DNA of 64,000 nucleotides from Cytophagales bacterium (GTDB taxonomy: Bacteria > Bacteroidota > Bacteroidia > Cytophagales > 172606-1). The notes under the pieces are model-generated. The model was given only the letters and a program-made list of their open reading frames with translations, did no database searches and had not been told where the DNA came from. Positions 1-64,000 of this stretch are shown here, piece after piece (the first letter of the stretch is position 1; every line of letters begins with the position of its first letter). Both the position numbers and the translations under genes were made by a program. The stretch is taken from contig JAUJMU010000001.1 of assembly GCA_030446715.1 (NCBI GenBank), forward strand, positions 659,297 through 723,296, given 5' to 3'.

Positions 1-354
1 GTGCTGAAGGGTGATATTTCGCTGATCGGGCCGCGGCCCCTGCTGATGGAATACCTGCCCCTGTACAACCCGCAGCAGGCCCGGCGGCACGAAGTCAGAC
101 CCGGCATCACAGGATGGGCGCAGGTAAACGGCCGCAACAATACGACCTGGGAGAAGCGGTTTGCCAACGATATTTACTACGTGGATCATTTGTCTTTTGC
201 CCTTGACGTCAAAATATTCTTTTTGACTATTCTGAAAATCCTGCAGGGCGAAGGCATCAGCGGCGAAAATAGTGCTACAATGGAGAAATTCCGGGGGAGT
301 AAAACCATGTCTGGGGAGAGCCACAAAGCGGGAGACGTAGCGTCCTATCCGTGA
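1..354 (+). CDS. Bacterial sugar transferase (PglC/WcaJ type), C-terminal part
   Basis: Phosphoglycosyl transferase that would load a phospho-sugar from a UDP-sugar onto a membrane polyprenyl phosphate, the first step of surface glycan or O-glycan assembly. The visible 117 residues hold the family's signature [14 protein letters not shown] followed by [16 protein letters not shown] and the closing NSATMEKF. The family usually has about 200 residues with an N-terminal membrane helix, so the gene starts before the window and the GTG at base 1 is not the true start. It is followed at short distance by PglD- and PglE-like genes, which points to a di-N-acetylbacillosamine-like sugar. Family assignment is firm; the sugar substrate is inferred from context. 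Confidence 0.9.
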
Positions 355-435
355 AGAGAAGTGAAATTCATTTAGAAAATCACTGCTGAACGATACCAGT
401 CCCCATTTTTAATTATCAATATTCAATTAACTAAC

Positions 436-1038
436 GTGATTCTGTACGGCGGTAGCGGTCATGCAAAAGTGATTCTGGATTGCCTGGAAGCGCGGGGTGG
501 GCTCGTGCAGGGCATTTTCGATGATAATCATGATTTAAAAGAGTTGATGGGTGTACCGGTGGTGGGCCAGTACCGCCCCCATCTTTTTCCGGACCAGCCG
601 CTGATCATTGCCATCGGCAACAACCGCATCCGGTTGCAGATAGCCCCGATGATCCGGCACCGGTTCGGCACCGCCATCCATCCTTCCGCGCAGGTGTCGA
701 GGTCCGCTACGGGAGGTGAGGGGAGCGTTGTGTTTCACAATGCTGTGGTGCAGGCCGGAGCAAGTGTGGGGAAGCACTGCATTATCAACACGGCTGCTTC
801 GATAGACCACGACTGCCGGCTGGAAGACTTCGTTCATATTTCCCCCAATGCGGCCCTTTGCGGCAGCGTGCAGGTAGGCGAAGGCACGCAGATCGGCACC
901 GGCGCATCGGTTATACCCGGCGTACGGATCGGCAAATGGTGCGTGATCGGGGCCGGGGCGGTGGTAACCAGTAATATTCCGGACTTTTCGGTGGCGGTGG
1001 GTATACCGGCCAGAGTGATTAAAACTGTAGAATTGTAA
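436..1038 (+). CDS. PglD/NeuD-family sugar O/N-acetyltransferase
   Basis: Acetyl-CoA dependent transferase that would acetylate the 4-amino group of a UDP-sugar. The N-terminal Rossmann-like part carries GGSGHAK (residues 5-11); from about residue 80 the chain becomes a left-handed beta helix of hexapeptide repeats (for example GEGTQIGTGASVIPGVRIG). His125 in the context IDHDC sits where the catalytic His of PglD is expected. The 200-residue length is normal for the family. The start is GTG at 436, the first possible codon before the conserved ILYGGSGHAK. The next gene begins directly after its stop, so the two are almost surely cotranscribed with the sugar transferase upstream. The exact sugar is inferred. 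Confidence 0.9.
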   Translation: MILYGGSGHAKVILDCLEARGGLVQGIFDDNHDLKELMGVPVVGQYRPHLFPDQPLIIAIGNNRIRLQIAPMIRHRFGTAIHPSAQVSRSATGGEGSVVFHNAVVQAGASVGKHCIINTAASIDHDCRLEDFVHISPNAALCGSVQVGEGTQIGTGASVIPGVRIGKWCVIGAGAVVTSNIPDFSVAVGIPARVIKTVEL

Positions 1039-2187
1039 ATGCAATCCAAACGAATATACCTCTCCTCGCCGCACATGGGCGGCAATGAGCTGAAATACAT
1101 CCACCAGGCATTCGACGAAAACTGGATTGCGCCGCTGGGACCGAACGTAGATAATTTTGAAGCCGACCTTTGCCGGTTCACTGGTGCAAAACACGCCGCC
1201 GCGCTAAGTTCGGGCACGGCTGCCATTCACCTGACACTGATCTTACTGGGCATCGGCCCCGGTGATGAGGTGATCTGCCCGACGTTCACGTTTTCGGCTA
1301 CAATAAATCCCATTCTTTACCAGGGAGCCATTCCTGTATTCGTAGACAGCGGTACTTCTACCTGGAACATCTGCGTAGAGGAAACCCGCCGGGCCATTGA
1401 AGACCGTATTGCAAAAGGCAAAGCTCCCAAAGCCCTGATGATCGTGCACCTGTACGGCCAGTCGGCTAAGATGTGGCAATTGATGGCGCTGGCCGAAACC
1501 TACAACCTGCCAGTGATTGAAGATGCCGCCGAGGCGCTGGGTGCCACCTATGAAGGAAAGGCGTTAGGCACCTTCGGAAAATTCGGCATCCTGTCCTTCA
1601 ACGGCAATAAAATCATCACTACCTCCGGCGGCGGTGCCCTGCTGAGCAATGACCAGGAACTGATTGAAAAAGCCCGTTTTCTGGCAACCCAGGCCCGTGA
1701 CCCGGCTCCGCACTACCAGCACTCCCAGGTAGGCTACAACTACCGCATGAGCAACGTGGTGGCGGGCATCGGCCGCGGTCAGATGGAAGTGCTGCCGGAA
1801 CGGGTAAGACGGCGGCGGGAGATTTTCGCTTTCTACCAGCAAGCCTTCTCAGATATTCCGGCTATTTCATTTTCACCCGAATTATCCGATACGGAATGAA
1901 ACCGCTGGCTGACCTGCATCCTGATTGACGAAAAGCATTCAGGCGGCGTAACGCGGGAAACGATCCGGCTGGCGCTGGCGGAAGATAATATTGAAGCCCG
2001 GCCCCTCTGGAAGCCCATGCACCTGCAGCCGGTGTTTGAAAAGTATCCGTATTACGGTGCTCACAACGTGGCCGAAAACCTCTTCAACCGCGGCCTCTGC
2101 CTGCCCTCCGGCTCTAATCTGAGGGAAGAGGAACTGGGGAGGATTGTACGGATTGTGTGGGGCGTCTTTGGGAAGGGGAATGCGTAA
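1039..2187 (+). pseudogene. DegT/DnrJ/EryC1/StrS (PglE-type) aminotransferase with in-frame TGA
   Basis: PLP-dependent sugar aminotransferase that would place an amino group on a UDP-4-keto sugar, the substrate of the PglD-like acetyltransferase before it. The first 286 codons include SSGTAAIHL, the IVHLYGQ region, EDAAEALG and the PLP lysine (Lys191) in SFNGNKIITTSGGGAL. A TGA at 1897-1899 interrupts the frame, yet the same frame stays open and family-like to the TAA at 2185-2187: NRWLTCILID, RPLWKPMHLQPVF, then NLFNRGLCLPSGSNL. The total of 382 residues is the usual family length. There is no frameshift, so a single substitution explains the break: a recent nonsense mutation or a base-call error. 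If real, the last 96 residues would be lost. Confidence 0.88.
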
Positions 2188-2200
2188 AGGGAAGGAATTT

Positions 2201-2349
2201 CTCGCAGATATTCGCGGATAAAAACGCAGATGTGCGCGGAGCAGATCAAGTAACTGCCACTGATCCAAATGGTAATGCATGAACCAATCGCAGCGAAAGT
2301 AAAAACCAGCGAAAATCTGCGCCCTTATCAGCGTGAATCTGCGAGAAAC
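2201..2349. repeat. Inverted intergenic repeat with CGCAGAT words
   Basis: Between the aminotransferase stop and the GH3 gene lie two arms, 2201-2240 and 2310-2349. The first begins CTCGCAGATATTCGCGGATA and the second ends with the near reverse complement (GCGTGAATCTGCGAG). The arms share the words CGCAGAT, GCGGATAA and TTATCAGCG. No start codon or coding pattern is seen. Similar words are common in intergenic DNA of Bacteroidota. The repeat could also fold as a bidirectional terminator, since both neighbouring genes end here. Confidence 0.6.
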
Positions 2350-2367
2350 CCTTCTTAAAAGAAGCTC

Positions 2368-3888
2368 TTACCGCACCGCCGAAACCATCCCCAGAATGTC
2401 CTCCACGTATTCGCGGGAGTTGGAAAGGCGCGGTACTTTGTGCTGGCCACCCAGTTTGCCGCGTTTCTTGAGCCAGTTGTAGAAAGTGCCTTCCGGAACG
2501 TTGTGCACCACGGGCATCTGCAGGGCCATGTCCTGGTAACGCTTGGCATCGTAGTCGGAGTTGATTTCGCGCAGCGTCGCATCCAGCACCTGGGTAAACT
2601 GAGTCAGGTTATCCGGCTCTCTGGTGAATTCAATGATCCATTCGTGGCCACCCTTGCTGCGGTTGCCCATGTAGAGCGGTGCAGCGGTGAAATTCTCCAC
2701 AGTGGCACCCGTTTCCTCACAGGCGCGGGTAACGGCCAGTTCGGCATTCTCCACAATTACCTCTTCGCCGAAGGCATTGATGAAGTGCTTGGTACGGCCC
2801 GATATCCGGATGCGGTACGGGTTTACTGAAGTAAACTTCACCGTATCGCCGATCTTGTAGCGCCACAGCCCGCCGTTGGTGGAGATGACCAGGGCGTAAT
2901 TCCTGTCCAGTTCCACCTGGTCCAGCGTCAGGGTACGCGGATGCTCTTCACCTAACTCATCCAGGGGGATAAATTCATAGAACACACCGTAATCCAGCAT
3001 AAGCAGCATGTCCTCCGCGCCGGTGCGGTCCTGAAGGCCGAAGAAGCCTTCCGAAGCGTTGTAAATTTCCACGTAATTCATCGTTTCCGACGGAATCATG
3101 GACCGGAACAATTCGCGGTAAGGCGTAAATGATACAGCGCCGTGGGCAAACAGCTCCAGATTCGGCCACACTTCCAGTATATTCGATTTGCCGGTGATTT
3201 CCAGTATGCGGCGGATCAGCACGACTGTCCAGGTGGGTACGCCAAGTATGCTGGTGACGTTCTCGTTTATCGTCACCTGGGCCATCTTTTCGATTTTGTC
3301 CTCCCACTTATCCATCAGGGCCACATCGAGGCTTGGGGTGCGGATAAACTGTGCCCACATAGGCAGATTTTTCGTGACCACCGCTGACACATCTCCGTAA
3401 TAAGAGTCAGAGTCGTCGGGATTGCGCTGCAGACTGCCTCCGATTGAGAGGGCCTTGCCGAGGAAAAATTTGGTTTCGGGATGGTTGTGACCGTACATGG
3501 TAATCAGGTCTTTGCCTCCCTGAAAATGGCAATCTTCGAGGGCCTCCGGCGACACGGGAATGTATTTGCTCCGGGCGTTGGTGGTGCCCGAAGACTTGGC
3601 AAACCACTTGATGTCGGTCGGCCAGAGCACGTTCTGTTCGCCCTTCATCATCCGGTCAATGTACGGAAACAGGGTTTCGTAGGGCGATACGGGTACCCTC
3701 TCCTGGTACTCACTCACCGACCGGATGGTGGCGTAGTCATACTGACGACCCCACTGGGTATCTTTTGCCGTGCGGAGCAGGCGGGCAAACTGCTCTTGTT
3801 GTACATCGTGCGGGTTATTCATGAAGTGCTCAATCTGAGTCACCCGCTTCTTCATCAGCCACGACAATATTGTGTTCAGAAGTTCCAT
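2368..3888 (-). CDS. GH3 auxin-responsive promoter family protein (acyl-adenylating enzyme)
   Basis: Member of the ANL-type adenylating family known from plants as GH3, which activates a carboxylic acid with ATP and joins it to an amino acid or other amine. The 506 residues show the nucleotide-binding motif FAKSSGTTNARSKYIP (SSGTT at 99-103), the second motif YNASEGFFGLQD, and GGLWRYKIGDTVKF followed by the ISGRTKHFINAFGEEV hinge before the C-terminal domain. Length and motif order match bacterial members. It lies just downstream of, and in the same direction as, lptB, with about 35 bases between them. The substrates of bacterial GH3 proteins are mostly unknown, so no pathway is assigned. Confidence 0.88.
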   Translation of the reverse strand: MELLNTILSWLMKKRVTQIEHFMNNPHDVQQEQFARLLRTAKDTQWGRQYDYATIRSVSEYQERVPVSPYETLFPYIDRMMKGEQNVLWPTDIKWFAKSSGTTNARSKYIPVSPEALEDCHFQGGKDLITMYGHNHPETKFFLGKALSIGGSLQRNPDDSDSYYGDVSAVVTKNLPMWAQFIRTPSLDVALMDKWEDKIEKMAQVTINENVTSILGVPTWTVVLIRRILEITGKSNILEVWPNLELFAHGAVSFTPYRELFRSMIPSETMNYVEIYNASEGFFGLQDRTGAEDMLLMLDYGVFYEFIPLDELGEEHPRTLTLDQVELDRNYALVISTNGGLWRYKIGDTVKFTSVNPYRIRISGRTKHFINAFGEEVIVENAELAVTRACEETGATVENFTAAPLYMGNRSKGGHEWIIEFTREPDNLTQFTQVLDATLREINSDYDAKRYQDMALQMPVVHNVPEGTFYNWLKKRGKLGGQHKVPRLSNSREYVEDILGMVSAVR

Positions 3889-3923
3889 AAAGTGGTTTGC
3901 CTGCTCAGGCAGGAACAGAGGCT

Positions 3924-4664
3924 TTAAACTTTAAATTTTTTCTTGCGGAACTCGAAGCTTTCGCCCAGATATGCCTTCCGTACGCGTTCATCTTTTACGA
4001 TGTCTTCGGGCAGGCCGGATGTGAGAATTTTGCCCTCCGTGAGCAGGTAAGCCCGGTCCGTAATGGATAACGTTTCGTTTACGTTGTGATCCGTAATAAG
4101 GATGCCTATATTTTTGGTTTTCAGGCGGGCCACAATGATCTGGATTTCTTCCACAGCCAGCGGGTCTACGCCGGCAAAAGGTTCGTCGAGCAGCACGAAC
4201 TTAGGGTCTACGGCAAGGGCGCGGGCAATTTCGGTGCGCCGCCGTTCGCCGCCCGACAGCACGCGGCCCATGTTCTTGCGCACGTGGGTCAGGCTGAATT
4301 CTTCGAGCAGTTGTTCGGTCTTTTCGCGTTGTTCCTGCTTCGGTAGTTTGGTCATTTCCAGCACCGCCATGATATTTTCTTCAACTGAAAGCGTCCGGAA
4401 TACCGATGCCTCCTGCGCAAGGTAGCCGACCCCGCGCTTGGCCCGCTGGTACATGGGCAGCCGGGTCACATCCTCATTGTCCAGAAAAATATTTCCGGAG
4501 TTGGGTTTGATCAGTCCCACAATCATGTAGAAGGTGGTGGTTTTGCCGGCACCATTTGGTCCGAGCAGACCTACAATTTCGCCCTGCGAGACTTCCACTG
4601 ACACGTCGTTGGCTACGATGCGGGAGCCGTATTGTTTTACCAGATGTTCTGAACGGAGTTTCAT
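3924..4664 (-). CDS. lptB: LPS export ABC transporter ATP-binding protein LptB
   Basis: Cytoplasmic ATPase that drives lipopolysaccharide extraction from the inner membrane together with LptF, LptG and LptC. Visible parts are Walker [18 protein letters not shown], the Q-loop region [19 protein letters not shown], the ABC signature [15 protein letters not shown], Walker [15 protein letters not shown] and the switch His in LITDHNV. These sequences are diagnostic of LptB rather than of a generic ABC ATPase. I chose the ATG at 4664 (MKLRSEHLV, 246 residues) because upstream codons are not family-like and fall in a repeat. The gene lies between recJ and the GH3 gene on the same strand, separated from recJ by a short inverted repeat. 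Confidence 0.93.
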
Positions 4665-4672
4665 GTTTTTGC

Positions 4673-4793
4673 AGGAGTGAGAAGTCAGGAGTGAGAAGTA
4701 GCTGCGCAAGAATCAAACCACCTGAGCCGCAGTCGCCATCTTTTCGGATCTGCTGCCGGTAAGTATTCTCACTCCTCACTTCTCATAAAACCT
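4673..4793. repeat. Inverted GTGAGAAGT words between recJ and lptB
   Basis: The words AGGAGTGAGAAGTCAGGAGTG (4674 onward) and TTCTCACTCCTCACTTCTCA (4766 onward) are roughly complementary and could pair across about 70 bases. The second arm overlaps the last codons of recJ. This looks like an intergenic simple-word repeat rather than a standard hairpin terminator, as there is no strong T run. Confidence 0.4.
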
Positions 4794-6486
4794 GATATCC
4801 TTGATCAGCAGTTGCAGGCTTTTCTGGTCGCGGTAGTTGTTTTCGGTCACCTGGTAGCAAAGCCGGAAAGGTTTGCCCGTAGCCACGCCCTCAAAATAGC
4901 GGGCCAGCCCGAAGCCTATCGCCTCAAAGGACTGGCTGCCCTGCTGGTATACGTGTATTTTCAGGTGCTGGTCTTTGATAATTCTCGGAAACTCCGCATA
5001 TACCTGTTCCGATTCAAATACCGGACGCATGTTCTGCGGCCCGAACGGTGCCATCTGGTTCACCACGTTGTAAAAACGGCCCGTAATGTCCCGAAAGTCC
5101 AGCTTTGTATCAATCTCCACCTGCGGGATCAGCTGCTCCTCGCGGATTCTGCTGGCCACTACAGCTTCAAATCTTTCGCGGAAGGCCGGAAAGTTTTCGG
5201 GTTTAAGCGTAAGGCCGGCGGCGTACGTGTGGCCGCCAAACTGCTCCAGCAGGTCCGAGCATTCGGCAATGGCTTCGTACACATCAAACCCGGTTACCGA
5301 ACGGGCCGACCCGGAGAGTTTGCCCTGAGAGTTGGTAAAAATAATGGTGGGGCGGTGGTACTTTTCAATGCAGCGGGAGGCTACAATACCGATTACCCCT
5401 TTGTGCCAGTCGTCCTTGAGCAGCACGGTGGTCTTGGCCAGCCGCAGCAGCTCGTCTCCCTCAATCATGGAAAGGGCTTCGCGGGTGATGTTTACGTCGT
5501 ATTCCTGCCGGTCGCGGTTGTTAAGGTTAATCTGTCGGGCCAGTTGAAGGGCTTCTTCTTCCGAATGCGCCAGCAGCATCTGAATGGCGGCGCTGGCGTG
5601 GGCAATGCGGCCCGCGGCGTTGATGCGCGGCCCCAGACCAAATACAATGCTGGTGATTTCGAGCTCCTTTCCCTCAAGGGCCGCCACCTTGATCAGGGCC
5701 CGCAGGCCGGGGCGCGGGTTAAAATTTAGCTGTCGCAGGCCAAAATAGGCCATTACGCGGTTTTCGCCGGTGATGGGCACCAGGTCAGCCGCAATGCTGA
5801 TTGCCAGCAGGTCCATGAACGGATACAGCCGGTCCAGCGACATTTCATTTCTGATGCAGAAACCCTGCAGCAGTTTGAAACCGACGCCGCAGCCCGACAG
5901 CTCTTTGCAAGGGTATTCGCAGTCGGCCCGCTTGGGGTCCAGAACGGCAACGGCCCCCGGCAGGGAGAGTCGTCGGGCCGGTGGTGGTCACAGATGATAA
6001 AATCTATGCCTGACTCCCTGGCGTAGGCTACCTTATCGGCTGACTTTATGCCGCAGTCAAGGCTCACGATCAGCTTCACGCCCTGCTCGCGGGCATAATC
6101 CATTCCCTGGCGTGATATGCCGTAACCTTCTGCGTAGCGGTCCGGCACGTAAAAAAGCAGGTTGGAGTGGAGGGTTTTCAAAAAGCCGTAGAACAGGGCC
6201 ACTGAGGTGGTGCCATCCACATCGTAATCGCCGTACACCATGATGGTTTCGTTCTGGCCGATGGCCCCCTCCAGCCGGGTTACGGCTTTGTCCATGTCCT
6301 TCATCAGGAAAGGGTCGTGCAGGTCGTGCAGCGAAGGACGGAAATACGACCTGGCCTGGGCGTACGTGGAGATATTTCTTTGCAGCAGCAGGGGGAGGCT
6401 ATGGGGGGTGTCACGCGTATACTGGCAGCGAGATCGGCTACCTCGGCTTCGGGAGGAAGCGGTTTGTACGTCCAGCGGTATTCCAT
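4776..6486 (-). pseudogene. recJ: Single-stranded-DNA exonuclease RecJ, reading frame broken twice
   Basis: RecJ is a 5'-3' single-strand exonuclease of recombination and repair. Starting at the ATG at 6486 (MEYRWTYKPLPPEAEV), the frame is lost at a run of six C (minus strand; 6403-6408): adding one base restores HSLPLLLQRN. The middle part carries the DHH-family motifs MVYGDYDVDGTTS, SLDCGIKS and CDHHRPDD. A second loss near 5960-5975 is again repaired by one extra base, giving LPGAVAVLDPKRADCEY. The last part (DHHA1 and C-terminal domain, including FGGHTYAAGLTLK) is intact to the stop at 4776. The total length of about 570 residues is normal. Either an inactivated gene or two indel errors in the assembly; the preserved coding quality on both sides favours error or very recent decay. 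Confidence 0.88.
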
Positions 6487-6938
6487 ACGGAGCAATTAAA
6501 TAATGGACAATTGAAAATTATGAATTGACAATTATCGGGATGTAGATTTCCGGAGATTAAAAATAACACTTCTGTATCCGGAAACCGGCTTCCTGTTCAA
6601 TAAGCAGCGGCTGGTGAACACCCGGTTCCGGATGTAATAATCCGGATCAGATTGTTGGATATGTACCAGTTTTGGCCAGGCCGCTTCCTAAGGTAAAGAA
6701 GCCATTTCTGCAAAAACTACAATTTTCGTGCAATACCTCCGGGAGTTGCGCCGGCTGCCGCATTAGGCTTTTGTGCCAAGTTGTCATACTTTTGTGGTTG
6801 GCAAAAAAATTGTCGCTGGCAGACAGATGTTTAAACACAGGCGATAATTCGTCGGCGTTGCCCAAATTAATTTTTCACAATTAGTGTTTATCAAAAAATT
6901 ACCAAAAGCATCTGAACAGCATTTTTAAACTGCGGATT
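6487..6938. other. Intergenic region between divergent recJ and grpE
   Basis: This stretch of about 450 bases holds AT-rich words after the recJ start (AATTGAAAATTATGAATTG) and no convincing gene. A TACTTTTG match to the Bacteroidetes -7 box lies at 6787-6794, about 145 bases before grpE, but without a well-spaced -33 element. I see no CIRCE operator (TTAGCACTC inverted repeat), so HrcA control of grpE-dnaJ is not supported here. Confidence 0.5.
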
Positions 6939-7505
6939 ATGGAACACGAAAATGATAAGGTGACGGGAGAAAACGGGAACCGGCCGGAAATGGAAAACCA
7001 TACGGAGACAGAAGTGGCCGAAAACCAGCCGGTCGTGGGCTCCGGTGACACGGCCGGTGGCAATGAAAAAATGGCAGCCGAATTGCAGGAAGCCAAAGAT
7101 AAATACCTGCGCCTGTACGCTGACTTCGAGAACTTCAGAAGGCGTACAGCCAAAGAAAAAATGGAATTTATGAGTACCGCTCAGGGTGAAATGATGAAGG
7201 CCCTGCTGCCGGTACTTGATGATTTTGAACGAGGAATAAAGGCTTCGGCCAAGGCTGGGGATGCCTCCGCTGCCCGCGAAGGCATGGAGCTTATTTACCA
7301 CAAGCTCTACCGCACACTCGAGCAGAAAGGCCTGAAGCCGATGGAAACGACCGGAACCGCCTTTGACACCGAGCTGCACGAGGCCATTACGCAGGTACCC
7401 GCTCCGCAGGAAGACCTGAAAGGCAAGGTAATTGACGAGGTAGAAAAAGGATACTACCTCCACGACAAGGTTTTACGGTTCGCAAAAGTAATTGTAGGCG
7501 CATAA
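6939..7505 (+). CDS. grpE: Nucleotide exchange factor GrpE
   Basis: Co-chaperone that releases ADP from DnaK. The N-terminal 45 residues are acidic and low in complexity; then a long helix AELQEAKDKYLRLYADFENF with the family motif YADFENFRRRTAKEK, and the C-terminal beta domain containing GTAFDTELHEAITQVPAP and VEKGYYLHDKVLRFAKVIVG. The length (188) is typical. dnaJ follows after 91 bases, forming the common grpE-dnaJ chaperone operon; dnaK is not in this window. Confidence 0.97.
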   Translation: MEHENDKVTGENGNRPEMENHTETEVAENQPVVGSGDTAGGNEKMAAELQEAKDKYLRLYADFENFRRRTAKEKMEFMSTAQGEMMKALLPVLDDFERGIKASAKAGDASAAREGMELIYHKLYRTLEQKGLKPMETTGTAFDTELHEAITQVPAPQEDLKGKVIDEVEKGYYLHDKVLRFAKVIVGA

Positions 7506-7596
7506 TAAAAAGGTTATTGGGAATCCGGTTATTGATTATTCAGGCTTTGACTCAATAACTAATTAACTCAGTAACCCAGTAACTCACCCCATAAGC

Positions 7597-8748
7597 ATGG
7601 CTACCAAAAGAGATTATTACGAAATACTTGGAGTGAGCAAGACAGCCACGCCCGAAGAAGTAAAGAAGGCGTACCGGATGCTGGCCATCAAGTTTCACCC
7701 GGACAAAAACCCGAACGATCCGACGGCGGAGGAGAAGTTTAAGGAGGCGGCCGAAGCCTACGAAGTGCTGAGCAACGGCGAAAAACGCCAGCGGTACGAC
7801 CGGTTTGGTCACCAGGGCATGAATGGCGGCGGCTTCGGCGGCGGTGGCAACATGAGCATGGACGATATATTCTCCCAGTTCGGAGATATTTTCGGCCAGG
7901 GCAGCCCTTTTGAAAGCTTCTTCGGCGGGGCCGGCGGCCAGGGCCGGCGGTCGGTACGGAAAGGCTCCAACCTCCGGATCAAGCTGAAGCTGAACCTGGA
8001 AGAAATCGCCAACGGTGCGGAGAAAAAGATAAAGGTAAAACGCTACGTAGCCTGCCAGACCTGCGGCGGCAACGGGGCCAAAAACGGGACATCACTGTCC
8101 AACTGTACCCGCTGCAACGGCTCCGGTCAGGAGCGGCGCGTGGTCAATACCATGCTGGGCCAGATGGTGTCTACCAGTACTTGCTCCACCTGCAACGGTG
8201 AGGGTAAAATCGTGACCGACCGCTGCGATGTCTGCCTCGGCGAAGGCCGTGTGATGGAGGAGGAGGTAATCCCGATCAAGATTCCGGCCGGTGTGGGCGA
8301 AGGAATGCAGCTCTCCATGGGCGGCAAGGGCAACGTTCCCCAGCGGGGCGGCATGCCCGGCGACCTGCTGATCGTGATCGAGGAGGAGCCGGATGAAATT
8401 CTGAAGCGCGACGGCAACAACATTGTGTACGACCTGCACCTCAACTTTGCCGATGCGGCGCTGGGCACCAACGTAGAGGTACCCACCATTGAAGGCAAGG
8501 TAAAGATCAAAATAGACGCCGGTACGCAGGCAGGGAAAATTCTGCGGCTGAAAGGCAAGGGCATTAAAGACATCAATACCTACAACCGCGGCGATCAGCT
8601 GATCCACGTGAACATCTGGACGCCCCGTACCCTCTCCCGCGAGGAAACGACTATAATGGAGCGGCTGCGCGATTCGCCTAACTTTGCCCCCAAGCCCGGT
8701 AAGGATGAAAAAGGCTTCTTTGAGAAAATGAAGGAGTTTTTCCAGTAA
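7597..8748 (+). CDS. dnaJ: Chaperone protein DnaJ
   Basis: Hsp40 co-chaperone that stimulates DnaK ATPase and delivers unfolded proteins. It has the N-terminal J domain (residues 4-70) with HPD at 34-36, a Gly/Phe-rich stretch ([16 protein letters not shown]), and a zinc-binding region with all four CxxCxGxG repeats ([32 protein letters not shown]). The C-terminal substrate-binding domains end with [12 protein letters not shown]. The 383-residue length is standard for a type I DnaJ. A strong hairpin follows the gene. Confidence 0.97.
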
Positions 8749-8791
8749 AATTTTCAGACTCTGTCCGCCTTTTTTGCCGGCAGATATAGAC

Positions 8792-8850
8792 TGTGTCGTA
8801 TCCTTTCGGATTTGGGTAATCCGAAAGGTTTGGCGACACATTTCTTTTCC
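8792..8850 (+). terminator. Long hairpin terminator after dnaJ
   Basis: The arms TGTGTCG...CCTTTCGGATT and AATCCGAAAGG...CGACACA pair around a TGGGT loop, with a small bulge, and are followed by TTTCTTTTCC. This is a plausible rho-independent end for grpE-dnaJ. Confidence 0.75.
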
Positions 8851-8887
8851 GACAAGTTATGTAGCCTTCTATAAGTACAATACACCA

Positions 8888-8917
8888 GAAAGCGCGGCTG
8901 ACAACAGCCGCGCTTTC
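8888..8917. terminator. Perfect 13-bp hairpin
   Basis: GAAAGCGCGGCTG and its exact reverse complement enclose a four-base loop ACAA. There is no T run after it, so it may be a backup terminator, an RNA-stabilising stem or a small palindromic repeat. Confidence 0.6.
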
Positions 8918-9105
8918 TGTATAAAGCCGGCAGCGGCCTTGCCCCGGTCAGCCATTGAACCTGTTCCTCGGCGGATATTTCCCGCCACCGCCCCGGATAC
9001 CACCGCTAAAACTTACGAAAGCCCGGACATCCGATTTCGGGAAATAAACAGTTACCATATGGGCATTCTTCCATAAATTAGTGTCTGATCAAAATTTCAT
9101 TCCCC

Positions 9106-10059
9106 GTGTACATCCTTTCCGCCGAGCACATCAGAAAAAGATACGCTGACCACACTGCACTGGACGATGTAAGCATCCAGATTCCGAAGGGCAGCATATT
9201 TGGTCTGCTGGGACCCAACGGTGCCGGTAAAACCTCGCTCATCCGGATCATCACCCAGATCACTGCTCCCGATCAGGGGAAGGTTTTCTTCAACGGCGAA
9301 CTGCTGGCCCCCAAACACATCGGCCGTATTGGCTACCTGCCTGAAGAACGTGGTTTATACAAAAAAATGAAAGTGGGCGAACAACTGCTTTACCTGGCCC
9401 AGCTGAAAGGCCTGTCTAAAGCCGAAGCCACGGCAAGGCTGAAAGTGTGGTTCAGAAAATTTGAAATAGAAAGCTGGTGGGGAAAAAACATGGAAGACCT
9501 CTCCAAAGGCATGGCCCAGAAGATTCAGTTTGTGGCCACTGTGCTGCACGAACCCGAGCTGCTCATTCTCGATGAACCCTTCACCGGCTTTGATCCCGTA
9601 AACGCTAACCTGATCAAAGATGAAATCCTGAAGCTGCGCGACAAAGGCTGCACCATCATCTTCTCCACCCACCGCATGGAGTCCGTGGAAGAACTCTGCG
9701 ACTACATTGCCCTGATCAACAAGTCACAGAAGATTCTGGACGGCCCCACCAAACAGATCAAGAACCAGTACAAGACCAACACCTACGTGGTGGAAGGTGA
9801 AGGAAAGCTGGTGAGCCTGCCCTCCATGTTTGATGTGCGGTCCATGCAGGAGCCCGAAGAAGGCTTCTTCAAAGCCATTATCCGGATGCCGCAGGGCGTG
9901 GCGCCGAATCAGCTGATAGAGTCCCTGATCAATCAGGTGCAGATTCATTCTTTCGTGGAGCACATACCGTCCATGAACGAAATCTTTATCCGCAACGTGA
10001 CCGGGAAGACTGATCCGCTGCCGGCCGAAGAGCTATACAAATTATCCCAGACGATTTAA
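9106..10059 (+). CDS. ABC transporter ATP-binding protein, NatA-like
   Basis: Cytoplasmic ATPase of an export-type ABC system. Walker A is [17 protein letters not shown], the signature-like motif LSKGMAQKIQF, Walker B LLILDEPFTGFDPVN, and the switch His occurs in IIFSTHRMESVEEL. The C-terminal extension after residue 215 (the DUF4162 type region) is typical of NatA and related exporters. The start is a GTG at 9106, giving YILSAEHIRKRY. The permease gene follows after about 120 bases in the same direction. NatAB in Bacillus exports sodium; substrate here is not known. Confidence 0.9.
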   Translation: MYILSAEHIRKRYADHTALDDVSIQIPKGSIFGLLGPNGAGKTSLIRIITQITAPDQGKVFFNGELLAPKHIGRIGYLPEERGLYKKMKVGEQLLYLAQLKGLSKAEATARLKVWFRKFEIESWWGKNMEDLSKGMAQKIQFVATVLHEPELLILDEPFTGFDPVNANLIKDEILKLRDKGCTIIFSTHRMESVEELCDYIALINKSQKILDGPTKQIKNQYKTNTYVVEGEGKLVSLPSMFDVRSMQEPEEGFFKAIIRMPQGVAPNQLIESLINQVQIHSFVEHIPSMNEIFIRNVTGKTDPLPAEELYKLSQTI

Positions 10060-10069
10060 ATTTAAATAG

Positions 10070-10173
10070 CCTGTTAGCCATTAGCCGTCAGCTTTTAGCC
10101 AAAGCCCGCAACAGCGATGCAGCTTCTGAAAAAAAGACGAATGGCTAACCAGCTAACACCTAAATGCTAATCC
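10070..10173. repeat. Inverted TTAGCC/GGCTAA words between the ABC genes
   Basis: GTTAGCCATTAGCC near 10073 faces ATGGCTAACCAGCTAAC near 10141 and ATGCTAATCC, so the spacer between ATPase and permease genes can fold on itself. It may be an intergenic word repeat or a weak processing or attenuation stem. Confidence 0.4.
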
Positions 10174-10180
10174 ACTTTCC

Positions 10181-11488
10181 ATGAAAAAGATATTGCTGAT
10201 TCTGCAGCGTGAATACCTGGTACGGGTGCAGAAAAAATCATTTGTGATCATGACCCTGCTGGGTCCGCTGCTGATTGCGGCCATTTACGCGGTGCCGGTT
10301 TTTCTGGCGCTGCGCGAAAACAAGGTGCGCAACATTGCCGTGGTAGATGAAAGCGGGCTGCTGAAAGACACCTTCAAAGGGAGCAAACAACTCGTATTCA
10401 CACCGATTGGAAATTCTCTGCAGACGGGCAAGCAGGCCGTGCTGGATGAAAAATACTACGCCGTGCTGTACGTGCCCAGAATCAGCGTGGACAATCCGGC
10501 GGGCATCAAGCTTTTCTCCAAAAAGGGCATTAGTCTGGACGTGGAAGGCGCAGTGGAGCGAAGCCTCAAAAAGGAAATCGAAGACGTAAAGCTGCAGCAG
10601 GCGGGTATTGACAAGCAGGTGCTGGAACGGATTGACACCAGGGTGTCGGTGGATACGATGAGTCTTACGGATGGTGAGGGCGAACGCGACAGCAGCACCG
10701 GAGCGGCCTTTATCGTTGGTTTTGCGGCCGCGTTTATCATCTACATCTCCATATTCATCTACGGCGTGCAGGTGATGCGCGGCGTGATCGAAGAGAAAAC
10801 CAACCGCATCGTGGAAGTAATCATTTCTTCGGTGAAACCGTTTCAGCTGATGATCGGCAAAATTACCGGTATTGCGCTGGTGGGGCTTACGCAGTTTCTG
10901 CTCTGGATCATCCTGGGCACGGCCATCAGTACGGCGGCCATCGGCGTACTCAAGTCACGGGATGACGTAAGCCAGGAGCAGGTAGACGCCGTCCTGAAAG
11001 AATCACCGGCGCTGGAGCAGCGCGCCAACATGCCCGAAAAAGTAATGACTGCCCTCAACACCCTCAATATTCCCCTGCTGCTGGGCACCTTTCTGTTTTA
11101 CTTCCTGGGTGGCTACCTGATTTACAGCGCCCTGTTTGCGGCAGTGGGCGCGGCGGCCGACAGTGATACTGATACCCAGCAGTTTATGTTTCCGATCACC
11201 ATTCCGCTGATCCTGTCGTTTGTGCTGGCGCAGTACGTGATCCAGAACCCTGACGGTCCGCTGGCCTTCTGGCTCTCCATGATTCCGCTGACTTCGCCCA
11301 TTATCATGATGGTGCGCATTCCGTTTGGTCCGCCGGCGTGGGAAATTGCCCTTTCCATGGTGCTGCTGGTGCTGGGCTTCCTGCTCATCACCTGGATAGC
11401 CGCCCGTATTTACCGCGTGGGCATTCTCATGTACGGCAAAAAGGTCAGCTACAAGGAACTGGGCAAGTGGGTGTTTTACCGGGTCTGA
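10181..11488 (+). CDS. ABC transporter permease, NatB/ABC-2 type
   Basis: Membrane partner of the ATPase before it. The 435 residues begin with the typical KKILLILQREYLVRVQKKSF followed by a first membrane helix (about 23-45), a periplasmic domain of about 135 residues, and five or more helices in the second half (for example GAAFIVGFAAAFIIYISIFI near 175 and LSMVLLVLGFLLITWIAARI near 400). The motif GVIEEKTNRIVEVIISSVKPFQLMIGK, shown here in parts, is characteristic of NatB-like permeases. A strong terminator follows, so the two ABC genes form one unit. Confidence 0.9.
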   Translation: MKKILLILQREYLVRVQKKSFVIMTLLGPLLIAAIYAVPVFLALRENKVRNIAVVDESGLLKDTFKGSKQLVFTPIGNSLQTGKQAVLDEKYYAVLYVPRISVDNPAGIKLFSKKGISLDVEGAVERSLKKEIEDVKLQQAGIDKQVLERIDTRVSVDTMSLTDGEGERDSSTGAAFIVGFAAAFIIYISIFIYGVQVMRGVIEEKTNRIVEVIISSVKPFQLMIGKITGIALVGLTQFLLWIILGTAISTAAIGVLKSRDDVSQEQVDAVLKESPALEQRANMPEKVMTALNTLNIPLLLGTFLFYFLGGYLIYSALFAAVGAAADSDTDTQQFMFPITIPLILSFVLAQYVIQNPDGPLAFWLSMIPLTSPIIMMVRIPFGPPAWEIALSMVLLVLGFLLITWIAARIYRVGILMYGKKVSYKELGKWVFYRV

Positions 11489-11507
11489 CCCTTTCCTAAA
11501 AAATGTT

Positions 11508-11547
11508 AAAAAGGCTGGTGCGCACGAATCTGCGTACCAGCCTTTTT
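11508..11547 (+). terminator. Rho-independent terminator after the ABC permease
   Basis: AAAAAGGCTGGT and ACCAGCCTTTTT form a stem around GCGCACGAATCTGCGT, itself able to pair (GCGCA/TGCGT), followed by a T run. Confidence 0.9.
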
Positions 11548-11576
11548 GTTGGCAGGTAAATACGGGTAAATAAACC

Positions 11577-11584
11577 TACTTTTG
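11577..11584 (+). promoter_or_regulatory. Bacteroidetes -7 box before the DUF2723 gene
   Basis: TACTTTTG matches the Bacteroidota -7 consensus TAnnTTTG and lies 26 bases before the start codon, directly after the preceding terminator. A TTG at 11549-11551 is a possible -33 element but its 25-base spacing is longer than usual. Confidence 0.55.
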
Positions 11585-11609
11585 CAAACAGTATTCTCCA
11601 TTTTAACAC

Positions 11610-14588
11610 ATGCATAATTTTCGGAAGATCAACAACCTGACAGGTTGGGGAGTATTTTTAATAGCTTTTGTGGTGTATGCCCTTACGGTTGAACCCACGG
11701 CGAGTTTCTGGGATGTAGGCGAGTTTATTGCGGCATCTTATAAACTTCAGGTGCCTCACCCGCCCGGGGCGCCTTTCTTCCTGATGGTAAACCGGATGTT
11801 TTCGCTGCTGGCCTTCGGCGATGTGAGCAAGGTAGCGTACTGGGTAAATATGTCGTCGGTGCTGTGCAGCGCCGCCACGGTGCTGTTCCTGTTCTGGACC
11901 ATCACGCTGCTGGCCCGCAAGGCAATGGGCATTACTTCTTTTCAGGTCACTACCGGGCCGCTGATCAGCCTGATGGGTGCCGGGGTGGTCGGGGCACTGG
12001 CCTATACTTTTTCTGATTCGTTCTGGTTTTCGGCAGTAGAGGCCGAAGTATATGCCATGTCGTCCTTCTTCACGGCTATCGTTTTCTGGGGCATATTCAA
12101 ATGGGAACTCATTGAGGATGAGGGGGCAGCAAACCGCTGGCTGATCCTGATTGCCTATCTGATCGGCCTCTCCATCGGGGTCCACCTGCTCAACCTGGTG
12201 GCCCTGCCGGCTATCGGACTGGTGTATTATTTCAAAAAATACAAACCCACCACCTGGGGAGTTATTGCGGCGCTGGTGATCAGTGGCGGCATTATTCTGA
12301 CCATTATGCTGGGTGTGATTCCGGGCCTGCCCTCAATGGCCGGTTCTTTTGAAATATTTTTTGTGAACAGCCTTGGCCTGCCCTTCGGCTCGGGCATTAC
12401 CGTTTTTGTACTGCTGCTGCTGGGTACCTTGCTCTATGGCCTTTACTACTCAGTACGCAAGGAAAAGGTGCTGCTCAACACGGCCCTGCTCTCCCTGACG
12501 GTGATCCTGATCGGCTATGCCTCTTACACCATGGTGCTGGTGCGGTCCGATTTCAACCCGCCCATCAACGAAAACGATCCCAGCGACATTCTGTCGTTTG
12601 TGTCGTATCTGAAGCGGGAGCAGTACGGCGACCGGCCGCTGCTGTACGGGCCCACCTTTACCTCCGAGCTGGTAGACCAGGAACGCGGCGATCCGCTTTA
12701 CCGGAAAGGGAAGGATAAATACGAAATTTACGATTACAAGCTCACTAATATCTACGACCCCAAAGGCAATATCCTGCTGCCGCGCGTTTTCAGCCGGCAG
12801 GACAACCACCAGCAGCTGTACCGCCAGATGCTCGGCATGCGCGAAGGGCAAAAGCCGAACATGAGCCACAATATCCAGTTCCTGTTTTCACACCAGCTGG
12901 GGCACATGTATTTCCGGTATTTCCTATGGAACTTCGTGGGCCGGCAAAGCGACATGGAGGGTGCCGGCGTGCTGATGCCGACCGATGCCTTTCAGAAGGA
13001 CCTTGCCTGGGAACTGAAAAGCAACTGGGGCCGCAACAACTTCTTCATGCTGCCTTTTCTGCTGGGGCTGGTCGGGTTTCTGTTTCAGTATTCCCGCGAC
13101 CGGCGCGGCTTCTGGGTAGTTACGCTGCTGTTTTTCCTGACCGGCATTGCCCTGGTGCTTTACCTGAACTCGCCACCCGTAGAGCCCCGCGAACGGGATT
13201 ATATTTACGTAGGGTCCTATTACGCCTTTGCCATCTGGATCGGCATGGGTGTGCTGGCCCTGGCCGAATTGCTCGGGCGGTTTATCCGGAAGCCGGCTCC
13301 GGCGGCGGCAGTGGCCGCGGCGGTCTGCCTGGTAGTGCCGGGCATCATGGCGCAGCAGGGCTGGGATGACCACGACCGGTCAAACCGCTACCATTCTGTA
13401 GATTCAGCCAAAAATCTGCTTAACTCCTGTGCGCCCAACGCCATTTTGTTTACCGGAGGCGACAATGATACTTTTCCGCTCTGGTACGTGCAGGAAGTGG
13501 AAGGCTTCCGCACCGACGTGCGGGTGTGTAACCTGAGTCTGCTGGGCACGCACTGGTACATTGACCAGATGAAGCGGCCCGTATACAAATCCGAAGCGCT
13601 GCCGATTTCGCTGGACAGGGAATCGTACTACGCCGGCACCAATGACCAGATCCCCGTCATGGATGAGGGCAAATACCCCGGCGGCATCCGGCTGGATACC
13701 TATCTGAAGCTGGTAAAGGCCAACGATCCGCGCATCAAAGTACCCTACCGGGAAGAGGCCCTGACCGTTCTGCCTTCCCGCAGGCTGGTGGTGCCCGTTG
13801 ACCGGGAAAAGGTACTGAAAATGGGCATTGTGAAGCCCGAACTCCGCGACTCCATCTCCGACCGCATGGAGTGGGACCTGACGCGCGGTGACCTGCTCAA
13901 GCCCGACCTGATGATTCTCGACATGATCGTGAGCAACAACTGGGAGCGGCCGATCTACTTCTCCAGCACCCTGGCACCGTCCAGCTACCTGAATCTGAAG
14001 GAGTTCATGCAGGTAGAGGGCCTGGTGTACCGGTTGCTGCCGGTAAAGGTTTCCGGTGCCACGCAAGGCTACCTGAACACCGGCATCACGTACACCAACA
14101 TGATGAAGAATATGTTCTGGCGGGAAATGGATAACCCGAAAGTGTACTACGACGAAAATTACCGCCGCTTCCCGATCAATGCCCGTCTGAACTTTTACCG
14201 CCTGGCGGATGAGCTGCTGCAGTCCGGCAAGAAAGACCAGGCCCGCGAAGTGGCGCTGCACAGCCTGAAGGTACTGCCCGACGCCGGCGTGCCGTACGAT
14301 GAGTATACGTCTAATATGATTTCGGTGCTGTTCCGGGTAGGTGAAAACGAAAAGGCGCAGGAAATTTCGCAGACCATGGCCTCCCGCGTGGACCAGAATC
14401 TGGATTATTACATCCGCAAGGAGCCGGGCAATGCGCAGGAGATCCAGACCAACCTGTACATGCTCAACCAGATCGTGCAGGCCAACAAGGAGGCAAACAC
14501 CCAGCTGGCGGCTAAGTTTGAGCAGATTTTCGAGAAGCACTACAACAGCTACGCCAGCCTCTATGCCCGCGGCATGTCAGGCGGTTAA
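11610..14588 (+). CDS. DUF2723 family membrane protein (TMEM260-like glycosyltransferase, GT117)
   Basis: A 992-residue polytopic membrane protein. The N-terminal third has the DUF2723 core: FVVYALTVEPTASFWDVGEF, then KLQVPHPPGAPFFLMVNRMF, with an acidic WDVGEF and HPPGAP motif as in C-type (GT-C) sugar transferases that use lipid-linked donors. More than ten hydrophobic helices follow up to about residue 580, then a soluble C-terminal part with RERDYIYVGSYYAFAIW and GGDNDTFPLWYVQEVEG, which are conserved in Bacteroidota members. The human relative TMEM260 is a protein O-mannosyltransferase, so a role in protein glycosylation is a fair inference. The gene is alone between two terminators. Confidence 0.88.
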   Translation: MHNFRKINNLTGWGVFLIAFVVYALTVEPTASFWDVGEFIAASYKLQVPHPPGAPFFLMVNRMFSLLAFGDVSKVAYWVNMSSVLCSAATVLFLFWTITLLARKAMGITSFQVTTGPLISLMGAGVVGALAYTFSDSFWFSAVEAEVYAMSSFFTAIVFWGIFKWELIEDEGAANRWLILIAYLIGLSIGVHLLNLVALPAIGLVYYFKKYKPTTWGVIAALVISGGIILTIMLGVIPGLPSMAGSFEIFFVNSLGLPFGSGITVFVLLLLGTLLYGLYYSVRKEKVLLNTALLSLTVILIGYASYTMVLVRSDFNPPINENDPSDILSFVSYLKREQYGDRPLLYGPTFTSELVDQERGDPLYRKGKDKYEIYDYKLTNIYDPKGNILLPRVFSRQDNHQQLYRQMLGMREGQKPNMSHNIQFLFSHQLGHMYFRYFLWNFVGRQSDMEGAGVLMPTDAFQKDLAWELKSNWGRNNFFMLPFLLGLVGFLFQYSRDRRGFWVVTLLFFLTGIALVLYLNSPPVEPRERDYIYVGSYYAFAIWIGMGVLALAELLGRFIRKPAPAAAVAAAVCLVVPGIMAQQGWDDHDRSNRYHSVDSAKNLLNSCAPNAILFTGGDNDTFPLWYVQEVEGFRTDVRVCNLSLLGTHWYIDQMKRPVYKSEALPISLDRESYYAGTNDQIPVMDEGKYPGGIRLDTYLKLVKANDPRIKVPYREEALTVLPSRRLVVPVDREKVLKMGIVKPELRDSISDRMEWDLTRGDLLKPDLMILDMIVSNNWERPIYFSSTLAPSSYLNLKEFMQVEGLVYRLLPVKVSGATQGYLNTGITYTNMMKNMFWREMDNPKVYYDENYRRFPINARLNFYRLADELLQSGKKDQAREVALHSLKVLPDAGVPYDEYTSNMISVLFRVGENEKAQEISQTMASRVDQNLDYYIRKEPGNAQEIQTNLYMLNQIVQANKEANTQLAAKFEQIFEKHYNSYASLYARGMSGG

Positions 14589-14605
14589 GCGCATGCATTC
14601 TTTCC

Positions 14606-14645
14606 AAAGCCCGTCTGTACAATCTGGTACAGGCGGGCTTTTTAT
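14606..14645 (+). terminator. Rho-independent terminator after DUF2723 gene
   Basis: AAAGCCCGTCTGTAC pairs with GTACAGGCGGGCTTT (one G-U pair) around AATCTG, followed by TTTATTT. Confidence 0.9.
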
Positions 14646-14717
14646 TTAGAACAGAATATATCCGGATACCCGGTACGGCAGGAATAATTATATTACGGCA
14701 CTATTCCACGAGCCGAT

Positions 14718-16127
14718 ATGAAAAAGACTACCCTCTTCAGACTGCTTACCCTTTTGTTTATCCTTTTGCCTATGCTGCATACGCTGGCCCAGCCCCTGCG
14801 GGTGAGTGACAACAAACGTTACCTGGTCAGGGCGGACGGCACGCCGTTCTTCTACCTTGGAGACACGGCGTGGGAGTTGTTTCACCGGCTGAACCGCGAA
14901 GAAGCCGAACGTTACCTCAGGCGCCGGGCGGAGCAGGGCTTTACGGTTATTCAGGCGGTGGTGCTGGCCGAACTCGATGGCCTGCACACGCCCAACCCGT
15001 ACGGCGAAGTTCCGCTGCAGAACGACGACCCCACCAGGCCCAACGAAGCTTACTTCAGACACGTGGACTGGGTCGTGAACAAAGCCGCCGAACTGGGTAT
15101 TCACATTGGCCTGCTGCCTACGTGGGGCGACAAGCTATTCAGGAATACCCGGGGCGCGGGACCGGAAATATTCAACGTGAACAATGCCCGCACCTACGGC
15201 CGCTACCTCGGCGACCGGTACAAAAATGCCAAAAACATCATCTGGGTGATGGGCGGAGACCGTAATCCGCGCAATGATAGCGATGTTGCCGTCTGGCGGG
15301 CCATGGCAGAAGGGGTAGTAGAAGGGGTTGGCGGCAGAGAAAAGACGCTGATGACTTTTCACCCCCAACCGCAGAAAGAAGGCTCCTCTTCTACCTGGTT
15401 CCATCAGGATGAATGGCTGGATTTTAATATGTTTCAGAACGGCCATTGCCGGGACATAGCCGTTTGGGACCGCGTCCAACGGGACTACAACCTCACGCCG
15501 GTCAAGCCGACCATGGACGGTGAGCCGCTCTACGAAGACCACCCGATCTGCTTTAATGCCGCCGAAAACGGTTTTTCGCTGCCCTACGACGTACGCCGGT
15601 TTGCGTACCTGGAGCTGTTTGCCGGGGCCCATGGCCACACCTACGGCTGTCACAGCATCTGGCAGATGTGGGGGCCGGGGCGCAAAGGCGTCAACAGTCC
15701 GCTGCGGTACTGGTACGAGTCGCTGGACCTGCCCGGTGCCAACGCCATGACGCACGTACGGAACCTGATGGAGTCGCGGCCGATGCTCGTGCGGGTGCCG
15801 GACCAGTCGCTGGTGCAGGGTGCCGCGGCCAGCAGCCAGAGTGCCTTGAAGCGGGTACAGGCCACGCGGGGCGACGACTACGCCTTTGTGTACAGCGCCT
15901 CCGGATTGCCTTTTACGGTGGCAATGGGCAAAATTTCCGGCAAGCAGGTAAAAGCCTGGTGGTACGACCCCCGTACGGGTGAGGCCAGGGCAGCCGGCTC
16001 TTTTCCCAACACCGGCACCAAAATATTTAACCCTCCTTCCGGCGGCTTTGACCACGACTGGGTGCTGGTGATGGACGACGCGGGCAAGAAGTACGGTGCT
16101 CCGGGGAAGGGGCGGGCGGGCAGGTAG
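14718..16127 (+). CDS. Glycoside hydrolase family 140-like protein (DUF4038 / apiosidase type)
   Basis: Secreted glycosidase-like protein. A signal peptide (about residues 1-25, LLFILLPMLHTLAQ) is followed by a TIM-barrel DUF4038 domain: YLVRADGTPFFYLGDTAWEL, ADGTPFFYLGDTAWELFHRL motif in parts, VNKAAELGIHIGLLPTWGD, and IIWVMGGDRNPRND. The carboxylate-bearing MDGEPLYED and the GAHGHTYGCHSIWQM region are typical active-site segments. The last 90 residues form a small beta domain (Collagen_bind_2 type) ending VLVMDDAGKKYGAPGKG. The known GH140 enzyme releases apiose from rhamnogalacturonan II; substrate here is not shown by the sequence. An 80-bp diverged copy of its 3' end lies 380 bases downstream. 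Confidence 0.88.
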   Translation: MKKTTLFRLLTLLFILLPMLHTLAQPLRVSDNKRYLVRADGTPFFYLGDTAWELFHRLNREEAERYLRRRAEQGFTVIQAVVLAELDGLHTPNPYGEVPLQNDDPTRPNEAYFRHVDWVVNKAAELGIHIGLLPTWGDKLFRNTRGAGPEIFNVNNARTYGRYLGDRYKNAKNIIWVMGGDRNPRNDSDVAVWRAMAEGVVEGVGGREKTLMTFHPQPQKEGSSSTWFHQDEWLDFNMFQNGHCRDIAVWDRVQRDYNLTPVKPTMDGEPLYEDHPICFNAAENGFSLPYDVRRFAYLELFAGAHGHTYGCHSIWQMWGPGRKGVNSPLRYWYESLDLPGANAMTHVRNLMESRPMLVRVPDQSLVQGAAASSQSALKRVQATRGDDYAFVYSASGLPFTVAMGKISGKQVKAWWYDPRTGEARAAGSFPNTGTKIFNPPSGGFDHDWVLVMDDAGKKYGAPGKGRAGR

Positions 16128-16193
16128 ATACCCTCCAGAGATGAGGAATGAGCCTTAAGCGGAGATTTTGGGTAGATTAGAAGAAAAATAACA

Positions 16194-16433
16194 ATGGAAA
16201 ACATCACTGACCGGATTACCATTGATGAGAAACTATGCAACGGGAAACCCACCATCCGGGGGAAGCGGATCACCGTGCAGACCATACTGGAGTATTTAGG
16301 GGCGGGAGAAAGCGCAGAAGAAATTCTTCACCAGTATCCTTCCCTGGAGCCGGAGGACATTACTGCCTGTCTGCAGTTTGCTTCCCAGCTGATGAGCTGC
16401 AGTTACATCATCAAATCAGTACGGCGGCTTTGA
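16194..16433 (+). CDS. DUF433 domain protein (antitoxin-like)
   Basis: A 79-residue protein with the DUF433 pattern: ITIDEKLCNGKPTIRGKRIT, then VQTILEYLGAGESAEEILHQYP and LEPEDITACLQFASQL. Such proteins fold as small winged-helix-like units and are often the antitoxin gene upstream of a DUF5615 PIN-like toxin. No DUF5615 gene follows, so it is an orphan. Its last residues (VRRL) and stop codon come from the start of a duplicated fragment of the upstream glycosidase, so its natural 3' end was replaced. Start ATG at 16194 follows an A-rich leader. Confidence 0.82.
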   Translation: MENITDRITIDEKLCNGKPTIRGKRITVQTILEYLGAGESAEEILHQYPSLEPEDITACLQFASQLMSCSYIIKSVRRL

Positions 16434-16502
16434 CCACGACCGGGTGTTGGTGCTGGACGATGCGGGTAAAAAGTACGGTGCGCCGGGTAAGGGATGGGCG
16501 GG
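16423..16502 (+). repeat. Diverged 80-bp duplicate of the glycosidase 3' end
   Basis: This stretch matches 16041-16120 over 80 bases with 10 differences. Read in the matching frame it gives GGFDHDRVLVLDDAGKKYG and on to APGKGWAG, against GGFDHDWVLVMDDAGKKYG in the intact gene. Most differences are silent (GAC/GAT, GGC/GGT, AAG/AAA, GCT/GCG), so both copies diverged as working genes before one was reduced to this remnant. It carries the stop codon of the DUF433 gene. Confidence 0.85.
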
Positions 16503-16507
16503 AAGTT

Positions 16508-17590
16508 CTACTGGTCCGTTGAGTTGTTGATCGGGTCCCTGAACCGCGGGTCGTTGCAGAAGGCTGCGTCGGTGAGGGTGTTGAGAAAAGCAATCAGCTT
16601 CGTTTTCTGGTCTTCGGTGAGCGGAATGCCCAGGCGGCCGTTTTGCCGGAGCAGCGGGTCCAGCGTCGGGGAGTCCTTCACGCCCGATGCGTAGTGGTCC
16701 AGTACCCGTCTCAGCGTATAAAACTGGCCGTTGTGCATGTAGGGCATGGTGAGCGCCACGTTGCGCAGGGACGGCACCTTGAATTTGCCCCGGTCGGCGG
16801 GGTCGCTGGTGACAATTTCGCGGCCCGGGTCGCGGGCAAAGTCGCTGTCCAGCCCGTTGTTGCGGTAGGAGTGATCCGTAAACAGGTCAGTGGCGTGGCA
16901 GGAGGCACAGTTGGCCGTAAACAGTTGCAGTCCCTCTTTCTCGTCAGCGGTGAATTCTACCCCGTTTTCCCGGCGCACGTACCGGTCGTAACGGGAATTG
17001 GCCGACACCAGCAAACCCGTAAACTGAGCCATAGCCCTGAACATCAGCTGGCTGTTGATGGTGTCGTGCCCGAAGGCAGCCCTGAATTTTTCGCGGTACC
17101 CGGGCATCCCGTTCAGTTTGTCAATTACGTTTTTGAGGGTTTCGCCCATTTCCACCGGATTGGTAATCGCATTGAGGGGCGTTACCTCCAGATGGTTGGC
17201 ACCGCCGTCCCAGAAAAACTCCGGCATCCAGGCGAGGTTGGCCATGGCAGGCGTATTGCGGTTGCCCAGCTTATTGCCCACTCCGTGGCTGAGGTCGTGG
17301 GAGTGGTCGGCAAAAGCAAAGGTCTGCCGGTGACAGGTGCCGCACGAAACGGAATTGTCACCGGACAGCCGGCCGTCGTAAAACAGCATCCGCCCGAGTT
17401 CGAAGCCCTCTTTGGTGACCGGATTGTTCTGAAAGCGGTAAACAGATTCCGGAAAGTTGGCCGGCGCTACAAATGCGTACGGATCAGGCTCCGGCATTTC
17501 GGTGCCCTTCTGCGACCGGTCGCACCCGATAAATGCGCCGGCCACGGCCAGGCAGAGCAGCCAGTAAGGGCGCAACTTAATTTTGAACAT
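16508..17590 (-). CDS. Diheme cytochrome c peroxidase / MauG-MbnH family lipoprotein
   Basis: Periplasmic c-type diheme enzyme. The 360-residue protein starts MFKIKLRPYWLLCLAVAGAF with a lipobox IGC (Cys23). Two heme-binding motifs are seen, CGTCH (83-87) and CASCH (228-232), with the usual order for bacterial cytochrome c peroxidases. I chose the ATG at 17590 because it begins directly at the signal peptide; the upstream codons are not family-like. The gene overlaps nothing but lies 16 bases from an MbnP-like gene that precedes it on the same strand, the arrangement known for MbnH-MbnP pairs, where the diheme enzyme oxidises a Trp of its partner. Whether this one acts on peroxide or on the partner protein is not settled by sequence. 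Confidence 0.9.
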   Translation of the reverse strand: MFKIKLRPYWLLCLAVAGAFIGCDRSQKGTEMPEPDPYAFVAPANFPESVYRFQNNPVTKEGFELGRMLFYDGRLSGDNSVSCGTCHRQTFAFADHSHDLSHGVGNKLGNRNTPAMANLAWMPEFFWDGGANHLEVTPLNAITNPVEMGETLKNVIDKLNGMPGYREKFRAAFGHDTINSQLMFRAMAQFTGLLVSANSRYDRYVRRENGVEFTADEKEGLQLFTANCASCHATDLFTDHSYRNNGLDSDFARDPGREIVTSDPADRGKFKVPSLRNVALTMPYMHNGQFYTLRRVLDHYASGVKDSPTLDPLLRQNGRLGIPLTEDQKTKLIAFLNTLTDAAFCNDPRFRDPINNSTDQ

Positions 17591-17606
17591 GATCAAAGGA
17601 AAACAT

Positions 17607-18343
17607 TTACCGGTAATTGTCCGCCATCTGTACTGCCCGTGGGCCCCCGTGGATTGCGGTACCCTCAAGAACGGAAAAATTTACCTGATCAGGTGCGCCG
17701 AAAAGCTTTGAAGCATCTGCTTTGTAATGTACTTCCGGCGATTTGCCGGCCCATGCCTGCAGCACGTTGCCGTTCAGGGAAGGTGAAGTTTCGCGGATGC
17801 AGTTGTCAGCTCCCCTGAACCCGCCGATGTGAAACAGCAACTTGTTATTCGGCTGCGGGGAAACCGGTGAATTTCCTTCCATCCGCACGAATATGTAGCC
17901 GGTATTCCACGACCAGAACATGGCATTGACCGGGTCCAAAGCACCCGTCTGGACGCCTGGGGTATTTCGGGTGCTGTCTACACCAATGATGAATGATACG
18001 CCGGTGTAGTCTCCCGCGGGGATATCCGGCAGGGTGATAAATGCGGAAGAAGGTTTTTCGTGGTCAATCAGAAAATAACTTTCCGGTACCTTATACACGG
18101 AACCGTCCTCCTTCAGCAGGGTAAAGTTGCGTACGTGGTACATGAAGTGACTCACCGTGTAAGGCTGTCTGAGGGCGTTGGTGTAGGTGCGGGTATGCAA
18201 TTCCAGATCTCATTCCCCACACGGTGCATGAATTCAATTTTCAGGCTTCCGGTGCTGGCTGGCTCAGCCGGGTCCTTCTGGCAGGCGGTAAAGCCCCGCC
18301 CCGCCAGTAGCAGAAAGAGAAAGAGAGCGAATGTGTTTCTCAT
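17607..18343 (-). pseudogene. MbnP-like metal-binding lipoprotein, frame broken near the N-terminus
   Basis: The first part, from ATG 18343, gives a lipoprotein signal MRNTFALFLFLLLAGRGFTAC and the MbnP beginning GSLKIEFMHRVGNE. Near 18204-18210 one base is missing; with one base added the frame continues LELHTRTYTNALRQPYTVSH and runs through YHVRNFTLLKEDGS, YFLIDHEKPSS and MFWSWNTGYIFVRMEG to the stop at 17607. The WSWNTGY block is the conserved Trp-rich motif of this family, whose founding members bind copper through a Trp turned to kynurenine by the diheme partner MbnH. The peroxidase gene follows 16 bases downstream. The break may be an assembly indel because everything after it is well conserved. 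Confidence 0.82.
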
Positions 18344-18504
18344 AGAAGATTCCGGTGATGGACGCACATGGATAGATTGTGCAGCTACTTATTAAAGTTT
18401 GTCCGCACACTTAATCCTTTGTAAACCAAAGAAGTAACGCGTTGGCAGCTTTCCGGATTTTGCTTTCACCATATAAAAAATATTTCAGGCAAGCAGTCAG
18501 CCGT

Positions 18505-19806
18505 TTAAAACGCCAGGCACTGAGGCAGATCAGAGTCACCGGCCTGAATGGAACTGAACAGGAAACCGGCAATGGCTTTGGGATAAAAGTACGTCGATTT
18601 CTGCGGCAGCGTGTAGCCGCTCCGGCATACGGTCTGGATTTCGTGCATGCGTACGGCGTTGGTGATCAGCGCCGCCTGGGCTTTGCCGCCGGCTACTTCC
18701 GTGACGCATTGCGTAAAGTTGCGGGAGAAGCTGATCTTTTCACTCTTCCGCTGGTCGCGGCCGGGAATACCCAGTGCCTTTTCGATCACGAAATAATGCA
18801 GCACCGTTAAATCAAGCCGCTTTACCACTTCCGGAAAGTGCCAGGTCATACTTTCCAGCACTTCCGGCTTCAGGCGTAATTTGCAGGCACCTTCCTTCAG
18901 CAGCAGGCCAAAAGCCCAGGGCTTGCCGGCAATGATTTCGGGCACATCGTAGGGGTTTTCGAGGGGCCGGATGGTAAAGTAGGGTTCAAGTTTTTGCAGT
19001 AAGTCATTGTCATTCCAGTCGTCCACTCCCCTGATCAGCCGGTGCGTGGGCAGGATCATCAGGTTGTCGGAGGCGGCGTTGGTGAGGTACATCAGGTGAA
19101 AGTTGTAAGGCTCTTCGCCGGTATGTTCCGGATCTGCCGCTGCCTGCCGCTTGCGGTACACCAGTGAGCTTTCGTACCGGTGGTGGCCGTCGGCCAGAAT
19201 CACCTGCTGGTCCTGCAGCTTCGCAATAAACTTTCCGATTACGTTAAAATCGTGAATCACGCTCAGTACCTCGCGTACGCCCTGATAGTCTTCAATTTCG
19301 TACAGCGGCTTGCGCATGCTTTCGTCGAGGTAGCTTTCCAGTTCAAAATCGTTGTCCTGGTACAGGCCGTGGGTGGGGCTCACGTGAAGCTGCGTTTTTT
19401 CGAGCAACTCAATCCGGTCGTTTACTGCCGCGGGAATGGTGCTTTCGTGGCGCAACACCACGTTTTCGGACCAGTCGTAGGCCTTTATGTGGCAGATAAA
19501 GCCTTTGCGGCAGTACTCGCGGGGGCTACCAGGCAGCGAAAAGTACTGGTAATAACCATATATGCCGGGCAGCGGGTCCTGTTCCAGCGTACCGTTCCTT
19601 TTCCATTCTTCCAGCAGCCGTCGGGCGCGTTCTGCGGCGTCTTCGCCCTGGGGCACCGACAGGTGGATGCTGTTGTAGGGGTTCTGGTAAAGTACCTGCC
19701 GCTGCTTTTCGGATACTACGTCAAACAAGGGGGAGGTGAGATTTTCTATCCCAGCCGAAAGCCGGCTGTTGTAGCGCCAGGCTCGTACCGGTTTTATCGG
19801 TGCCAT
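18505..19806 (-). CDS. DUF1015 family protein
   Basis: A 433-residue cytoplasmic protein of the DUF1015 (HUPE-unrelated, sometimes named SerB-cooccurring) family. Its visible marks are the N-terminal IKPVRAWRYNSRLSAGIENL, YYQYFSLPGSPREYCRKGFI, the central KLQDQQVILADGHHRYESSL with HHRYE, and HYFVIEKALGIPGRDQRK. In many genomes the family co-occurs with serine or phosphoglycerate metabolism genes; no such neighbours are present here, so no function is assigned. The start ATG at 19806 gives the expected MAPIKP beginning. Confidence 0.88.
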   Translation of the reverse strand: MAPIKPVRAWRYNSRLSAGIENLTSPLFDVVSEKQRQVLYQNPYNSIHLSVPQGEDAAERARRLLEEWKRNGTLEQDPLPGIYGYYQYFSLPGSPREYCRKGFICHIKAYDWSENVVLRHESTIPAAVNDRIELLEKTQLHVSPTHGLYQDNDFELESYLDESMRKPLYEIEDYQGVREVLSVIHDFNVIGKFIAKLQDQQVILADGHHRYESSLVYRKRQAAADPEHTGEEPYNFHLMYLTNAASDNLMILPTHRLIRGVDDWNDNDLLQKLEPYFTIRPLENPYDVPEIIAGKPWAFGLLLKEGACKLRLKPEVLESMTWHFPEVVKRLDLTVLHYFVIEKALGIPGRDQRKSEKISFSRNFTQCVTEVAGGKAQAALITNAVRMHEIQTVCRSGYTLPQKSTYFYPKAIAGFLFSSIQAGDSDLPQCLAF

Positions 19807-19928
19807 TCGGAGACATGTGGAAAGGCCGCAAAGATAGGAAAATGCGGCGGGGCACTCCGGAGGAGTCTCCCGGGGAGCTATGGTCAGGACACACTTTTCA
19901 ACTATTTATTCATCATTTTGTTCATCAT

Positions 19929-19973
19929 TGCGTTGCGGCTCCCCTCTCCCTGGGAGAGGGGTTGGGGGTGAAG
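19929..19973. repeat. Truncated copy of the palindromic MITE-like repeat
   Basis: GCGTTGCGGCTCCCCTCTCC, then TGGGAGAGGGGTTGGGGGTG, match the right half of the full element at 26526-26676 (GCGTTGTGGCTCCCC..., GGAGAGGGGCCGGGGGTGAGG). The terminal TATACTACGGTACATT repeat is missing on both sides, so this is a partial or decayed copy, lying just after the DUF2911 stop codon. Confidence 0.7.
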
Positions 19974-19979
19974 CTCCCC

Positions 19980-20576
19980 TTACCTGCTGAACGTCAGCGG
20001 TACGGCTACTCTGGTTTTGTCCCAGACCAGCACCATATCCGCACCGGTGCGTGTTTCATCAAATCTGATAGTGAATGCTTCGTACGTTTCGGGAGTCTGC
20101 GAAACGGGTACTTCGGTCACCAGTACATCTTTGGCCGGATCGTATTTGAAAGCGCCCCACTGGCCCAGGTCGCTGTTGAACAACACCTTCCATTTATCCT
20201 TTTGCGGAATGGTAAATAAGGTGTACGTGCCGGCTTTCAGCGTCTTGCCACCAATGCGGAGGTCTTTGGTGGTGGTGATTTCGGTGGCTTCGTTGGCACC
20301 GGTACGCCATACCTGACCGTAGGGCTCAAGGGCGCCGAATACCTCGCGGCCCCGCTTCAGCGGCTGCCCGTATACGGCTTTGATGTAGATGGAAGGCTTC
20401 TTGTAGGCAGCTATTGCAACCGAACTGGACCGTGGCCGGGGCATGACCACTGAGTCTGCTTTGGCGGTTGTACTTCCGGCTGGAGTGGCAGTACCGGTTG
20501 CCCTGTTGGTGGCCTGAGCCACAGCCGTACCCTCGGCAAGGCAAAGGGCAAGCAGGAGAAACATGAGCTTTTTCAT
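19980..20576 (-). CDS. DUF2911 family secreted protein
   Basis: A 198-residue exported protein. The signal peptide MKKLMFLLLALCLAEGTAVA precedes a Thr/Ala-rich linker and the DUF2911 domain with KPSIYIKAVYGQPLKRGREV, GQVWRTGANEATEITTTKDL, GTYTLFTIPQKDKWKVLFN and FDETRTGADMVLVWDKTRV. The start at 20576 is chosen because it opens the signal peptide. The family is common in Bacteroidota and has no known function. It stands alone, 400 bases upstream (on the minus strand) of no evident partner. Confidence 0.9.
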   Translation of the reverse strand: MKKLMFLLLALCLAEGTAVAQATNRATGTATPAGSTTAKADSVVMPRPRSSSVAIAAYKKPSIYIKAVYGQPLKRGREVFGALEPYGQVWRTGANEATEITTTKDLRIGGKTLKAGTYTLFTIPQKDKWKVLFNSDLGQWGAFKYDPAKDVLVTEVPVSQTPETYEAFTIRFDETRTGADMVLVWDKTRVAVPLTFSR

Positions 20577-20754
20577 AGAAAGAGAGATGCTGAATACCTG
20601 GTTAAAACACAAACTTACTCCGAAGAAGGTAATATTGCTACTAAACCCGGCAGGGATTCATACCCGGTTGACAGGTGCAAATGTGCCCATGCGGGAGGCT
20701 GCCTTATCGCCGTACCCGATTACTTAGTAACTTACCGGTTATTCAGCAACAATT

Positions 20755-21264
20755 ATGCAACGTCCGGATTTCGATGATATTTTTATGGAACTGGCAGTAA
20801 ACCTGTCCAAACGTTCGCACTGTATCCGGGCTCACGTGGGGGCAGTGCTCACCCGGGAAACCCGCATTATTTCCATTGGTTACAACGGTCCGCCGGCCGG
20901 CACGCACAACTGCGACGAAGAATGGCCCGATACCGGCTGTGCCCGTGACCGCAAAGGCAGCTGCTCACTGGCACTGCACGCCGAGGAAAATGCCATTCTG
21001 TACGCTGTCAAGAACGGATCTGACATAGAAGGTGCAACGCTGTACGTAACACTTTCGCCGTGCCTCTCCTGCGCCCGTATTATCTACAGTACCAAAATCG
21101 CCCGGGTGTTTTACCTGAATTCCTACGCCCAGTACAAAGGCCTCTCTTCCGATGAAGGCATTGATTTTCTCCAGCGTTTCGGGGTAGAAGTGCAGAGGTA
21201 CAAAGGCAATCTGATTCATAATTACATTCCAACCCCCCGCAATGGCCGGACTGTGGAACAATGA
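20755..21264 (+). CDS. Deoxycytidylate (dCMP) deaminase
   Basis: Zinc enzyme converting dCMP to dUMP for thymidylate supply. The motifs are RSHCIRAHVGAVLTRETRII, GYNGPPAGTHNCDEEW, the catalytic HAEENAILYAVKNG and the zinc-binding PCLSCARIIY. The 169-residue length fits the ComEB/DCTD-type family. The 3' end overlaps the start of the DNA glycosylase gene by 23 bases, so the two are translated from one message; both act in keeping DNA bases correct. Confidence 0.93.
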   Translation: MQRPDFDDIFMELAVNLSKRSHCIRAHVGAVLTRETRIISIGYNGPPAGTHNCDEEWPDTGCARDRKGSCSLALHAEENAILYAVKNGSDIEGATLYVTLSPCLSCARIIYSTKIARVFYLNSYAQYKGLSSDEGIDFLQRFGVEVQRYKGNLIHNYIPTPRNGRTVEQ

Positions 21265-21832
21265 TCCGGTGATGCAGCGCCTTGCCGCATCGATACCCCA
21301 GCCGCAGCCTTCGGCGGTGCAAGACCCGTATGTGTACCTGTTGCGGGCAATCATCTCGCAGCAGCTTTCTACCCGCGTAGCGTCAGTGATCTGTGAACGT
21401 TTTCTGAATCTCTTTCCCGGCCGCTATCCCCACGCGGAAGCGGTTCTGGCCATGCCCGCCGAAACTTTACGGGCCGCCGGGCTGTCGGGGCAGAAGACGT
21501 CTTACCTGAAGAATATAGCCGCTCTCCACCGCTCAACGCCCATTGATCCGGCTCACCTGGAAGCCCTGTCCGACGAAGAGATCATCCGGCACCTGACCAC
21601 GATCAAAGGCGTGGGCCGCTGGACCGTAGAAATGCTGCTGATGTTTCCGATGAACCGGCCCGATGTTTTCCCGATTGATGATCTGGGCATCCGGCAATCC
21701 ATCATCAGTTTGTACGGGGTAACTGAAACCGGCAAAGCACAGCTTCAGAAACTGACCGCCATTGCCGAAAACTGGCGGCCTCACCGTACCCTTGCCTGCA
21801 AATACCTGTGGAGGGCCCGGGATAAAAAGTAA
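21242..21832 (+). CDS. DNA-3-methyladenine glycosylase II (HhH-GPD, AlkA-like)
   Basis: Base-excision repair enzyme that removes alkylated purines. The 196 residues start with MAGLWNNDPVMQRLAASIPQ, then YLLRAIISQQLSTRVASVI, the helix-hairpin-helix LTTIKGVGRWTVEMLLMF and the catalytic Asp segment VFPIDDLGIRQSI. It is near the family's short form without the N-terminal domain of E. coli AlkA. It overlaps the dCMP deaminase gene by 23 bases in a different frame, indicating coupling. Confidence 0.9.
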   Translation: MAGLWNNDPVMQRLAASIPQPQPSAVQDPYVYLLRAIISQQLSTRVASVICERFLNLFPGRYPHAEAVLAMPAETLRAAGLSGQKTSYLKNIAALHRSTPIDPAHLEALSDEEIIRHLTTIKGVGRWTVEMLLMFPMNRPDVFPIDDLGIRQSIISLYGVTETGKAQLQKLTAIAENWRPHRTLACKYLWRARDKK

Positions 21833-21934
21833 GGGCGGTGATTTGCCTGTAAATTCAAACTCTGCGCCTGTTCAGCCGTACAAGGCGGTACGGATACGAC
21901 CCGTAAAGCTAATTTTTGATAAATATTTACAACT

Positions 21935-22120
21935 ATGGAAAATCAGCAGAAAGCTCAGCAAACAGAAACTCCGGAAGACAAAGCCGATAACCCGAGTGTT
22001 CAGGAAGAGCCAACCGTGCAGCAGAAAACCCCTAAGGAGGGAATAAACCACGGCGAAACATACCACAACAAGCTTCAGCCCAAGCCAGGTGTGGAGCACG
22101 ATGGAGTAGATAAAGTATAA
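21935..22120 (+). CDS. Small hydrophilic protein of unknown function (61 residues)
   Basis: A Gln, Glu, Pro and Lys-rich, probably disordered protein: MENQQKAQQTETPEDKADN at the start and HNKLQPKPGVEHDGVDKV at the end. No family is recognised. The case for a gene is an A-rich leader before the ATG (ATTTACAACTATGG) and a proper rho-independent terminator 22 bases after the stop. Confidence 0.6.
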   Translation: MENQQKAQQTETPEDKADNPSVQEEPTVQQKTPKEGINHGETYHNKLQPKPGVEHDGVDKV

Positions 22121-22141
22121 AGAGAGAAACAGGCATAATGG

Positions 22142-22175
22142 CGGTACAGGGGCAACTCTGTACCGTTTTGCTTTT
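22142..22175 (+). terminator. Rho-independent terminator after the 61-residue gene
   Basis: CGGTACAG and CTGTACCG form a perfect 8-bp stem around GGGCAACT, followed by TTTTGCTTTT. Confidence 0.88.
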
Positions 22176-22247
22176 CGGTGGCCACTGACTTTTTACCCTT
22201 TCCGGAAAATGGTTACTTTGGGAAAAATCCCCGTAAAGTACCTGCTC

Positions 22248-23315
22248 ATGCAAATCCGCCGCATCCGCGTCCGCCGCGAAAACCTCGACCTGACGCGTCC
22301 CTACAACATCGCCTACAAGACCGTAACCGCCGTTGAGAACTGTTTCGTGGAGCTGGAGCTGGAGAATGGCCTGACTGGCATCGGTGCGGCCAATCCGAGC
22401 AGGCAGGTAGTAGGCGAATCAACTGACGATGCCTGGCGCACCATGCAGGAGCCCGGTCTGCAATGGCTGGAGGGCCGCGACATCCGGGCAATCGGGGGAT
22501 TGTTGCAGGAGGTAGGGGAGAGGTTCCCGGCGAACCCCGGCGTACGGGCCGCGCTGGACATTGCCCTGCACGATGCGTTCGCGCAGTACCTGGGTGTACC
22601 ACTGGCAGTTTACCTTGGTCAGCGCATTGGATCGCTGCCTACTTCCATCACCATCGGCATCAAAGGCGTGGCCGAAACGCTGGAAGAGGCCGGCGAATAC
22701 GTGGGCCGCGGCTTCCGGGTACTGAAGGTGAAGCTGGGCAAGTCACTGGAAGAGGACATTGAGCGGCTGACCAGGCTCCGCGAAAAGTTCGGCAGCACCG
22801 TCACCATCCGCATTGACGCCAACCAGGGATACACTACTGCCGATCTGGGCATTTTCTGCATTCAGACGGCAAAGCTGAACATTGAGCTGATCGAGCAGCC
22901 ATTACCAGCCGCGGCCGTGGCCGAAATGAAGGCCCTGCCGGAGGAAATCAAAAAGCTGGTGGCAGCCGATGAGTCGCTGGTGAGTGTGCAGGATGCCTTC
23001 CGGCTGGCATCGCCGCCAGCCGCAAGTGGCATTTTCAACATCAAGCTGATGAAGTGCGGCGGCATCCGTCCGGCAAGGGAAATTGCCTCCATTGCCCGTC
23101 AGGCTGGTATATCCCTCATGTGGGGATGCAACGACGAAAGCATCGTGAGCATTGCCGCTGCCCTGCACACCGCCCTGTCCTGCCCCAATACCAGATACCT
23201 CGACCTCGACGGCAGCCTCGACCTTGCCAGAGACCTCGTTTCCGGCGGCTTTATCATCAAAGACGGCGTCATGTCCATCACAGGGGAGCCGGGGCTGGGG
23301 GTAAAAAAGTCGTAA
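22248..23315 (+). CDS. Dipeptide epimerase (L-Ala-D/L-Glu epimerase type, enolase superfamily)
   Basis: Racemises an amino acid within dipeptides, most often L-Ala-D-Glu from peptidoglycan turnover. The enolase-superfamily residues are visible: the KxK pair in FRVLKVKLG, metal ligands in RIDANQGY, IELIEQPLP and VAADESL, the C-terminal Lys in FNIKLMKCGG and the specificity segment MWGCNDESIVSIAAALH. I chose ATG 22248 (MQIRRIRVRREN, 355 residues); an upstream ATG at 22209 would add 13 residues that are not family-like. Substrate is predicted from family only. Confidence 0.88.
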   Translation: MQIRRIRVRRENLDLTRPYNIAYKTVTAVENCFVELELENGLTGIGAANPSRQVVGESTDDAWRTMQEPGLQWLEGRDIRAIGGLLQEVGERFPANPGVRAALDIALHDAFAQYLGVPLAVYLGQRIGSLPTSITIGIKGVAETLEEAGEYVGRGFRVLKVKLGKSLEEDIERLTRLREKFGSTVTIRIDANQGYTTADLGIFCIQTAKLNIELIEQPLPAAAVAEMKALPEEIKKLVAADESLVSVQDAFRLASPPAASGIFNIKLMKCGGIRPAREIASIARQAGISLMWGCNDESIVSIAAALHTALSCPNTRYLDLDGSLDLARDLVSGGFIIKDGVMSITGEPGLGVKKS

Positions 23316-23427
23316 GTCGGTTAGAATCGTAAGCCCAGAGTCGTAAGTCGTAAGGGGTTTGGCATGCACGGTCACCGGCGTCAGCTGCTTGCCTGCCAGC
23401 TACTTGTATTGACAAAAAGGGTATGGT

Positions 23428-23484
23428 TATATGGTTGAATGGCAATGGGAGCTGAACCAACCATTCAGCCATTCTAACCATATA
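23428..23484. repeat. Inverted repeat with ATATGGTT arms
   Basis: TATATGGTTGAATGG (23428-23442) faces CCATTCTAACCATATA (23469-23484), complementary but for one extra base, around a 26-base middle. No T run follows, so it is more like a palindromic intergenic repeat than a terminator. Confidence 0.5.
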
Positions 23485-23736
23485 AGGAGTTACGCACTCC
23501 ACCGGCTTAGCACTGGTGAAAGGAGAAGTATCCGTTCTCGTTGGAGCGCAAAGCAACTGATCCAGCCGGGGGAGAGAAGCAGAGTTACTGCAATAAATAT
23601 TTATTCCGGCAAGTACGCAACGGTTTAGCTACCGAGGCCGTACTGAGGAGGAGTCCTTCGCTGGCCTGCTAACCGGTTCCGGAATGCCTACCCGAGTAAA
23701 AGTCCGCCCGGGTCTGACAAACCGGATGCGTGCTGT

Positions 23737-23768
23737 ACTTCCTGCTGGAACAGGAAGTTCTTTTTCCT
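23737..23768 (+). terminator. Terminator-like hairpin 45 bases upstream of the sugar dehydrogenase start
   Basis: ACTTCCTG and CAGGAAGT pair perfectly around CTGGAA and are followed by TCTTTTTCCTTC. It would end transcription coming from upstream, or act as an attenuator if the promoter lies before it. Confidence 0.65.
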
Positions 23769-23811
23769 TCTTCTCCGCACCTTTGCGGCCCATTTCCTTA
23801 AACCCACGCAC

Positions 23812-25215
23812 ATGAAAAACAACCTACTGCGCATGAGGATAACCAGACGTGTTATGCCCAGCCCATTCCCTTTGCTGCTCAAGGGGCTGCTCCTGAGTGC
23901 AGTTGCCCTGCTTTCGGGTTGCCAGTTTATCGAGGACTATTTCGATCAGAACCCACCCCCTTCCCCTCAGAATTATCTCACTCAGGTAGCCGAAGGACTC
24001 ACCCAACCCCTGGTCGTTGCCCAGGCGCCTGATGGCAGCAACCGGCTCTTTATTGTCGAACAGGTTGGCAGGATACGGATTGTGGCCCCGGGCGGTGAGT
24101 TACTGGCAGAGCCTTTTCTAGACATCCGGGACAAAATAGTCCCCCTCAACCCGCAGTACGATGAACGGGGATTGCTAGGCTTGGCTTTTCACCCCGACTA
24201 CGCCAGCAACGGACGGTTTTTCGTCTACTACAGTGCGCCTCTGCGTGCCGGGGCGCCCGCGGGCTGGAACCACACAAGCATTATTTCTGAGTTCAGGGTA
24301 TCAGCGGGTAATGCTGCCCTTGCTGACAAAGCCTCCGAAAGAGTAGTGCTTGCCATTGATAAGCCGCAAGCCAACCACAACGGAGGCACTCTTGCTTTCG
24401 GACCAAGAGACCGCTTTCTGTACATCTCGGTAGGAGACGGGGGGAACCGCGACGACAAGGGCCCCGGCCACGTAGAGGATTGGTACGAGAGAAACCCCGG
24501 CGGCAATGGGCAGGACATTACTCAGAATTTGCTGGGCAACATTCTGCGCATTGACGTAGACGGCTCTCTTCCCTACGGCATTCCGGCTGATAACCCGTTT
24601 GTCAACCGGGATGGACTCGACGAGATTTACGCCTATGGCTTCCGCAATCCTTACCGTTTCTCTTTTGACATGGGCGGGACCAACCGTTTACTGGCCGAAG
24701 ATGCCGGGCAGGAATTATGGGAAGAAGTCAGCCTGGTGACCAGAGGGGGAAATTACGGGTGGAACGTGAAAGAGGGCACGCACTGTTTTGACGCCAACAA
24801 TGCCCAAGTCTCCCTGGCCGAATGCCCTACTAAAGACCCTGCTGGAAATCCCCTGATTGATCCGGTTGTTGAAATACCAAACGCCAAGCAGCCGGGAGGA
24901 TTAGGATACGTAATTGTGGGAGGCTATGTGTACCGGGGCAAAACCTTTCGGCCGTATCAGGGGCAGTACTTTTTTGGTACCTGGAGCCGTACCCGGGGCA
25001 GGCCCGATGGATTGGTATTTGTAGCCACTCCGCAAAACAGCGGCTTATGGAACTATACGGAAGTTAAATTTGCCAACACGCCTACGGGTAATCTAAACCA
25101 CTACCTGCTGGGCTTTGGGCAGGATGCCCAGGGAGAAGTGTATCTGCTTACTTCAGATAATTCCGGGCCAAGCGGTACCACTGGCAAAGTCTATAAACTA
25201 ACCAACCGTCCTTAA
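23812..25215 (+). CDS. PQQ-dependent sugar dehydrogenase-type lipoprotein (YliI/Asd family)
   Basis: Six-bladed beta-propeller of the soluble glucose/aldose dehydrogenase family (GSDH). After an N-terminal membrane segment with lipobox LLSGC (Cys37) the mature part shows LTQVAEGLTQPLVVAQAPDG, LFIVEQVGRIRIV, DERGLLGLAFHPDYASNGRF, NHNGGTLAFGPRDRFLYISV and YAYGFRNPYRFSFD, then EDAGQELWEEVSLVTRGGNY. His in NHNGG and Arg in GFRNP are the usual active-site residues. The 467-residue length is normal. Family members use PQQ to oxidise aldoses; the substrate here is unknown. Hairpins stand on both sides, so it is a single-gene unit within a region rich in gene remains. Confidence 0.88.
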   Translation: MKNNLLRMRITRRVMPSPFPLLLKGLLLSAVALLSGCQFIEDYFDQNPPPSPQNYLTQVAEGLTQPLVVAQAPDGSNRLFIVEQVGRIRIVAPGGELLAEPFLDIRDKIVPLNPQYDERGLLGLAFHPDYASNGRFFVYYSAPLRAGAPAGWNHTSIISEFRVSAGNAALADKASERVVLAIDKPQANHNGGTLAFGPRDRFLYISVGDGGNRDDKGPGHVEDWYERNPGGNGQDITQNLLGNILRIDVDGSLPYGIPADNPFVNRDGLDEIYAYGFRNPYRFSFDMGGTNRLLAEDAGQELWEEVSLVTRGGNYGWNVKEGTHCFDANNAQVSLAECPTKDPAGNPLIDPVVEIPNAKQPGGLGYVIVGGYVYRGKTFRPYQGQYFFGTWSRTRGRPDGLVFVATPQNSGLWNYTEVKFANTPTGNLNHYLLGFGQDAQGEVYLLTSDNSGPSGTTGKVYKLTNRP

Positions 25216-25243
25216 GGAACGCCCCTGTTAAAGCGTTCCTTTC
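25214..25243 (+). terminator. Hairpin overlapping the stop of the sugar dehydrogenase gene
   Basis: AAGGAACGC and GCGTTCCTT form a 9-bp perfect stem around CCCTGTTAAA, followed by TCTA. It directly abuts the TAA stop. Confidence 0.7.
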
Positions 25244-25685
25244 TACCAAGATCCGTTGGAGAAGGAATATTCCGGCAAAGGAAAGTCCTCCTCTAGAGTT
25301 AAGGAATACCCGACTAATGGCCCAGGCGAATGAATCAACCATCACAGTGCCCCCGATCTGTTGGGGGCACTGTGCTTTTACCCGCTTTGGTTTGCCCCAC
25401 CCGTTGGCTTTCTGCACTTGTCAAGTAGGCGCTTGATGTCCATAGGGCCTGTAGTATAGTGTACCCCGAAAACCGGACAGACAGACCAGCCTACCTTTCG
25501 GTCGAATTCTCATGGGTGACAGCACTGCTTTTTCGTTCCCTGCCTGGTATACGGTTGCCTATAAAGGCCCCGGAAGTATTTTGAGGTGTACCCCACTCGC
25601 CTGTTCGTACTTTTCGTTGTAGGGAGTATTGTAATTTAGCTGCCCGAGCAGAAGGGGCTGCGTTCAACTTGTCATAAACTGTTAT
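25216..25685. other. Non-coding region after the sugar dehydrogenase gene
   Basis: About 470 bases with two hairpins (25214-25243, 25343-25380) and no supported gene. A string TGTACCCCGAAAACCGGACA near 25459 resembles the end of some IS3-type insertion sequences, but no second end or transposase of that type is visible nearby. Confidence 0.5.
25343..25380 (+). terminator. Perfect 12-bp hairpin with T run
   Basis: CACAGTGCCCCC and GGGGGCACTGTG pair perfectly around GATCTGTT and are followed by CTTTTA. A strong rho-independent terminator about 130 bases past the sugar dehydrogenase stop. Confidence 0.85.
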
Positions 25686-25832
25686 ATGCGAATTATTCTT
25701 ACGGGAAGTTCGGGTCGGATTGGTCGCGCTATCTATAATGCGCTTGCTGGTCAACACAAGATTACCGGTATTAACCGGAGCCCTTTTTCAACCAATCAGC
25801 TCATAGCCGATTTTGCTGACCTGGTCCGTTAA
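25686..25832 (+). pseudogene. 5' fragment of an NAD(P)-dependent epimerase/dehydratase (extended SDR)
   Basis: The 48 codons from ATG 25686 read MRIILTGSSGRIGRAIYNAL and end with LIADFADLVR. This is the Rossmann nucleotide-binding start of an SDR family epimerase, with the TGSSGRIGRA glycine motif and the acidic GDF/ADFADL-type segment after the second strand. It stops where the opposite-strand transposase remnant begins, and no downstream SDR part is found, so the gene was cut by the insertion. About 85 percent of a normal SDR (near 300 residues) is missing. Confidence 0.72.
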
Positions 25833-26467
25833 CCATTTGCCAGGTTCCTTCTATTTTATCCATTACAGAAGCAAAGTTCAGGACGAACTCTCTATGGGCC
25901 TGCAAAAAGAGTTGCCGATGCAATGCGTAAAAGGAATCCGGCAATTGGTCTTTGACCAGGGCAGTGAGTCGGATGAAAACTCTCAGGGCAGCAAACAAAC
26001 GGGTTTTAATTGAAGAAGAGCTTCTCACAAAGAAGTGCTCAATGTTACAGACCTGTTTTGAGGTACGGTGAAAGACTTCAAGCGGATGTGCCTGGCCATC
26101 CGTATGCCAGTGCTCCCGATGAGCTTTCTCAAACTCAGTACGGGTAATACGTGGGCATTCCTCCCGATCCGGGTGAAAGTACACGCAGTATCTCACGTCA
26201 TTGTCTTTGTCGGCAGTCTGAAATACCTTCACGAAATCAAACTCTTTCAGGTGGGTGTAAAGGCCCTCCTGGATCGGCTGATAAAGTACCTCCGCTTGCC
26301 AGTAAATGCACGACTGCTTTCTCATAGAGCTCTTTACCCCTGTAATTACCCTGCAACAGAAACCGGTTCACCTCATCGTGTGACAATTCCAGTACCTATG
26401 ATGCCTTTACGCAACTGCTCCCGGTCGGGCTACTCAACAAGTAGCTCATGTATTGCTCCAGCGTCAT
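25801..26467 (-). pseudogene. Remnant of a DDE transposase (IS4/IS701-like), internally deleted
   Basis: From ATG 26467 the sequence reads MTLEQYMSYLLSS, then, after a frame change, VLELSHDEVNRFLLQGNY, RGKELYEKAVVHLLASGGTL and SAD: this resembles the start of IS701-like transposases up to the first catalytic Asp region. The central part is absent. In another frame the C-terminal part is kept for about 150 residues, with EHWHTDGQAHPLEVFHRTSK and QVCNIEHFFVRSS, which fits the E-containing segment (HW...E..HR..KQ.C.IE.F.VR) of such enzymes. It overlaps the 3' end of the SDR fragment. The family name is an inference from motif layout; that it is non-functional is clear. Confidence 0.65.
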
Positions 26468-26525
26468 TGGTGCGTTTTTTACCCAAATTTATCCCTTACC
26501 TTTATTCTCTGCGTAACTCCTGCAT

Positions 26526-26676
26526 TATACTGCGGTACATTTTCCCTTTCTGCGTTTTGGAGAACCTCACCCCGGCCCCTCTCCTGGGGAGAGGGGAGAT
26601 GGTCGCGTTGTGGCTCCCCCTCTCCTCAGGAGAGGGGCCGGGGGTGAGGTTCAGGATAGGAATGTACCGTAGTATA
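26526..26676. mobile_element. MITE-like palindromic element, copy A, with 9-bp target duplication
   Basis: The ends are TATACTGCGGTACATT on the left and AATGTACCGTAGTATA on the right, inverted repeats of 16 bases with one difference. Inside are AACCTCACCCC and GGGGTGAGGTT, which pair over two further stems of CCCCTCTCC/GGAGAGGGG, so the whole unit can fold as a T-shaped hairpin. The exact 9-mer CTCCTGCAT occurs immediately on both sides (26517-26525 and 26677-26685), as expected for a target-site duplication. There is no coding capacity. A second full copy in opposite orientation lies at 47054-47210. Confidence 0.88.
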
Positions 26677-26772
26677 CTCCTGCATATAACCATTCTGGTA
26701 CAACCTCATTTGTCAGTACACCTGCTGCCACCTTCCAACCCTGCCCCTTACGACTGGCGACTTACGACTATT

Positions 26773-28554
26773 CTACACTTCCTCCGTCTGAAGTTGCTTC
26801 TCATACAGTTCGCGGTACACGCCGTTGAGTTCCAGCAGAGATTCGTGGGTGCCCTGCTCGACGATGCGGCCGTTGTCCATGACCAGAATCCGGTCGGCCA
26901 GTTTGGCCGACGACACCCGGTGCGAAATGATGATCGAAGTACGGTCCTGCATGATCCGCTTCAGGCTGTTGAGGATGGCATTCTCCGTTTTTGTATCCAC
27001 CGCCGACAAGGCATCGTCCAGGATCAGGATACGCGGCCCGCGGACCACCGCCCGGGCAATGGAGACGCGTTGCTTCTGGCCGCCCGACAGCGTAATGCCC
27101 CTCTCGCCGAGACGGGTATTGAAGCCTTCGGGAAAAGACTGGATGTTTTCGTACAGGTCAGCGTCGCGGGCTGCCTGGATAATCTGTTCTTCAGAAGTGT
27201 CCCGCGTACCGAAGGCAATATTATTGCGGATCGTGTCCGAAAACAGGAACACGTCCTGCGGCACGTAACCCAGCTGGCTGCGCAGCGAAGACAAACTATA
27301 GTCGCGGATGTCGGTGCCGTCAATCAGAATCCGGCCTTCCGTAGCATCGTACATCCGGCAGAGCAGCGTGGCCACGGTGCTTTTGCCCGAGCCGGTTGTG
27401 CCCAGCAGGGCAACCGACTGACCGGCCCGCACCTCAAATGAAATCCCGTCGAGGGCCACAATGCCCGAGTCGGGGTATACAAACCGGACATTCTCGAATA
27501 CCACCTCCCCCTGAATGGGTTTTTCAAGATTTTTGACCGATACAATTCCGGTTTTGGTGGTCAGAAATTCATTGATCCGCTCCTGGGAAGCCGCTGCCCG
27601 CTGCACCATGCTGGTGGTCCAGCCCAGCGAAGCCACCGGCCAGGTCAGCAGGTACACGTACAGGATAAACTCAGCGATGTTACCGGCCGACAGAGAACCG
27701 GCAATCACCTGCCGGCCGCCCACATACACCGTCAGGATCGTACTGATGCCTACCAGGGCCATGATCAGCGGGAAAAACAGGGAGTCCACTTTGGTGAGCT
27801 GGAGCGACTTGTCCCTGTACTGATTGCTTTCGGCTTCAAACCGGGTGGCCGAATCCTTTTCCCGCACAAACGCCTTCAGCACCCGGATGCCCGAAAATGC
27901 CTCCTGCACATACGTAGACAGTCCCGACAAGCTGCGCTGGATCTCTTCGGAACGCTTGTTGATGATCGTATTGACGAAATAAATACTCAGCGACAGAAAG
28001 GGCAGGGGCAGCAGCACAAACAGCGTCAGCGTCACGTTGACTGACAGCATGTACGAAATCACCAGCACAAACAGCGTCACCAGGTTGAGGCCGTACATGA
28101 TGGCCGGTCCGAGGTACATCCGCACCCGGCTGACGTCTTCCGAGATACGGGCCATCAGGTCGCCGGTGTTGTTGCGGCGATAGAAACTAAGCGGCAATGA
28201 CTGGTAATGCTGGTAAATTTCGTTTTTAAGGTCGTACTCAACGTGCCGCGACATCACAATAAGCGTCTGCCGCATCATAAACAGGAAAATTCCCTTCAGC
28301 AGCGCCATCACCAGGATCACCGCGCCGTACACCAGTATGCTGCGGGCAAACGTCTCGCGGATGGTTTCCTGCGCGGCAAACCCTTCGTACAGAAAGTAAA
28401 GGTCAATGGTTTCCTTCACCAGATCAAAGGCATAACGGACTATCTGGGCCGGTACAATGGCAAAAACGTTGGATATGGTCGTGAAAAGAATACCAAGGAT
28501 CAGGTGGTATTTGTACTTGAAAAGGTATTTGTTGAGGTAGGCTAAATGCTTCAC
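26773..28554 (-). CDS. ABC transporter, fused membrane and ATPase domains (MsbA/MdlB-like)
   Basis: A 593-residue half-transporter. The N-terminal membrane domain (about 1-325) has six helices, starting KYLFKYKYHLILGILFTTIS and including QSLPLSFYRRNNTGDLMARI, which is typical of type IV exporters. The ATPase domain has Walker A ALLGTTGSGKSTVATLLCRM, Q-loop GYVPQDVFLFSDTIRNNI, signature LSGGQKQRVSIARA, Walker B ILILDDALSAVDTKTE and the switch His in IIISHRVSS. Probably a homodimer, or one half of a heterodimer, exporting lipids or drugs; no partner gene is next to it. Confidence 0.93.
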   Translation of the reverse strand: MKHLAYLNKYLFKYKYHLILGILFTTISNVFAIVPAQIVRYAFDLVKETIDLYFLYEGFAAQETIRETFARSILVYGAVILVMALLKGIFLFMMRQTLIVMSRHVEYDLKNEIYQHYQSLPLSFYRRNNTGDLMARISEDVSRVRMYLGPAIMYGLNLVTLFVLVISYMLSVNVTLTLFVLLPLPFLSLSIYFVNTIINKRSEEIQRSLSGLSTYVQEAFSGIRVLKAFVREKDSATRFEAESNQYRDKSLQLTKVDSLFFPLIMALVGISTILTVYVGGRQVIAGSLSAGNIAEFILYVYLLTWPVASLGWTTSMVQRAAASQERINEFLTTKTGIVSVKNLEKPIQGEVVFENVRFVYPDSGIVALDGISFEVRAGQSVALLGTTGSGKSTVATLLCRMYDATEGRILIDGTDIRDYSLSSLRSQLGYVPQDVFLFSDTIRNNIAFGTRDTSEEQIIQAARDADLYENIQSFPEGFNTRLGERGITLSGGQKQRVSIARAVVRGPRILILDDALSAVDTKTENAILNSLKRIMQDRTSIIISHRVSSAKLADRILVMDNGRIVEQGTHESLLELNGVYRELYEKQLQTEEV

Positions 28555-28826
28555 TGATACAGATTTTTTGCTGGTAACGGGTGGTCAGCCGCGGGCCGGC
28601 AGGCTATTGTACGGCAAAAATTCAACTTTGTGCCAGGCAAATCGTTTGAAAGAGAGCCCCGAAAGGGCTAATTTTGCGCAGGATTTGAATTTGCCGTTTT
28701 TTGTAAAGACCGGGAGGGATATTTTCCGCCGTAACTCTTCCCTTACAAATATAGGACAATCCGTGGCAAACTGTTCAGGCGTGTAGTTGCAGATATAGAT
28801 TGTAAGCCTGTTCTTTCACTTTAGGA

Positions 28827-30011
28827 ATGCTGAACCGAACCATACTCAGGATTAAGGCAATGCAGGCTTTGTACGCCTGCCGGGAATCCGAAAATGCCGA
28901 CTACCAGCTTGCGCTGGACCAGATTGCGGATGCTTTCAAGCCAGACCTCAACCTGCCCGTAGCCCAGGACCGCCGCAAGCTGGAGGGAAGCGCCAAGCTG
29001 GCCCGGCTGCTTTTCGGGGAGCATTACCGGTCCCGCACGGTCCCACCCGATGAAGATGCCCCGGCCAACATCCGGAAAGTAGTGCAGCAGACCATTGATT
29101 TTTATCATTCCCAGATTGAGAAGGACCGCAAGCGCTTCGGCGTGGTCATGCTCAGCGAGGCCGATAAAATTTATGACCGGTACCTGCTTATTCTGCTCCT
29201 GATCATTGAGCTGGCCGATGTGGTGCAGCGGGAAGAAGGCCAGCGGCAGAACCGGAAACTGAAGCCGGAGCCCGCTGCTACCCGCACCCTGAAACTGTAC
29301 AACAACCCGGTCATTGAAGCCCTGCGTACCAACCAGCCTTTGCAGAACGAAACCATCCGCCGGAGCCTGAGCTGGGGTCAGGAGCAGGAGTTTGTGCAGC
29401 GCCTCTACCGGGAAGTGCTGAAACCGGACCCCGTTTATCAGGCCTATCAGGAGCAGAAGGAAACCGGCTTCACGGATGAGTGGAACATGGCTGCCCATCT
29501 GTACCGGGAGGTTATTTTCAAAAGTGAACTGTCAAAGGCCTATTTTGAAAGCCAGGACCTGCACTGGGCTGAAAACAGAGACGTTATCCGCAGCATGGTC
29601 AGCAAGACGGTCAAATCCGTAACGGCAGAAGACGAGCCTCCCAAAGCCGAACTGGCACCGCTGGCCATGAACTGGGAGGATGACCGGGAATTTTTCCGGA
29701 ACCTTTACGTTATTACGCTGGAGCACGAAGAACAATTTGAAAAGCTGGTCGCTGGCAAAACACTGAACTGGGACGTGGAGCGGATTACCTTCACCGACCG
29801 GATACTGATCAAGATGGCGTTGAGCGAACTGCTTCACTTTCCGAGCATTCCGGTGAAGGTAACCATTAATGAGTACATCGAAATTTCAAAAACATACAGT
29901 ACCCCAAAGAGTAAGCAGTTTGTAAACGGGCTGCTGGATGCACTGGCAATTGATCTTACAGCCGGGGGTTTGCTGAAGAAGAGCGGCCGGGGGCTGATCG
30001 ACAACCGGTAG
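28827..30011 (+). CDS. nusB: Transcription antitermination factor NusB (long Bacteroidota form)
   Basis: RNA-binding all-helical protein that with NusE supports rRNA antitermination. The beginning MLNRTILRIKAMQALYACRE and the C-terminal domain WDVERITFTDRILIKMALSE, then FPSIPVKVTINEYIEISKTY and STPKSKQFVNGLLDA are NusB motifs. The 394 residues are much longer than the 140 of E. coli because an insertion of about 200 residues, with many charged residues, lies between the helices; such long forms are usual in Bacteroidota. It heads a run of genes (ytxH, DUF1573, yajC, ybbR, coaE) in one direction. Confidence 0.92.
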   Translation: MLNRTILRIKAMQALYACRESENADYQLALDQIADAFKPDLNLPVAQDRRKLEGSAKLARLLFGEHYRSRTVPPDEDAPANIRKVVQQTIDFYHSQIEKDRKRFGVVMLSEADKIYDRYLLILLLIIELADVVQREEGQRQNRKLKPEPAATRTLKLYNNPVIEALRTNQPLQNETIRRSLSWGQEQEFVQRLYREVLKPDPVYQAYQEQKETGFTDEWNMAAHLYREVIFKSELSKAYFESQDLHWAENRDVIRSMVSKTVKSVTAEDEPPKAELAPLAMNWEDDREFFRNLYVITLEHEEQFEKLVAGKTLNWDVERITFTDRILIKMALSELLHFPSIPVKVTINEYIEISKTYSTPKSKQFVNGLLDALAIDLTAGGLLKKSGRGLIDNR

Positions 30012-30105
30012 TTTCGGGAATGATGAATTTTGAATGCTGAATAAGACACTTACCCGGTTACCCTTGCGGTCTGAAATCTAACGTCTATTACCTTACATCA
30101 TTAAT

Positions 30106-30417
30106 ATGAGCAGAAGCACAGGAACTTTTCTGGCCGTACTGGCAGGCCTGGTTACCGGAGCCGCCGTCGGAGCCTCTTTTGGAATCTTGTACGCCCCCGA
30201 CAAAGGGAAAAACACCCGCGACCGGCTTACCTATCAGCTGGACAAGTACCGCGACCGGCTCAAGGAACTGATTGACGAACTGGTGGAAGGCCGTGACAGC
30301 CCCGCCAACGATGCCCGCAGCGAAGGGCAGAAGGTCATTAATGATGCCCGTGAGAAAGCCGAACGCCTGCTGGGCGATGTGGAGCACCTGATGGGCCAGA
30401 TCCGCAAGCGCAGCTGA
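30106..30417 (+). CDS. YtxH domain-containing protein
   Basis: A 103-residue protein with one N-terminal membrane helix and the YtxH pattern LAGLVTGAAVGASFGILYAP followed by DKGKNTRDRL and a charged helical tail (KYRDRLKELIDELVEGRD). The family is small, membrane-anchored and linked with envelope stress, without a known biochemical role. It lies 94 bases after nusB. Confidence 0.9.
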   Translation: MSRSTGTFLAVLAGLVTGAAVGASFGILYAPDKGKNTRDRLTYQLDKYRDRLKELIDELVEGRDSPANDARSEGQKVINDAREKAERLLGDVEHLMGQIRKRS

Positions 30418-30527
30418 TAAATTTGCTCCTGTATTTCGTAATGCCCTCATTTTAAATTATTTTTGATATACGCCTGAAGCCGGCTGTCCGCCGTGGTCAG
30501 GCACATGCATTCAAAACGATTATATCC

Positions 30528-31025
30528 ATGAGAAAATTTTTGTATCTCACTGTGCTGGCAGCCGGGCTGCTGGCCTGCGACAAGGCCGCTAAAAAAGTTG
30601 CTGACGCCGAAATGCCGGCCGGCGAATCTGCTCCATCCGCCGTGCAGACGGTATCCACCGGGGCGGAAGCCAATGCCGCGGCCATGAAATTTGAGAAGCC
30701 CGAACACGACTTTGGTACGGCCAAGGAAGGACAGGTGGTAGAGCATACATTTACTTTTACCAATACCGGCAGCCAGCCGCTGGTAATTCAGAATGCCGCC
30801 GGCTCCTGCGGCTGTACCGTGCCCGACTGGCCCCGTACCCCCGTTGCCCCCAACGCCACCGGTGAGGTCAAGGTAAAATTTGATACCAAAGGCAAGCCCG
30901 GCATGCAGACCAAAACGGTCACCATCATTGCCAACACCAATCCGCAGACCACTACCCTGACCCTCAAAGGAATGGTAAACGCAGATGAAGTGGCTTCCAT
31001 GCAGGGTCCGGTACGTACCAAATAA
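30528..31025 (+). CDS. DUF1573 domain lipoprotein
   Basis: A 165-residue lipoprotein: signal MRKFLYLTVLAAGLLAC with Cys17, a short linker, then one DUF1573 immunoglobulin-like domain with EHDFGTAKEGQVVEHTFTFT, NTGSQPLVIQNAAGSCGCTV and TLTLKG. The conserved SCGCT motif is present. Very common in Bacteroidota next to yajC; function unknown. Confidence 0.92.
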   Translation: MRKFLYLTVLAAGLLACDKAAKKVADAEMPAGESAPSAVQTVSTGAEANAAAMKFEKPEHDFGTAKEGQVVEHTFTFTNTGSQPLVIQNAAGSCGCTVPDWPRTPVAPNATGEVKVKFDTKGKPGMQTKTVTIIANTNPQTTTLTLKGMVNADEVASMQGPVRTK

Positions 31026-31043
31026 TTTAAAACAGCAACACTT

Positions 31044-31364
31044 ATGATACTATTGCAAACCGGCCTTCCGTTTGATCCTTCGCTGCTGATGTTCGGCGCC
31101 ATGATTCTGGTGATCTACTTTTTCATGATCCGGCCCCAACAGAAGAAGCAGAAAGACCAGCAGAAATTCCGTGAAGAACTGAAGACCGGTGACCGCGTAG
31201 TGACCATCGGGGGGCTGCACGGCCGGATTGATTCCATGAACGCCGAAACGATTACCCTGGACGTGGGCAAGGGCATGAAGCTGACTTTTGAGAAATCTTC
31301 CATCTCAATGGAGGCCAGCAAAAAGCTACAGCCCACCGGCCCGGCCACGGTAACCCAGGCCTGA
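31044..31364 (+). CDS. yajC: Preprotein translocase subunit YajC
   Basis: Small inner-membrane protein associated with SecDF. One helix FGAMILVIYFFMIRPQQKKQ, with the diagnostic FMIRPQQKKQKD, then LKTGDRVVTIGGLHGRIDSM. The 106-residue length is standard. It begins 18 bases after the DUF1573 gene stop. Confidence 0.95.
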   Translation: MILLQTGLPFDPSLLMFGAMILVIYFFMIRPQQKKQKDQQKFREELKTGDRVVTIGGLHGRIDSMNAETITLDVGKGMKLTFEKSSISMEASKKLQPTGPATVTQA

Positions 31365-31467
31365 TCACGCCAATACCTTCCGCACATGCCGGTCATATGC
31401 CACTTTACATGAAACGTGGCATATTTTCGTTATACCGGATGCCAACCTCCTAACGCCTGCCACCTCA

Positions 31468-32436
31468 TTGGAACAAGTTAAAAGCATATTTATCTGGTTT
31501 GTCCGCTCCTTCTTCATCAGCCGCCGGAGCGATTTCAAGGTGGTTATCATGTGCTTTGTGACGGCAACCACCTTCTGGTTCCTCAATGCCCTCAACAAAG
31601 ATTACTCCACGCGCCTCCAGTACCCGGTCCGGTTTGTGTACGACGATTCGTCGTTCATTGCCACCAGACCTCTGCCGAACCGGATTTCCCTGAACGTATC
31701 GGGCTACGGCTGGAACCTGCTGCGCAAAAGCATACTGCCCAATGCCAATCCGCTGCAGTTTGCCATTCAGGCCCCGCTGCGGACAAGTTACCTCGCCGGC
31801 ATTACCCTGCTCCCGACCATTACCGAACAGCTTGAAGACATCCGGATTAACTACATTCTGGACGACACGCTGTTTTTTCAGTTCGACCGCCGGGTGACCA
31901 AACAAATCCAGCTGAGAATAGACAGTGCCAATATCGGCCTTGCCCCTAACTTCCGGATCACCAGCCCGATTACGCTGGAGCCGTCTTCCATCGTGTTTGA
32001 AGGTCCGGCCACCCTGATCAGTAAGCTGCCCAATGAGATTTTCATAGACCTGCCAGCGGGTGATATTGATGAGGATTACAGCGAGACCCTTCCCGTTGAC
32101 TATATTCAGAATTCTTTGATTACGCCGGACCAGAACCGGGTGCGGGTACGTTTCAGCGTGAACCCGTTTGTGCAGGAAATCCAGCGGGTGCCGGTGCAAA
32201 CGGTTAATTTTCCCGAACGCAACCCGCCTTCTTTGCCCGCGCCGGAGGCAGACGTACAGTATTGGGTGCGGCAGGAAGATGCCCGGCGGGCCCGCCTGCA
32301 GGACTTCCGGGTAATTGCCAGCTACGACACCTATAACCCGCAGGATTCAACAGTACGGCTGAGCGTGGTGATGCGGCCCGGTTTCGTGCAGGAAGTCGCT
32401 CCGGTAGTTCCTTTGGTGAAGCTGCGGTATGAGTAG
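31468..32436 (+). CDS. YbbR-like domain protein
   Basis: A 322-residue protein with one N-terminal membrane helix (FKVVIMCFVTATTFWFLNAL, about 22-41) and periplasmic beta-rich repeats of the YbbR type (YPVRFVYDDSSF, RISLNVSGYGWNLL, TLEPSSIVFEGPATLISKLP). The start is a TTG at 31468, the only start that keeps the basic segment before the helix. Its stop overlaps the start of coaE by eight bases (32429-32436). In Firmicutes the related CdaR controls c-di-AMP synthesis; here the role is unproven. Confidence 0.85.
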   Translation: MEQVKSIFIWFVRSFFISRRSDFKVVIMCFVTATTFWFLNALNKDYSTRLQYPVRFVYDDSSFIATRPLPNRISLNVSGYGWNLLRKSILPNANPLQFAIQAPLRTSYLAGITLLPTITEQLEDIRINYILDDTLFFQFDRRVTKQIQLRIDSANIGLAPNFRITSPITLEPSSIVFEGPATLISKLPNEIFIDLPAGDIDEDYSETLPVDYIQNSLITPDQNRVRVRFSVNPFVQEIQRVPVQTVNFPERNPPSLPAPEADVQYWVRQEDARRARLQDFRVIASYDTYNPQDSTVRLSVVMRPGFVQEVAPVVPLVKLRYE

Positions 32437-33036
32437 CCCTTCTCCGCTCCGGATCGGCATTACGGGCGGCATCGGCTCCGGCAAAACGGTGGTGACGCGG
32501 ATATTTGCGGCCCTCGGGGTGCCCGTGTACGACGCCGACAGCCGGGCTAAGTGGATCATGAGCCACGACCCGGCGCTGAAAGAGAACCTGCTGCGGGCTT
32601 TTGGCCCCCAAACCTACACGTCCGGCGGCGGACTGAACCGCACGTACCTTGCGTCGTCCGTTTTTCATGATCCCGGCAAAGTGACTCTGCTCAACCGCCT
32701 CGTGCATCCGCGGGTGGGCGCCGATTTTATCCGCTGGACAGAAGCGCACAGTCACTTTCCTTACCTGCTGAAGGAAGCGGCTTTGCTTTTTGAATCGGGC
32801 TCTTACCGGGAGCTGGACAAGGTCATTGCCGTGTACGCACCCTGGCGCTGCGCACCCGGCGGGTATTGCGGCGCGACCCCCACCGGACGGAAGCCGATGT
32901 GGCGGCCATCATGGCCCGGCAGATGAACGAAGAAGAAAAGCAGTCGCGGGCTGATTACGTGGTGCACAACGACGGGCAGCAATTGCTGATTACGCAGGTG
33001 CTGGAGCTGGATCATGTATTCAGAAAAGGCCTTTAG
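32429..33036 (+). pseudogene. coaE: Dephospho-CoA kinase CoaE with one-base frame loss
   Basis: Last enzyme of coenzyme A synthesis, ATP-dependent phosphorylation of dephospho-CoA. The first 137 residues are intact: P-loop GITGGIGSGKTVVTRIFAAL, then VPVYDADSRAKWIM and KEAALLFESGSYRELDKVIA. At the CCC run 32840-32842 one base is missing; with one base added the protein goes on PLALRTRRVLRRDPHRTEAD, then VAAIMARQMNEEEKQSRADY and VVHNDG to the TAG at 33034. This gene is normally essential, so an assembly or sequencing indel is more likely than true loss. Confidence 0.9.
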
Positions 33037-33091
33037 CGGCATCCTGACGATTTTTTGCACCCCTTGCAACCCTTTGGCCCGATGCCGGGTC

Positions 33092-33687
33092 ATGTTTTCA
33101 AAAGCAACCCTACACAAGAAACACCAGTACCCAGGCATGCCGGACGAAGAGGCACTGATCGAAGGCTGTATCCGCGGTGAACGCGTCATGCAGCGGGCCC
33201 TTTATGAGCGTTTTTCGCGGAAAATGCTCGTAGTCTGCATGCGCTATTCCAAAAGCCGGCAGGAAGCGGAAGATATTCTGCAGGAAGCATTCATCAAAGT
33301 GTTTGACCACATCAGGAATTTTCGCCGCGAGTGTCCGCTGGAAGGCTGGATCAGGCGGATTGTGGTCAATACCGCCCTCAACCACAACCGAGCAAACTAT
33401 ATATGTACCCGGCGCTGGATCTGGAGGATGTAGAACATGCAGCAGACGAAAATCTGACGCTGGCAGATTTTCACTTTGAAGAATTAATGACTATGGTACA
33501 GCAACTCGCACCCCGGTACCAGATCGTCTTTAACCTGTTTGCCATTGAAGGATACTCGCACAAGGAGATCGCCGGTATGCTTGACATAACGGAAGGAACC
33601 TCCAAATCGCAGTATGCACGGGCAAGGATGATTTTGCAACAAACGATTGCGGAAAAACAGAGGGTAAATTATGAAAGATTTAAATAA
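33092..33687 (+). pseudogene. RNA polymerase sigma factor, ECF sigma-70 family, one-base frame loss
   Basis: Region 2 is seen in CIRGERVMQRALYERFSRKM, CMRYSKSRQEAEDILQEAFI and CPLEGWIRRIVVNTALNHNR. The frame breaks near 33395-33400; one added base (HNRSKLYMYPALDLED) links it to region 4, VQQLAPRYQIVFNLFAIEGY and SHKEIAGMLDITEGTSKSQY. The start is uncertain: ATG 33092 (MFSKATLHKK) or 33137 (MPDEEALIEG). The stop at 33687 overlaps the next gene by 17 bases, which suggests that the sigma factor and the downstream barrel protein are translated together. Either an assembly indel or a disrupted gene. Confidence 0.87.
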
Positions 33688-35374
33688 ACAGAAGTTTGAG
33701 GAGGAATGGCGTAAGGCGTTTGGAGAGGCCGAAATGGCACCTTCCGGCGACCTGTGGGCTCACCTCGACGCGCATCTGGCCAATCAGGAAACCCGAAAAT
33801 CCAGGAACCGTCTGATCTGGTTCCAGCGGGTGGCCGCTGGTATACTGTTACTTTTAGTGGGCGGTGGCACCTGGTTTTGGGCAGGTCGTCAGGGCTCCGG
33901 AGGCGAAATGGTGGCTGGCCAGGAGCAGACTATCGCATCTGCCCCAGGCTCCGCCAGCGTGGCTCCGGGCACTTCCCAAACGGCTGAGGCTGATGATGCA
34001 CTGGCCCGTAACCAGGCGGCCGGGGATGCCGAAGGTACAGTAACAGCTGGAAACGGACTGCGCAACCCTGCATCTGATGCCGGCACCGGCGACCAGACTT
34101 TGCCGGATGCATACGCTCAGCCGCCAGCCCGGGTGCGGCCCGGAAAAACAGGGGCACCCGCCGCAGAATCCGGGGCTGATGGTATTTCCGGCCGCCTTGC
34201 CGCTTCACCGGAACTGACCGGTTCAAAATCCGGACGGTCCGGCAATGGAATCCGTATTGCACCCTTCCGCCCGAAAATGTCCAGCGACCAGCCGCTGACC
34301 CGGGAACTGGACCAGACGGATCGTACTTTTACCCAAACCACCATTGCCATCGTGCCTCCGGATGCCCGGGACGAGCAGCTACCGGCTATCAACGGGGCTT
34401 CGGAGCGGTTTGCTTTCAGTGAACTGGTGCCAAGAACCCTTGCTGCCAAAGAGCCGGTTATCCGCCCGCGGAGCATCATGCCCTACCTCCATGATGCCTA
34501 CTGGGCCAGAATAGCGGGAGAAGAGAAAAAAGGGAAAAGCCGGCCAGACCGCTGGCAGGCAGGCGTTTCATTTGCGCCGGGCAGCTTTCAGCCGAACTTT
34601 CAGCAGGGCATTTCCTCGTCGCCGGCTTTCTCCAGTGCCGCTCTGGCATCGCGCAGTAATTTCACCGATACTTCTGCGGACCCCTTCTATACCGGCAACC
34701 GTGAGCTGGAAAACTCAAGGGCGTCCGGTTTATCGTACCAGACTGGTGTACGGCTTGAGTATGCACTTTCGCGCAGGTTCAGCGTACAGAGCGGTGTGGA
34801 TTACCTCTACAACAGCTCCAGCGTAAATACGAATAGCTACGTGCAGAATTTTCTCAGCGGCCGGAAAGAACCCGCCTTTGCTTCCATTGTAAATTTTGGC
34901 AATCAGAACCGGGCTGAGTCAATGGCCTTTGCCGCTTCACCGGCCACGCTGTCGTATACGCCCGATGCCATGAGCACCAGACAAGTAGCACAGAGTCAGA
35001 CCAGTATATCCATCCAGAACGTGTACGAATACGTTGGCATACCGGTAAAAGTAAACTACATGGTACTGAACAGGAAACTGGGGGCTTCGGTGGGAGCAGG
35101 CATATCAGGCGATATTTTCCTGAGCAACCGCTTCGGCAATGAAGGGGCCGGGATCAGTGAAGTTAATCTTTCTTCGGCCAAAGGGACCGTTTACCGTACG
35201 GTCGGTTTCAGCGCCTGGCTGGGGATAAAAATGCAGTACCGCATTGCCGGGAAATACAGCGTTTTCCTCGAGCCCAGCTACCGTACGGCTGTCACCTCCT
35301 TTACCAATATGGACATCCTGCAAAGTCGCCCATCTTTGTTCGGCATTGGCACCGGGCTTCAGATGCGGTTCTGA
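33671..35374 (+). CDS. Membrane-anchored protein with C-terminal outer-membrane-like beta barrel, coupled to sigma factor
   Basis: A 567-residue protein. Residues 1-50 are hydrophilic (KFEEEWRKAFGEAEMAPSGD, LWAHLDAHLANQETRKSRNR), like the cytoplasmic part of an anti-sigma factor. One membrane helix follows (VAAGILLLLVGGGTWFW, about 55-72), then a 200-residue Ala/Gly/Pro-rich linker, and from about 290 to the end beta strands in an alternating pattern ending GIGTGLQMRF, like an outer-membrane barrel (porin family type). It starts 17 bases inside the sigma factor gene. By position it may be the partner that senses or restrains the sigma factor, but there is no direct evidence. Confidence 0.78.
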   Translation: MKDLNKQKFEEEWRKAFGEAEMAPSGDLWAHLDAHLANQETRKSRNRLIWFQRVAAGILLLLVGGGTWFWAGRQGSGGEMVAGQEQTIASAPGSASVAPGTSQTAEADDALARNQAAGDAEGTVTAGNGLRNPASDAGTGDQTLPDAYAQPPARVRPGKTGAPAAESGADGISGRLAASPELTGSKSGRSGNGIRIAPFRPKMSSDQPLTRELDQTDRTFTQTTIAIVPPDARDEQLPAINGASERFAFSELVPRTLAAKEPVIRPRSIMPYLHDAYWARIAGEEKKGKSRPDRWQAGVSFAPGSFQPNFQQGISSSPAFSSAALASRSNFTDTSADPFYTGNRELENSRASGLSYQTGVRLEYALSRRFSVQSGVDYLYNSSSVNTNSYVQNFLSGRKEPAFASIVNFGNQNRAESMAFAASPATLSYTPDAMSTRQVAQSQTSISIQNVYEYVGIPVKVNYMVLNRKLGASVGAGISGDIFLSNRFGNEGAGISEVNLSSAKGTVYRTVGFSAWLGIKMQYRIAGKYSVFLEPSYRTAVTSFTNMDILQSRPSLFGIGTGLQMRF

Positions 35375-35548
35375 CAGATTGCAGTTCTTTTCCATACCTG
35401 GCCCGGAGAGTGCATATCGCCCTTTGGGTTTTTTTTGCCCTGCAGGCTGGTTTTTATCCAGAAAACTTTCGGAAAAATTATTTTTCAATGCAACGCTACG
35501 CGAAAAAGCTGTGTCAATGTATTTGAACAGTTAACCTGAAATAATTCC

Positions 35549-35953
35549 ATGAAAAGAAATCCAGTGCATAAAATGATCAGCCAACCCTTGTTCTCCCGCG
35601 GCCTGTATGCCTTTTTGTACCCGGCAGTTTTGGCAGCAGTGTGTGTGGTAACCTCGTGTGCCAGCAAGGCGGATGGAGCTGGAATCCCTCAATGTCAGAC
35701 CACAGCTACAGTAAAGGACCTGAGTGGTCTGGACGGGTGCCGGTACGTGCTGGTGCTCCCGGACGGCACCCGACTGGAGCCGGTACTGGATGAAGCGGGG
35801 CAGGAGCCGTCCGTGAAAGGGGTGCTGCTGCGGGACGGCATGAAAGTAACGCTTGCCTATACCGAGGCGAAGGACCGCGTCAGCACCTGCATGACCGGAA
35901 AGATTGTGGAGGTTTCGTGCTTTAGTGAGGCAGGCGCAATGGACAAAAAGTAA
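35549..35953 (+). CDS. Small lipoprotein of unknown function
   Basis: A 134-residue protein with a long signal region and lipobox VVTSC (Cys37), followed by a small beta domain that begins TTATVKDLSGLDGCRYVLVL and ends with a CFSEAG tail. Three further Cys (in IPQCQ, DGCRY, STCMT, EVSCF) may form disulphides. No family is recognised. It precedes the serpin gene by 26 bases and the two are likely cotranscribed. Confidence 0.75.
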   Translation: MKRNPVHKMISQPLFSRGLYAFLYPAVLAAVCVVTSCASKADGAGIPQCQTTATVKDLSGLDGCRYVLVLPDGTRLEPVLDEAGQEPSVKGVLLRDGMKVTLAYTEAKDRVSTCMTGKIVEVSCFSEAGAMDKK

Positions 35954-35978
35954 TTGACCATAAATCATTGAACGCCTT

Positions 35979-37223
35979 ATGAAAAAGTATCCTTTGCTGA
36001 CTGCCAGCCTGTTTCTGGCGATTGCTTCGGCCTTGGTATCCTGCAACCGGGAAACGGCTGCTCCGGCTGACAATACGCCTGATGTACGGCCCCTCAGCGC
36101 CCGGGAGGCGCAGACCATTGCCACTACCAATGATTTCGCCTTCCGGTTATTTAAAAAAGTGAATGAAGGGGCTAAGGGAGAAAATATCTTTGTATCTCCT
36201 TTCAGCGTGGCTACGGCCCTGACCATGGCCTACAACGGCGCTGCCACCACCACCAAAGACCAGATCCGCAACACGCTGGGGTTGGGTAGCCTCACGGATG
36301 CCGAAATCAACAGCAGCTACCAGAGCCTCTACGAACTGCTCCGGGGCATTGACCGGACCGTAACGTTTACTTCGGCCAACTCCGTCTGGTACCGCAATCC
36401 GCTACAGCCCCAGCCGGACTTTGTGCAGACCAACAGAACTTACCTGAACGCCGAGATGAAAGGGCTGGACTTTGACAGCCCCAGTGCCAAAAATACAATC
36501 AACAGCTGGGTGAATACGCAGACCAATGGGCGTATCCCCGAGGTAATCAATGCACTTCGCCCCGAACACGTCATGCTGCTGATCAATGCGGTATACTTCA
36601 AAGGCACGTGGGTCTATAAATTTGACAAGGCAAAGACCGCACCGGGCAATTTCAATACCGGTAGCGGCGTGGTGCAGCATCCATTTATGGAGCTCAGCGG
36701 GGCAAAGTACCTGCTCCACCGCGGCAATAGCCATACCTTGGTAGACTTGCCCTACGGCAACAAGCAATTCAGCATGACGCTGATTTTGCCCGATCCATCA
36801 GGTACGGCTGACGATCTGCTCAGTACCCTCTCGGCAGCCAAAGTAGGGGAGTGGCTGGCTGCGGCTGATTCTTCTAGCCTGCAACTCTACCTGCCCAAAT
36901 TCAAACTTGAATGCGAAAAGAATCTGAACCAGACCCTGAAGGATCTTGGCATGCCCGAAGCTTTCGGCGGCGGGGCCGACTTCAGCGGTATGATTACCAG
37001 CTTCCGCAAAGGCGACCTCTCCATCAGTGAAGTGAAGCACAAGAGTTTCGTGGAAGTGGACGAGGAAGGCGCAGAAGCTGCCGCTGTTACATCCATTGCT
37101 GTTATGACCAGAGTATCTGAACTGCCACCCTCCATCCGGTTTGACCGTCCGTTTGTGTTCCTGATCCGCGAAAAGGCATCCGGGGCGATCCTGTTCATGG
37201 GCAAGCTGGCGCAGCCGCAGTAA
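35979..37223 (+). CDS. Serpin family lipoprotein (serine protease inhibitor)
   Basis: A 414-residue serpin with a lipobox SALVSC (Cys22), so probably anchored in the envelope. Core motifs are NIFVSPFSVATALTMAYNGA, INAVYFKGTWVYKFDKAKTA and the shutter and hinge segment EVDEEGAEAAAVTSIAV. The hinge has the small residues (A, E, A, A, A) needed for loop insertion, so an inhibitory serpin is likely. Counting 17 positions from the first hinge Glu places Arg at P1 (MTR-VSE), which suggests a trypsin-like target. The end FDRPFVFLIREKASGAILFM is the usual C-terminal serpin block. Length is full. Confidence 0.92.
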   Translation: MKKYPLLTASLFLAIASALVSCNRETAAPADNTPDVRPLSAREAQTIATTNDFAFRLFKKVNEGAKGENIFVSPFSVATALTMAYNGAATTTKDQIRNTLGLGSLTDAEINSSYQSLYELLRGIDRTVTFTSANSVWYRNPLQPQPDFVQTNRTYLNAEMKGLDFDSPSAKNTINSWVNTQTNGRIPEVINALRPEHVMLLINAVYFKGTWVYKFDKAKTAPGNFNTGSGVVQHPFMELSGAKYLLHRGNSHTLVDLPYGNKQFSMTLILPDPSGTADDLLSTLSAAKVGEWLAAADSSSLQLYLPKFKLECEKNLNQTLKDLGMPEAFGGGADFSGMITSFRKGDLSISEVKHKSFVEVDEEGAEAAAVTSIAVMTRVSELPPSIRFDRPFVFLIREKASGAILFMGKLAQPQ

Positions 37224-37279
37224 ATAGCGCCCCGTTTCCGGGCCTTTTCACGCCTTTAATACTTTAACCTTTTACCACG

Positions 37280-38608
37280 ATGAACAAACTGTACTACTCC
37301 CGCCTGATTATTCTGCTGGGCCTGCTGGCCGGCTGGCTCGGCGGCTGTGAAGATGTCTGCCGTCAGACCTTCACCTACACCGTTTACGAACCGGTATACA
37401 TGACCCAGGAAGAACTGAAAGCCTCGGTGCAGTCACAGGCACCGGTGGCCCTGACCAAGGCCGGCAAAATTTATATCAGGGACAATTATTTGTTCATCAA
37501 TGAGCCGGGAAAGGGCATTCACGTGTACAACAACGCCAATCCGGCGTCGCCGCAGCGCGTATCGTTCATCAATATTCCCGGCAACGTAGACCTCGCCGTG
37601 ATGGGCAATGTCCTCTACGCCGACAACGCCGTTAACCTCGTCGCCCTCGACATCAGTGACCCCACCAACGTGCGGGTATTAAAGCAGATCGAAAACGTAT
37701 TTCCGTCTGCTACCCGTTATCCCGGCATAACCCGGTGGTTTGATGCCAATACCTTTGCGCAGCCTGACCAGAGCCGCGGGATAATCGTAGACTGGATCAA
37801 GCGGGAAGAGAAGCGGGTAGGCGGCTGCGATCAGCCCTCCGACTTCCAGACTGGCTGGATCAACTGGCGCGGCGGCTGGGCATTTGCCTCCATGGACAGC
37901 CGCGCCGTGTCGGCGGCACCGGCCAGTGTGGGTGCGCCTTCCGTCGGTATCGGCGGCTCCATGGCCCGGTTTACCATTTCTCAGAACCACCTCTACACGG
38001 TGGACAATACCAGCATGAGGCTGTTTGACATTGTCCGGCCCGAAGATCCGGTTCCGGGCAGCACGGTACAGGTCGGCTGGGGCATTGAAACGATTTTCCC
38101 TTACAAGGACAAGCTGTTTATCGGCTCTCAGACGGGCATGTTCATCTATGATGTAGCCAACCCGAAGCAGCCCGCGCGGCTTTCCACGTTCAGGCACCTG
38201 CAAAGCTGCGACCCCGTGGTGGTGGATGACAACTACGCCTACATCACGCTGCGGAGCGGCCCCACCTGCCGCAACACTACCCTCAATCAGCTTGACGTGG
38301 TGGACATCCGGGATCTGCAGAACCCGAAACTGGTGAAGACATATCCGATGCAGAATCCGCACGGCCTGGGCAAGGATGGCAATACACTGTTCATCTGCGA
38401 CGGCACAGCTGGCCTGAAAGTGTACAATGCCGCTGATGTACTGAAGATTGACCAGAATAAAATTGGCTCCCAGGCCATCCACAGCTATGATGTGATTCCC
38501 TACGGGAACCTGGCCATAGTAACCGGTGAGGATGGCCTGTATCAGTACGATTATTCTGACCCGAAGAACCTGAAACTGCTGAGCAAGATTACCGTCGCAA
38601 GGGACTAA
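37280..38608 (+). CDS. LVIVD-repeat lipoprotein
   Basis: A 442-residue lipoprotein (LGGC lipobox, Cys24) built of repeated beta segments of the LVIVD type: VHVYNNANPASPQRVSF, VALDISDPTNVRVL, MRLFDIVRPEDPVPG, MFIYDVANPKQPARLSTF, VDIRDLQNPKLVKTY and YDYSDPKNLKLLSKI. These repeats form a propeller thought to bind surface partners; function is not known. It follows the serpin gene by 57 bases and is on the same strand. Confidence 0.9.
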   Translation: MNKLYYSRLIILLGLLAGWLGGCEDVCRQTFTYTVYEPVYMTQEELKASVQSQAPVALTKAGKIYIRDNYLFINEPGKGIHVYNNANPASPQRVSFINIPGNVDLAVMGNVLYADNAVNLVALDISDPTNVRVLKQIENVFPSATRYPGITRWFDANTFAQPDQSRGIIVDWIKREEKRVGGCDQPSDFQTGWINWRGGWAFASMDSRAVSAAPASVGAPSVGIGGSMARFTISQNHLYTVDNTSMRLFDIVRPEDPVPGSTVQVGWGIETIFPYKDKLFIGSQTGMFIYDVANPKQPARLSTFRHLQSCDPVVVDDNYAYITLRSGPTCRNTTLNQLDVVDIRDLQNPKLVKTYPMQNPHGLGKDGNTLFICDGTAGLKVYNAADVLKIDQNKIGSQAIHSYDVIPYGNLAIVTGEDGLYQYDYSDPKNLKLLSKITVARD

Positions 38609-38665
38609 GGGTCTTTGGCGGACGGGTACGGATTCTGTACATCTGTGGGGGTCACAGTACATTAT

Positions 38666-38701
38666 CAGACTGGTACAAGCGTGGACGCTTATACCAGTCT
38701 G
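38666..38701. repeat. Hairpin 1: CAGACTGGTACAAGCGT palindrome
   Basis: CAGACTGGTACAAGCGT and ACGCTTATACCAGTCTG pair (one G-U) around GG. Its core is the exact reverse complement of the core of the second hairpin 22 bases further on. It could end transcription of the LVIVD gene although T runs are lacking. Confidence 0.7.
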
Positions 38702-38722
38702 AATTTCAACCCGAATAAAATA

Positions 38723-38766
38723 CTCCGGACCGGGTATAAGCGTCCACGCTTGTACCCGGTCCGGAG
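38723..38766. repeat. Hairpin 2: CTCCGGACCGGGTATAAGCG palindrome
   Basis: CTCCGGACCGGGTATAAGCGT and ACGCTTGTACCCGGTCCGGAG pair around CC. The middle 24 bases are the reverse complement of hairpin 1's middle, so the two hairpins can also pair with each other. This suggests two insertions of one small palindromic repeat in opposite orientation. Confidence 0.7.
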
Positions 38767-38829
38767 AAATGGCAGTACCCGGATAGTCGCCGCTAAGCCT
38801 AAAGCCGTATCATTACCCAAAACATAAAC

Positions 38830-39573
38830 ATGATGCGGTTAAACGAAATTTCAACGAGGCCCCCCGGCGGAGCCGGAAAAGAAGAGTACCAGGCAAAAAC
38901 AGAAGCTCTGCTCGAAGAACTGAAGGAACTACAGAAGAAGCTCTACGCGCAGGCCGAATACAGCGTACTGGTGGTTTTGCAGGGACTGGACGCTTCGGGT
39001 AAGGACGGTGCCATCAACAAGGTGTTCAGCGGACTCAACCTGCTGGGTTGCCAGGTGACGGCGTTCAAGGCTCCTACGGAGGAGGAACTGAAGCACGATT
39101 TCCTGTGGCGCGTTCATCAGCGGGTGCCGGCCAGAGGCATGATCGGCATTTTCAACCGGTCGCACTACGAAGATGTGCTGGTGCCGCGGGTAGAAAAATG
39201 GGTGGATGAAAAAACCACCAAAGCCCGGCTGCGGCACATCAACCATTTTGAGCAACTGCTTGCTGATAATAGTACGGTGCTGGTGAAGTGCTACCTGCAC
39301 GTATCGCCGGAGGAGCAGCAGGAACGGCTCATTGAACGGATGACGAATCCGGAAAAGTACTGGAAACACAGTGACGGCGACTGGGCCGTAGTGGCCAAAC
39401 GGGCGGCGTATCTGGAAGCCTATGAAGACGTATTCAAACATTGCAGCGAGGCCTCTCCGTGGCATGTGATTCCGGCGGATAAAAACTGGTACAAAGTATA
39501 CCGGCTGGCGGAGGTGACGGTAGAGGCTTTGCGGAGACTTCCTCTGGCGTTTCCGGAGCTTAAGCGGGGCTAA
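38830..39573 (+). CDS. Polyphosphate kinase 2 family protein (PPK2)
   Basis: Transfers phosphate between polyphosphate and a nucleotide. The P-loop is VLQGLDASGKDGAINKVF, followed by GCQVTAFKAPTEEELKHDFL, WRVHQRVPARGMIGIFNRSH, YEDVLVPRV and, near the end, WHVIPADKNWYKVYRLAEV. The 247-residue length and the GxDxxGKxG and NRSHYEDV motifs fit the single-domain PPK2 type. Whether it prefers AMP, ADP or GDP cannot be read from sequence. It stands alone after the double hairpin. Confidence 0.92.
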   Translation: MMRLNEISTRPPGGAGKEEYQAKTEALLEELKELQKKLYAQAEYSVLVVLQGLDASGKDGAINKVFSGLNLLGCQVTAFKAPTEEELKHDFLWRVHQRVPARGMIGIFNRSHYEDVLVPRVEKWVDEKTTKARLRHINHFEQLLADNSTVLVKCYLHVSPEEQQERLIERMTNPEKYWKHSDGDWAVVAKRAAYLEAYEDVFKHCSEASPWHVIPADKNWYKVYRLAEVTVEALRRLPLAFPELKRG

Positions 39574-39634
39574 CTGACCCTGGTATCCTTCAGAGGCAAT
39601 GCTACAAAAGACAAAAATCAACAACGAAGAGGGT

Positions 39635-40390
39635 ATGCACAAACTTTTGTTATCCATTTTCACCTGCCTGCTGCTGGCCCTGTCAACTGCTGCCCAATCC
39701 AGAAAGCAGGAAGTAGTTTATCTGAAAAACGGCAGCATTATCCGCAATATTCAGGAAATGCAGCACATAGACTCTCTGATCCGGGTGCGCACCACCGACG
39801 GCAGCCTGTTTGTATTCGGCCCCGGCGACCTGCTCAAGATGAGTTTTGAGAAGAAGTACCGGAATTATAAGGAGAAGGGTTATTTGCTCAACATTGAGTG
39901 GGGGCTGCTGTCGGGCCGGCAGTCGCAGCGGAGTAACTTCGGAGATTTCAGGGAGCCGGCGTCTTCCCTCTCTTTCTCCGTCGTGAACGGTTACCGGTTC
40001 AACCAATATCTGGGGCTGGGCGTTGGCCTCGGCATAGACGGCTACCGGGATGGGGTAATGACGCCCCTGTTTGTGAGAGGTACTGGCTATCTCTTCAAGG
40101 GCCGGTTTTCGCCGGTTTACGCACTTGACGCCGGGTATGGCTTTTATAGTCCGGTGTTCAACGGCAGACCCCGTAATACTACCTTCGAATACCGGCACCG
40201 GGGCGGACTGATGGGCAATGCCGCCGGCGGAGTGCAGGTGTTTCTGGGACGGGAAGTTTCCTTTTACACCATGCTGGGCTACCGCATGCAGGCGGCCCGG
40301 TACGAATACAGTTCGGAGCAATTACAGAGCCGGGAAATCGAACGCCTGCTTTTCCGGCGGATGTCGCTGAAGGTAGGTTTTTCCTTTTAG
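39635..40390 (+). CDS. Exported protein of unknown function, predicted outer-membrane barrel
   Basis: A 251-residue protein with signal peptide MHKLLLSIFTCLLLALSTAA, then a short beta domain VVYLKNGSIIRNIQEMQHID and LIRVRTTDGSLFVFGPGDLL, then alternating beta strands with aromatic girdles (FNQYLGLGVGLGIDGYRDG, VSFYTMLGYRMQAARYEY) ending MSLKVGFSF, a terminal Phe typical of outer-membrane barrels. I took the ATG at 39635 as start because it opens the signal peptide and has a GAAGAGGG sequence before it. No named family recognised. Confidence 0.78.
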   Translation: MHKLLLSIFTCLLLALSTAAQSRKQEVVYLKNGSIIRNIQEMQHIDSLIRVRTTDGSLFVFGPGDLLKMSFEKKYRNYKEKGYLLNIEWGLLSGRQSQRSNFGDFREPASSLSFSVVNGYRFNQYLGLGVGLGIDGYRDGVMTPLFVRGTGYLFKGRFSPVYALDAGYGFYSPVFNGRPRNTTFEYRHRGGLMGNAAGGVQVFLGREVSFYTMLGYRMQAARYEYSSEQLQSREIERLLFRRMSLKVGFSF

Positions 40391-40537
40391 CGCAGGGCTG
40401 AATCTTGCAGGTTCTGAAAATCAGAGAGGTTTGACCTGTAAGCCCCATACTACAGCTGTTGCACAGCCAAAACTTCGTATTTTTATGGAAAACCCATAAA
40501 TTGTTTTACGATTTTTGGTTCCATAAGCGAAACAGCT

Positions 40538-41590
40538 ATGCAAACGCAGACATCTGCAGGCTTGAAGGAAGAGGTGGCGTCTCTGCCTTACCTGGCCAGC
40601 TTCTTTCCTTCGCTGCTCGTAATCGGGGGTAATCTGCTGGGTGAGTGGTTCGCAGCTTCCAATGCGGTCTTCACCATGGGAATCCTCGTGATTGCCGACT
40701 GGCTGCTCCCTGCCGATACGTCGGCGTCCCGCAAAGCGGGAGCCCGGCTGCCTGATGTAATTCTCCTGCTCAGCGTGGCGCTGCACACCTTTACTCTCGG
40801 TACGCTGATCTATGGCATCCAGACCGGAACTTTGACGGGGCCTTTCGTGTGGATGGCCGCTATTTCTACCGGCATCAATGCCGGCTCCATGGGCATTGTG
40901 GCGGCGCACGAACTGGTGCACCGGCGCGAAAAATGGCTGCAGCACCTGGGCATCTGGAACCTGTTTATTACGGGTAACCCGCACTTCTACATTGAGCATC
41001 GCCTTGGGCACCATCTCCGCGTCGGCACGTGGGATGATCCCGCTACGGCCCGGTTCAACGAAAGTTACTACCAGTTTCTGCTGCGCACCATTCCCGGTCA
41101 GTGGCGGAGTGCCCTCGATATTGAGGCAAAAAGGCTCCGGAAAGAGGGGAAATCACCGTATTTACTCCGAAACTTTGTAGTCCGGGCCACCGCTCTGCAG
41201 GTGCTGGGACTGGTTCTGCTGTATGTATGGCTGGGGCCGGCGGTGTTCTGGGCCTACCTGGTGTACGTGGCCGTGGCCATGAAACTGCTTGAATTTGTCA
41301 ATTACATTGAACATTACGGATTAGTAAGGGCGAAAGGCGGGAAATTGGAGGCCCATCATTCCTGGCAATCGGACCGGATCTCGAGCCGGTTTACCTTGTT
41401 TGAACTCTCGCGCCACTCTGACCACCACATGAAGGCGTATAAGCCCTTTCATACGCTTGATTCCCACGAGGGGCCATTTTTCCTGCCAAGCGGCTACTAT
41501 GGTATGTATTACCTTGGGCTTATTCCGCCGCTGTGGTTTAAAATAATGAATCCAATCATCGAGAGACACCAGCAAACCGCTCAGCAGTAA
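40538..41590 (+). CDS. Alkane 1-monooxygenase-like membrane hydroxylase (AlkB/fatty acid desaturase family)
   Basis: Integral-membrane non-haem diiron enzyme. The 350 residues have four to six helices and the eight-histidine pattern of the family: HELVHRREKW (HExxH plus HR), EHRLGHHLRVGTWDDPATAR, the AlkB signature NYIEHYGLVRAKGG, and ELSRHSDHHMKAYKP. The NYIEHYGL motif separates it from plain desaturases and points to terminal hydroxylation of alkanes, fatty acids or a related lipid. The next gene starts at the last base of its stop codon (TAATG), so the two are coupled. Substrate unknown. Confidence 0.88.
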   Translation: MQTQTSAGLKEEVASLPYLASFFPSLLVIGGNLLGEWFAASNAVFTMGILVIADWLLPADTSASRKAGARLPDVILLLSVALHTFTLGTLIYGIQTGTLTGPFVWMAAISTGINAGSMGIVAAHELVHRREKWLQHLGIWNLFITGNPHFYIEHRLGHHLRVGTWDDPATARFNESYYQFLLRTIPGQWRSALDIEAKRLRKEGKSPYLLRNFVVRATALQVLGLVLLYVWLGPAVFWAYLVYVAVAMKLLEFVNYIEHYGLVRAKGGKLEAHHSWQSDRISSRFTLFELSRHSDHHMKAYKPFHTLDSHEGPFFLPSGYYGMYYLGLIPPLWFKIMNPIIERHQQTAQQ

Positions 41591-42018
41591 TGAAAGTAAC
41601 GGGACTGATTCTTTGCATCATCAACCTGCTCTCTCTCGGGAGCTGCCACCGCGAAAACGGCGGCGTAAAGGAACTTGATCTGGAAACTTTCCAGGTGACG
41701 GTTCCCGGCCGCTGGCGGCATGAAAAGCAGCAGGGATTTGATTCCCAGGTTGGCAAGCTTACCAACGGCAAAGATTTGCTCAACTACGACTATGGCTGGT
41801 ACGCTTACCGGTTCACGAAAGAAACTTCTGATACCCACGACCGGCAAAACATTGAAATTGACGGTAAGCCAGCGTTGCTGGTCAAGCCTTTGAAAAGCGG
41901 AAACGGAGTAATGGGCGTTTATATTCAGGTTGACCAAGTGAACCGGCTGGCGATCTACGGCAATAATATTACAGATGAACCGACAGCAAAAGCTATTTTT
42001 CAATCTGTGAGATTCTAA
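41590..42018 (+). CDS. Small exported or lipoprotein of unknown function
   Basis: A 142-residue protein with lipobox SLGSC (Cys19), then a single alpha-beta domain: VPGRWRHEKQQGFDSQVGKL, LLNYDYGWYAYRF, IDGKPALLVKPLKSGNGVM and a closing DEPTAKAIFQSVRF. The pattern is like small domains often found in Bacteroidota stress lipoproteins, but no family is named with confidence. It starts in the stop codon of the AlkB-like gene. Confidence 0.72.
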   Translation: MKVTGLILCIINLLSLGSCHRENGGVKELDLETFQVTVPGRWRHEKQQGFDSQVGKLTNGKDLLNYDYGWYAYRFTKETSDTHDRQNIEIDGKPALLVKPLKSGNGVMGVYIQVDQVNRLAIYGNNITDEPTAKAIFQSVRF

Positions 42019-42020
42019 CT

Positions 42021-42938
42021 TTGCCCGTAACCAAAACGGGTGTCTTGCAAAAATCAGCCTTCTGCCTGCTCTTTTTCATTAGTCTGCTGTCAGCCACGGC
42101 TCAGGATACTACGGGCTTGCAGCCGCCGACGGACAAAAAGAGGCTGCACCTGTTGCTGGCCGGCGGGGCAACTGCCTACACCGCCACTCTCGTAGGGCTG
42201 CACCAGCTCTGGTACAAGGAGCAGCCGCGTTCCGCGTTCCGCTTTTTCAACGACAATGCCGAGTGGAAGCAGATAGACAAAGCGGGGCATGTGTACACTG
42301 CTTATCACATAAGCCGGGTGGGCATGCAGGCGTTCCGGTGGACGGGCATGACTTCCCGCAAAGCGGCTTTGCTGGGTGGCGTAACCGGTCTTCTGTTTCA
42401 GACTCCTATCGAAGTAATGGACGGATTTTCGGCTGCTTATGGTGCCTCGTGGGGCGATATGGCCGCCAATGCCAGCGGATCGGTCCTTTTCGTGGGGCAG
42501 CATCTGCTCTGGCAGGAAGAACGCATCCACCCGAAGTTTTCCTTTTTTCCCTCCGGGCTGGCCCCGCGGCGGCCCAACATGCTGGGCGCAAATTTGCTCC
42601 AGCAAGTGCTGAAGGATTACAACGGACAAACCTACTGGCTGGCTTTTGACATCAAACCCTGGCTGCGGAAGGAGAGCCACTTCCCGGCGTGGCTGAACCT
42701 GTCGCTGGGCTACGGGGCGCAGGAACTGGTTTACGCCAACGACCACGTGAACCGGCAGCAGGGATACGATTCGTACCGCCGGTATTTCCTGTCGCTGGAC
42801 GTGAATTTTATCCGGATTCCGGCCCGGAGCCGGCTGTTGAAAAGTTTGTTTCTCCTGCTGAACACCGTACATATTCCGGCCCCGGCTCTGGAGCTGAACC
42901 GGAAAGAGGGAATCAGGTTTCACCCGGTTTACTTTTGA
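42021..42938 (+). CDS. DUF2279 family protein
   Basis: A 305-residue exported protein: a hydrophobic start (SAFCLLFFISLLSATAQ), LLLAGGATAYTATLVGLHQL, FNDNAEWKQIDKAGHVYTAY, PIEVMDGFSAAYGASWGDMA, ANASGSVLFVGQHLLW and a long C-terminal part likely in the outer membrane, ending FHPVYF. The DKAGHVYTAY and DGFSAAYGASWGDMAANASG motifs are those of DUF2279 (YfiM-related). The start is a TTG at 42021, two bases after the previous stop, and less certain than the rest. Confidence 0.85.
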   Translation: MPVTKTGVLQKSAFCLLFFISLLSATAQDTTGLQPPTDKKRLHLLLAGGATAYTATLVGLHQLWYKEQPRSAFRFFNDNAEWKQIDKAGHVYTAYHISRVGMQAFRWTGMTSRKAALLGGVTGLLFQTPIEVMDGFSAAYGASWGDMAANASGSVLFVGQHLLWQEERIHPKFSFFPSGLAPRRPNMLGANLLQQVLKDYNGQTYWLAFDIKPWLRKESHFPAWLNLSLGYGAQELVYANDHVNRQQGYDSYRRYFLSLDVNFIRIPARSRLLKSLFLLLNTVHIPAPALELNRKEGIRFHPVYF

Positions 42939-42950
42939 AATGTTGAATTT

Positions 42951-43033
42951 GAAATGCTCAATTTTGAATAACATAGAAAAAGCGGCCCTAACCCGGCTTC
43001 ATCAGACATTCAAAATTGAGCACTGAGCATTTC
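42951..43033. repeat. Inverted repeat between converging DUF2279 and argH genes
   Basis: GAAATGCTCAATTTTGAAT (42951-42969) is complementary to ATTCAAAATTGAGC with GAGCATTTC (43009-43033). It lies in a convergent gap and can act as terminator for both strands. The same CATTCAAAATTGAGCATT words recur in other gaps of this window. Confidence 0.6.
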
Positions 43034-43034
43034 T

Positions 43035-44372
43035 CTATCCCTCCAGCAACTTTTGCAGAGCTTCCGCCGCTCTGCCAAAACCAAATCCCGCCAGTACCCC
43101 TTCCATCTGAGCCGTAATCTGGTCGTTGCAGAGATTGCCGATGCTGCCTTCGTGGGTGTGATGCACTTCCCGGTTTGGGCGGTAAGTACCGTCGGCAATC
43201 TCTTTGCCCACCTGCCGGTACGCCTCCCGGAACGGTACGCCCTGCAGCACCAGTTCATTGACCCGCTCCACGCTGAACAGGTATTCGTACCGGGGGTCAT
43301 CAAGAATGTGCTCCTTCACCTGAATATTATCCAGCATAAAGTGAGTAATGTCGAGGCAGTTGAGAATTTCGCTGAAGGCTGGCATCAGAATTTCCTTCGT
43401 CAGTTGCAGATCGCGGTGGTAGCCGGAGGGCAGGTTGGATAGAAGCAGGGCCAGTTCGTTGGGCAGCGCCTTGAGCCGGTTGGTTTTGGCCCGCAGCAGT
43501 TCGGCTACGTCCGGGTTCTTCTTGTGCGGCATGATGCTGGAACCGGTCGTGAGGGCGTCGGGCAGGGTGAGGAAACCGAAGTTCTGGCTGTTGTACAGAC
43601 AGATGTCCGTGGCTAACCGCGACAGCGTAGCCGCAATGGCCGCAATGGCTGTACAGGCGAACTGCTCCGTTTTTCCCCGGCTCATCTGGGCGTACACCAC
43701 GTTGTAGTGCAGCGTATCAAAGCCGAGCAGTTCCGTGGTCAGGGTCCGGTTCAGGGGAAACGAGGAGCCGTAGCCGGCCCCGGAGCCCAGGGGGTTTTTG
43801 TTTGCAATTTTATAAGCTGACTGCAGGAGCAGGAAGTCATCAACCAGACTTTCGGCGTAGGCCCCAAACCAGAGCCCGAAGGAAGAAGGCATGGCCACCT
43901 GCAGGTGCGTGTAGCCGGGCAAGAGTGTCTTTTTGTGCGTTTCGCTCAGCCGGACCAGCAGGCGGAAAAGTTTTTCGGCGGCCTCTGCCACTTGGGTGAT
44001 GCGGTGGCGGCAAAAGAGCTTCAGGTCTACCAGTACCTGATCGTTGCGGGAGCGGCCGCTGTGGATTTTTTTGCCTGTGTCGCCCAGTTTGCGGGTCAGG
44101 TGGAGTTCCACCTGAGAGTGTACATCTTCCACGCCCTCCTCAATGACAAATACTCCTTCCGCTGCCTTCCGGTAAATTTCCTGCAAAGCTTGCTTCAACT
44201 GTACCTCCTCTTCCGCCGAAAGCAGGCCGATGCCAGCCAGCATACCCGCGTGAGCCAGTGAGCCCAATACGTCAAACGGCGCCAGTTGCAGGTCCAGCTC
44301 GCGGTCCCGGCCTACAGTAAAGGCTTCTATCTTATCGGAAACCGGGGTGTTTTCTTTCTGCCAGAGCTTCAT
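43035..44372 (-). CDS. argH: Argininosuccinate lyase
   Basis: Splits argininosuccinate into arginine and fumarate, last step of arginine synthesis. The 445 residues begin MKLWQKENTPVSDKIEAFTV. Family motifs are GKKIHSGRSRNDQVLVDLKL, PGYTHLQVAMPSSFGLWFGA, NPLGSGAGYGSSFPLNRTLT and the signature TGSSIMPHKKNPDVAELLRA. The start is taken at 44372, since the codons upstream are from AT-rich repeat sequence. No other arg gene is adjacent. Confidence 0.96.
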   Translation of the reverse strand: MKLWQKENTPVSDKIEAFTVGRDRELDLQLAPFDVLGSLAHAGMLAGIGLLSAEEEVQLKQALQEIYRKAAEGVFVIEEGVEDVHSQVELHLTRKLGDTGKKIHSGRSRNDQVLVDLKLFCRHRITQVAEAAEKLFRLLVRLSETHKKTLLPGYTHLQVAMPSSFGLWFGAYAESLVDDFLLLQSAYKIANKNPLGSGAGYGSSFPLNRTLTTELLGFDTLHYNVVYAQMSRGKTEQFACTAIAAIAATLSRLATDICLYNSQNFGFLTLPDALTTGSSIMPHKKNPDVAELLRAKTNRLKALPNELALLLSNLPSGYHRDLQLTKEILMPAFSEILNCLDITHFMLDNIQVKEHILDDPRYEYLFSVERVNELVLQGVPFREAYRQVGKEIADGTYRPNREVHHTHEGSIGNLCNDQITAQMEGVLAGFGFGRAAEALQKLLEG

Positions 44373-44474
44373 GAATAAAATTGAAAATTTACAATTTACA
44401 ATTGAAAATGGACACCGCACCAGGAACTGCAATCATTCAAAATTCAACATCTAAAATTTAGCATTGAGTTTCGG

Positions 44475-44966
44475 CTAATACTCCCTCAGCACTTTTATCG
44501 TGCGGAAATTATTGATCCGGTATGTCTTTTTAAGGAGGGGAAGCATCAGCAAACCGCTGCCGGCAATGATACCGCTCACTTTTACATTGTTCCAGTCATA
44601 GTCAGGCCGCTCCCTCCGGAAAACCGGATTATAGGTAGAGGCGAGTAAATACAACATGCCGGCGATGGGCAATTTTGTAAGAGCGGCGCGGGCAAGGCCA
44701 CCTTCTCTGTACACCACAATTGCCCGGATGTCACGGAGGGGTACAACGGTTTGCCTGATGATCAGGGCGGTATCGGTCACGTTCATGATCACATCGCGGT
44801 ATACGCGCCGGTCGCCTCTCAGCTTAATGGCAATTTCGTCGCCGGGCCGGAAGCGGAGGCGTTTGACCGCGCCGGGCTTATCCAATGCCAGATACATTCC
44901 CTGCGCCTGTGCAGCAAAATCAGGAAAAAGCAGCAGGAAAACCAGTAAGAAAAAGGATCTGGGCAT
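44475..44966 (-). CDS. Exported protein of unknown function with C-terminal membrane helix
   Basis: A 163-residue protein: signal MPRSFFLLVFLLLFPDFAAQ, a beta domain with GDEIAIKLRGDRRVYRDVIM, IIRQTVVPLRDIRAIVVYRE and one or two hydrophobic segments (TKLPIAGMLYLLASTY, VSGIIAGSGLLMLPLLKK). The start at 44966 opens the signal peptide. No known family is recognised. It is next to the DUF502 gene on the same strand, about 40 bases apart. Confidence 0.7.
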   Translation of the reverse strand: MPRSFFLLVFLLLFPDFAAQAQGMYLALDKPGAVKRLRFRPGDEIAIKLRGDRRVYRDVIMNVTDTALIIRQTVVPLRDIRAIVVYREGGLARAALTKLPIAGMLYLLASTYNPVFRRERPDYDWNNVKVSGIIAGSGLLMLPLLKKTYRINNFRTIKVLREY

Positions 44967-45003
44967 CGGGGTTGTGGTGACAGGCCGGACCGAAATTAGC
45001 AAT

Positions 45004-45546
45004 TTACACGTGCGTAACCCCGCCGGATACGATAAATTTCATGATTGCCGTGCCGGATGCATCCACCGGCGTTACATTTTCGGCCGGCACAATGTATAGA
45101 TCACCCGAAAAGTTGTAGGAGTGCGGCAGGTACACGGCCACCTTGCCGGCCATGCCCAGTTCCGCCAAGTCGGTCTGAGTGATAAAGCCCAGCTTACAAA
45201 GGTGAGACTCCCGGTTGAGCGTAACCAGCACCGGATGCGTAAACTTTTTCTTTTCCCCTACAAAGGCCGAAAACAGATCCTTCAGGGACGAATACATCAC
45301 ATTGACCAGCGGGAGGCGGCTCATGGATGCCTCCAGAAAGCCAAACAGAGGCCGGGCAATAAAAGTCGAGCCAAGGTAGCCGGTCACCGTCACCGAGCCC
45401 AGTATGATCAGTAGGCCCGCCCCCGGAAAGCCCAGCGGCAGCAACTCGTCGAGCCAGGAGATGGCGGCCCAGAGAATATACACGGTGACGCCGATGGGAG
45501 CCACCAGCAGCAAGCCTCGCAGGAAGTATCGGATAAAATAGCGCAT
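45004..45546 (-). CDS. DUF502 family membrane protein
   Basis: A 180-residue inner-membrane protein with two helices (FLRGLLLVAPIGVTVYILWA and GLLIILGSVTVTGYLGSTF) and the conserved DUF502 part: LPLVNVMYSSLKDLFSAFVG, KKKFTHPVLVTL, GKVAVYLPHSYNFSGDLYIV, VDASGTAIMKFIVSGGV. The start at 45546 avoids overlap with the thioesterase gene and begins before the first helix. Function unknown; a relative in plants is a membrane protein named COV. Confidence 0.9.
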   Translation of the reverse strand: MRYFIRYFLRGLLLVAPIGVTVYILWAAISWLDELLPLGFPGAGLLIILGSVTVTGYLGSTFIARPLFGFLEASMSRLPLVNVMYSSLKDLFSAFVGEKKKFTHPVLVTLNRESHLCKLGFITQTDLAELGMAGKVAVYLPHSYNFSGDLYIVPAENVTPVDASGTAIMKFIVSGGVTHV

Positions 45547-45586
45547 CTTTTTCGGGAGCCAGGAGAGGCCGGGAAGTTGTATTGCT

Positions 45587-46108
45587 TTACGGAGTACTTT
45601 TCCGGGCAAGCTGTTTGTAATGTTCTTTCAAATCCTGCAGCCGGTCGCGGAAGCCAGCGGAGCCGTAGGGAAATTCCGGAATGATCAGCTTCTGTAGCAG
45701 TTCCATCAGCTCCGGCGAATGGTTGGTGCTGCGGCCGGTTTCCATAGACACATTCCGGAGCGTGGTCCAGACAATGGCTTTGGGCACGTTCTGCTCCTGA
45801 TTAAGCATTAGGCATTCCGTAATGATGGAATGGTGGTCAAAGAAAATGAGCGAAGTTTTAACTGCTACCGTCTCGCCGTACATGGCCGGATGCAGGTAGG
45901 AGATCTGGTGATCCGTCACAACCCAGTGGGCGTTGTACTCTTTTGACAATTTCAGCGGGCTCCAGCCGTAGTACTGTAAGGTTTGGTCGGCGCGGGCATT
46001 GAAGAAATAGTCCAGGTACCTGGCGTTGTTCAGGTGCCCGAAAGGGTCGCAGTCCTGAAAGCGGACCACCAGCTCACTTTCCAGCTGCTTGTTGTAGGAA
46101 GATTCCAT
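45587..46108 (-). CDS. Acyl-CoA thioesterase, hotdog fold (4HBT)
   Basis: A 173-residue hotdog protein. The N-terminal VRFQDCDPFGHLNNARYLDY has the catalytic Asp (in CDPFGHLNN) of the 4-hydroxybenzoyl-CoA/YbgC-like thioesterases; then HWVVTDHQISYLHPAMYGET and FFDHHSIITECLML. The extra 40 residues at the C-terminus form helices. The acyl group is unknown. It lies directly upstream of DUF502 on the same strand (about 40 bases). Confidence 0.87.
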   Translation of the reverse strand: MESSYNKQLESELVVRFQDCDPFGHLNNARYLDYFFNARADQTLQYYGWSPLKLSKEYNAHWVVTDHQISYLHPAMYGETVAVKTSLIFFDHHSIITECLMLNQEQNVPKAIVWTTLRNVSMETGRSTNHSPELMELLQKLIIPEFPYGSAGFRDRLQDLKEHYKQLARKSTP

Positions 46109-46191
46109 GTAGAAGCGGTTTGGGTAAAAGGTAAAGTGCTGCGGTTTGTTTTCTTACTGCCCGGCTACGGGGTTGGAATGACACTCAGCAT

Positions 46192-46950
46192 TCAATCACA
46201 CGCCGGCCTGAAGTTGGCCGTGCGGTAGTTTTTGCGGCGGTAAGAGTAGTGCCACCACTCAGATGTGATGGCTTCGAAGCCGGCCGCTTCCATGGCTTCC
46301 TTCAATCTCCGGCGGCGCGTAAGCACTTCTATCGGCAGGTTGGTGTAGGCGTGGTGAGCTTCGCGGCCGAAGTGGTCAAAAGGCGTACCCATTTCGAGTT
46401 CGTTGCCGGTGCTGTCGGTGAGCGTCAGGTCCACTGCCGCGCCTTTGTTGTGCACAGAACCGCTGCCGTAGGGGTTGCCCACGTACCGGTCATCGGGCAT
46501 GATTGCCCACATCTTTTTCTGCACGTCCAGCGGCCGGTAGCAGTCATACAGCTTGATCCGGAAGCCTTGGGCTTTCAGCGACTCGTGCGCCTTCAGCAGG
46601 GCCAGCGCCGCATCTTTCCGTAGCAGGCATTTGTCGCAGTCGTACACTTTTTCCTTCAGGAAATTATCCGCCGTGGCGTACCGCATGTCTGGCACAAAGG
46701 CAGTGTCCACCCGGATCATTTCCACAAAAGCCGTGTCAGGCATCTGGGTAACCGAATCAACGGAGATGAACGGGCGGGAAGATTCAGCAGCGGCCACGGG
46801 AGCAGGAGGCGGCGGTGTTCTGCCCGTATCTGAGGTAACGGATACCGTGTCACGGGAGGTTTGGGTACTTTCTCCGGTCTGCCGGGGCGTGTCGCAGGCC
46901 GAAAGACAAAAAAAAGCGGCGGACAAAAATGCGTAGAGGCTGTTTTTCAT
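46192..46950 (-). CDS. M15D D-alanyl-D-alanine dipeptidase (VanX/DdpX-like)
   Basis: Zinc dipeptidase that cuts D-Ala-D-Ala. The 252-residue protein begins with a lipobox (FFCLSAC, Cys18), then a Pro/Thr-rich linker, and the VanX fold with VEMIRVDTAFVPDMRYATAD, NFLKEKVYDC, LYDCYRPLDVQKKMW, the zinc motif GSGSVHNKGAAVDL and the catalytic EWWHYSY near the end. The start at 46950 opens the signal peptide. In most bacteria outside enterococci such enzymes take part in peptidoglycan recycling rather than antibiotic resistance. Confidence 0.93.
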   Translation of the reverse strand: MKNSLYAFLSAAFFCLSACDTPRQTGESTQTSRDTVSVTSDTGRTPPPPAPVAAAESSRPFISVDSVTQMPDTAFVEMIRVDTAFVPDMRYATADNFLKEKVYDCDKCLLRKDAALALLKAHESLKAQGFRIKLYDCYRPLDVQKKMWAIMPDDRYVGNPYGSGSVHNKGAAVDLTLTDSTGNELEMGTPFDHFGREAHHAYTNLPIEVLTRRRRLKEAMEAAGFEAITSEWWHYSYRRKNYRTANFRPACD

Positions 46951-47053
46951 GGGCAGGTAAATGGCTGGCCGAATATACGGGATTGGAAAATTTTTCGGTA
47001 AAGAAGCAAGCCCGGCCTTTGGGCAGCCAGGCATTGCAAGTTGACTCTAAATC

Positions 47054-47210
47054 TATACTACGGTACATTCTTCTGATAAACCTCACCCCCCAGCCCCCTC
47101 TCCTCATGAGAGGGGGAGCCACAACGCCGTTTTTCTCCCCTCTCCCGAGGAGAGGGGTCGGGGGTGAGGTTCAGGGAAAACACAAAAACGGACCAATGTA
47201 CCGTAGTATA
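47054..47210. mobile_element. MITE-like palindromic element, copy B, with 9-bp target duplication
   Basis: Ends TATACTACGGTACATT and AATGTACCGTAGTATA are perfect 16-bp inverted repeats. The inner stems AACCTCACCCCC/GGGGGTGAGGTT and CCCCTCTCC/GGAGAGGGG are as in copy A, and the centre GAGCCACAACGC is the reverse complement of copy A's GCGTTGTGGCTC, so this copy lies in the opposite orientation. The exact 9-mer CTCTAAATC stands on both sides (47045-47053 and 47211-47219), the sign of a second insertion at a different target. Confidence 0.88.
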
Positions 47211-47219
47211 CTCTAAATC

Positions 47220-47884
47220 GTGTAAACGTATCGTTCTACAATATCCGCACGGAGGGAGTCTTTATGGTAAGTGCCGGAAGAGGGGTGGTAGGTACGGGTA
47301 AAAAGCCTCGCCGGCGGACCTTTGCGGCTGGCGCATGGCCTTGGGAAACCGCATTACGCTGGCCCTGCAAAGCAGCCTGATGCTGGTGGCGGACCTGTTG
47401 GCCGAACACCGGGCTGACGTGTACACAGCCAAAATTCAGCAAATCCACCCGTAGCCGGAGACTACCAATGCTATCCAGGTCATTTAAACGTTGATAATCA
47501 AAAATTTTTTGGCTCCCGGCAGTCAATCGAAAGTTTTTTCTTACAGCAAAATGCCGGCGAAACCGGTAAACCCGCCCCTGCAGACGTTCCCATGACCGGA
47601 AAAAGAGTGCCACTCATATTGCCAGTCTGTTAACCGGGATCGGAAAATTCACACTACAGGCTTCTGGCAGCTTGCAAAGATAAATTCACCGGAAAACAAA
47701 CGGCTGACTCTGCCATTTTTTTATACGTTTCTGGTGTGTTATTTCTTCAATTAGGAAATAAAGAAGAATACGATATGAATTTTCTAATAAAGTGAAAAGT
47801 AGTGGGTTTCCTTACGCATTCCCGCGCATTAAGGAGAAACAAGTTGATATATAATTTGTTAACTATGTGTAAAGTTCAATTTTT
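47220..47884. other. Gene-poor region after the VanX-type gene
   Basis: About 660 bases without a supported full gene. A short open frame at 47335-47454 is listed on its own. The 3' half is AT-rich with runs of A and T. I see no tRNA, hairpin terminator or transposase remains. Confidence 0.5.
47335..47454 (+). CDS. Short open frame, possible gene fragment (39 residues)
   Basis: ATG 47335 reads MALGNRITLALQSSLMLVAD and ends LLAEHRADVYTAKIQQIHP. The amphipathic helical look and the GC-rich third positions are like coding sequence, while the surrounding bases are not. A stop codon lies shortly upstream in frame. It could be the C-terminal remnant of a lost gene; no family recognised. Confidence 0.25.
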   Translation: MALGNRITLALQSSLMLVADLLAEHRADVYTAKIQQIHP

Positions 47885-48037
47885 ATGAGTGATCCAGTTC
47901 CAGCGGCCATGCTGATTCTTATCTTATATTCGGCAGCAGTGGTGTATTTTGTAAACCACTCTGATCTGCTGATTCGCAGAAAGTGGCGCCGCATTTTCAG
48001 ATCTAACCGGCAACAACGCAAAAGGGTATCGGCCTAG
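47885..48037 (+). CDS. Small membrane protein (50 residues)
   Basis: ATG 47885 reads MSDPVPAAMLILILYSAAVV, then YFVNHSDLLIRRKWRRIF and a basic tail RSNRQQRKRVSA. One hydrophobic helix (about 8-23) followed by eleven or more Lys and Arg fits an N-out, C-in small inner-membrane protein. A rho-independent terminator follows the stop by 28 bases, which supports a true gene. The leader is AT-rich. No family recognised. Confidence 0.6.
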   Translation: MSDPVPAAMLILILYSAAVVYFVNHSDLLIRRKWRRIFRSNRQQRKRVSA

Positions 48038-48064
48038 CAGGGTAAGGTGAATTTTCACCTCAAC

Positions 48065-48086
48065 ACCGCCGCGGGCGGTTTTTTTG
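48065..48086 (+). terminator. Rho-independent terminator after the small membrane protein
   Basis: ACCGCC and GGCGGT pair around GCG, followed by seven T. This is a short but classical terminator. Confidence 0.85.
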
Positions 48087-48302
48087 TTTTCAGGCACCTG
48101 TAGAACCAATGGTCTGTAAATGCCAAAGAAGCGCAATCAACTCTGCCTTCTATTCCCCTCTTTTGCTGCTTCTGGTTGCGCCTTGTTTACCCGGCCTCAA
48201 AACTCAGGGAAGGCTGAATTTTGTTTTTGAGTCACCTTTTGTGTGTTTCTTTAAAGAAGAAAAAATTTTAAATTTCTGTCCGGGCAACGCTAAAATTTTT
48301 TC

Positions 48303-48827
48303 ATGAAACTTTTCGGATTTTTCATTCTGGGGCTGGTCATGCCCCTGTACGTCAACATCTATGCCCAAACGGGCAATGAGCAGCGCAGCAGGCTGCAACA
48401 GATTGAAACCATCTTTGAAAACGGCAAGTCTCGGCCCGTTTCCAAAAATGACTACAAGCTGTCCAGGGACGTTCTTATTCAGCAGTATGCTTTAAGCGAT
48501 ACGGCGCGGGCAATCATCAACATGTATTTTGAACGATTCTCGTACAGCCGCATTATCCATGTGACAACCCTGGGCATTTTAACAATGATAAGAGTAGCAG
48601 GTCCGGTGCAGACCAGTGAACCTGGTCCGCCTCCGGCCACCACTACCTATCATCCATGGGTTTACCCGGCTTTGGGCGTAGCCGCTGTTTCACTCATCAC
48701 GGGTGTGGTCTATCAATCAGGCTACGAACGCAGGAGTCTGGTGGAAAAGCTCATCGAATATGAAGGCTCCAAAGGTCAACTGGACGCAAAGACGCTGCGA
48801 AAACTGCGGCCCCGCCATTTCAGATAA
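48303..48827 (+). CDS. Membrane protein of unknown function
   Basis: A 174-residue protein with signal or first helix MKLFGFFILGLVMPLYVNIY, a charged middle (RLQQIETIFENGKSRPVSKN), a second hydrophobic segment (YPALGVAAVSLITGVVYQSG, about 125-145) and a basic C-terminus ending KTLRKLRPRHFR. No family recognised. It is single, facing purQ across a 350-base gap. Confidence 0.7.
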   Translation: MKLFGFFILGLVMPLYVNIYAQTGNEQRSRLQQIETIFENGKSRPVSKNDYKLSRDVLIQQYALSDTARAIINMYFERFSYSRIIHVTTLGILTMIRVAGPVQTSEPGPPPATTTYHPWVYPALGVAAVSLITGVVYQSGYERRSLVEKLIEYEGSKGQLDAKTLRKLRPRHFR

Positions 48828-49183
48828 TTTCAGCGCCTGATGGGGCAAAATACGTTTCCCGGACTTGCAATCAAAGGAATTTAAAACGGGACTGTAACTG
48901 TTAAGATCGCATCCGGGTACCCGTTTTAATGGCCTCAAAAGAAAGTTAATTATACAGTATCCTGCGTGGTACCTGTCCCCGGTGCCGCGCTGGCAAAATG
49001 TCCGGCACCCATCCGTACCAGTCTCTGGATTTCACGCAGATGAACCCGCGGTGCAGCCAGAGAGCCGCAACTGTATCTGGAGCGGCTCTTTCGGCCTTAA
49101 CTGGTAATCAGGAAACGGATAATCTTAAATTTTCAGGTCTGTTGCCGGGCGGTGGTTTTGAGTCCTTCGTCTGAGGTCTGTAG
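48828..49183. other. Convergent gap between the membrane protein gene and purQ
   Basis: About 355 bases without a gene. Two stems are seen: GGTGCCG/CGGCACC (48981-49009) and AGAGCCGC/GCGGCTCT (49061-49089), either of which may stop transcription on one or both strands. No riboswitch is recognised. Confidence 0.5.
49061..49091. terminator. Hairpin in the convergent gap before purQ
   Basis: AGAGCCGC and GCGGCTCT pair perfectly (8 bp) around a 13-base loop. It is placed where transcription of both neighbours would end; the T run is short. Confidence 0.45.
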
Positions 49184-49882
49184 TTAATTGTTGACAACGG
49201 CGGCTCCTACCAGTGCCTTCAGAATAAAGTATCCGTCAGTATTGCCCAGGGCTTCTTCGGCAGCCCGTTCCGGATGGGGCATCATGCCAAAAACGTTCCG
49301 GGTCGCGTTGCAAATGCCGGCAATGTTCTCCAGCGAACCGTTTGGATTGGCCGGGTCGGAGATGCGGCCGGTTTCGTCGCAGTAACGGAATAGAATCTGG
49401 TCATTTTCGTTCAGTTCCCGCAGTGTCTGCTCGTCGGCGTAGTAGCGTCCATCGCCGTGGGCAATGGGGATCTTATATGTCCGGCCGGGGTCAAGTGAAG
49501 CCGTCAGCAGCGCCGTTTTAGACTGAGGTTTCAGGTAAATGTTCCGGCAGTTGTATTTCTGGTTGCTGTTACGCAGCAGGGCGCCAGGCAACAGGTGCGA
49601 TTCCGTCAGGATCTGGAAACCATTGCAGATGCCGACCACGTAGCCGCCTTTGTTGGCGTGCTCAATCACTTGCTCCATTATCGGTGAAAAACGGGCAATG
49701 GCCCCCGAACGCAGATAATCGCCGTAGGAAAAACCGCCCGGCAGCACAATGCAGTCGCAGTTTTGCAGGTCTGTATCCTTGTGCCAGAGTTTTATCACCG
49801 GCTGCTTCAGTACGTCGCCGAGTACGTGAAAAATATCTTCGTCGCAGTTGGAGCCGGGAAATATAACAACGCCAAATTTCAT
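49184..49882 (-). CDS. purQ: Phosphoribosylformylglycinamidine synthase subunit PurQ
   Basis: Glutamine amidotransferase subunit of the fourth step of purine synthesis, giving ammonia to PurL. The class I amidotransferase motifs are [20 protein letters not shown], the nucleophile in [20 protein letters not shown] and the His-Glu pair in [13 protein letters not shown]. The 232-residue length is standard for the separate-subunit form. purL, its partner, is not in the window. Confidence 0.96.
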
Positions 49883-50102
49883 GGTTGCGGGATTTACGGA
49901 GTAATGATGAGTTTTAAATGATAAAGGTTAAACGAACTATTACAATTGGTTGCTGATCAGCAATCCCATTTGAAACCATTGAGCATTTAAAATTGAGAAT
50001 TTACCATTTCTGTTTAAACCGGAGAACTTAAGTGCAAAATTACCAATTGTTTGCCGTAAATCTGCACATTTGTACCGATAGTCCAATTTTCGCTTCTCCT
50101 TT

Positions 50103-50984
50103 ATGATCAAATCCATGACTGGTTTCGGGGCCGCCAAAGCCAGCAACGACACCCTGGCCGTAACGGTCGAAATCCGTACCCTCAATTCCAAATCGCTGGA
50201 TGCTTCCTTTCGCCTGCCCCGGCAGTATTCGGATAAGGAGGTGGAGTTGCGCAGTCTGCTGACCCAAACGCTGGATCGGGGCAAGATCAACCTGAGCATT
50301 GAGGTGCAAAGTCTGGGGGAGCTCAAGCCGAAAGTGGCCGTAAACCGGGCGATGGTAAAGGCCTATTACCAGCAACTGCAAGAGGTAGCCCTCGAACTGG
50401 GTGCCGGCCAGGGCGACCTGCTCCGGCTTGCGTTGCAGTTGCCTGAGGCCTATCTGACCGAAAGCAGTTCTGACGAAACTTCCGCGCAGGAGTGGGTTTT
50501 TATCAGGAGCGTAATTGAAGAAGCCCTGCGGACCTGCGATGAATTCCGCACCAAAGAAGGGCAGGAACTGGCCGTAAACCTGAGTGCCTACACTACCCGG
50601 ATCGGAAAGATGCTTAAGGAGATTGAAAGCCACGACCCGGAGCGGATTCAGAAAATCCGCGAACGTATCTCCAGTCACCTGCAGGAGGTAGTCACCAACG
50701 AAAATTTTGACCGCAACCGATTCGAGCAGGAGATGATCTACTACATCGAAAAGCTCGACATCAGCGAGGAGAAGGTGCGCCTGCGGCTGCACCTGGATCA
50801 TTTTATGGAAGTGCTGCACGGACAGGAAGCGCCCGGTAAAAAGCTGAACTTCATTTCACAGGAGATCGGCCGTGAAATCAATACTATTGGATCCAAAGCC
50901 AACGACGCTATTATTCAGCGGTTTGTGATTGACATGAAGGAAGAACTGGAGAAGATCAAGGAGCAGTCCCTGAATATTCTGTAG
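50103..50984 (+). CDS. YicC family protein (endoribonuclease-like)
   Basis: A 293-residue protein of the YicC/YloC family. The start MIKSMTGFGAAKASNDTLAV has the family's MTGFG, then RTLNSKSLDASFRLPRQYSD, and the end DFISQEIGREINTIGSKAND-type block (LNFISQEIGREINTIG) with DMKEELEKIKEQSLNIL are conserved. YicC of E. coli takes part in small-RNA decay and can act as an endoribonuclease. It ends with a good terminator 270 bases downstream. Confidence 0.92.
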   Translation: MIKSMTGFGAAKASNDTLAVTVEIRTLNSKSLDASFRLPRQYSDKEVELRSLLTQTLDRGKINLSIEVQSLGELKPKVAVNRAMVKAYYQQLQEVALELGAGQGDLLRLALQLPEAYLTESSSDETSAQEWVFIRSVIEEALRTCDEFRTKEGQELAVNLSAYTTRIGKMLKEIESHDPERIQKIRERISSHLQEVVTNENFDRNRFEQEMIYYIEKLDISEEKVRLRLHLDHFMEVLHGQEAPGKKLNFISQEIGREINTIGSKANDAIIQRFVIDMKEELEKIKEQSLNIL

Positions 50985-51094
50985 GCGGAGCGGGGCTGTC
51001 TGGCAGCGGGCTGAAAATGTACATAAAATTACAGCTGCAGTCGCTGATATTGCTATTCCCAAATGATTCAGACCTGATCAAACTATGCCAGTAC

Positions 51095-51190
51095 TTCTCA
51101 GGATCAGGCTTTACAAGATTATCAGGACGAAAGGATTTTGAAATCATATCCTGTTATATCTTTCCTGTAAATCCTGATTCTGACCACCTG
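51095..51190. repeat. Imperfect inverted repeat with ATCAGGAT/ATCCTGAT words
   Basis: CTCAGGATCAGGCTTTACAA and GATTATCAGGACGAAAGGAT on the left face ATCCTGTTATATCTTTCC and TGTAAATCCTGATTCTGA on the right. Such TGTAAATCCTGAT words are a common intergenic theme in Bacteroidota. No gene is seen between yicC and the terminator. Confidence 0.5.
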
Positions 51191-51252
51191 CCCCGGCGTC
51201 AAAGGAGCGGTATTTTGAGAAAGTACTGTACTGAATACCGGATCTTAAATGC

Positions 51253-51285
51253 AAGGCCTGAGCAGCAGATGCTCAGGCCTTTTTC
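51253..51285 (+). terminator. Rho-independent terminator after yicC
   Basis: AAGGCCTGAGC and GCTCAGGCCTT pair perfectly (11 bp) around AGCAGAT, followed by TTTCTG. It serves yicC on the plus strand and may also serve the M28 peptidase gene on the minus strand, whose end is close. Confidence 0.88.
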
Positions 51286-51309
51286 TGTGCCTGATGCCTG
51301 ATACGCTTC

Positions 51310-52593
51310 CTACTCCATGCCCGACACAAAGTCGCGGATCAGCCCAAAAGCTTCACTGAATTTGGTAAGCGGCAGTGTTTCAGGCCGGTCGTAGATGTCA
51401 TGGTAGAATTTCGGCCCGCCCATCAGGTAAATGAATACCGCCTTTACGCCTTTGCGGGTAAAGAAGTAATGATCGGAGTTGGGAGCGTTGTCGCGCTTCT
51501 GGAGTTTGGGCAGGTAATTGTGCTGATTGTTCAGGGCCGTCAGCCGGTCAAATTCCTCCGGCAGCCGGGTGCCGTTTACCACCATCATTCCCTCTTCGCC
51601 GGTGCCCAGCAGGTCCAGATTGATCATAAACTTTATCTGGCTCAGTGGGAAAAGGGGATGCTCCGTGTAGTACCGCGAACCGATCAGCCCGGCCTCTTCC
51701 GCGCCGAACGCCATGAAGGCGATTGAGTAGTCGGGCTGGTTTTCCGGCAGTACGTAATGACGAGCCAGCTCCAGCATCAGCGTGGTGCCGCTGGCGTTGT
51801 CGTTGGCACCGGGGAAATACGCCGCTTCCTTGCCCATGCGGCCGAGGTGGTCGTAGTGCGCCGAAATCACGACAAACTGATCCGGAAACTTCTTGCCGGG
51901 CACGTAGCCAATCACATTCTGCGAGGGGTAGCCTTTGATCAGCTTCGCATCTACCCGGAAGGTGGCCGTTTTCGCCGCCGGATCAAGGTCTTTCTTTACC
52001 ATCTGAAAAGCTGGGTGACTTATCTGGGCCGGCGAGAGGCTCATGGTCAGTTTTTCCTTCTGCAACTCGATCAGCGCCTTTGCTTCGTGCATTTTGTTCA
52101 GGTACTCAGAGGGCAGTTCGGTAAGGTTGGCGTAATGCCGCGCCTCGTACACCATTACGTTGCGGCGCAGATCACTTCGCATAAACCGTTGCCGGGCCTC
52201 TTCCCGGGTGAAGATCAGCGTGTCCAGGTGAATGATTTTTCCCTTGCCGCGTCCCCCCTGCGAAACCGGGTTTACGATGTAGGCTTCGCCCGGAGGTAAC
52301 TTCTGTTTATCAATTTTCAGGGAAACCTTGCCCGGAAAAGTATTGATGTCGAGTGGAAAAGTCTGAATATACAGGCTGTCAAAAGCCCGGAGGCCCATCT
52401 GCCGGAACTGCCCTTCCAGATACCGGGCTGCAATTTTGTCACCGCCATTAACGTACCCCCGGCCATGGAACGCCGGCGAACAAAGCGTGGCAATGGTCGC
52501 TCTGGCCCGCTCCATATCCTGACCAAAACCAATCCGCGGAGTGGCCGAAAGCAGCAGAATCCACAACAGGAAAGGCGCTGGTTTAGGTGTCAT
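51310..52593 (-). CDS. M28 family zinc aminopeptidase, exported
   Basis: A 427-residue exported peptidase with signal LLWILLLSATPRIGFGQ. The N-terminal third has a PA-type insert; the catalytic M28 domain shows VVISAHYDHLGRMGKEAAYF (His and Asp ligands), GANDNASGTTLMLELARHYV (bridging Asp), FMAFGAEEAGLIGSRYYTEH (Glu catalytic and ligand), INLDLLGTGEEG and, near the end, APNSDHYFFTRKG (last His). All metal ligands are there. Removes N-terminal residues from peptides in the periplasm or outside. Confidence 0.92.
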   Translation of the reverse strand: MTPKPAPFLLWILLLSATPRIGFGQDMERARATIATLCSPAFHGRGYVNGGDKIAARYLEGQFRQMGLRAFDSLYIQTFPLDINTFPGKVSLKIDKQKLPPGEAYIVNPVSQGGRGKGKIIHLDTLIFTREEARQRFMRSDLRRNVMVYEARHYANLTELPSEYLNKMHEAKALIELQKEKLTMSLSPAQISHPAFQMVKKDLDPAAKTATFRVDAKLIKGYPSQNVIGYVPGKKFPDQFVVISAHYDHLGRMGKEAAYFPGANDNASGTTLMLELARHYVLPENQPDYSIAFMAFGAEEAGLIGSRYYTEHPLFPLSQIKFMINLDLLGTGEEGMMVVNGTRLPEEFDRLTALNNQHNYLPKLQKRDNAPNSDHYFFTRKGVKAVFIYLMGGPKFYHDIYDRPETLPLTKFSEAFGLIRDFVSGME

Positions 52594-52691
52594 TTTTCAA
52601 AGGTAAGAAAGCTTCTTTAACCGGCGATGACAGATACCGGCGATACGGTACAAAGTTTGCACCTCGTTTTCGCAACAATGATGCATAAATA

Positions 52692-52723
52692 TTTGCAACA
52701 TAATTGCATTTAGGATAATTTTG
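52692..52723 (+). promoter_or_regulatory. Promoter of the TonB receptor gene (Bacteroidetes type)
   Basis: The -33 element TTTG (52692-52695) and the -7 element TAATTTTG (52716-52723) are separated by 20 bases, as in the Bacteroidota sigma consensus TTTG-N19-21-TAnnTTTG. The start codon of the receptor gene is 23 bases further on. Confidence 0.8.
52693..52709. promoter_or_regulatory. Fur-family-like operator overlapping the promoter
   Basis: TTGCAA-CATAA-TTGCAT is a 6-5-6 inverted repeat with one deviating base. It overlaps the -33 element, so binding would block transcription. The pattern equals that published for Nur and some other Fur-family regulators (TTGCAA-N5-TTGCAA). Which metal is involved is not shown. 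Confidence 0.55.
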
Positions 52724-52745
52724 TTTCCTACCTTATTGAAGGCCT

Positions 52746-55094
52746 TTGAGAAAAGCAGGTATTTACATATTGATCCTTGTTACACTGGTCTGCACGCTGC
52801 TGGTACCGCATCGGGTGTTGGCCCAGATGGCGTCTGACTGCCACTACACCGTCCGCGGAGAAATCCGCGAGATGGAGTCGGGCATTCCGGTGCTGGGGGC
52901 TACGGTTTACATCCGCGAACTGGGCCGGGGAGCGGTAGCGGACCCGGATGGGAAGTATACCATTCCCAACCTGTGCGCCGGCGACTACACCATGATCTGC
53001 CAGCACCTTGGCTACCACGCCGATACCATCCTGATCCACGTTCACGAAGGTTTTATTCAGTGCAATTTTACCCTTGCCGAAGCGGATATTCAACTCAACG
53101 CAGTGGTAATAGCCGGAGAAAGAGCCCTGCCGCTGGCATCGCAGCCGGCCGCCGAACTAACCGGTCAGGAACTACAGAATACCCGTGGCCTTACGCTGGG
53201 CGAGTCGCTGCGGGGACTTACGGGGGTAAATTCCATCCAGACGGGGCCAGCCGTCTCAAAACCAGTCATTCACGGCTTGCACGGCAACCGGATTCTTATT
53301 CTCAACAACGGCATCCGGCAGGAGGGCCAGCAGTGGGGGGCCGAACACGCCCCCGAAATTGACCCTTTCATCGCCCGGCGCATTACCGTAGTAAAAGGTG
53401 CGGCGGGGGTACGGTACGGGGCAGATGCCATTGGCGGTGTGATTCTGGTGGAGCCGGCACCGCTGCCGGTCCACGCCGGCACAAGGGGGGAACTGAACCT
53501 GATCGGTTACTCAAACGGCTGGGGTGGCATCACCTCGGGTCAGGTAGAAGGCGGTTCCCGCCGGCTGGAGGGCCTCGGCTGGCGTTTGCAGGGAACTCTG
53601 AAACGGGCCGGCGACGCCCGGGCCGCCAATTACCTGTTGTCTAACACAGGGGTATCGGAAGCAAACTTCTCGGGCGGGCTTGGCTACCGGAAAAATAAAT
53701 ACGGACTGGAAGCATTTATCAGTCATTTCCGGACCAATACCGGCATTCTGCGCAGTGCGCACATCGGCAATCTCTCGGATCTGGAGAGGGCCCTGCAAAG
53801 TCCGCGTCCCTGGTACATCCGTGACTTTACCTACCAGATTGATAACCCCCGACAGGCCATCAACCACAGTTTGCTGAAGATAAGCGGCTTTGCCGTGGTT
53901 CCGGCATTGGGTACTTTTACGCTGCAGTACGGCGGCCAGATCAACAACCGTCAGGAGTTCGATATCCGGCGCGGGGGACGTTCCAATCGTCCGGCCCTTG
54001 ACCTCCAATTGTTTACCCATACCCTTGATGCTGTCCTTGAACACAAGCCGGTCCGGCGGTTTTCGGGCAGTGCCGGCGTAAACCTGCTCTATCAGGACAA
54101 TAACAACCTGCCCGGCACCGGCGTTACGCCCCTGATTCCCAACTACAATTCCTTCGGCGCCGGCGCATTTGCTACTGAAAAATGGTCAACTGAAAAATGG
54201 ACGCTGGAAGGCGGCATCCGGTATGATTACCGTTACCTGCAGGCGCAGCGCTTTAATGGCGTAAATCAACTGGTAAAACCCGATTTTCACTTCCGCAACC
54301 TATCGGCCACGGCCGGGGCTGTTTTTTACGCGAGTGAACGGTGGAACTTTAAAACCAACCTTGGCACTGCCTGGCGGCCACCCAATGTGAGCGAACTCTA
54401 CAGCCAGGGACTGCACCACGGACTGGGTGCCATTGAGGAAGGTAATGAAAATTTGCAGACGGAGCGGGCCCTGAAGTGGATCAGTACGGTGAATTACACG
54501 GGCACCCGTCTGAGTTTTGAAGGCAGCCTGCACTACAACCGGATAAACGATTATATCTATCTGGAGCCGGATGCCGAGCCCCGCCTGACCATCCGGGGCG
54601 CTTTCCCGGTATTCCGCTACACCCAAACCGACGCCCGGCTCATGGGAACGGATGCAGCACTTGCCTATCAGGTGGGCAGCGGACTTACCTTCCGTTCCAG
54701 GGCGTCGTTGATCCGGGCCCGCGACATGGTGCGCAACAATTTTCTGATTTTCATACCGGCCGACCGTTTTGAAAGCTCACTGACCTACCGGAAAGAAAAA
54801 CCTGGCAAACTTTCAGACGCTTTCCTGACAATCGGGGCGGTCAACGTGCGTCACCAGAACCGGACGCCCGAAGGCGTTGATTATGCCAATGCACCAGACT
54901 CTTACATGTTGCTCAATTTGCAGGGCGGTATCACATTTACGGCTGCCGGGCGGCCCCTGACCATTGGCCTGACCGTCAGCAATGCCCTTAACACCGCTTA
55001 CCGCGACTACCTCAACCGCCTCCGTTACTACGCCGATGATGTTGGACGCAACGTGATGCTGCGGCTGAAGTACGAATTCGGAAAAATTCAATAA
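52746..55094 (+). CDS. TonB-dependent receptor, metal-uptake (ZnuD-like) type
   Basis: Outer-membrane gated channel. A signal region (LVTLVCTLLVPHRVLAQ), a carboxypeptidase-like beta domain (YTVRGEIREMESGIPVLGAT, about 35-115), a plug domain (TRGLTLGESLRGLTGVNSIQ, VIHGLHGNRILILNNGIRQE, GAEHAPEIDPF, VVKGAAGVRYGADAIGGVIL) and a barrel of about 22 strands ending in NALNTAYRDYLNRLRYYADD and MLRLKYEFGKIQ. The HGLHGNRILILNNG and EHAPEID plug segments are like those of receptors for zinc and related metals. The start is a TTG at 52746. A Fur-type operator before it and a lipoprotein gene behind support metal uptake. Confidence 0.9.
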   Translation: MRKAGIYILILVTLVCTLLVPHRVLAQMASDCHYTVRGEIREMESGIPVLGATVYIRELGRGAVADPDGKYTIPNLCAGDYTMICQHLGYHADTILIHVHEGFIQCNFTLAEADIQLNAVVIAGERALPLASQPAAELTGQELQNTRGLTLGESLRGLTGVNSIQTGPAVSKPVIHGLHGNRILILNNGIRQEGQQWGAEHAPEIDPFIARRITVVKGAAGVRYGADAIGGVILVEPAPLPVHAGTRGELNLIGYSNGWGGITSGQVEGGSRRLEGLGWRLQGTLKRAGDARAANYLLSNTGVSEANFSGGLGYRKNKYGLEAFISHFRTNTGILRSAHIGNLSDLERALQSPRPWYIRDFTYQIDNPRQAINHSLLKISGFAVVPALGTFTLQYGGQINNRQEFDIRRGGRSNRPALDLQLFTHTLDAVLEHKPVRRFSGSAGVNLLYQDNNNLPGTGVTPLIPNYNSFGAGAFATEKWSTEKWTLEGGIRYDYRYLQAQRFNGVNQLVKPDFHFRNLSATAGAVFYASERWNFKTNLGTAWRPPNVSELYSQGLHHGLGAIEEGNENLQTERALKWISTVNYTGTRLSFEGSLHYNRINDYIYLEPDAEPRLTIRGAFPVFRYTQTDARLMGTDAALAYQVGSGLTFRSRASLIRARDMVRNNFLIFIPADRFESSLTYRKEKPGKLSDAFLTIGAVNVRHQNRTPEGVDYANAPDSYMLLNLQGGITFTAAGRPLTIGLTVSNALNTAYRDYLNRLRYYADDVGRNVMLRLKYEFGKIQ

Positions 55095-55140
55095 ACCCAA
55101 TACCCCATAAACATCCCTGAACCTTTAACCAGTACATGCT

Positions 55141-55716
55141 ATGAACAAGTTGCTTAAGTTGCCCTTTGCGTTATTGATCGGTTTTGCCGTCCTGATTACA
55201 TCCTGCCGGAAAGACGACCCGGAGCCGGAGAACGAAGAAGAACTGATCACCACTGTCCGGCTTACCTTTGCTTCGGTTACGGGCGGCTCACCGGTAATCG
55301 CCATATGGCGTGATCTGGATGGCACGGGCGGTAATCCACCAACCGTTGATCCCATTACCCTGCAAAGAGGCGTCACCTACAACACGACCATCCAGGTACT
55401 GGATGAAACCAAAACTCCCGCCGGAAACCTCAATGAGGAGATAGAGAGAGAAGCCAATGAGCATCAGTTTTTCTTCACCACCTCCGGCCTCACGGGTATG
55501 ACCATCGCCTACGATGACACAGACGGCAACAACCGCCCCATTGGCCTGCGGAACCGGGTAACTACGCCAAACAACGCTGCCACGGGTACGCTGACGGTCA
55601 TTCTGCGGCATGAGCTGAACAAAACTGCCGCCGGTGTGGCCAACGGCGACATCACCAACGCCGGTGGAGATACCGACATTCAGACTGCACCGCCTTTTCA
55701 GGTGACCATTCAGTAG
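55141..55716 (+). CDS. Surface lipoprotein of the TonB receptor (metal-linked, unknown family)
   Basis: A 191-residue lipoprotein (LITSC lipobox, Cys22). The mature part starts with an acidic patch RKDDPEPENEEELITTVRLT, then VTGGSPVIAIWRDLDGTGG, EEIEREANEHQFFFTT and AYDDTDGNNRPIGLRNRVTT, closing GDITNAGGDTDIQTAPPFQV. Proteins of this layout are widely found behind ZnuD-like receptors in Bacteroidota. Its many acidic and His residues may bind metal. It is 46 bases from the receptor gene and shares its promoter. Confidence 0.78.
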   Translation: MNKLLKLPFALLIGFAVLITSCRKDDPEPENEEELITTVRLTFASVTGGSPVIAIWRDLDGTGGNPPTVDPITLQRGVTYNTTIQVLDETKTPAGNLNEEIEREANEHQFFFTTSGLTGMTIAYDDTDGNNRPIGLRNRVTTPNNAATGTLTVILRHELNKTAAGVANGDITNAGGDTDIQTAPPFQVTIQ

Positions 55717-55747
55717 TTGGTTGCAGAAAAGCAAATGTTTAACAATC

Positions 55748-55780
55748 AAAAACCTGCGTTCTTTAAGGGCGCAGGTTTTT
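55748..55780 (+). terminator. Rho-independent terminator after receptor-lipoprotein unit
   Basis: AAAAACCTGCG and CGCAGGTTTTT form an 11-bp stem around TTCTTTAAGGG with T run. It ends the plus-strand unit just before the convergent nuoL-like gene. Confidence 0.88.
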
Positions 55781-55800
55781 GTTTTGGACCTCTTTCCGGT

Positions 55801-57792
55801 CTACCCCACGCCTGAAACAACCAACCACACCAGCAAGGCTATAAAAGTCAACACAGCCGCAGCCACGTACGTCTGCACCTGGCCGCTGCCGGCCCGCACA
55901 GTCATTCCTATCCGGCCCGCTGCTAAAGCCGCAAGCCGCACGGCTCCGTCTACCACAAACCGGTCAAACCAGGCGGTCATGTGCGCCAGCACGACTACGC
56001 ACATACCCACAGTGCCAACGACTGCGTCCAGCACCTTGCTGTCCAGTTGCCGGACTATCCGGGCACCTAACTTGCCGGGCAGAATCACCACCAGCCTGAA
56101 GGCATCATCCAAATACCAGTTACGCCGGGAAAGCTCGCGCAGCGGAGTCGGGATGAAGAAGAGGGAGCGGTTTACGAAAAAGTACGTAATCAGCAGGCCG
56201 CCGGCAGCCAGAGAAATTGATATGGATACTGCCCGGGCGTGCCAGCCGTGGCTTTCAGGCTCTCCTGTTGCCAGAGTTTGGTACAGCCAGCCGGTGTTCA
56301 GCGGGTTCACCGAAAAGACAAAAAATAAGGAGAGCAGGCTTAAGAGAATCACCGGTGCCAGCATAATTATGGGGCTTTCGTCAACGACTGCATACACGGC
56401 CGGTTCGTTCAGCCGAAACTTATCCCGGAATACCAGCACCAGTTGCCGGCCCACGTAGCAGGCGGTGAGCAGCGCCGAGAGGAAGCCCAGCAGCGGCACC
56501 AGATAGGCCAGGCCGCCAGCTGCTCCGGCCGCCCAACCCAAGCTGGCCGCCAGAATTGCATCTTTGGACAGAAATCCCGAAAACAGCGGCACGCCGGCCA
56601 GTGCCAGGCCGCAGATGGTGAAACATAGAAAGGTAACCGGCATTTTCCGGCGGAGGCCGCCCATCAGCCGCATGTCCTGGGCATCGAAGTGGATATGGGT
56701 TTGGTGGCCGGCCTGATGGAGGGCGTGGATTACGGAACCGGCGCACAGGAACAGACCTGCTTTGAAAAAAGCATGGGTAACCAGATGGAACATAGCCGCG
56801 CCCGGAGCACCGATACCCACCGCCATCACCATATAACCCAGCTGCGAAACCGTGGAAAAAGCCAGCAGCCGTTTGATGTCCGTCTGGAACAGTGCGGCCA
56901 CCGCTCCCATAAATAAGGTGACTGTACCGATACCGGCCGCCAGATTAAGTATCGTGTTGTCCAGCAGCGGAAAGAGCCTGACCAGCAGGTACACACCGGC
57001 TGCTACCATTGTGGCCGCGTGGATAAGTGCTGAAACCGGCGTAGGCCCCGCCATGGCTCCCGGTAGCCAGATCTGCAGGGGAAATTGGGCCGATTTGGCA
57101 ATGGTGCCGCACAGCAGTCCCAGCCCGAATACCAGCGACCACGAAGTGTTCAGGGGCAGCAGGGCTTCGCGGGTAAGGAACCGGAGATCGGAGGAGCCGA
57201 ACAGACCCAATATCATCAGCAGTGCAATCAGGAAGCCTGCGTCGCCGATGCGGTTGATGAAAAACGCATTCCGGCTCCCGCGGGCTGCGGCCGGGTTGGT
57301 GACCCGGAAACCGATCAGCAGGTAAGACGACAAGCCCACCAGTTCCCAGCATCCGTAAAGCAGAAACAGATTATCGGCCAGCACGATACCAAGCATGGCA
57401 GAGGTGAAGAGGCCCAGATACGCAAAATACTGACTGTAACGCGGTTGCCCCTTCATGTACCCGACTGAGTAAATCTGCACCAGCAGGGAAACGAACGTCA
57501 CCAGCAGGCACATCAATGCCGAGTAGCGGTCTGCCCACAGACCCAGCCGGAAAATGTACGAAGTCAGCTGGAACCACTCCACCTGTATGTATTGCTCCTG
57601 ATCCGGCCATACCTGAACAAACACCGTAACGGCAGCCGCAAACGATGCAGTGCCGGTGAGCAGGGCCAGCCAGTCGCCGCGCCGCGGCAAATGCCGGCCC
57701 AGTAACGAAAGCAGCAGAAAGGAAGCCAGTGGAAGCAGGGGTATTGCCGGCAGGATCAGCGTCGGGATTGGCTTCATCAAGTAGCTGCGCAA
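55801..57792 (-). CDS. NADH-quinone oxidoreductase subunit L-like (orphan antiporter-type subunit)
   Basis: A 663-residue proton-conducting membrane subunit. Typical NuoL/Mrp motifs are YMKGQPRYSQYFAYLGLFTS, LFLLYGCWELVGLSSYLLIG, RNAFFINRIGDAGFLIAL, PLQIWLPGAMAGPTPVSALI with HAATMVAAGVYLLVRL, and HALHQAGHQTHIHFDAQDMR, GVPLFSGFLSKDAIL. Some 15 helices are seen and the C-terminal lateral part is kept. No nuo or mrp genes are around it, so it is an orphan. It may work with a complex I elsewhere, or in another ion-pumping system. Confidence 0.88.
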   Translation of the reverse strand: MRSYLMKPIPTLILPAIPLLPLASFLLLSLLGRHLPRRGDWLALLTGTASFAAAVTVFVQVWPDQEQYIQVEWFQLTSYIFRLGLWADRYSALMCLLVTFVSLLVQIYSVGYMKGQPRYSQYFAYLGLFTSAMLGIVLADNLFLLYGCWELVGLSSYLLIGFRVTNPAAARGSRNAFFINRIGDAGFLIALLMILGLFGSSDLRFLTREALLPLNTSWSLVFGLGLLCGTIAKSAQFPLQIWLPGAMAGPTPVSALIHAATMVAAGVYLLVRLFPLLDNTILNLAAGIGTVTLFMGAVAALFQTDIKRLLAFSTVSQLGYMVMAVGIGAPGAAMFHLVTHAFFKAGLFLCAGSVIHALHQAGHQTHIHFDAQDMRLMGGLRRKMPVTFLCFTICGLALAGVPLFSGFLSKDAILAASLGWAAGAAGGLAYLVPLLGFLSALLTACYVGRQLVLVFRDKFRLNEPAVYAVVDESPIIMLAPVILLSLLSLFFVFSVNPLNTGWLYQTLATGEPESHGWHARAVSISISLAAGGLLITYFFVNRSLFFIPTPLRELSRRNWYLDDAFRLVVILPGKLGARIVRQLDSKVLDAVVGTVGMCVVVLAHMTAWFDRFVVDGAVRLAALAAGRIGMTVRAGSGQVQTYVAAAVLTFIALLVWLVVSGVG

Positions 57793-57913
57793 TTTTAAAT
57801 TGTGAATTTAAGATTTAGAATAAATACTCAACCGGTTGATTTATAGTAATTTCAGGTCAGAAATTCTGAACTTAAACTACCGGACTCATTGTGCGCATGT
57901 CTCCTGTCTTCCT

Positions 57914-59257
57914 CTAATGCACCAGCGCTTTCCGGCGGGTCACCAGCTGCAGAACCACGTAGCCGGCGGCAAGGCAGCCGAAGTAGAACAGCGCCAGCCC
58001 GCCGTTGAGGGTACTGACTGCCACCAGGCAAAACAGCGCCAGCACGATGGTAATAACCGGAAAGTACGGATAGAACGGTACCCGGTAGGGCCGCTCCATC
58101 TGCGGATACCCACGCCGCAGGGCAAACAGCGAGAACATGGAAATGCTGTAGAGGGAAAGGGCGCCGAAACATGACAGGATTATCATGTCACCCGTTTTGC
58201 CGGTCAGGATGGCCACGATGCCAATCGTGGTATTGGCAATCAGGGCATTGGCTGGTGTCCGGAACCGGGGGTGTATTTCGGCCAGCCACGCCGGGGCGTA
58301 ACCAACCCGGCCAAATTCAAACGTAGACCTTCCCGAAGCGAGGATCGTGCCGTGGAACGAAGCTACCAGCCCGCTTAAGCCAATCAGGGTAAAGATATAA
58401 TGCATGGGGCTGTTGGCACCCGATATCCGGGCAACAGCCATCGGCAAGGGAGAGTCGGAGGCTTCGGCACCCGCTGCCGGATACACCACTGCCTCCCAGC
58501 CATCTATGCCCACTGAGGCTACGAAGGTCAGCAGGCACAGCAGCACCAGCGTAGTAATCGAGGAGCCGAAGCCGATGCGCATGCTGCGGCCCGGATTTAT
58601 CGTTTCTTCGGCCACGTTGGCCAGCCCTTCAATGCCCAGAAAAAACCATATCGCAAATGGCAGCGCACCAAACATCCCCTCAAAGCCATTGGGCATCGGA
58701 TTGCGCAGCAGGTTATCGGGCTTCAGGTGCGGAAAAGAGAGGAAAGAAAAGAGAATAATGCCGGCTACGGCGGTGGTGGTGATGCAGAGCTCTACCATGG
58801 CTGCGGCCTTTACCCCGTAAATATTCAGCGACGTAAACAACATAAAAAAAATAATGGCAATGGCCGGTATGGGCACGGCCGGCAGGAAGATGTGCATGTA
58901 AGCGCCAATGGCTGCCGCAATGGCCGGCGGGCCGAATACAAACACAAAAATCTGAGCGAGGCCGCAGATAAAGCCCATTTCCCGGCCAAGGCCCTTCAGC
59001 GCGTAATCAAGGGCACCACCGGCTTTCGGGATGCAGCAGGCCAGTTCGGCATAGCCAAGGGAAAAGGTGACATAAAGAATGATAACAATGCCCGTAGCCA
59101 GGGCAAGGCCAAGGGTGCCGCCCTGTTCCAGCCCGAGGTTCCAGCCAAAGTACATCCCTGATATCACGTAGCCAACGCCCAGCCCCCATAGCATCAGGGG
59201 GCTCAGTACGCGGTTCAGTTGTTCTTCGGGGGGAGCAGGGGCGGCTTTTTCGGGCAT
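57914..59257 (-). CDS. APC family permease, ethanolamine permease-like
   Basis: A 447-residue transporter with 12 helices. It begins MPEKAAPAPPEEQLNRVLSP, then LMLWGLGVGYVISGMYFGWN, LGLEQGGTLGLALATGIVII, AELACCIPKAGGALDYALKG and FAIWFFLGIEGLANVAEETI, which together are typical of the ethanolamine permease subfamily of APC. I took the ATG at 59257; the 35 extra residues upstream are not family-like. No ethanolamine ammonia-lyase gene is in the window, so substrate is not fixed. Confidence 0.87.
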   Translation of the reverse strand: MPEKAAPAPPEEQLNRVLSPLMLWGLGVGYVISGMYFGWNLGLEQGGTLGLALATGIVIILYVTFSLGYAELACCIPKAGGALDYALKGLGREMGFICGLAQIFVFVFGPPAIAAAIGAYMHIFLPAVPIPAIAIIFFMLFTSLNIYGVKAAAMVELCITTTAVAGIILFSFLSFPHLKPDNLLRNPMPNGFEGMFGALPFAIWFFLGIEGLANVAEETINPGRSMRIGFGSSITTLVLLCLLTFVASVGIDGWEAVVYPAAGAEASDSPLPMAVARISGANSPMHYIFTLIGLSGLVASFHGTILASGRSTFEFGRVGYAPAWLAEIHPRFRTPANALIANTTIGIVAILTGKTGDMIILSCFGALSLYSISMFSLFALRRGYPQMERPYRVPFYPYFPVITIVLALFCLVAVSTLNGGLALFYFGCLAAGYVVLQLVTRRKALVH

Positions 59258-59330
59258 GGGGCAGGGGAGACAGCCTTGAATATAAGAAATGATCCCGTAT
59301 TTTTCACCCTTGCGGGGCACTACTGCATGA

Positions 59331-60833
59331 TCAGACGGTTTGCATTGCCCCAAACAGAACACCCTGGTAAGCCGGTACGGTAAAGTAGAACGTGCTGCCC
59401 TTGTCTTTTACGCTTTCCACACCGATGACGCCGCCGGATTTTTCGACAAACTCCTTGCAGAGAATCAGCCCGAGGCCGGTGCCTCTTTCATTGGCCGTTC
59501 CCAGGGTAGTGCTGGTGCTGTCCACCCGGAACAGCCGGCGGCACGCTTCTTCAGACATGCCAATGCCGGTATCAGCCACCTCCACCCGGATGAATGCTCC
59601 CGGCCGACTCGTCCGGATTTCTACCTGACCGCCGCGGGGCGTAAATTTAACCGCGTTTGAAATCAGGTTGCGGAGCACCACATTGAAGGCGTTGATGTCC
59701 ATTACCGCGTAGGTGTCCGGTGAAATGCTTTTGGTCAGGCGAATATCTTTATCCTGTGCGGCTTTCTCCAGCAGGTTAACGTTTTCGGTAACCAGCACGT
59801 CAATATCAAAAGTCTCAGCCCGGAAATTGAACATGTTCATCTGGGACCGTGACCAGTTCAGAAGGTTGTCCAGCAGCGTATTTACGTTGTGAAAAGACTT
59901 ATGCATGCCCTTCACCAGCACTTCTATTTCTTCTTTGGACAAAGAGTGTATGTTGCTGGAAAGCAAGCCGGAAAAACCTTTGAAGGAATTCAGCGGAGCC
60001 TTCAGATCGTGGGCAATGATGGAAAAAAGCTTGTTCTTGGAATCATTCAGTTCCTTGAGCATCTGCTCCGACTCCATCAGTTCGGCGTGCGCCTGGATCA
60101 TCCGTTCGTTCTGCACGGTTACGTCGTGCAGCAGTTGCCTGATCCGGGCAGTCGCCTTGTGGTTGGTGTATTTATAGTAGGAAAAGAATACTACCAGAAA
60201 GACAATGGCCTCCCCGAAGCACAGAATCTGCAATGCGGACGTATTTACATCCCGGACGGTGACCTTGACCGGACTATTTATATTGGCGTAATCAATGGTC
60301 AGCAGCAGCACGCAGGTGATCAGCACCGAAAACAGAATATGCCAGTATTCCCGGAACCGGAAAATAACCAGCGGCACCACAATGGAACCCAGCAGCAATA
60401 CCCTGGCGGCCAGTGATGAATCTGCCTCGCCGGCTGAAACAAGTCCGGAAATGGTATAAATCGTGATCGGACAGACATTGGCAATCAGCAACCGGGCCGT
60501 GAGGTGATAACCGTTGCGGATCATCACCAGGGTAGACCCGTATAGCAGCACCGGAAGCAGGCAAGCCAGGGAAACCAGAAAACAGTTCAGGTAAACAAAA
60601 AGAAACGGGGCCGCCATGATGATGTACCCGATGGCTACCCAGTTGGAGAGAGATATACTGGACTGCAACTCCGGATTGTATCCCGGGCGGATGCCATTTT
60701 CAGAAATGCGCCGCATCAGATTCAGAACCACCTGCCAGGCACTGCGGAGCGAAAGGCCCCCCCGCAATGGAGCAGCGCCTGCGATATTCCGATTTCCCTT
60801 TTCCTTTGTATGGCTGTGTACAGGTTGGTGCAT
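59331..60833 (-). CDS. Membrane-bound sensor histidine kinase
   Basis: A 500-residue kinase. The N-terminal half has about six membrane helices (from WVAIGYIIMAAPFLFVYLNC to LCFGEAIVFLVVFFSYY). A coiled segment leads to the H box LFSIIAHDLKAPLNSFKGFS, then N box NLISNAVKFTP, G1 VADTGIGMSEEACRRLF and G2 GTGLGLILCKEFVEKSGG. The start is ATG 60833; a later ATG at 60716 is also possible. No response regulator gene is adjacent, so its signal and partner are unknown. Confidence 0.9.
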   Translation of the reverse strand: MHQPVHSHTKEKGNRNIAGAAPLRGGLSLRSAWQVVLNLMRRISENGIRPGYNPELQSSISLSNWVAIGYIIMAAPFLFVYLNCFLVSLACLLPVLLYGSTLVMIRNGYHLTARLLIANVCPITIYTISGLVSAGEADSSLAARVLLLGSIVVPLVIFRFREYWHILFSVLITCVLLLTIDYANINSPVKVTVRDVNTSALQILCFGEAIVFLVVFFSYYKYTNHKATARIRQLLHDVTVQNERMIQAHAELMESEQMLKELNDSKNKLFSIIAHDLKAPLNSFKGFSGLLSSNIHSLSKEEIEVLVKGMHKSFHNVNTLLDNLLNWSRSQMNMFNFRAETFDIDVLVTENVNLLEKAAQDKDIRLTKSISPDTYAVMDINAFNVVLRNLISNAVKFTPRGGQVEIRTSRPGAFIRVEVADTGIGMSEEACRRLFRVDSTSTTLGTANERGTGLGLILCKEFVEKSGGVIGVESVKDKGSTFYFTVPAYQGVLFGAMQTV

Positions 60834-60975
60834 TTACTGAAAAATGAGCAGCAATTTGGGCCGCAGATCCGATGACCCTTTATCAAAATTCGGACATTGG
60901 CCGGTTATATTTATATCTTAAAAATAACCATTCCTGCTTCGGGGACCTAACACATGTAATCTAAGGGTGTTTTTT

Positions 60976-61995
60976 CTATAAAAAATTAACTTCCGGTGTT
61001 AATTGAATGCCAAACCTTTCCTTCACTGATTTTTGTACTTCTTCGGACAAAGCCCTTATTTCCTCGCCCCGGGCCGTTCCATAGTTTACCAATACCAGTG
61101 CCTGGTACTTGTGTACACCCGTTTGTCCGATTACTTTTCCCTTCCAGCCGCACTGCTCGATCAGCCAGCCGGCCGGCACTTTCACAAAATCGGGAGAAGT
61201 AACATAGCCGGGCATGTCAGGAAACTGCATTTTCAGCGTTTCGTATTGCAACCTTGGAATTTCGGGGTTTTTAAAAAAACTGCCGGCATTGCCAATCTGG
61301 GCCGGATCAGGCAGTTTGCTGCGCCGGATGCGGCACACGGCTTCGCTGATGGCTTTTATGGAGGGTTCGGTTACGCCCATTTCCCGCAGCGTATCTCCGA
61401 TGGCACCATACGATGTATGAAAAACCGGGATTTTACTGAGTTTAAACCGGACGCTGGTGATGATATACTGGCCCCGGAGTCCGTGTTTGAATATACTTTC
61501 GCGGTAACCAAACCGGCATTCCTCTTTGGTGAACCGGCGGCTTTCTCCGCTCTCCAGATGAACAGCCTCCAGACTATCGAAGGTCTCCTTGATTTCAACG
61601 CCGTACGCGCCGATATTCTGCATGGGGGCTGCCCCGACCGTGCCCGGAATCAGCGACAGATTTTCCAGCCCGGCGTATCCCTGTTCAATGGTGTGCATCA
61701 CCAGATCGTGCCACACTACGCCGGCACCGGCTTCGAGCAGCACCGCGTCAGCGGTTTCTTCCAGCACCGCAATCCCGGTAATGTCAATTTTGATGACCAG
61801 CCCGTCAAAGAAATCGTTGATGAAAAGTACGTTGCTGCCCCCGCCCAGAATCAGCCGGGGCAGGGAACGGTAAACCGGATCAGTGAGTACCTCCCGTAGT
61901 TCTTCTATGGTCTGTACGCGGACAAAATACCGGGCCCGGGCCTCGATGCCGAACGTGTTGAATGGCTTAAGGGAAACGTTTTGGGAAACAGTCAT
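60976..61995 (-). CDS. murB: UDP-N-acetylmuramate dehydrogenase MurB
   Basis: FAD enzyme that reduces enolpyruvyl-UDP-GlcNAc to UDP-MurNAc in peptidoglycan synthesis. The FAD motif LPRLILGGGSNVLFIND, the substrate part IPGTVGAAPMQNIGAYGVEI, the catalytic Ser block QIGNAGSFFKNPEIPRLQYE and the C-terminal Glu in LTPEVNFL are present. The 339-residue length is that of the E. coli-type (type I) form. It begins next to a 160-base gap before mutS2. Confidence 0.96.
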   Translation of the reverse strand: MTVSQNVSLKPFNTFGIEARARYFVRVQTIEELREVLTDPVYRSLPRLILGGGSNVLFINDFFDGLVIKIDITGIAVLEETADAVLLEAGAGVVWHDLVMHTIEQGYAGLENLSLIPGTVGAAPMQNIGAYGVEIKETFDSLEAVHLESGESRRFTKEECRFGYRESIFKHGLRGQYIITSVRFKLSKIPVFHTSYGAIGDTLREMGVTEPSIKAISEAVCRIRRSKLPDPAQIGNAGSFFKNPEIPRLQYETLKMQFPDMPGYVTSPDFVKVPAGWLIEQCGWKGKVIGQTGVHKYQALVLVNYGTARGEEIRALSEEVQKSVKERFGIQLTPEVNFL

Positions 61996-62159
61996 GCTGG
62001 CACAAAAAATGAAAATGACCTGATTGCTTACAGAAGAGAATTATTGTAAGAGCAATTTAGCCACTTAAGTACTTATAAAGAAGGTGGTTCTGAGGCTTAA
62101 AAAACGGAGGCCCGTAAGAAATGAAGCGGTTAAAATACTTTTCTGAATAGCATGGGCAG

Positions 62160-64000
62160 TTATTTCATCCGCACAACCGTTACGCCGGGGCCGCCGCGGT
62201 CGGCATGTTCGTCTTCCAGCGACTGCACCTGCGTGTAATTACGGAGGTGATTCCGCACCAGCGTCCGCAGGATTCCGTCGCCCTTGCCGTGTACGATCCG
62301 CAGCTCCGGAGAGCCCAGCATAATGGCGTTGTCAACAAACTGATCCACTTCCTGCAAGGCTTCTTCGCCCCGCTTGCCGCGCAGGTCAAGCTGGTAGCTG
62401 AAGTTGGCCATCTTCTCGTTCAGGTCTATGCCGCGCATGCGGGGGGTATTTTCTACGGTGTGGGCCCGGTACTCCTTGCGGCTGATCTTTTCCAGACGGT
62501 TCAGCTTCACGGTAGATTTGAGTTCGCCGATGCCGATCAGGGCCTCCTTGTTGCGCGGGTTCAGGTCCAGCACCTCGCCCACGGCCGTTTGCCCCTTGAT
62601 GCGCACCAGGTCGCCGGCCTCAATATCACCGCCGATAACCTTGATTTCGGGAGCGTCTTCTACCGGGGCGGGCGGCACGTAATCGGGCTTCAGGGCAGTT
62701 TCAAACTGCTGTAGTCCGCGGCGCAGTTCGCGGGTTTCGTCCTTGCCGGCCTGCTTTTCGCGGATCTCGCGGATGGTCTGCTCGATGCGGCTGTTGGCGT
62801 CACGCACCAGATTCCTGGCTTCTTCCTTCGCCTGGTTGAGGATTTTTTTCTTTTCCGTATCGAGGTGTGTTTTCAGTTCATTGTACTGCTTCAGCGTCTG
62901 GGCCAGTTGCTGGTCCTTGCGCGTCACTTCCTGATTCCTGGTGGTAAACTGACGCCTTTCCCGCTCCAGGTCGCGCAGCATCTTATCAAAATTGACCTGA
63001 TCCTCACCCACTTTCTCCCTTGCCCGCGCAATCACTTCCTTGGGCAGACCGATCTTGTGCGCGATTTCAAAGGCAAATGAGCTACCCGGCTGCCCGATTG
63101 CCAGCTGGTACAGCGGCTCCAGGTGCTCCGTATCAAAGCGCATGGCACCGTTGGTCACGCCTTCAGTGCGGTCGGCAAAAGACTTGAGGTTGGCGTAGTG
63201 CGTATTGATCACGCCAAAGGCTCCTGTCTGGTTGACGGCTTCCAGAATGGATTCAGCTATGGCCCCGCCCATACCCGGCTCCGTACCCGTACCGAATTCA
63301 TCAATCAGGAAAAGGGTACTCTTCCCGGCCGACCTCAGCAGGTGCTTCATGTTGGTCAGGTGCGAAGAGTACGTACTCAGGTCGTTTTCCAAAGACTGCT
63401 CATCACCTATATCAATGAAAATATCGCGGAACAGACCTGCCCTGGAGTCTTCCGACATGCTGACCAGCAGGCCGCACTGGTACATGTACTGCGTGAGCCC
63501 CACGGTTTTGAGGGCAATGGATTTACCGCCCGCATTGGGACCGGAAATCACCAATATCCGGTTGCTGGCGTCCAGCTTTATATTGAGGGGCACTACGGTT
63601 TTGCCCTGCTTTGCAAAAGAAAGGTGCAGGAGCGGATGCCGCGCATTTTCCCAGCCGATCAGCATCTGCTTCACAAAAACCGGGTTTACGGCATCGGTCT
63701 GCAGCGCAAACTTTGCTTTGGCGCGGATAAAATCCATCAGGCCCAGAAAAGTGTAGGCCTTGCGCAGGGCCGGCACGAAGGGACGCAGGCGGCCCGTGGC
63801 TTCCGTCAGGATCCGGACGATTTCGCGCCGTTCGCGGTAGCCCAGTTCAGTAATCCCGTTGTTGATATCCAGCACTTCGGCCGGCTCCAGAAAAACGGTC
63901 TGACCCGTAGCCGATTCATCCTGCACGAAGCCCTTGATGCGGCGCTTGTATTCGGCGGCCAGCGGAATCACCATCCGTCCGTTGCGGAAGGTAATGGCGG
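62160..64000 (-). CDS. mutS2: Endonuclease MutS2, C-terminal part (truncated by the window)
   Basis: MutS-like ATPase with a nuclease tail, linked to suppression of recombination and ribosome rescue. The visible part has the Walker A ISGPNAGGKSIALKTVGLTQ, Walker B TLFLIDEFGTGTEPGMGGAI, a long coiled coil (RDLERERRQFTTRNQEVTRK) and the C-terminal Smr domain with LDLRGKRGEEALQEVDQFVD, LRIVHGKGDGILRTLVRNHL. At the window edge the frame is still open (AITFRNGRMVIPLAAEY), so the true start and domains I-III lie beyond base 64000. Confidence 0.95.
   Translation of the reverse strand, partial: AITFRNGRMVIPLAAEYKRRIKGFVQDESATGQTVFLEPAEVLDINNGITELGYRERREIVRILTEATGRLRPFVPALRKAYTFLGLMDFIRAKAKFALQTDAVNPVFVKQMLIGWENARHPLLHLSFAKQGKTVVPLNIKLDASNRILVISGPNAGGKSIALKTVGLTQYMYQCGLLVSMSEDSRAGLFRDIFIDIGDEQSLENDLSTYSSHLTNMKHLLRSAGKSTLFLIDEFGTGTEPGMGGAIAESILEAVNQTGAFGVINTHYANLKSFADRTEGVTNGAMRFDTEHLEPLYQLAIGQPGSSFAFEIAHKIGLPKEVIARAREKVGEDQVNFDKMLRDLERERRQFTTRNQEVTRKDQQLAQTLKQYNELKTHLDTEKKKILNQAKEEARNLVRDANSRIEQTIREIREKQAGKDETRELRRGLQQFETALKPDYVPPAPVEDAPEIKVIGGDIEAGDLVRIKGQTAVGEVLDLNPRNKEALIGIGELKSTVKLNRLEKISRKEYRAHTVENTPRMRGIDLNEKMANFSYQLDLRGKRGEEALQEVDQFVDNAIMLGSPELRIVHGKGDGILRTLVRNHLRNYTQVQSLEDEHADRGGPGVTVVRMK

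Follow-up and report, generated by a model that had tools for sequence, protein, structure and literature searches.

Structure of the element and of its inverted relative

A short stretch of intergenic DNA with perfect inverted ends, flanked on both sides by the same 9-mer, raises the question whether it is a mobile element, which enzyme could have moved it and what its palindromic interior represents. The stretch, here called copy B, is a 157-bp element at positions 47054-47210 of the window (the whole 64,000 nucleotides that were analysed). Re-reading of the sequence showed perfect 16-bp terminal inverted repeats (TIRs; left TATACTACGGTACATT, right AATGTACCGTAGTATA, 100% complementary), bordered on both sides by the 9-bp duplication CTCTAAATC, exactly as the original prediction had described them. 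The parts of copy B and the position of its relative, copy A, are listed below.

26517..26525, no strand: copy A left target-site duplication CTCCTGCAT
26526..26676, minus strand: copy A, 151 bp, inverted relative of copy B
26677..26685, no strand: copy A right target-site duplication CTCCTGCAT
47045..47053, no strand: copy B left target-site duplication CTCTAAATC
47054..47069, plus strand: copy B left TIR TATACTACGGTACATT
47070..47080, plus strand: copy B short arm, 11 nt, constant across measurable copies
47081..47169, plus strand: copy B cargo, the palindrome CCTCACCCC...GGGGTGAGG, which also occurs on its own in the genome and within a different MITE family
47116..47127, plus strand: copy B asymmetric marker GAGCCACAACGC, gives the orientation
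47170..47194, plus strand: copy B long arm, 25 nt (23-25 in most copies)
47195..47210, minus strand: copy B right TIR, perfect complement of the left
47211..47219, no strand: copy B right target-site duplication CTCTAAATC

Copy B contains no transposase gene, and the open reading frames that cross it are chance frames only. Rfam and tRNA scans returned no hits.

Copy A has one mismatch in its left end. The marker GAGCCACAACGC was found on the plus strand in copy B (47116-47127) and on the minus strand in copy A (26605-26616), which confirmed that the two cores are inverted relative to each other; 2 exact matches to the marker and 4 with ≤1 mismatch were found, against 0.39 expected. After oppositely oriented copies had been reversed, all 11 copies that could be measured had a short arm of 11 nt, while the long arm was 23-25 nt in 9 copies, 12 nt in two 146-bp copies and truncated in one. 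The order of the short and the long arm was thus kept in further copies, and orientation can be assigned from the linker lengths as had been proposed. Neither random flank lengths nor a lack of shared ends, the outcomes that had been named as contrary evidence, was found genome-wide.

Copy number, duplications and target context

The genome that contains the window comprises 6.43 Mb in 25 contigs and is 98% complete. At ≤2 mismatches the whole genome yielded 52 TIR sites, whereas the pattern reversed as a control yielded 1; the 52 sites form at least 23 paired copies. When 391 genomes of the order were scanned for the TIR, only this genome and one congener rose above noise. A Cyclobacteriaceae MAG contained 84 TIR sites.

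Target duplications were surveyed in 51 elements from three genomes, 23 of them the own-genome pairs and 28 from other genomes. The 9-bp duplication was exact in 39 of the 51 elements and had ≤1 mismatch in 43, whereas lengths of 7, 8, 10, 11 and 12 bp gave at most one exact case each. Chance, earlier judged an unlikely explanation, is excluded both by the TIR count and by these exact duplications. From 43 usable targets we derived the palindromic consensus TTAT-[G/A...C/T, 9 bp]-ATAA, in which the strongest columns lie immediately outside the duplication. Copies A and B had been regarded as two independent insertions at unrelated targets; their independence held, but the targets share the palindromic TTAT-N9-ATAA context. 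We concluded that the data support copy B as an independent, oppositely oriented insertion with its own 9-bp target duplication.

The duplications in the window's genome are partly eroded (12/23 exact), and those in the MAG are nearly all exact. One 102-bp MITE is present in the MAG in thirteen copies at separate sites, 12 of which have exact and differing duplications; these copies show recent movement. An empty orthologous site was sought in genomes of the same genus but could not be shown, as their intergenic DNA is too diverged to be aligned between species.

Two irregular copies were also noted. At L002:1477-1660 (G000:C13:288944) a copy without the right TIR is bordered by a direct repeat of ~25 bp (TTTATGAAGGCTATATACTTTCTCC, one mismatch) instead of 9 bp, and at L022:1501-1532 (G000:C18:442494-442525) a 221-bp copy ends on one side in a tandem pair of left TIRs.

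Full-length insertion sequences with the same ends

An exact TIR scan of GTDB contigs yielded three full-length insertion sequences (IS) with 9-bp duplications and the same 14-bp ends. The 14-bp sequence TATACTACGGTACA, common to both ends of this parent IS, lies within the left TIR of copy B.

L201 and L219, Botryobacter ruber: 1190 bp, duplications GAATTTTTA and GAACAAAAT
L220, Cyclobacteriaceae MAG: 1213 bp, disrupted, duplication ATCGAGCAC

Both B. ruber copies contain a single 371-aa ORF with its stop codon inside the right TIR; the bases that form the right TIR of copy B encode the ...NVP-stop of the transposase in the parent IS. Two copies of the IS are present in the MAG; they differ by 3 substitutions, their reading frames contain stops, and only one has a matching duplication. 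As both are disrupted, the enzyme that was active in the MAG was not seen.

The IS transposase matched DDE_Tnp_1 (E 6e-17), and by far its best model was NCBIfam IS4_2 (NF033591, E 7e-39). The NF033591 score of 134 bits is below the curated cut-off of 152 bits, which is an annotation threshold and lies outside the published hallmarks of the IS4 family, all the hallmarks themselves being present. The family is defined by the YREK signature Y-(2)-R-(3)-E-(6)-K together with DDE, by duplications of ~10 bp (7-13) and by a gene without frameshift (PMC2266710). In the translation of L201 we read the YREK motif as Y-GY-R-YRI-E-6aa-K (YGYRYRIETMFKHLK), and the duplication length (9 bp) and the unshifted single ORF agree with the family. 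On sequence grounds the parent element is classified as an IS4-family insertion sequence with a DDE transposase. A structure search with the transposase sequence matched no solved structure.

Copy B has the features by which a MITE is recognised: it is 157 bp long (below ~600 bp), has TIRs and no transposase gene, shares its ends with autonomous relatives (L201, L219, L220), and belongs to a family with a duplication of fixed length and many copies at unrelated sites. With great confidence we regard copy B as a MITE that an IS4-family DDE transposase moved in trans. Such an enzyme would recognise both TIRs in trans, excise the element by cut-and-paste, by analogy with the IS4 family (PMC2266710), and join it to a TTAT-N9-ATAA target that had been cut with a stagger of 9 bp; repair of the gaps would then leave the two copies of CTCTAAATC. 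The palindromic repeat between the TIRs would be a separate passenger carried by the shell.

Remains of the insertion sequence in the window's genome

A transposase search of the window's own genome detected a C-terminal fragment (residues 295-361, 60% identical) at C7:164169-164369, with an alignment score of 209 against ≤41 for 200 shuffles. A solo TIR at C7:164132 lies directly next to the fragment (combined span C7:164132-164369); like that of the intact IS, the reading frame of the fragment runs into the TIR and closes there with NVP-stop. The congener (G002, L059) carries a similar fragment. We concluded from these TIR-joined fragments that the IS was once present in the lineage and has since decayed. 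No intact TIR pair of IS size was found in the assembly at ≤3 mismatches, and the PF01609 loci of the genome, inspected together with their end repeats, were other IS elements, none with these ends. As no intact IS was found in an assembly that is 98% complete, mobilisation here is either historical or its source was not assembled. With the source IS decayed, the copies of this genome would no longer be moving, and copy B is probably an older insertion that is now immobile.

Shells with interchangeable interiors

The interior of the shells varies between and within genomes. In the window's genome it consists of CCTCACCCC...GGGGTGAGG palindromes, of 221-bp composites built from them or of a CACAAAGG...CTTTGTGGC palindrome; congener shells hold GGCGCGGAAG hairpins and those of the MAG GTGGGCTGTG/CGGTTTGTG hairpins. 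The CCTCACCCC palindrome also stands free in the window's genome, where nine of the sites read lack TIRs, and it lies within shells of a second MITE family whose ends are GGTTCCTGGAGAC and whose duplications measure 8 bp. Because the same cargo occurs in such different settings, cargo and shell evolve partly independently; the cargo may insert itself or may be captured.

These findings bear on two other explanations of copy B. The unit could be a hairpin repeat, REP/BIME-like or DUF559-associated, whose palindrome is what spreads, TIRs and duplications being incidental to it. The CCTCACCCC core is indeed strongly palindromic, with a folding z of -9 to -11, and in addition to its TIR-free occurrences it brackets a DUF559 gene. 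However, at least three unrelated cargos, among them CACAAAGG...CTTTGTGGC, GTGGGCTGTG...CGGTTTGTG and GGCGCGGAAG, occur in shells whose duplication begins precisely where the TIR ends, and this also holds where the whole IS is the cargo. Thus the core does not define the moving unit. We regard this explanation as very improbable, and a REP-like repeat was rejected as the origin since the duplications sit at the TIR edge; the CCTCACCCC core may nevertheless have a mobility of its own.

The hairpin could also be a functional RNA or terminator conserved for gene regulation, dispersed long ago by a route other than transposition. Both strands fold far better than shuffles, and copy B is intergenic, the likely start of a gene for a D-Ala-D-Ala dipeptidase-like protein following ~95 bp downstream. 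Against this stand the lack of an Rfam family, identical copies at unrelated sites, 9-bp duplications at nearly all copies and a full-length IS with identical ends. This explanation, too, is very improbable, and the duplications rule out a regulatory RNA as the origin, though single copies may later have gained a regulatory role.

The DUF559 case was found in leuS. At L058:2877-6428 (G000:C10:42876-46427, minus strand) a leucyl-tRNA synthetase of 1183 aa contains, in frame, a DUF559 domain (residues 338-444, E 2.7e-34); the CCTCACCCC palindromes on its two sides are translated as LTPGPSPEERG... and ...PLSSGEGLGVR. The domain is apparently a mobile insertion tolerated in an essential gene. The system with GGTTCCTGGAGAC ends is of ISL3 type and is represented by L164 (G000:C4:597194-598470) and L165 (G000:C10:317579-318864); L165 carries an ISL3-family transposase ORF, and the interior of L164 has no ORF of ≥100 aa left.

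We tentatively propose, with slightly more doubt than confidence, that the IS4-type (9-bp) and the ISL3-type (8-bp) systems, unrelated but present in one genome, independently carry one self-standing hairpin passenger, which also flanks a DUF559 nuclease-like gene and would colonise MITE shells and be shed by hairpin-promoted deletion, so that MITE interiors would turn over separately from their ends. Literature searches on the core sequence, on DUF559 palindromes and on IS4 MITEs in Cytophagales returned nothing relevant.

Bare palindromes and apparent loss of the interior

GGTACAT was present on both sides of the cargo in 9/9 relatives of the 221-bp type examined, and a deletion between its two copies would leave a 28-bp palindrome. 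Such a palindrome was found at C18:886596, two bases different from the prediction and with the duplication ATCTCCCGT. When AAGTCTTCAGGAA and AAGTCTCCAGGAA of the ISL3-type L166 are taken as the end points of a deletion, the predicted product is identical to the 38-bp element of L172. There (L172:539-576, G000:C7:129138) the bare 38-bp palindrome GGTTCCTGGAGACTTATAGGGAAAAGTCTCCAGGAACC has the 8-bp duplication ATAAAGCG on both sides. A second minimal remnant of the TIR family was noted at L057:2265 (G000:C4:82264), where exact 9-bp repeats GTGCTGGTC enclose an insertion of 22 bp, TATACTACGCTACATTAGTACA.

In some shells the cargo has apparently been lost, so that bare palindromes of 28 or 38 bp remain. 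A deletion running from one short direct repeat to the other at the hairpin base would remove the passenger, and the bare palindromes appear to fit slippage at this position. The order may also have been the opposite, a bare shell having gained its cargo.

Comparison with known systems

The parent IS resembles the IS10 subgroup of the IS4 family (IS10R, ISAba1; PMC2266710) in its single transposase ORF, DDE domain, YREK motif, 9-bp duplication and length of ~1.2 kb, and plasmid-borne ISAba1-family transposases align over 89% of its protein, though with only ~30% identity. It differs in the marked TTAT-N9-ATAA target context outside the duplication and in its ends, which begin with TATAC, whereas those of the IS10 subgroup begin with CT (PMC2266710). 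As the initial CT is lacking, we did not file it as a member of this subgroup.

The ISL3-family IS and MITEs of the same genome parallel the family of copy B, with an IS of 1286 bp (L165), shells with CCTCACCCC cargo and a bare palindrome, but their ends and transposase family are unrelated and their duplications are 8 bp long.

A MITE family in Bacteroidota is hereby identified together with its motor, its target rule and its decay products. A close likeness to copy B is found in MITEAba12 and ISAba12 (PMC6382973), in which a MITE of ~113 bp shares only its 16-bp TIRs with the parent IS; 9-bp duplications were described there as well, and movement in trans was proposed. As a single locus copy B is ordinary, and only the exchangeable palindromic interiors are unusual. 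MITEAba12, in contrast, has ends of the type GGCTTTGTTGC..., a length of 111-114 bp and one interior, without interchangeable palindromic cargos. In the family described here the interiors are not what remains of a parent IS but exchangeable palindromes, an example relevant to the origin of MITE interiors.
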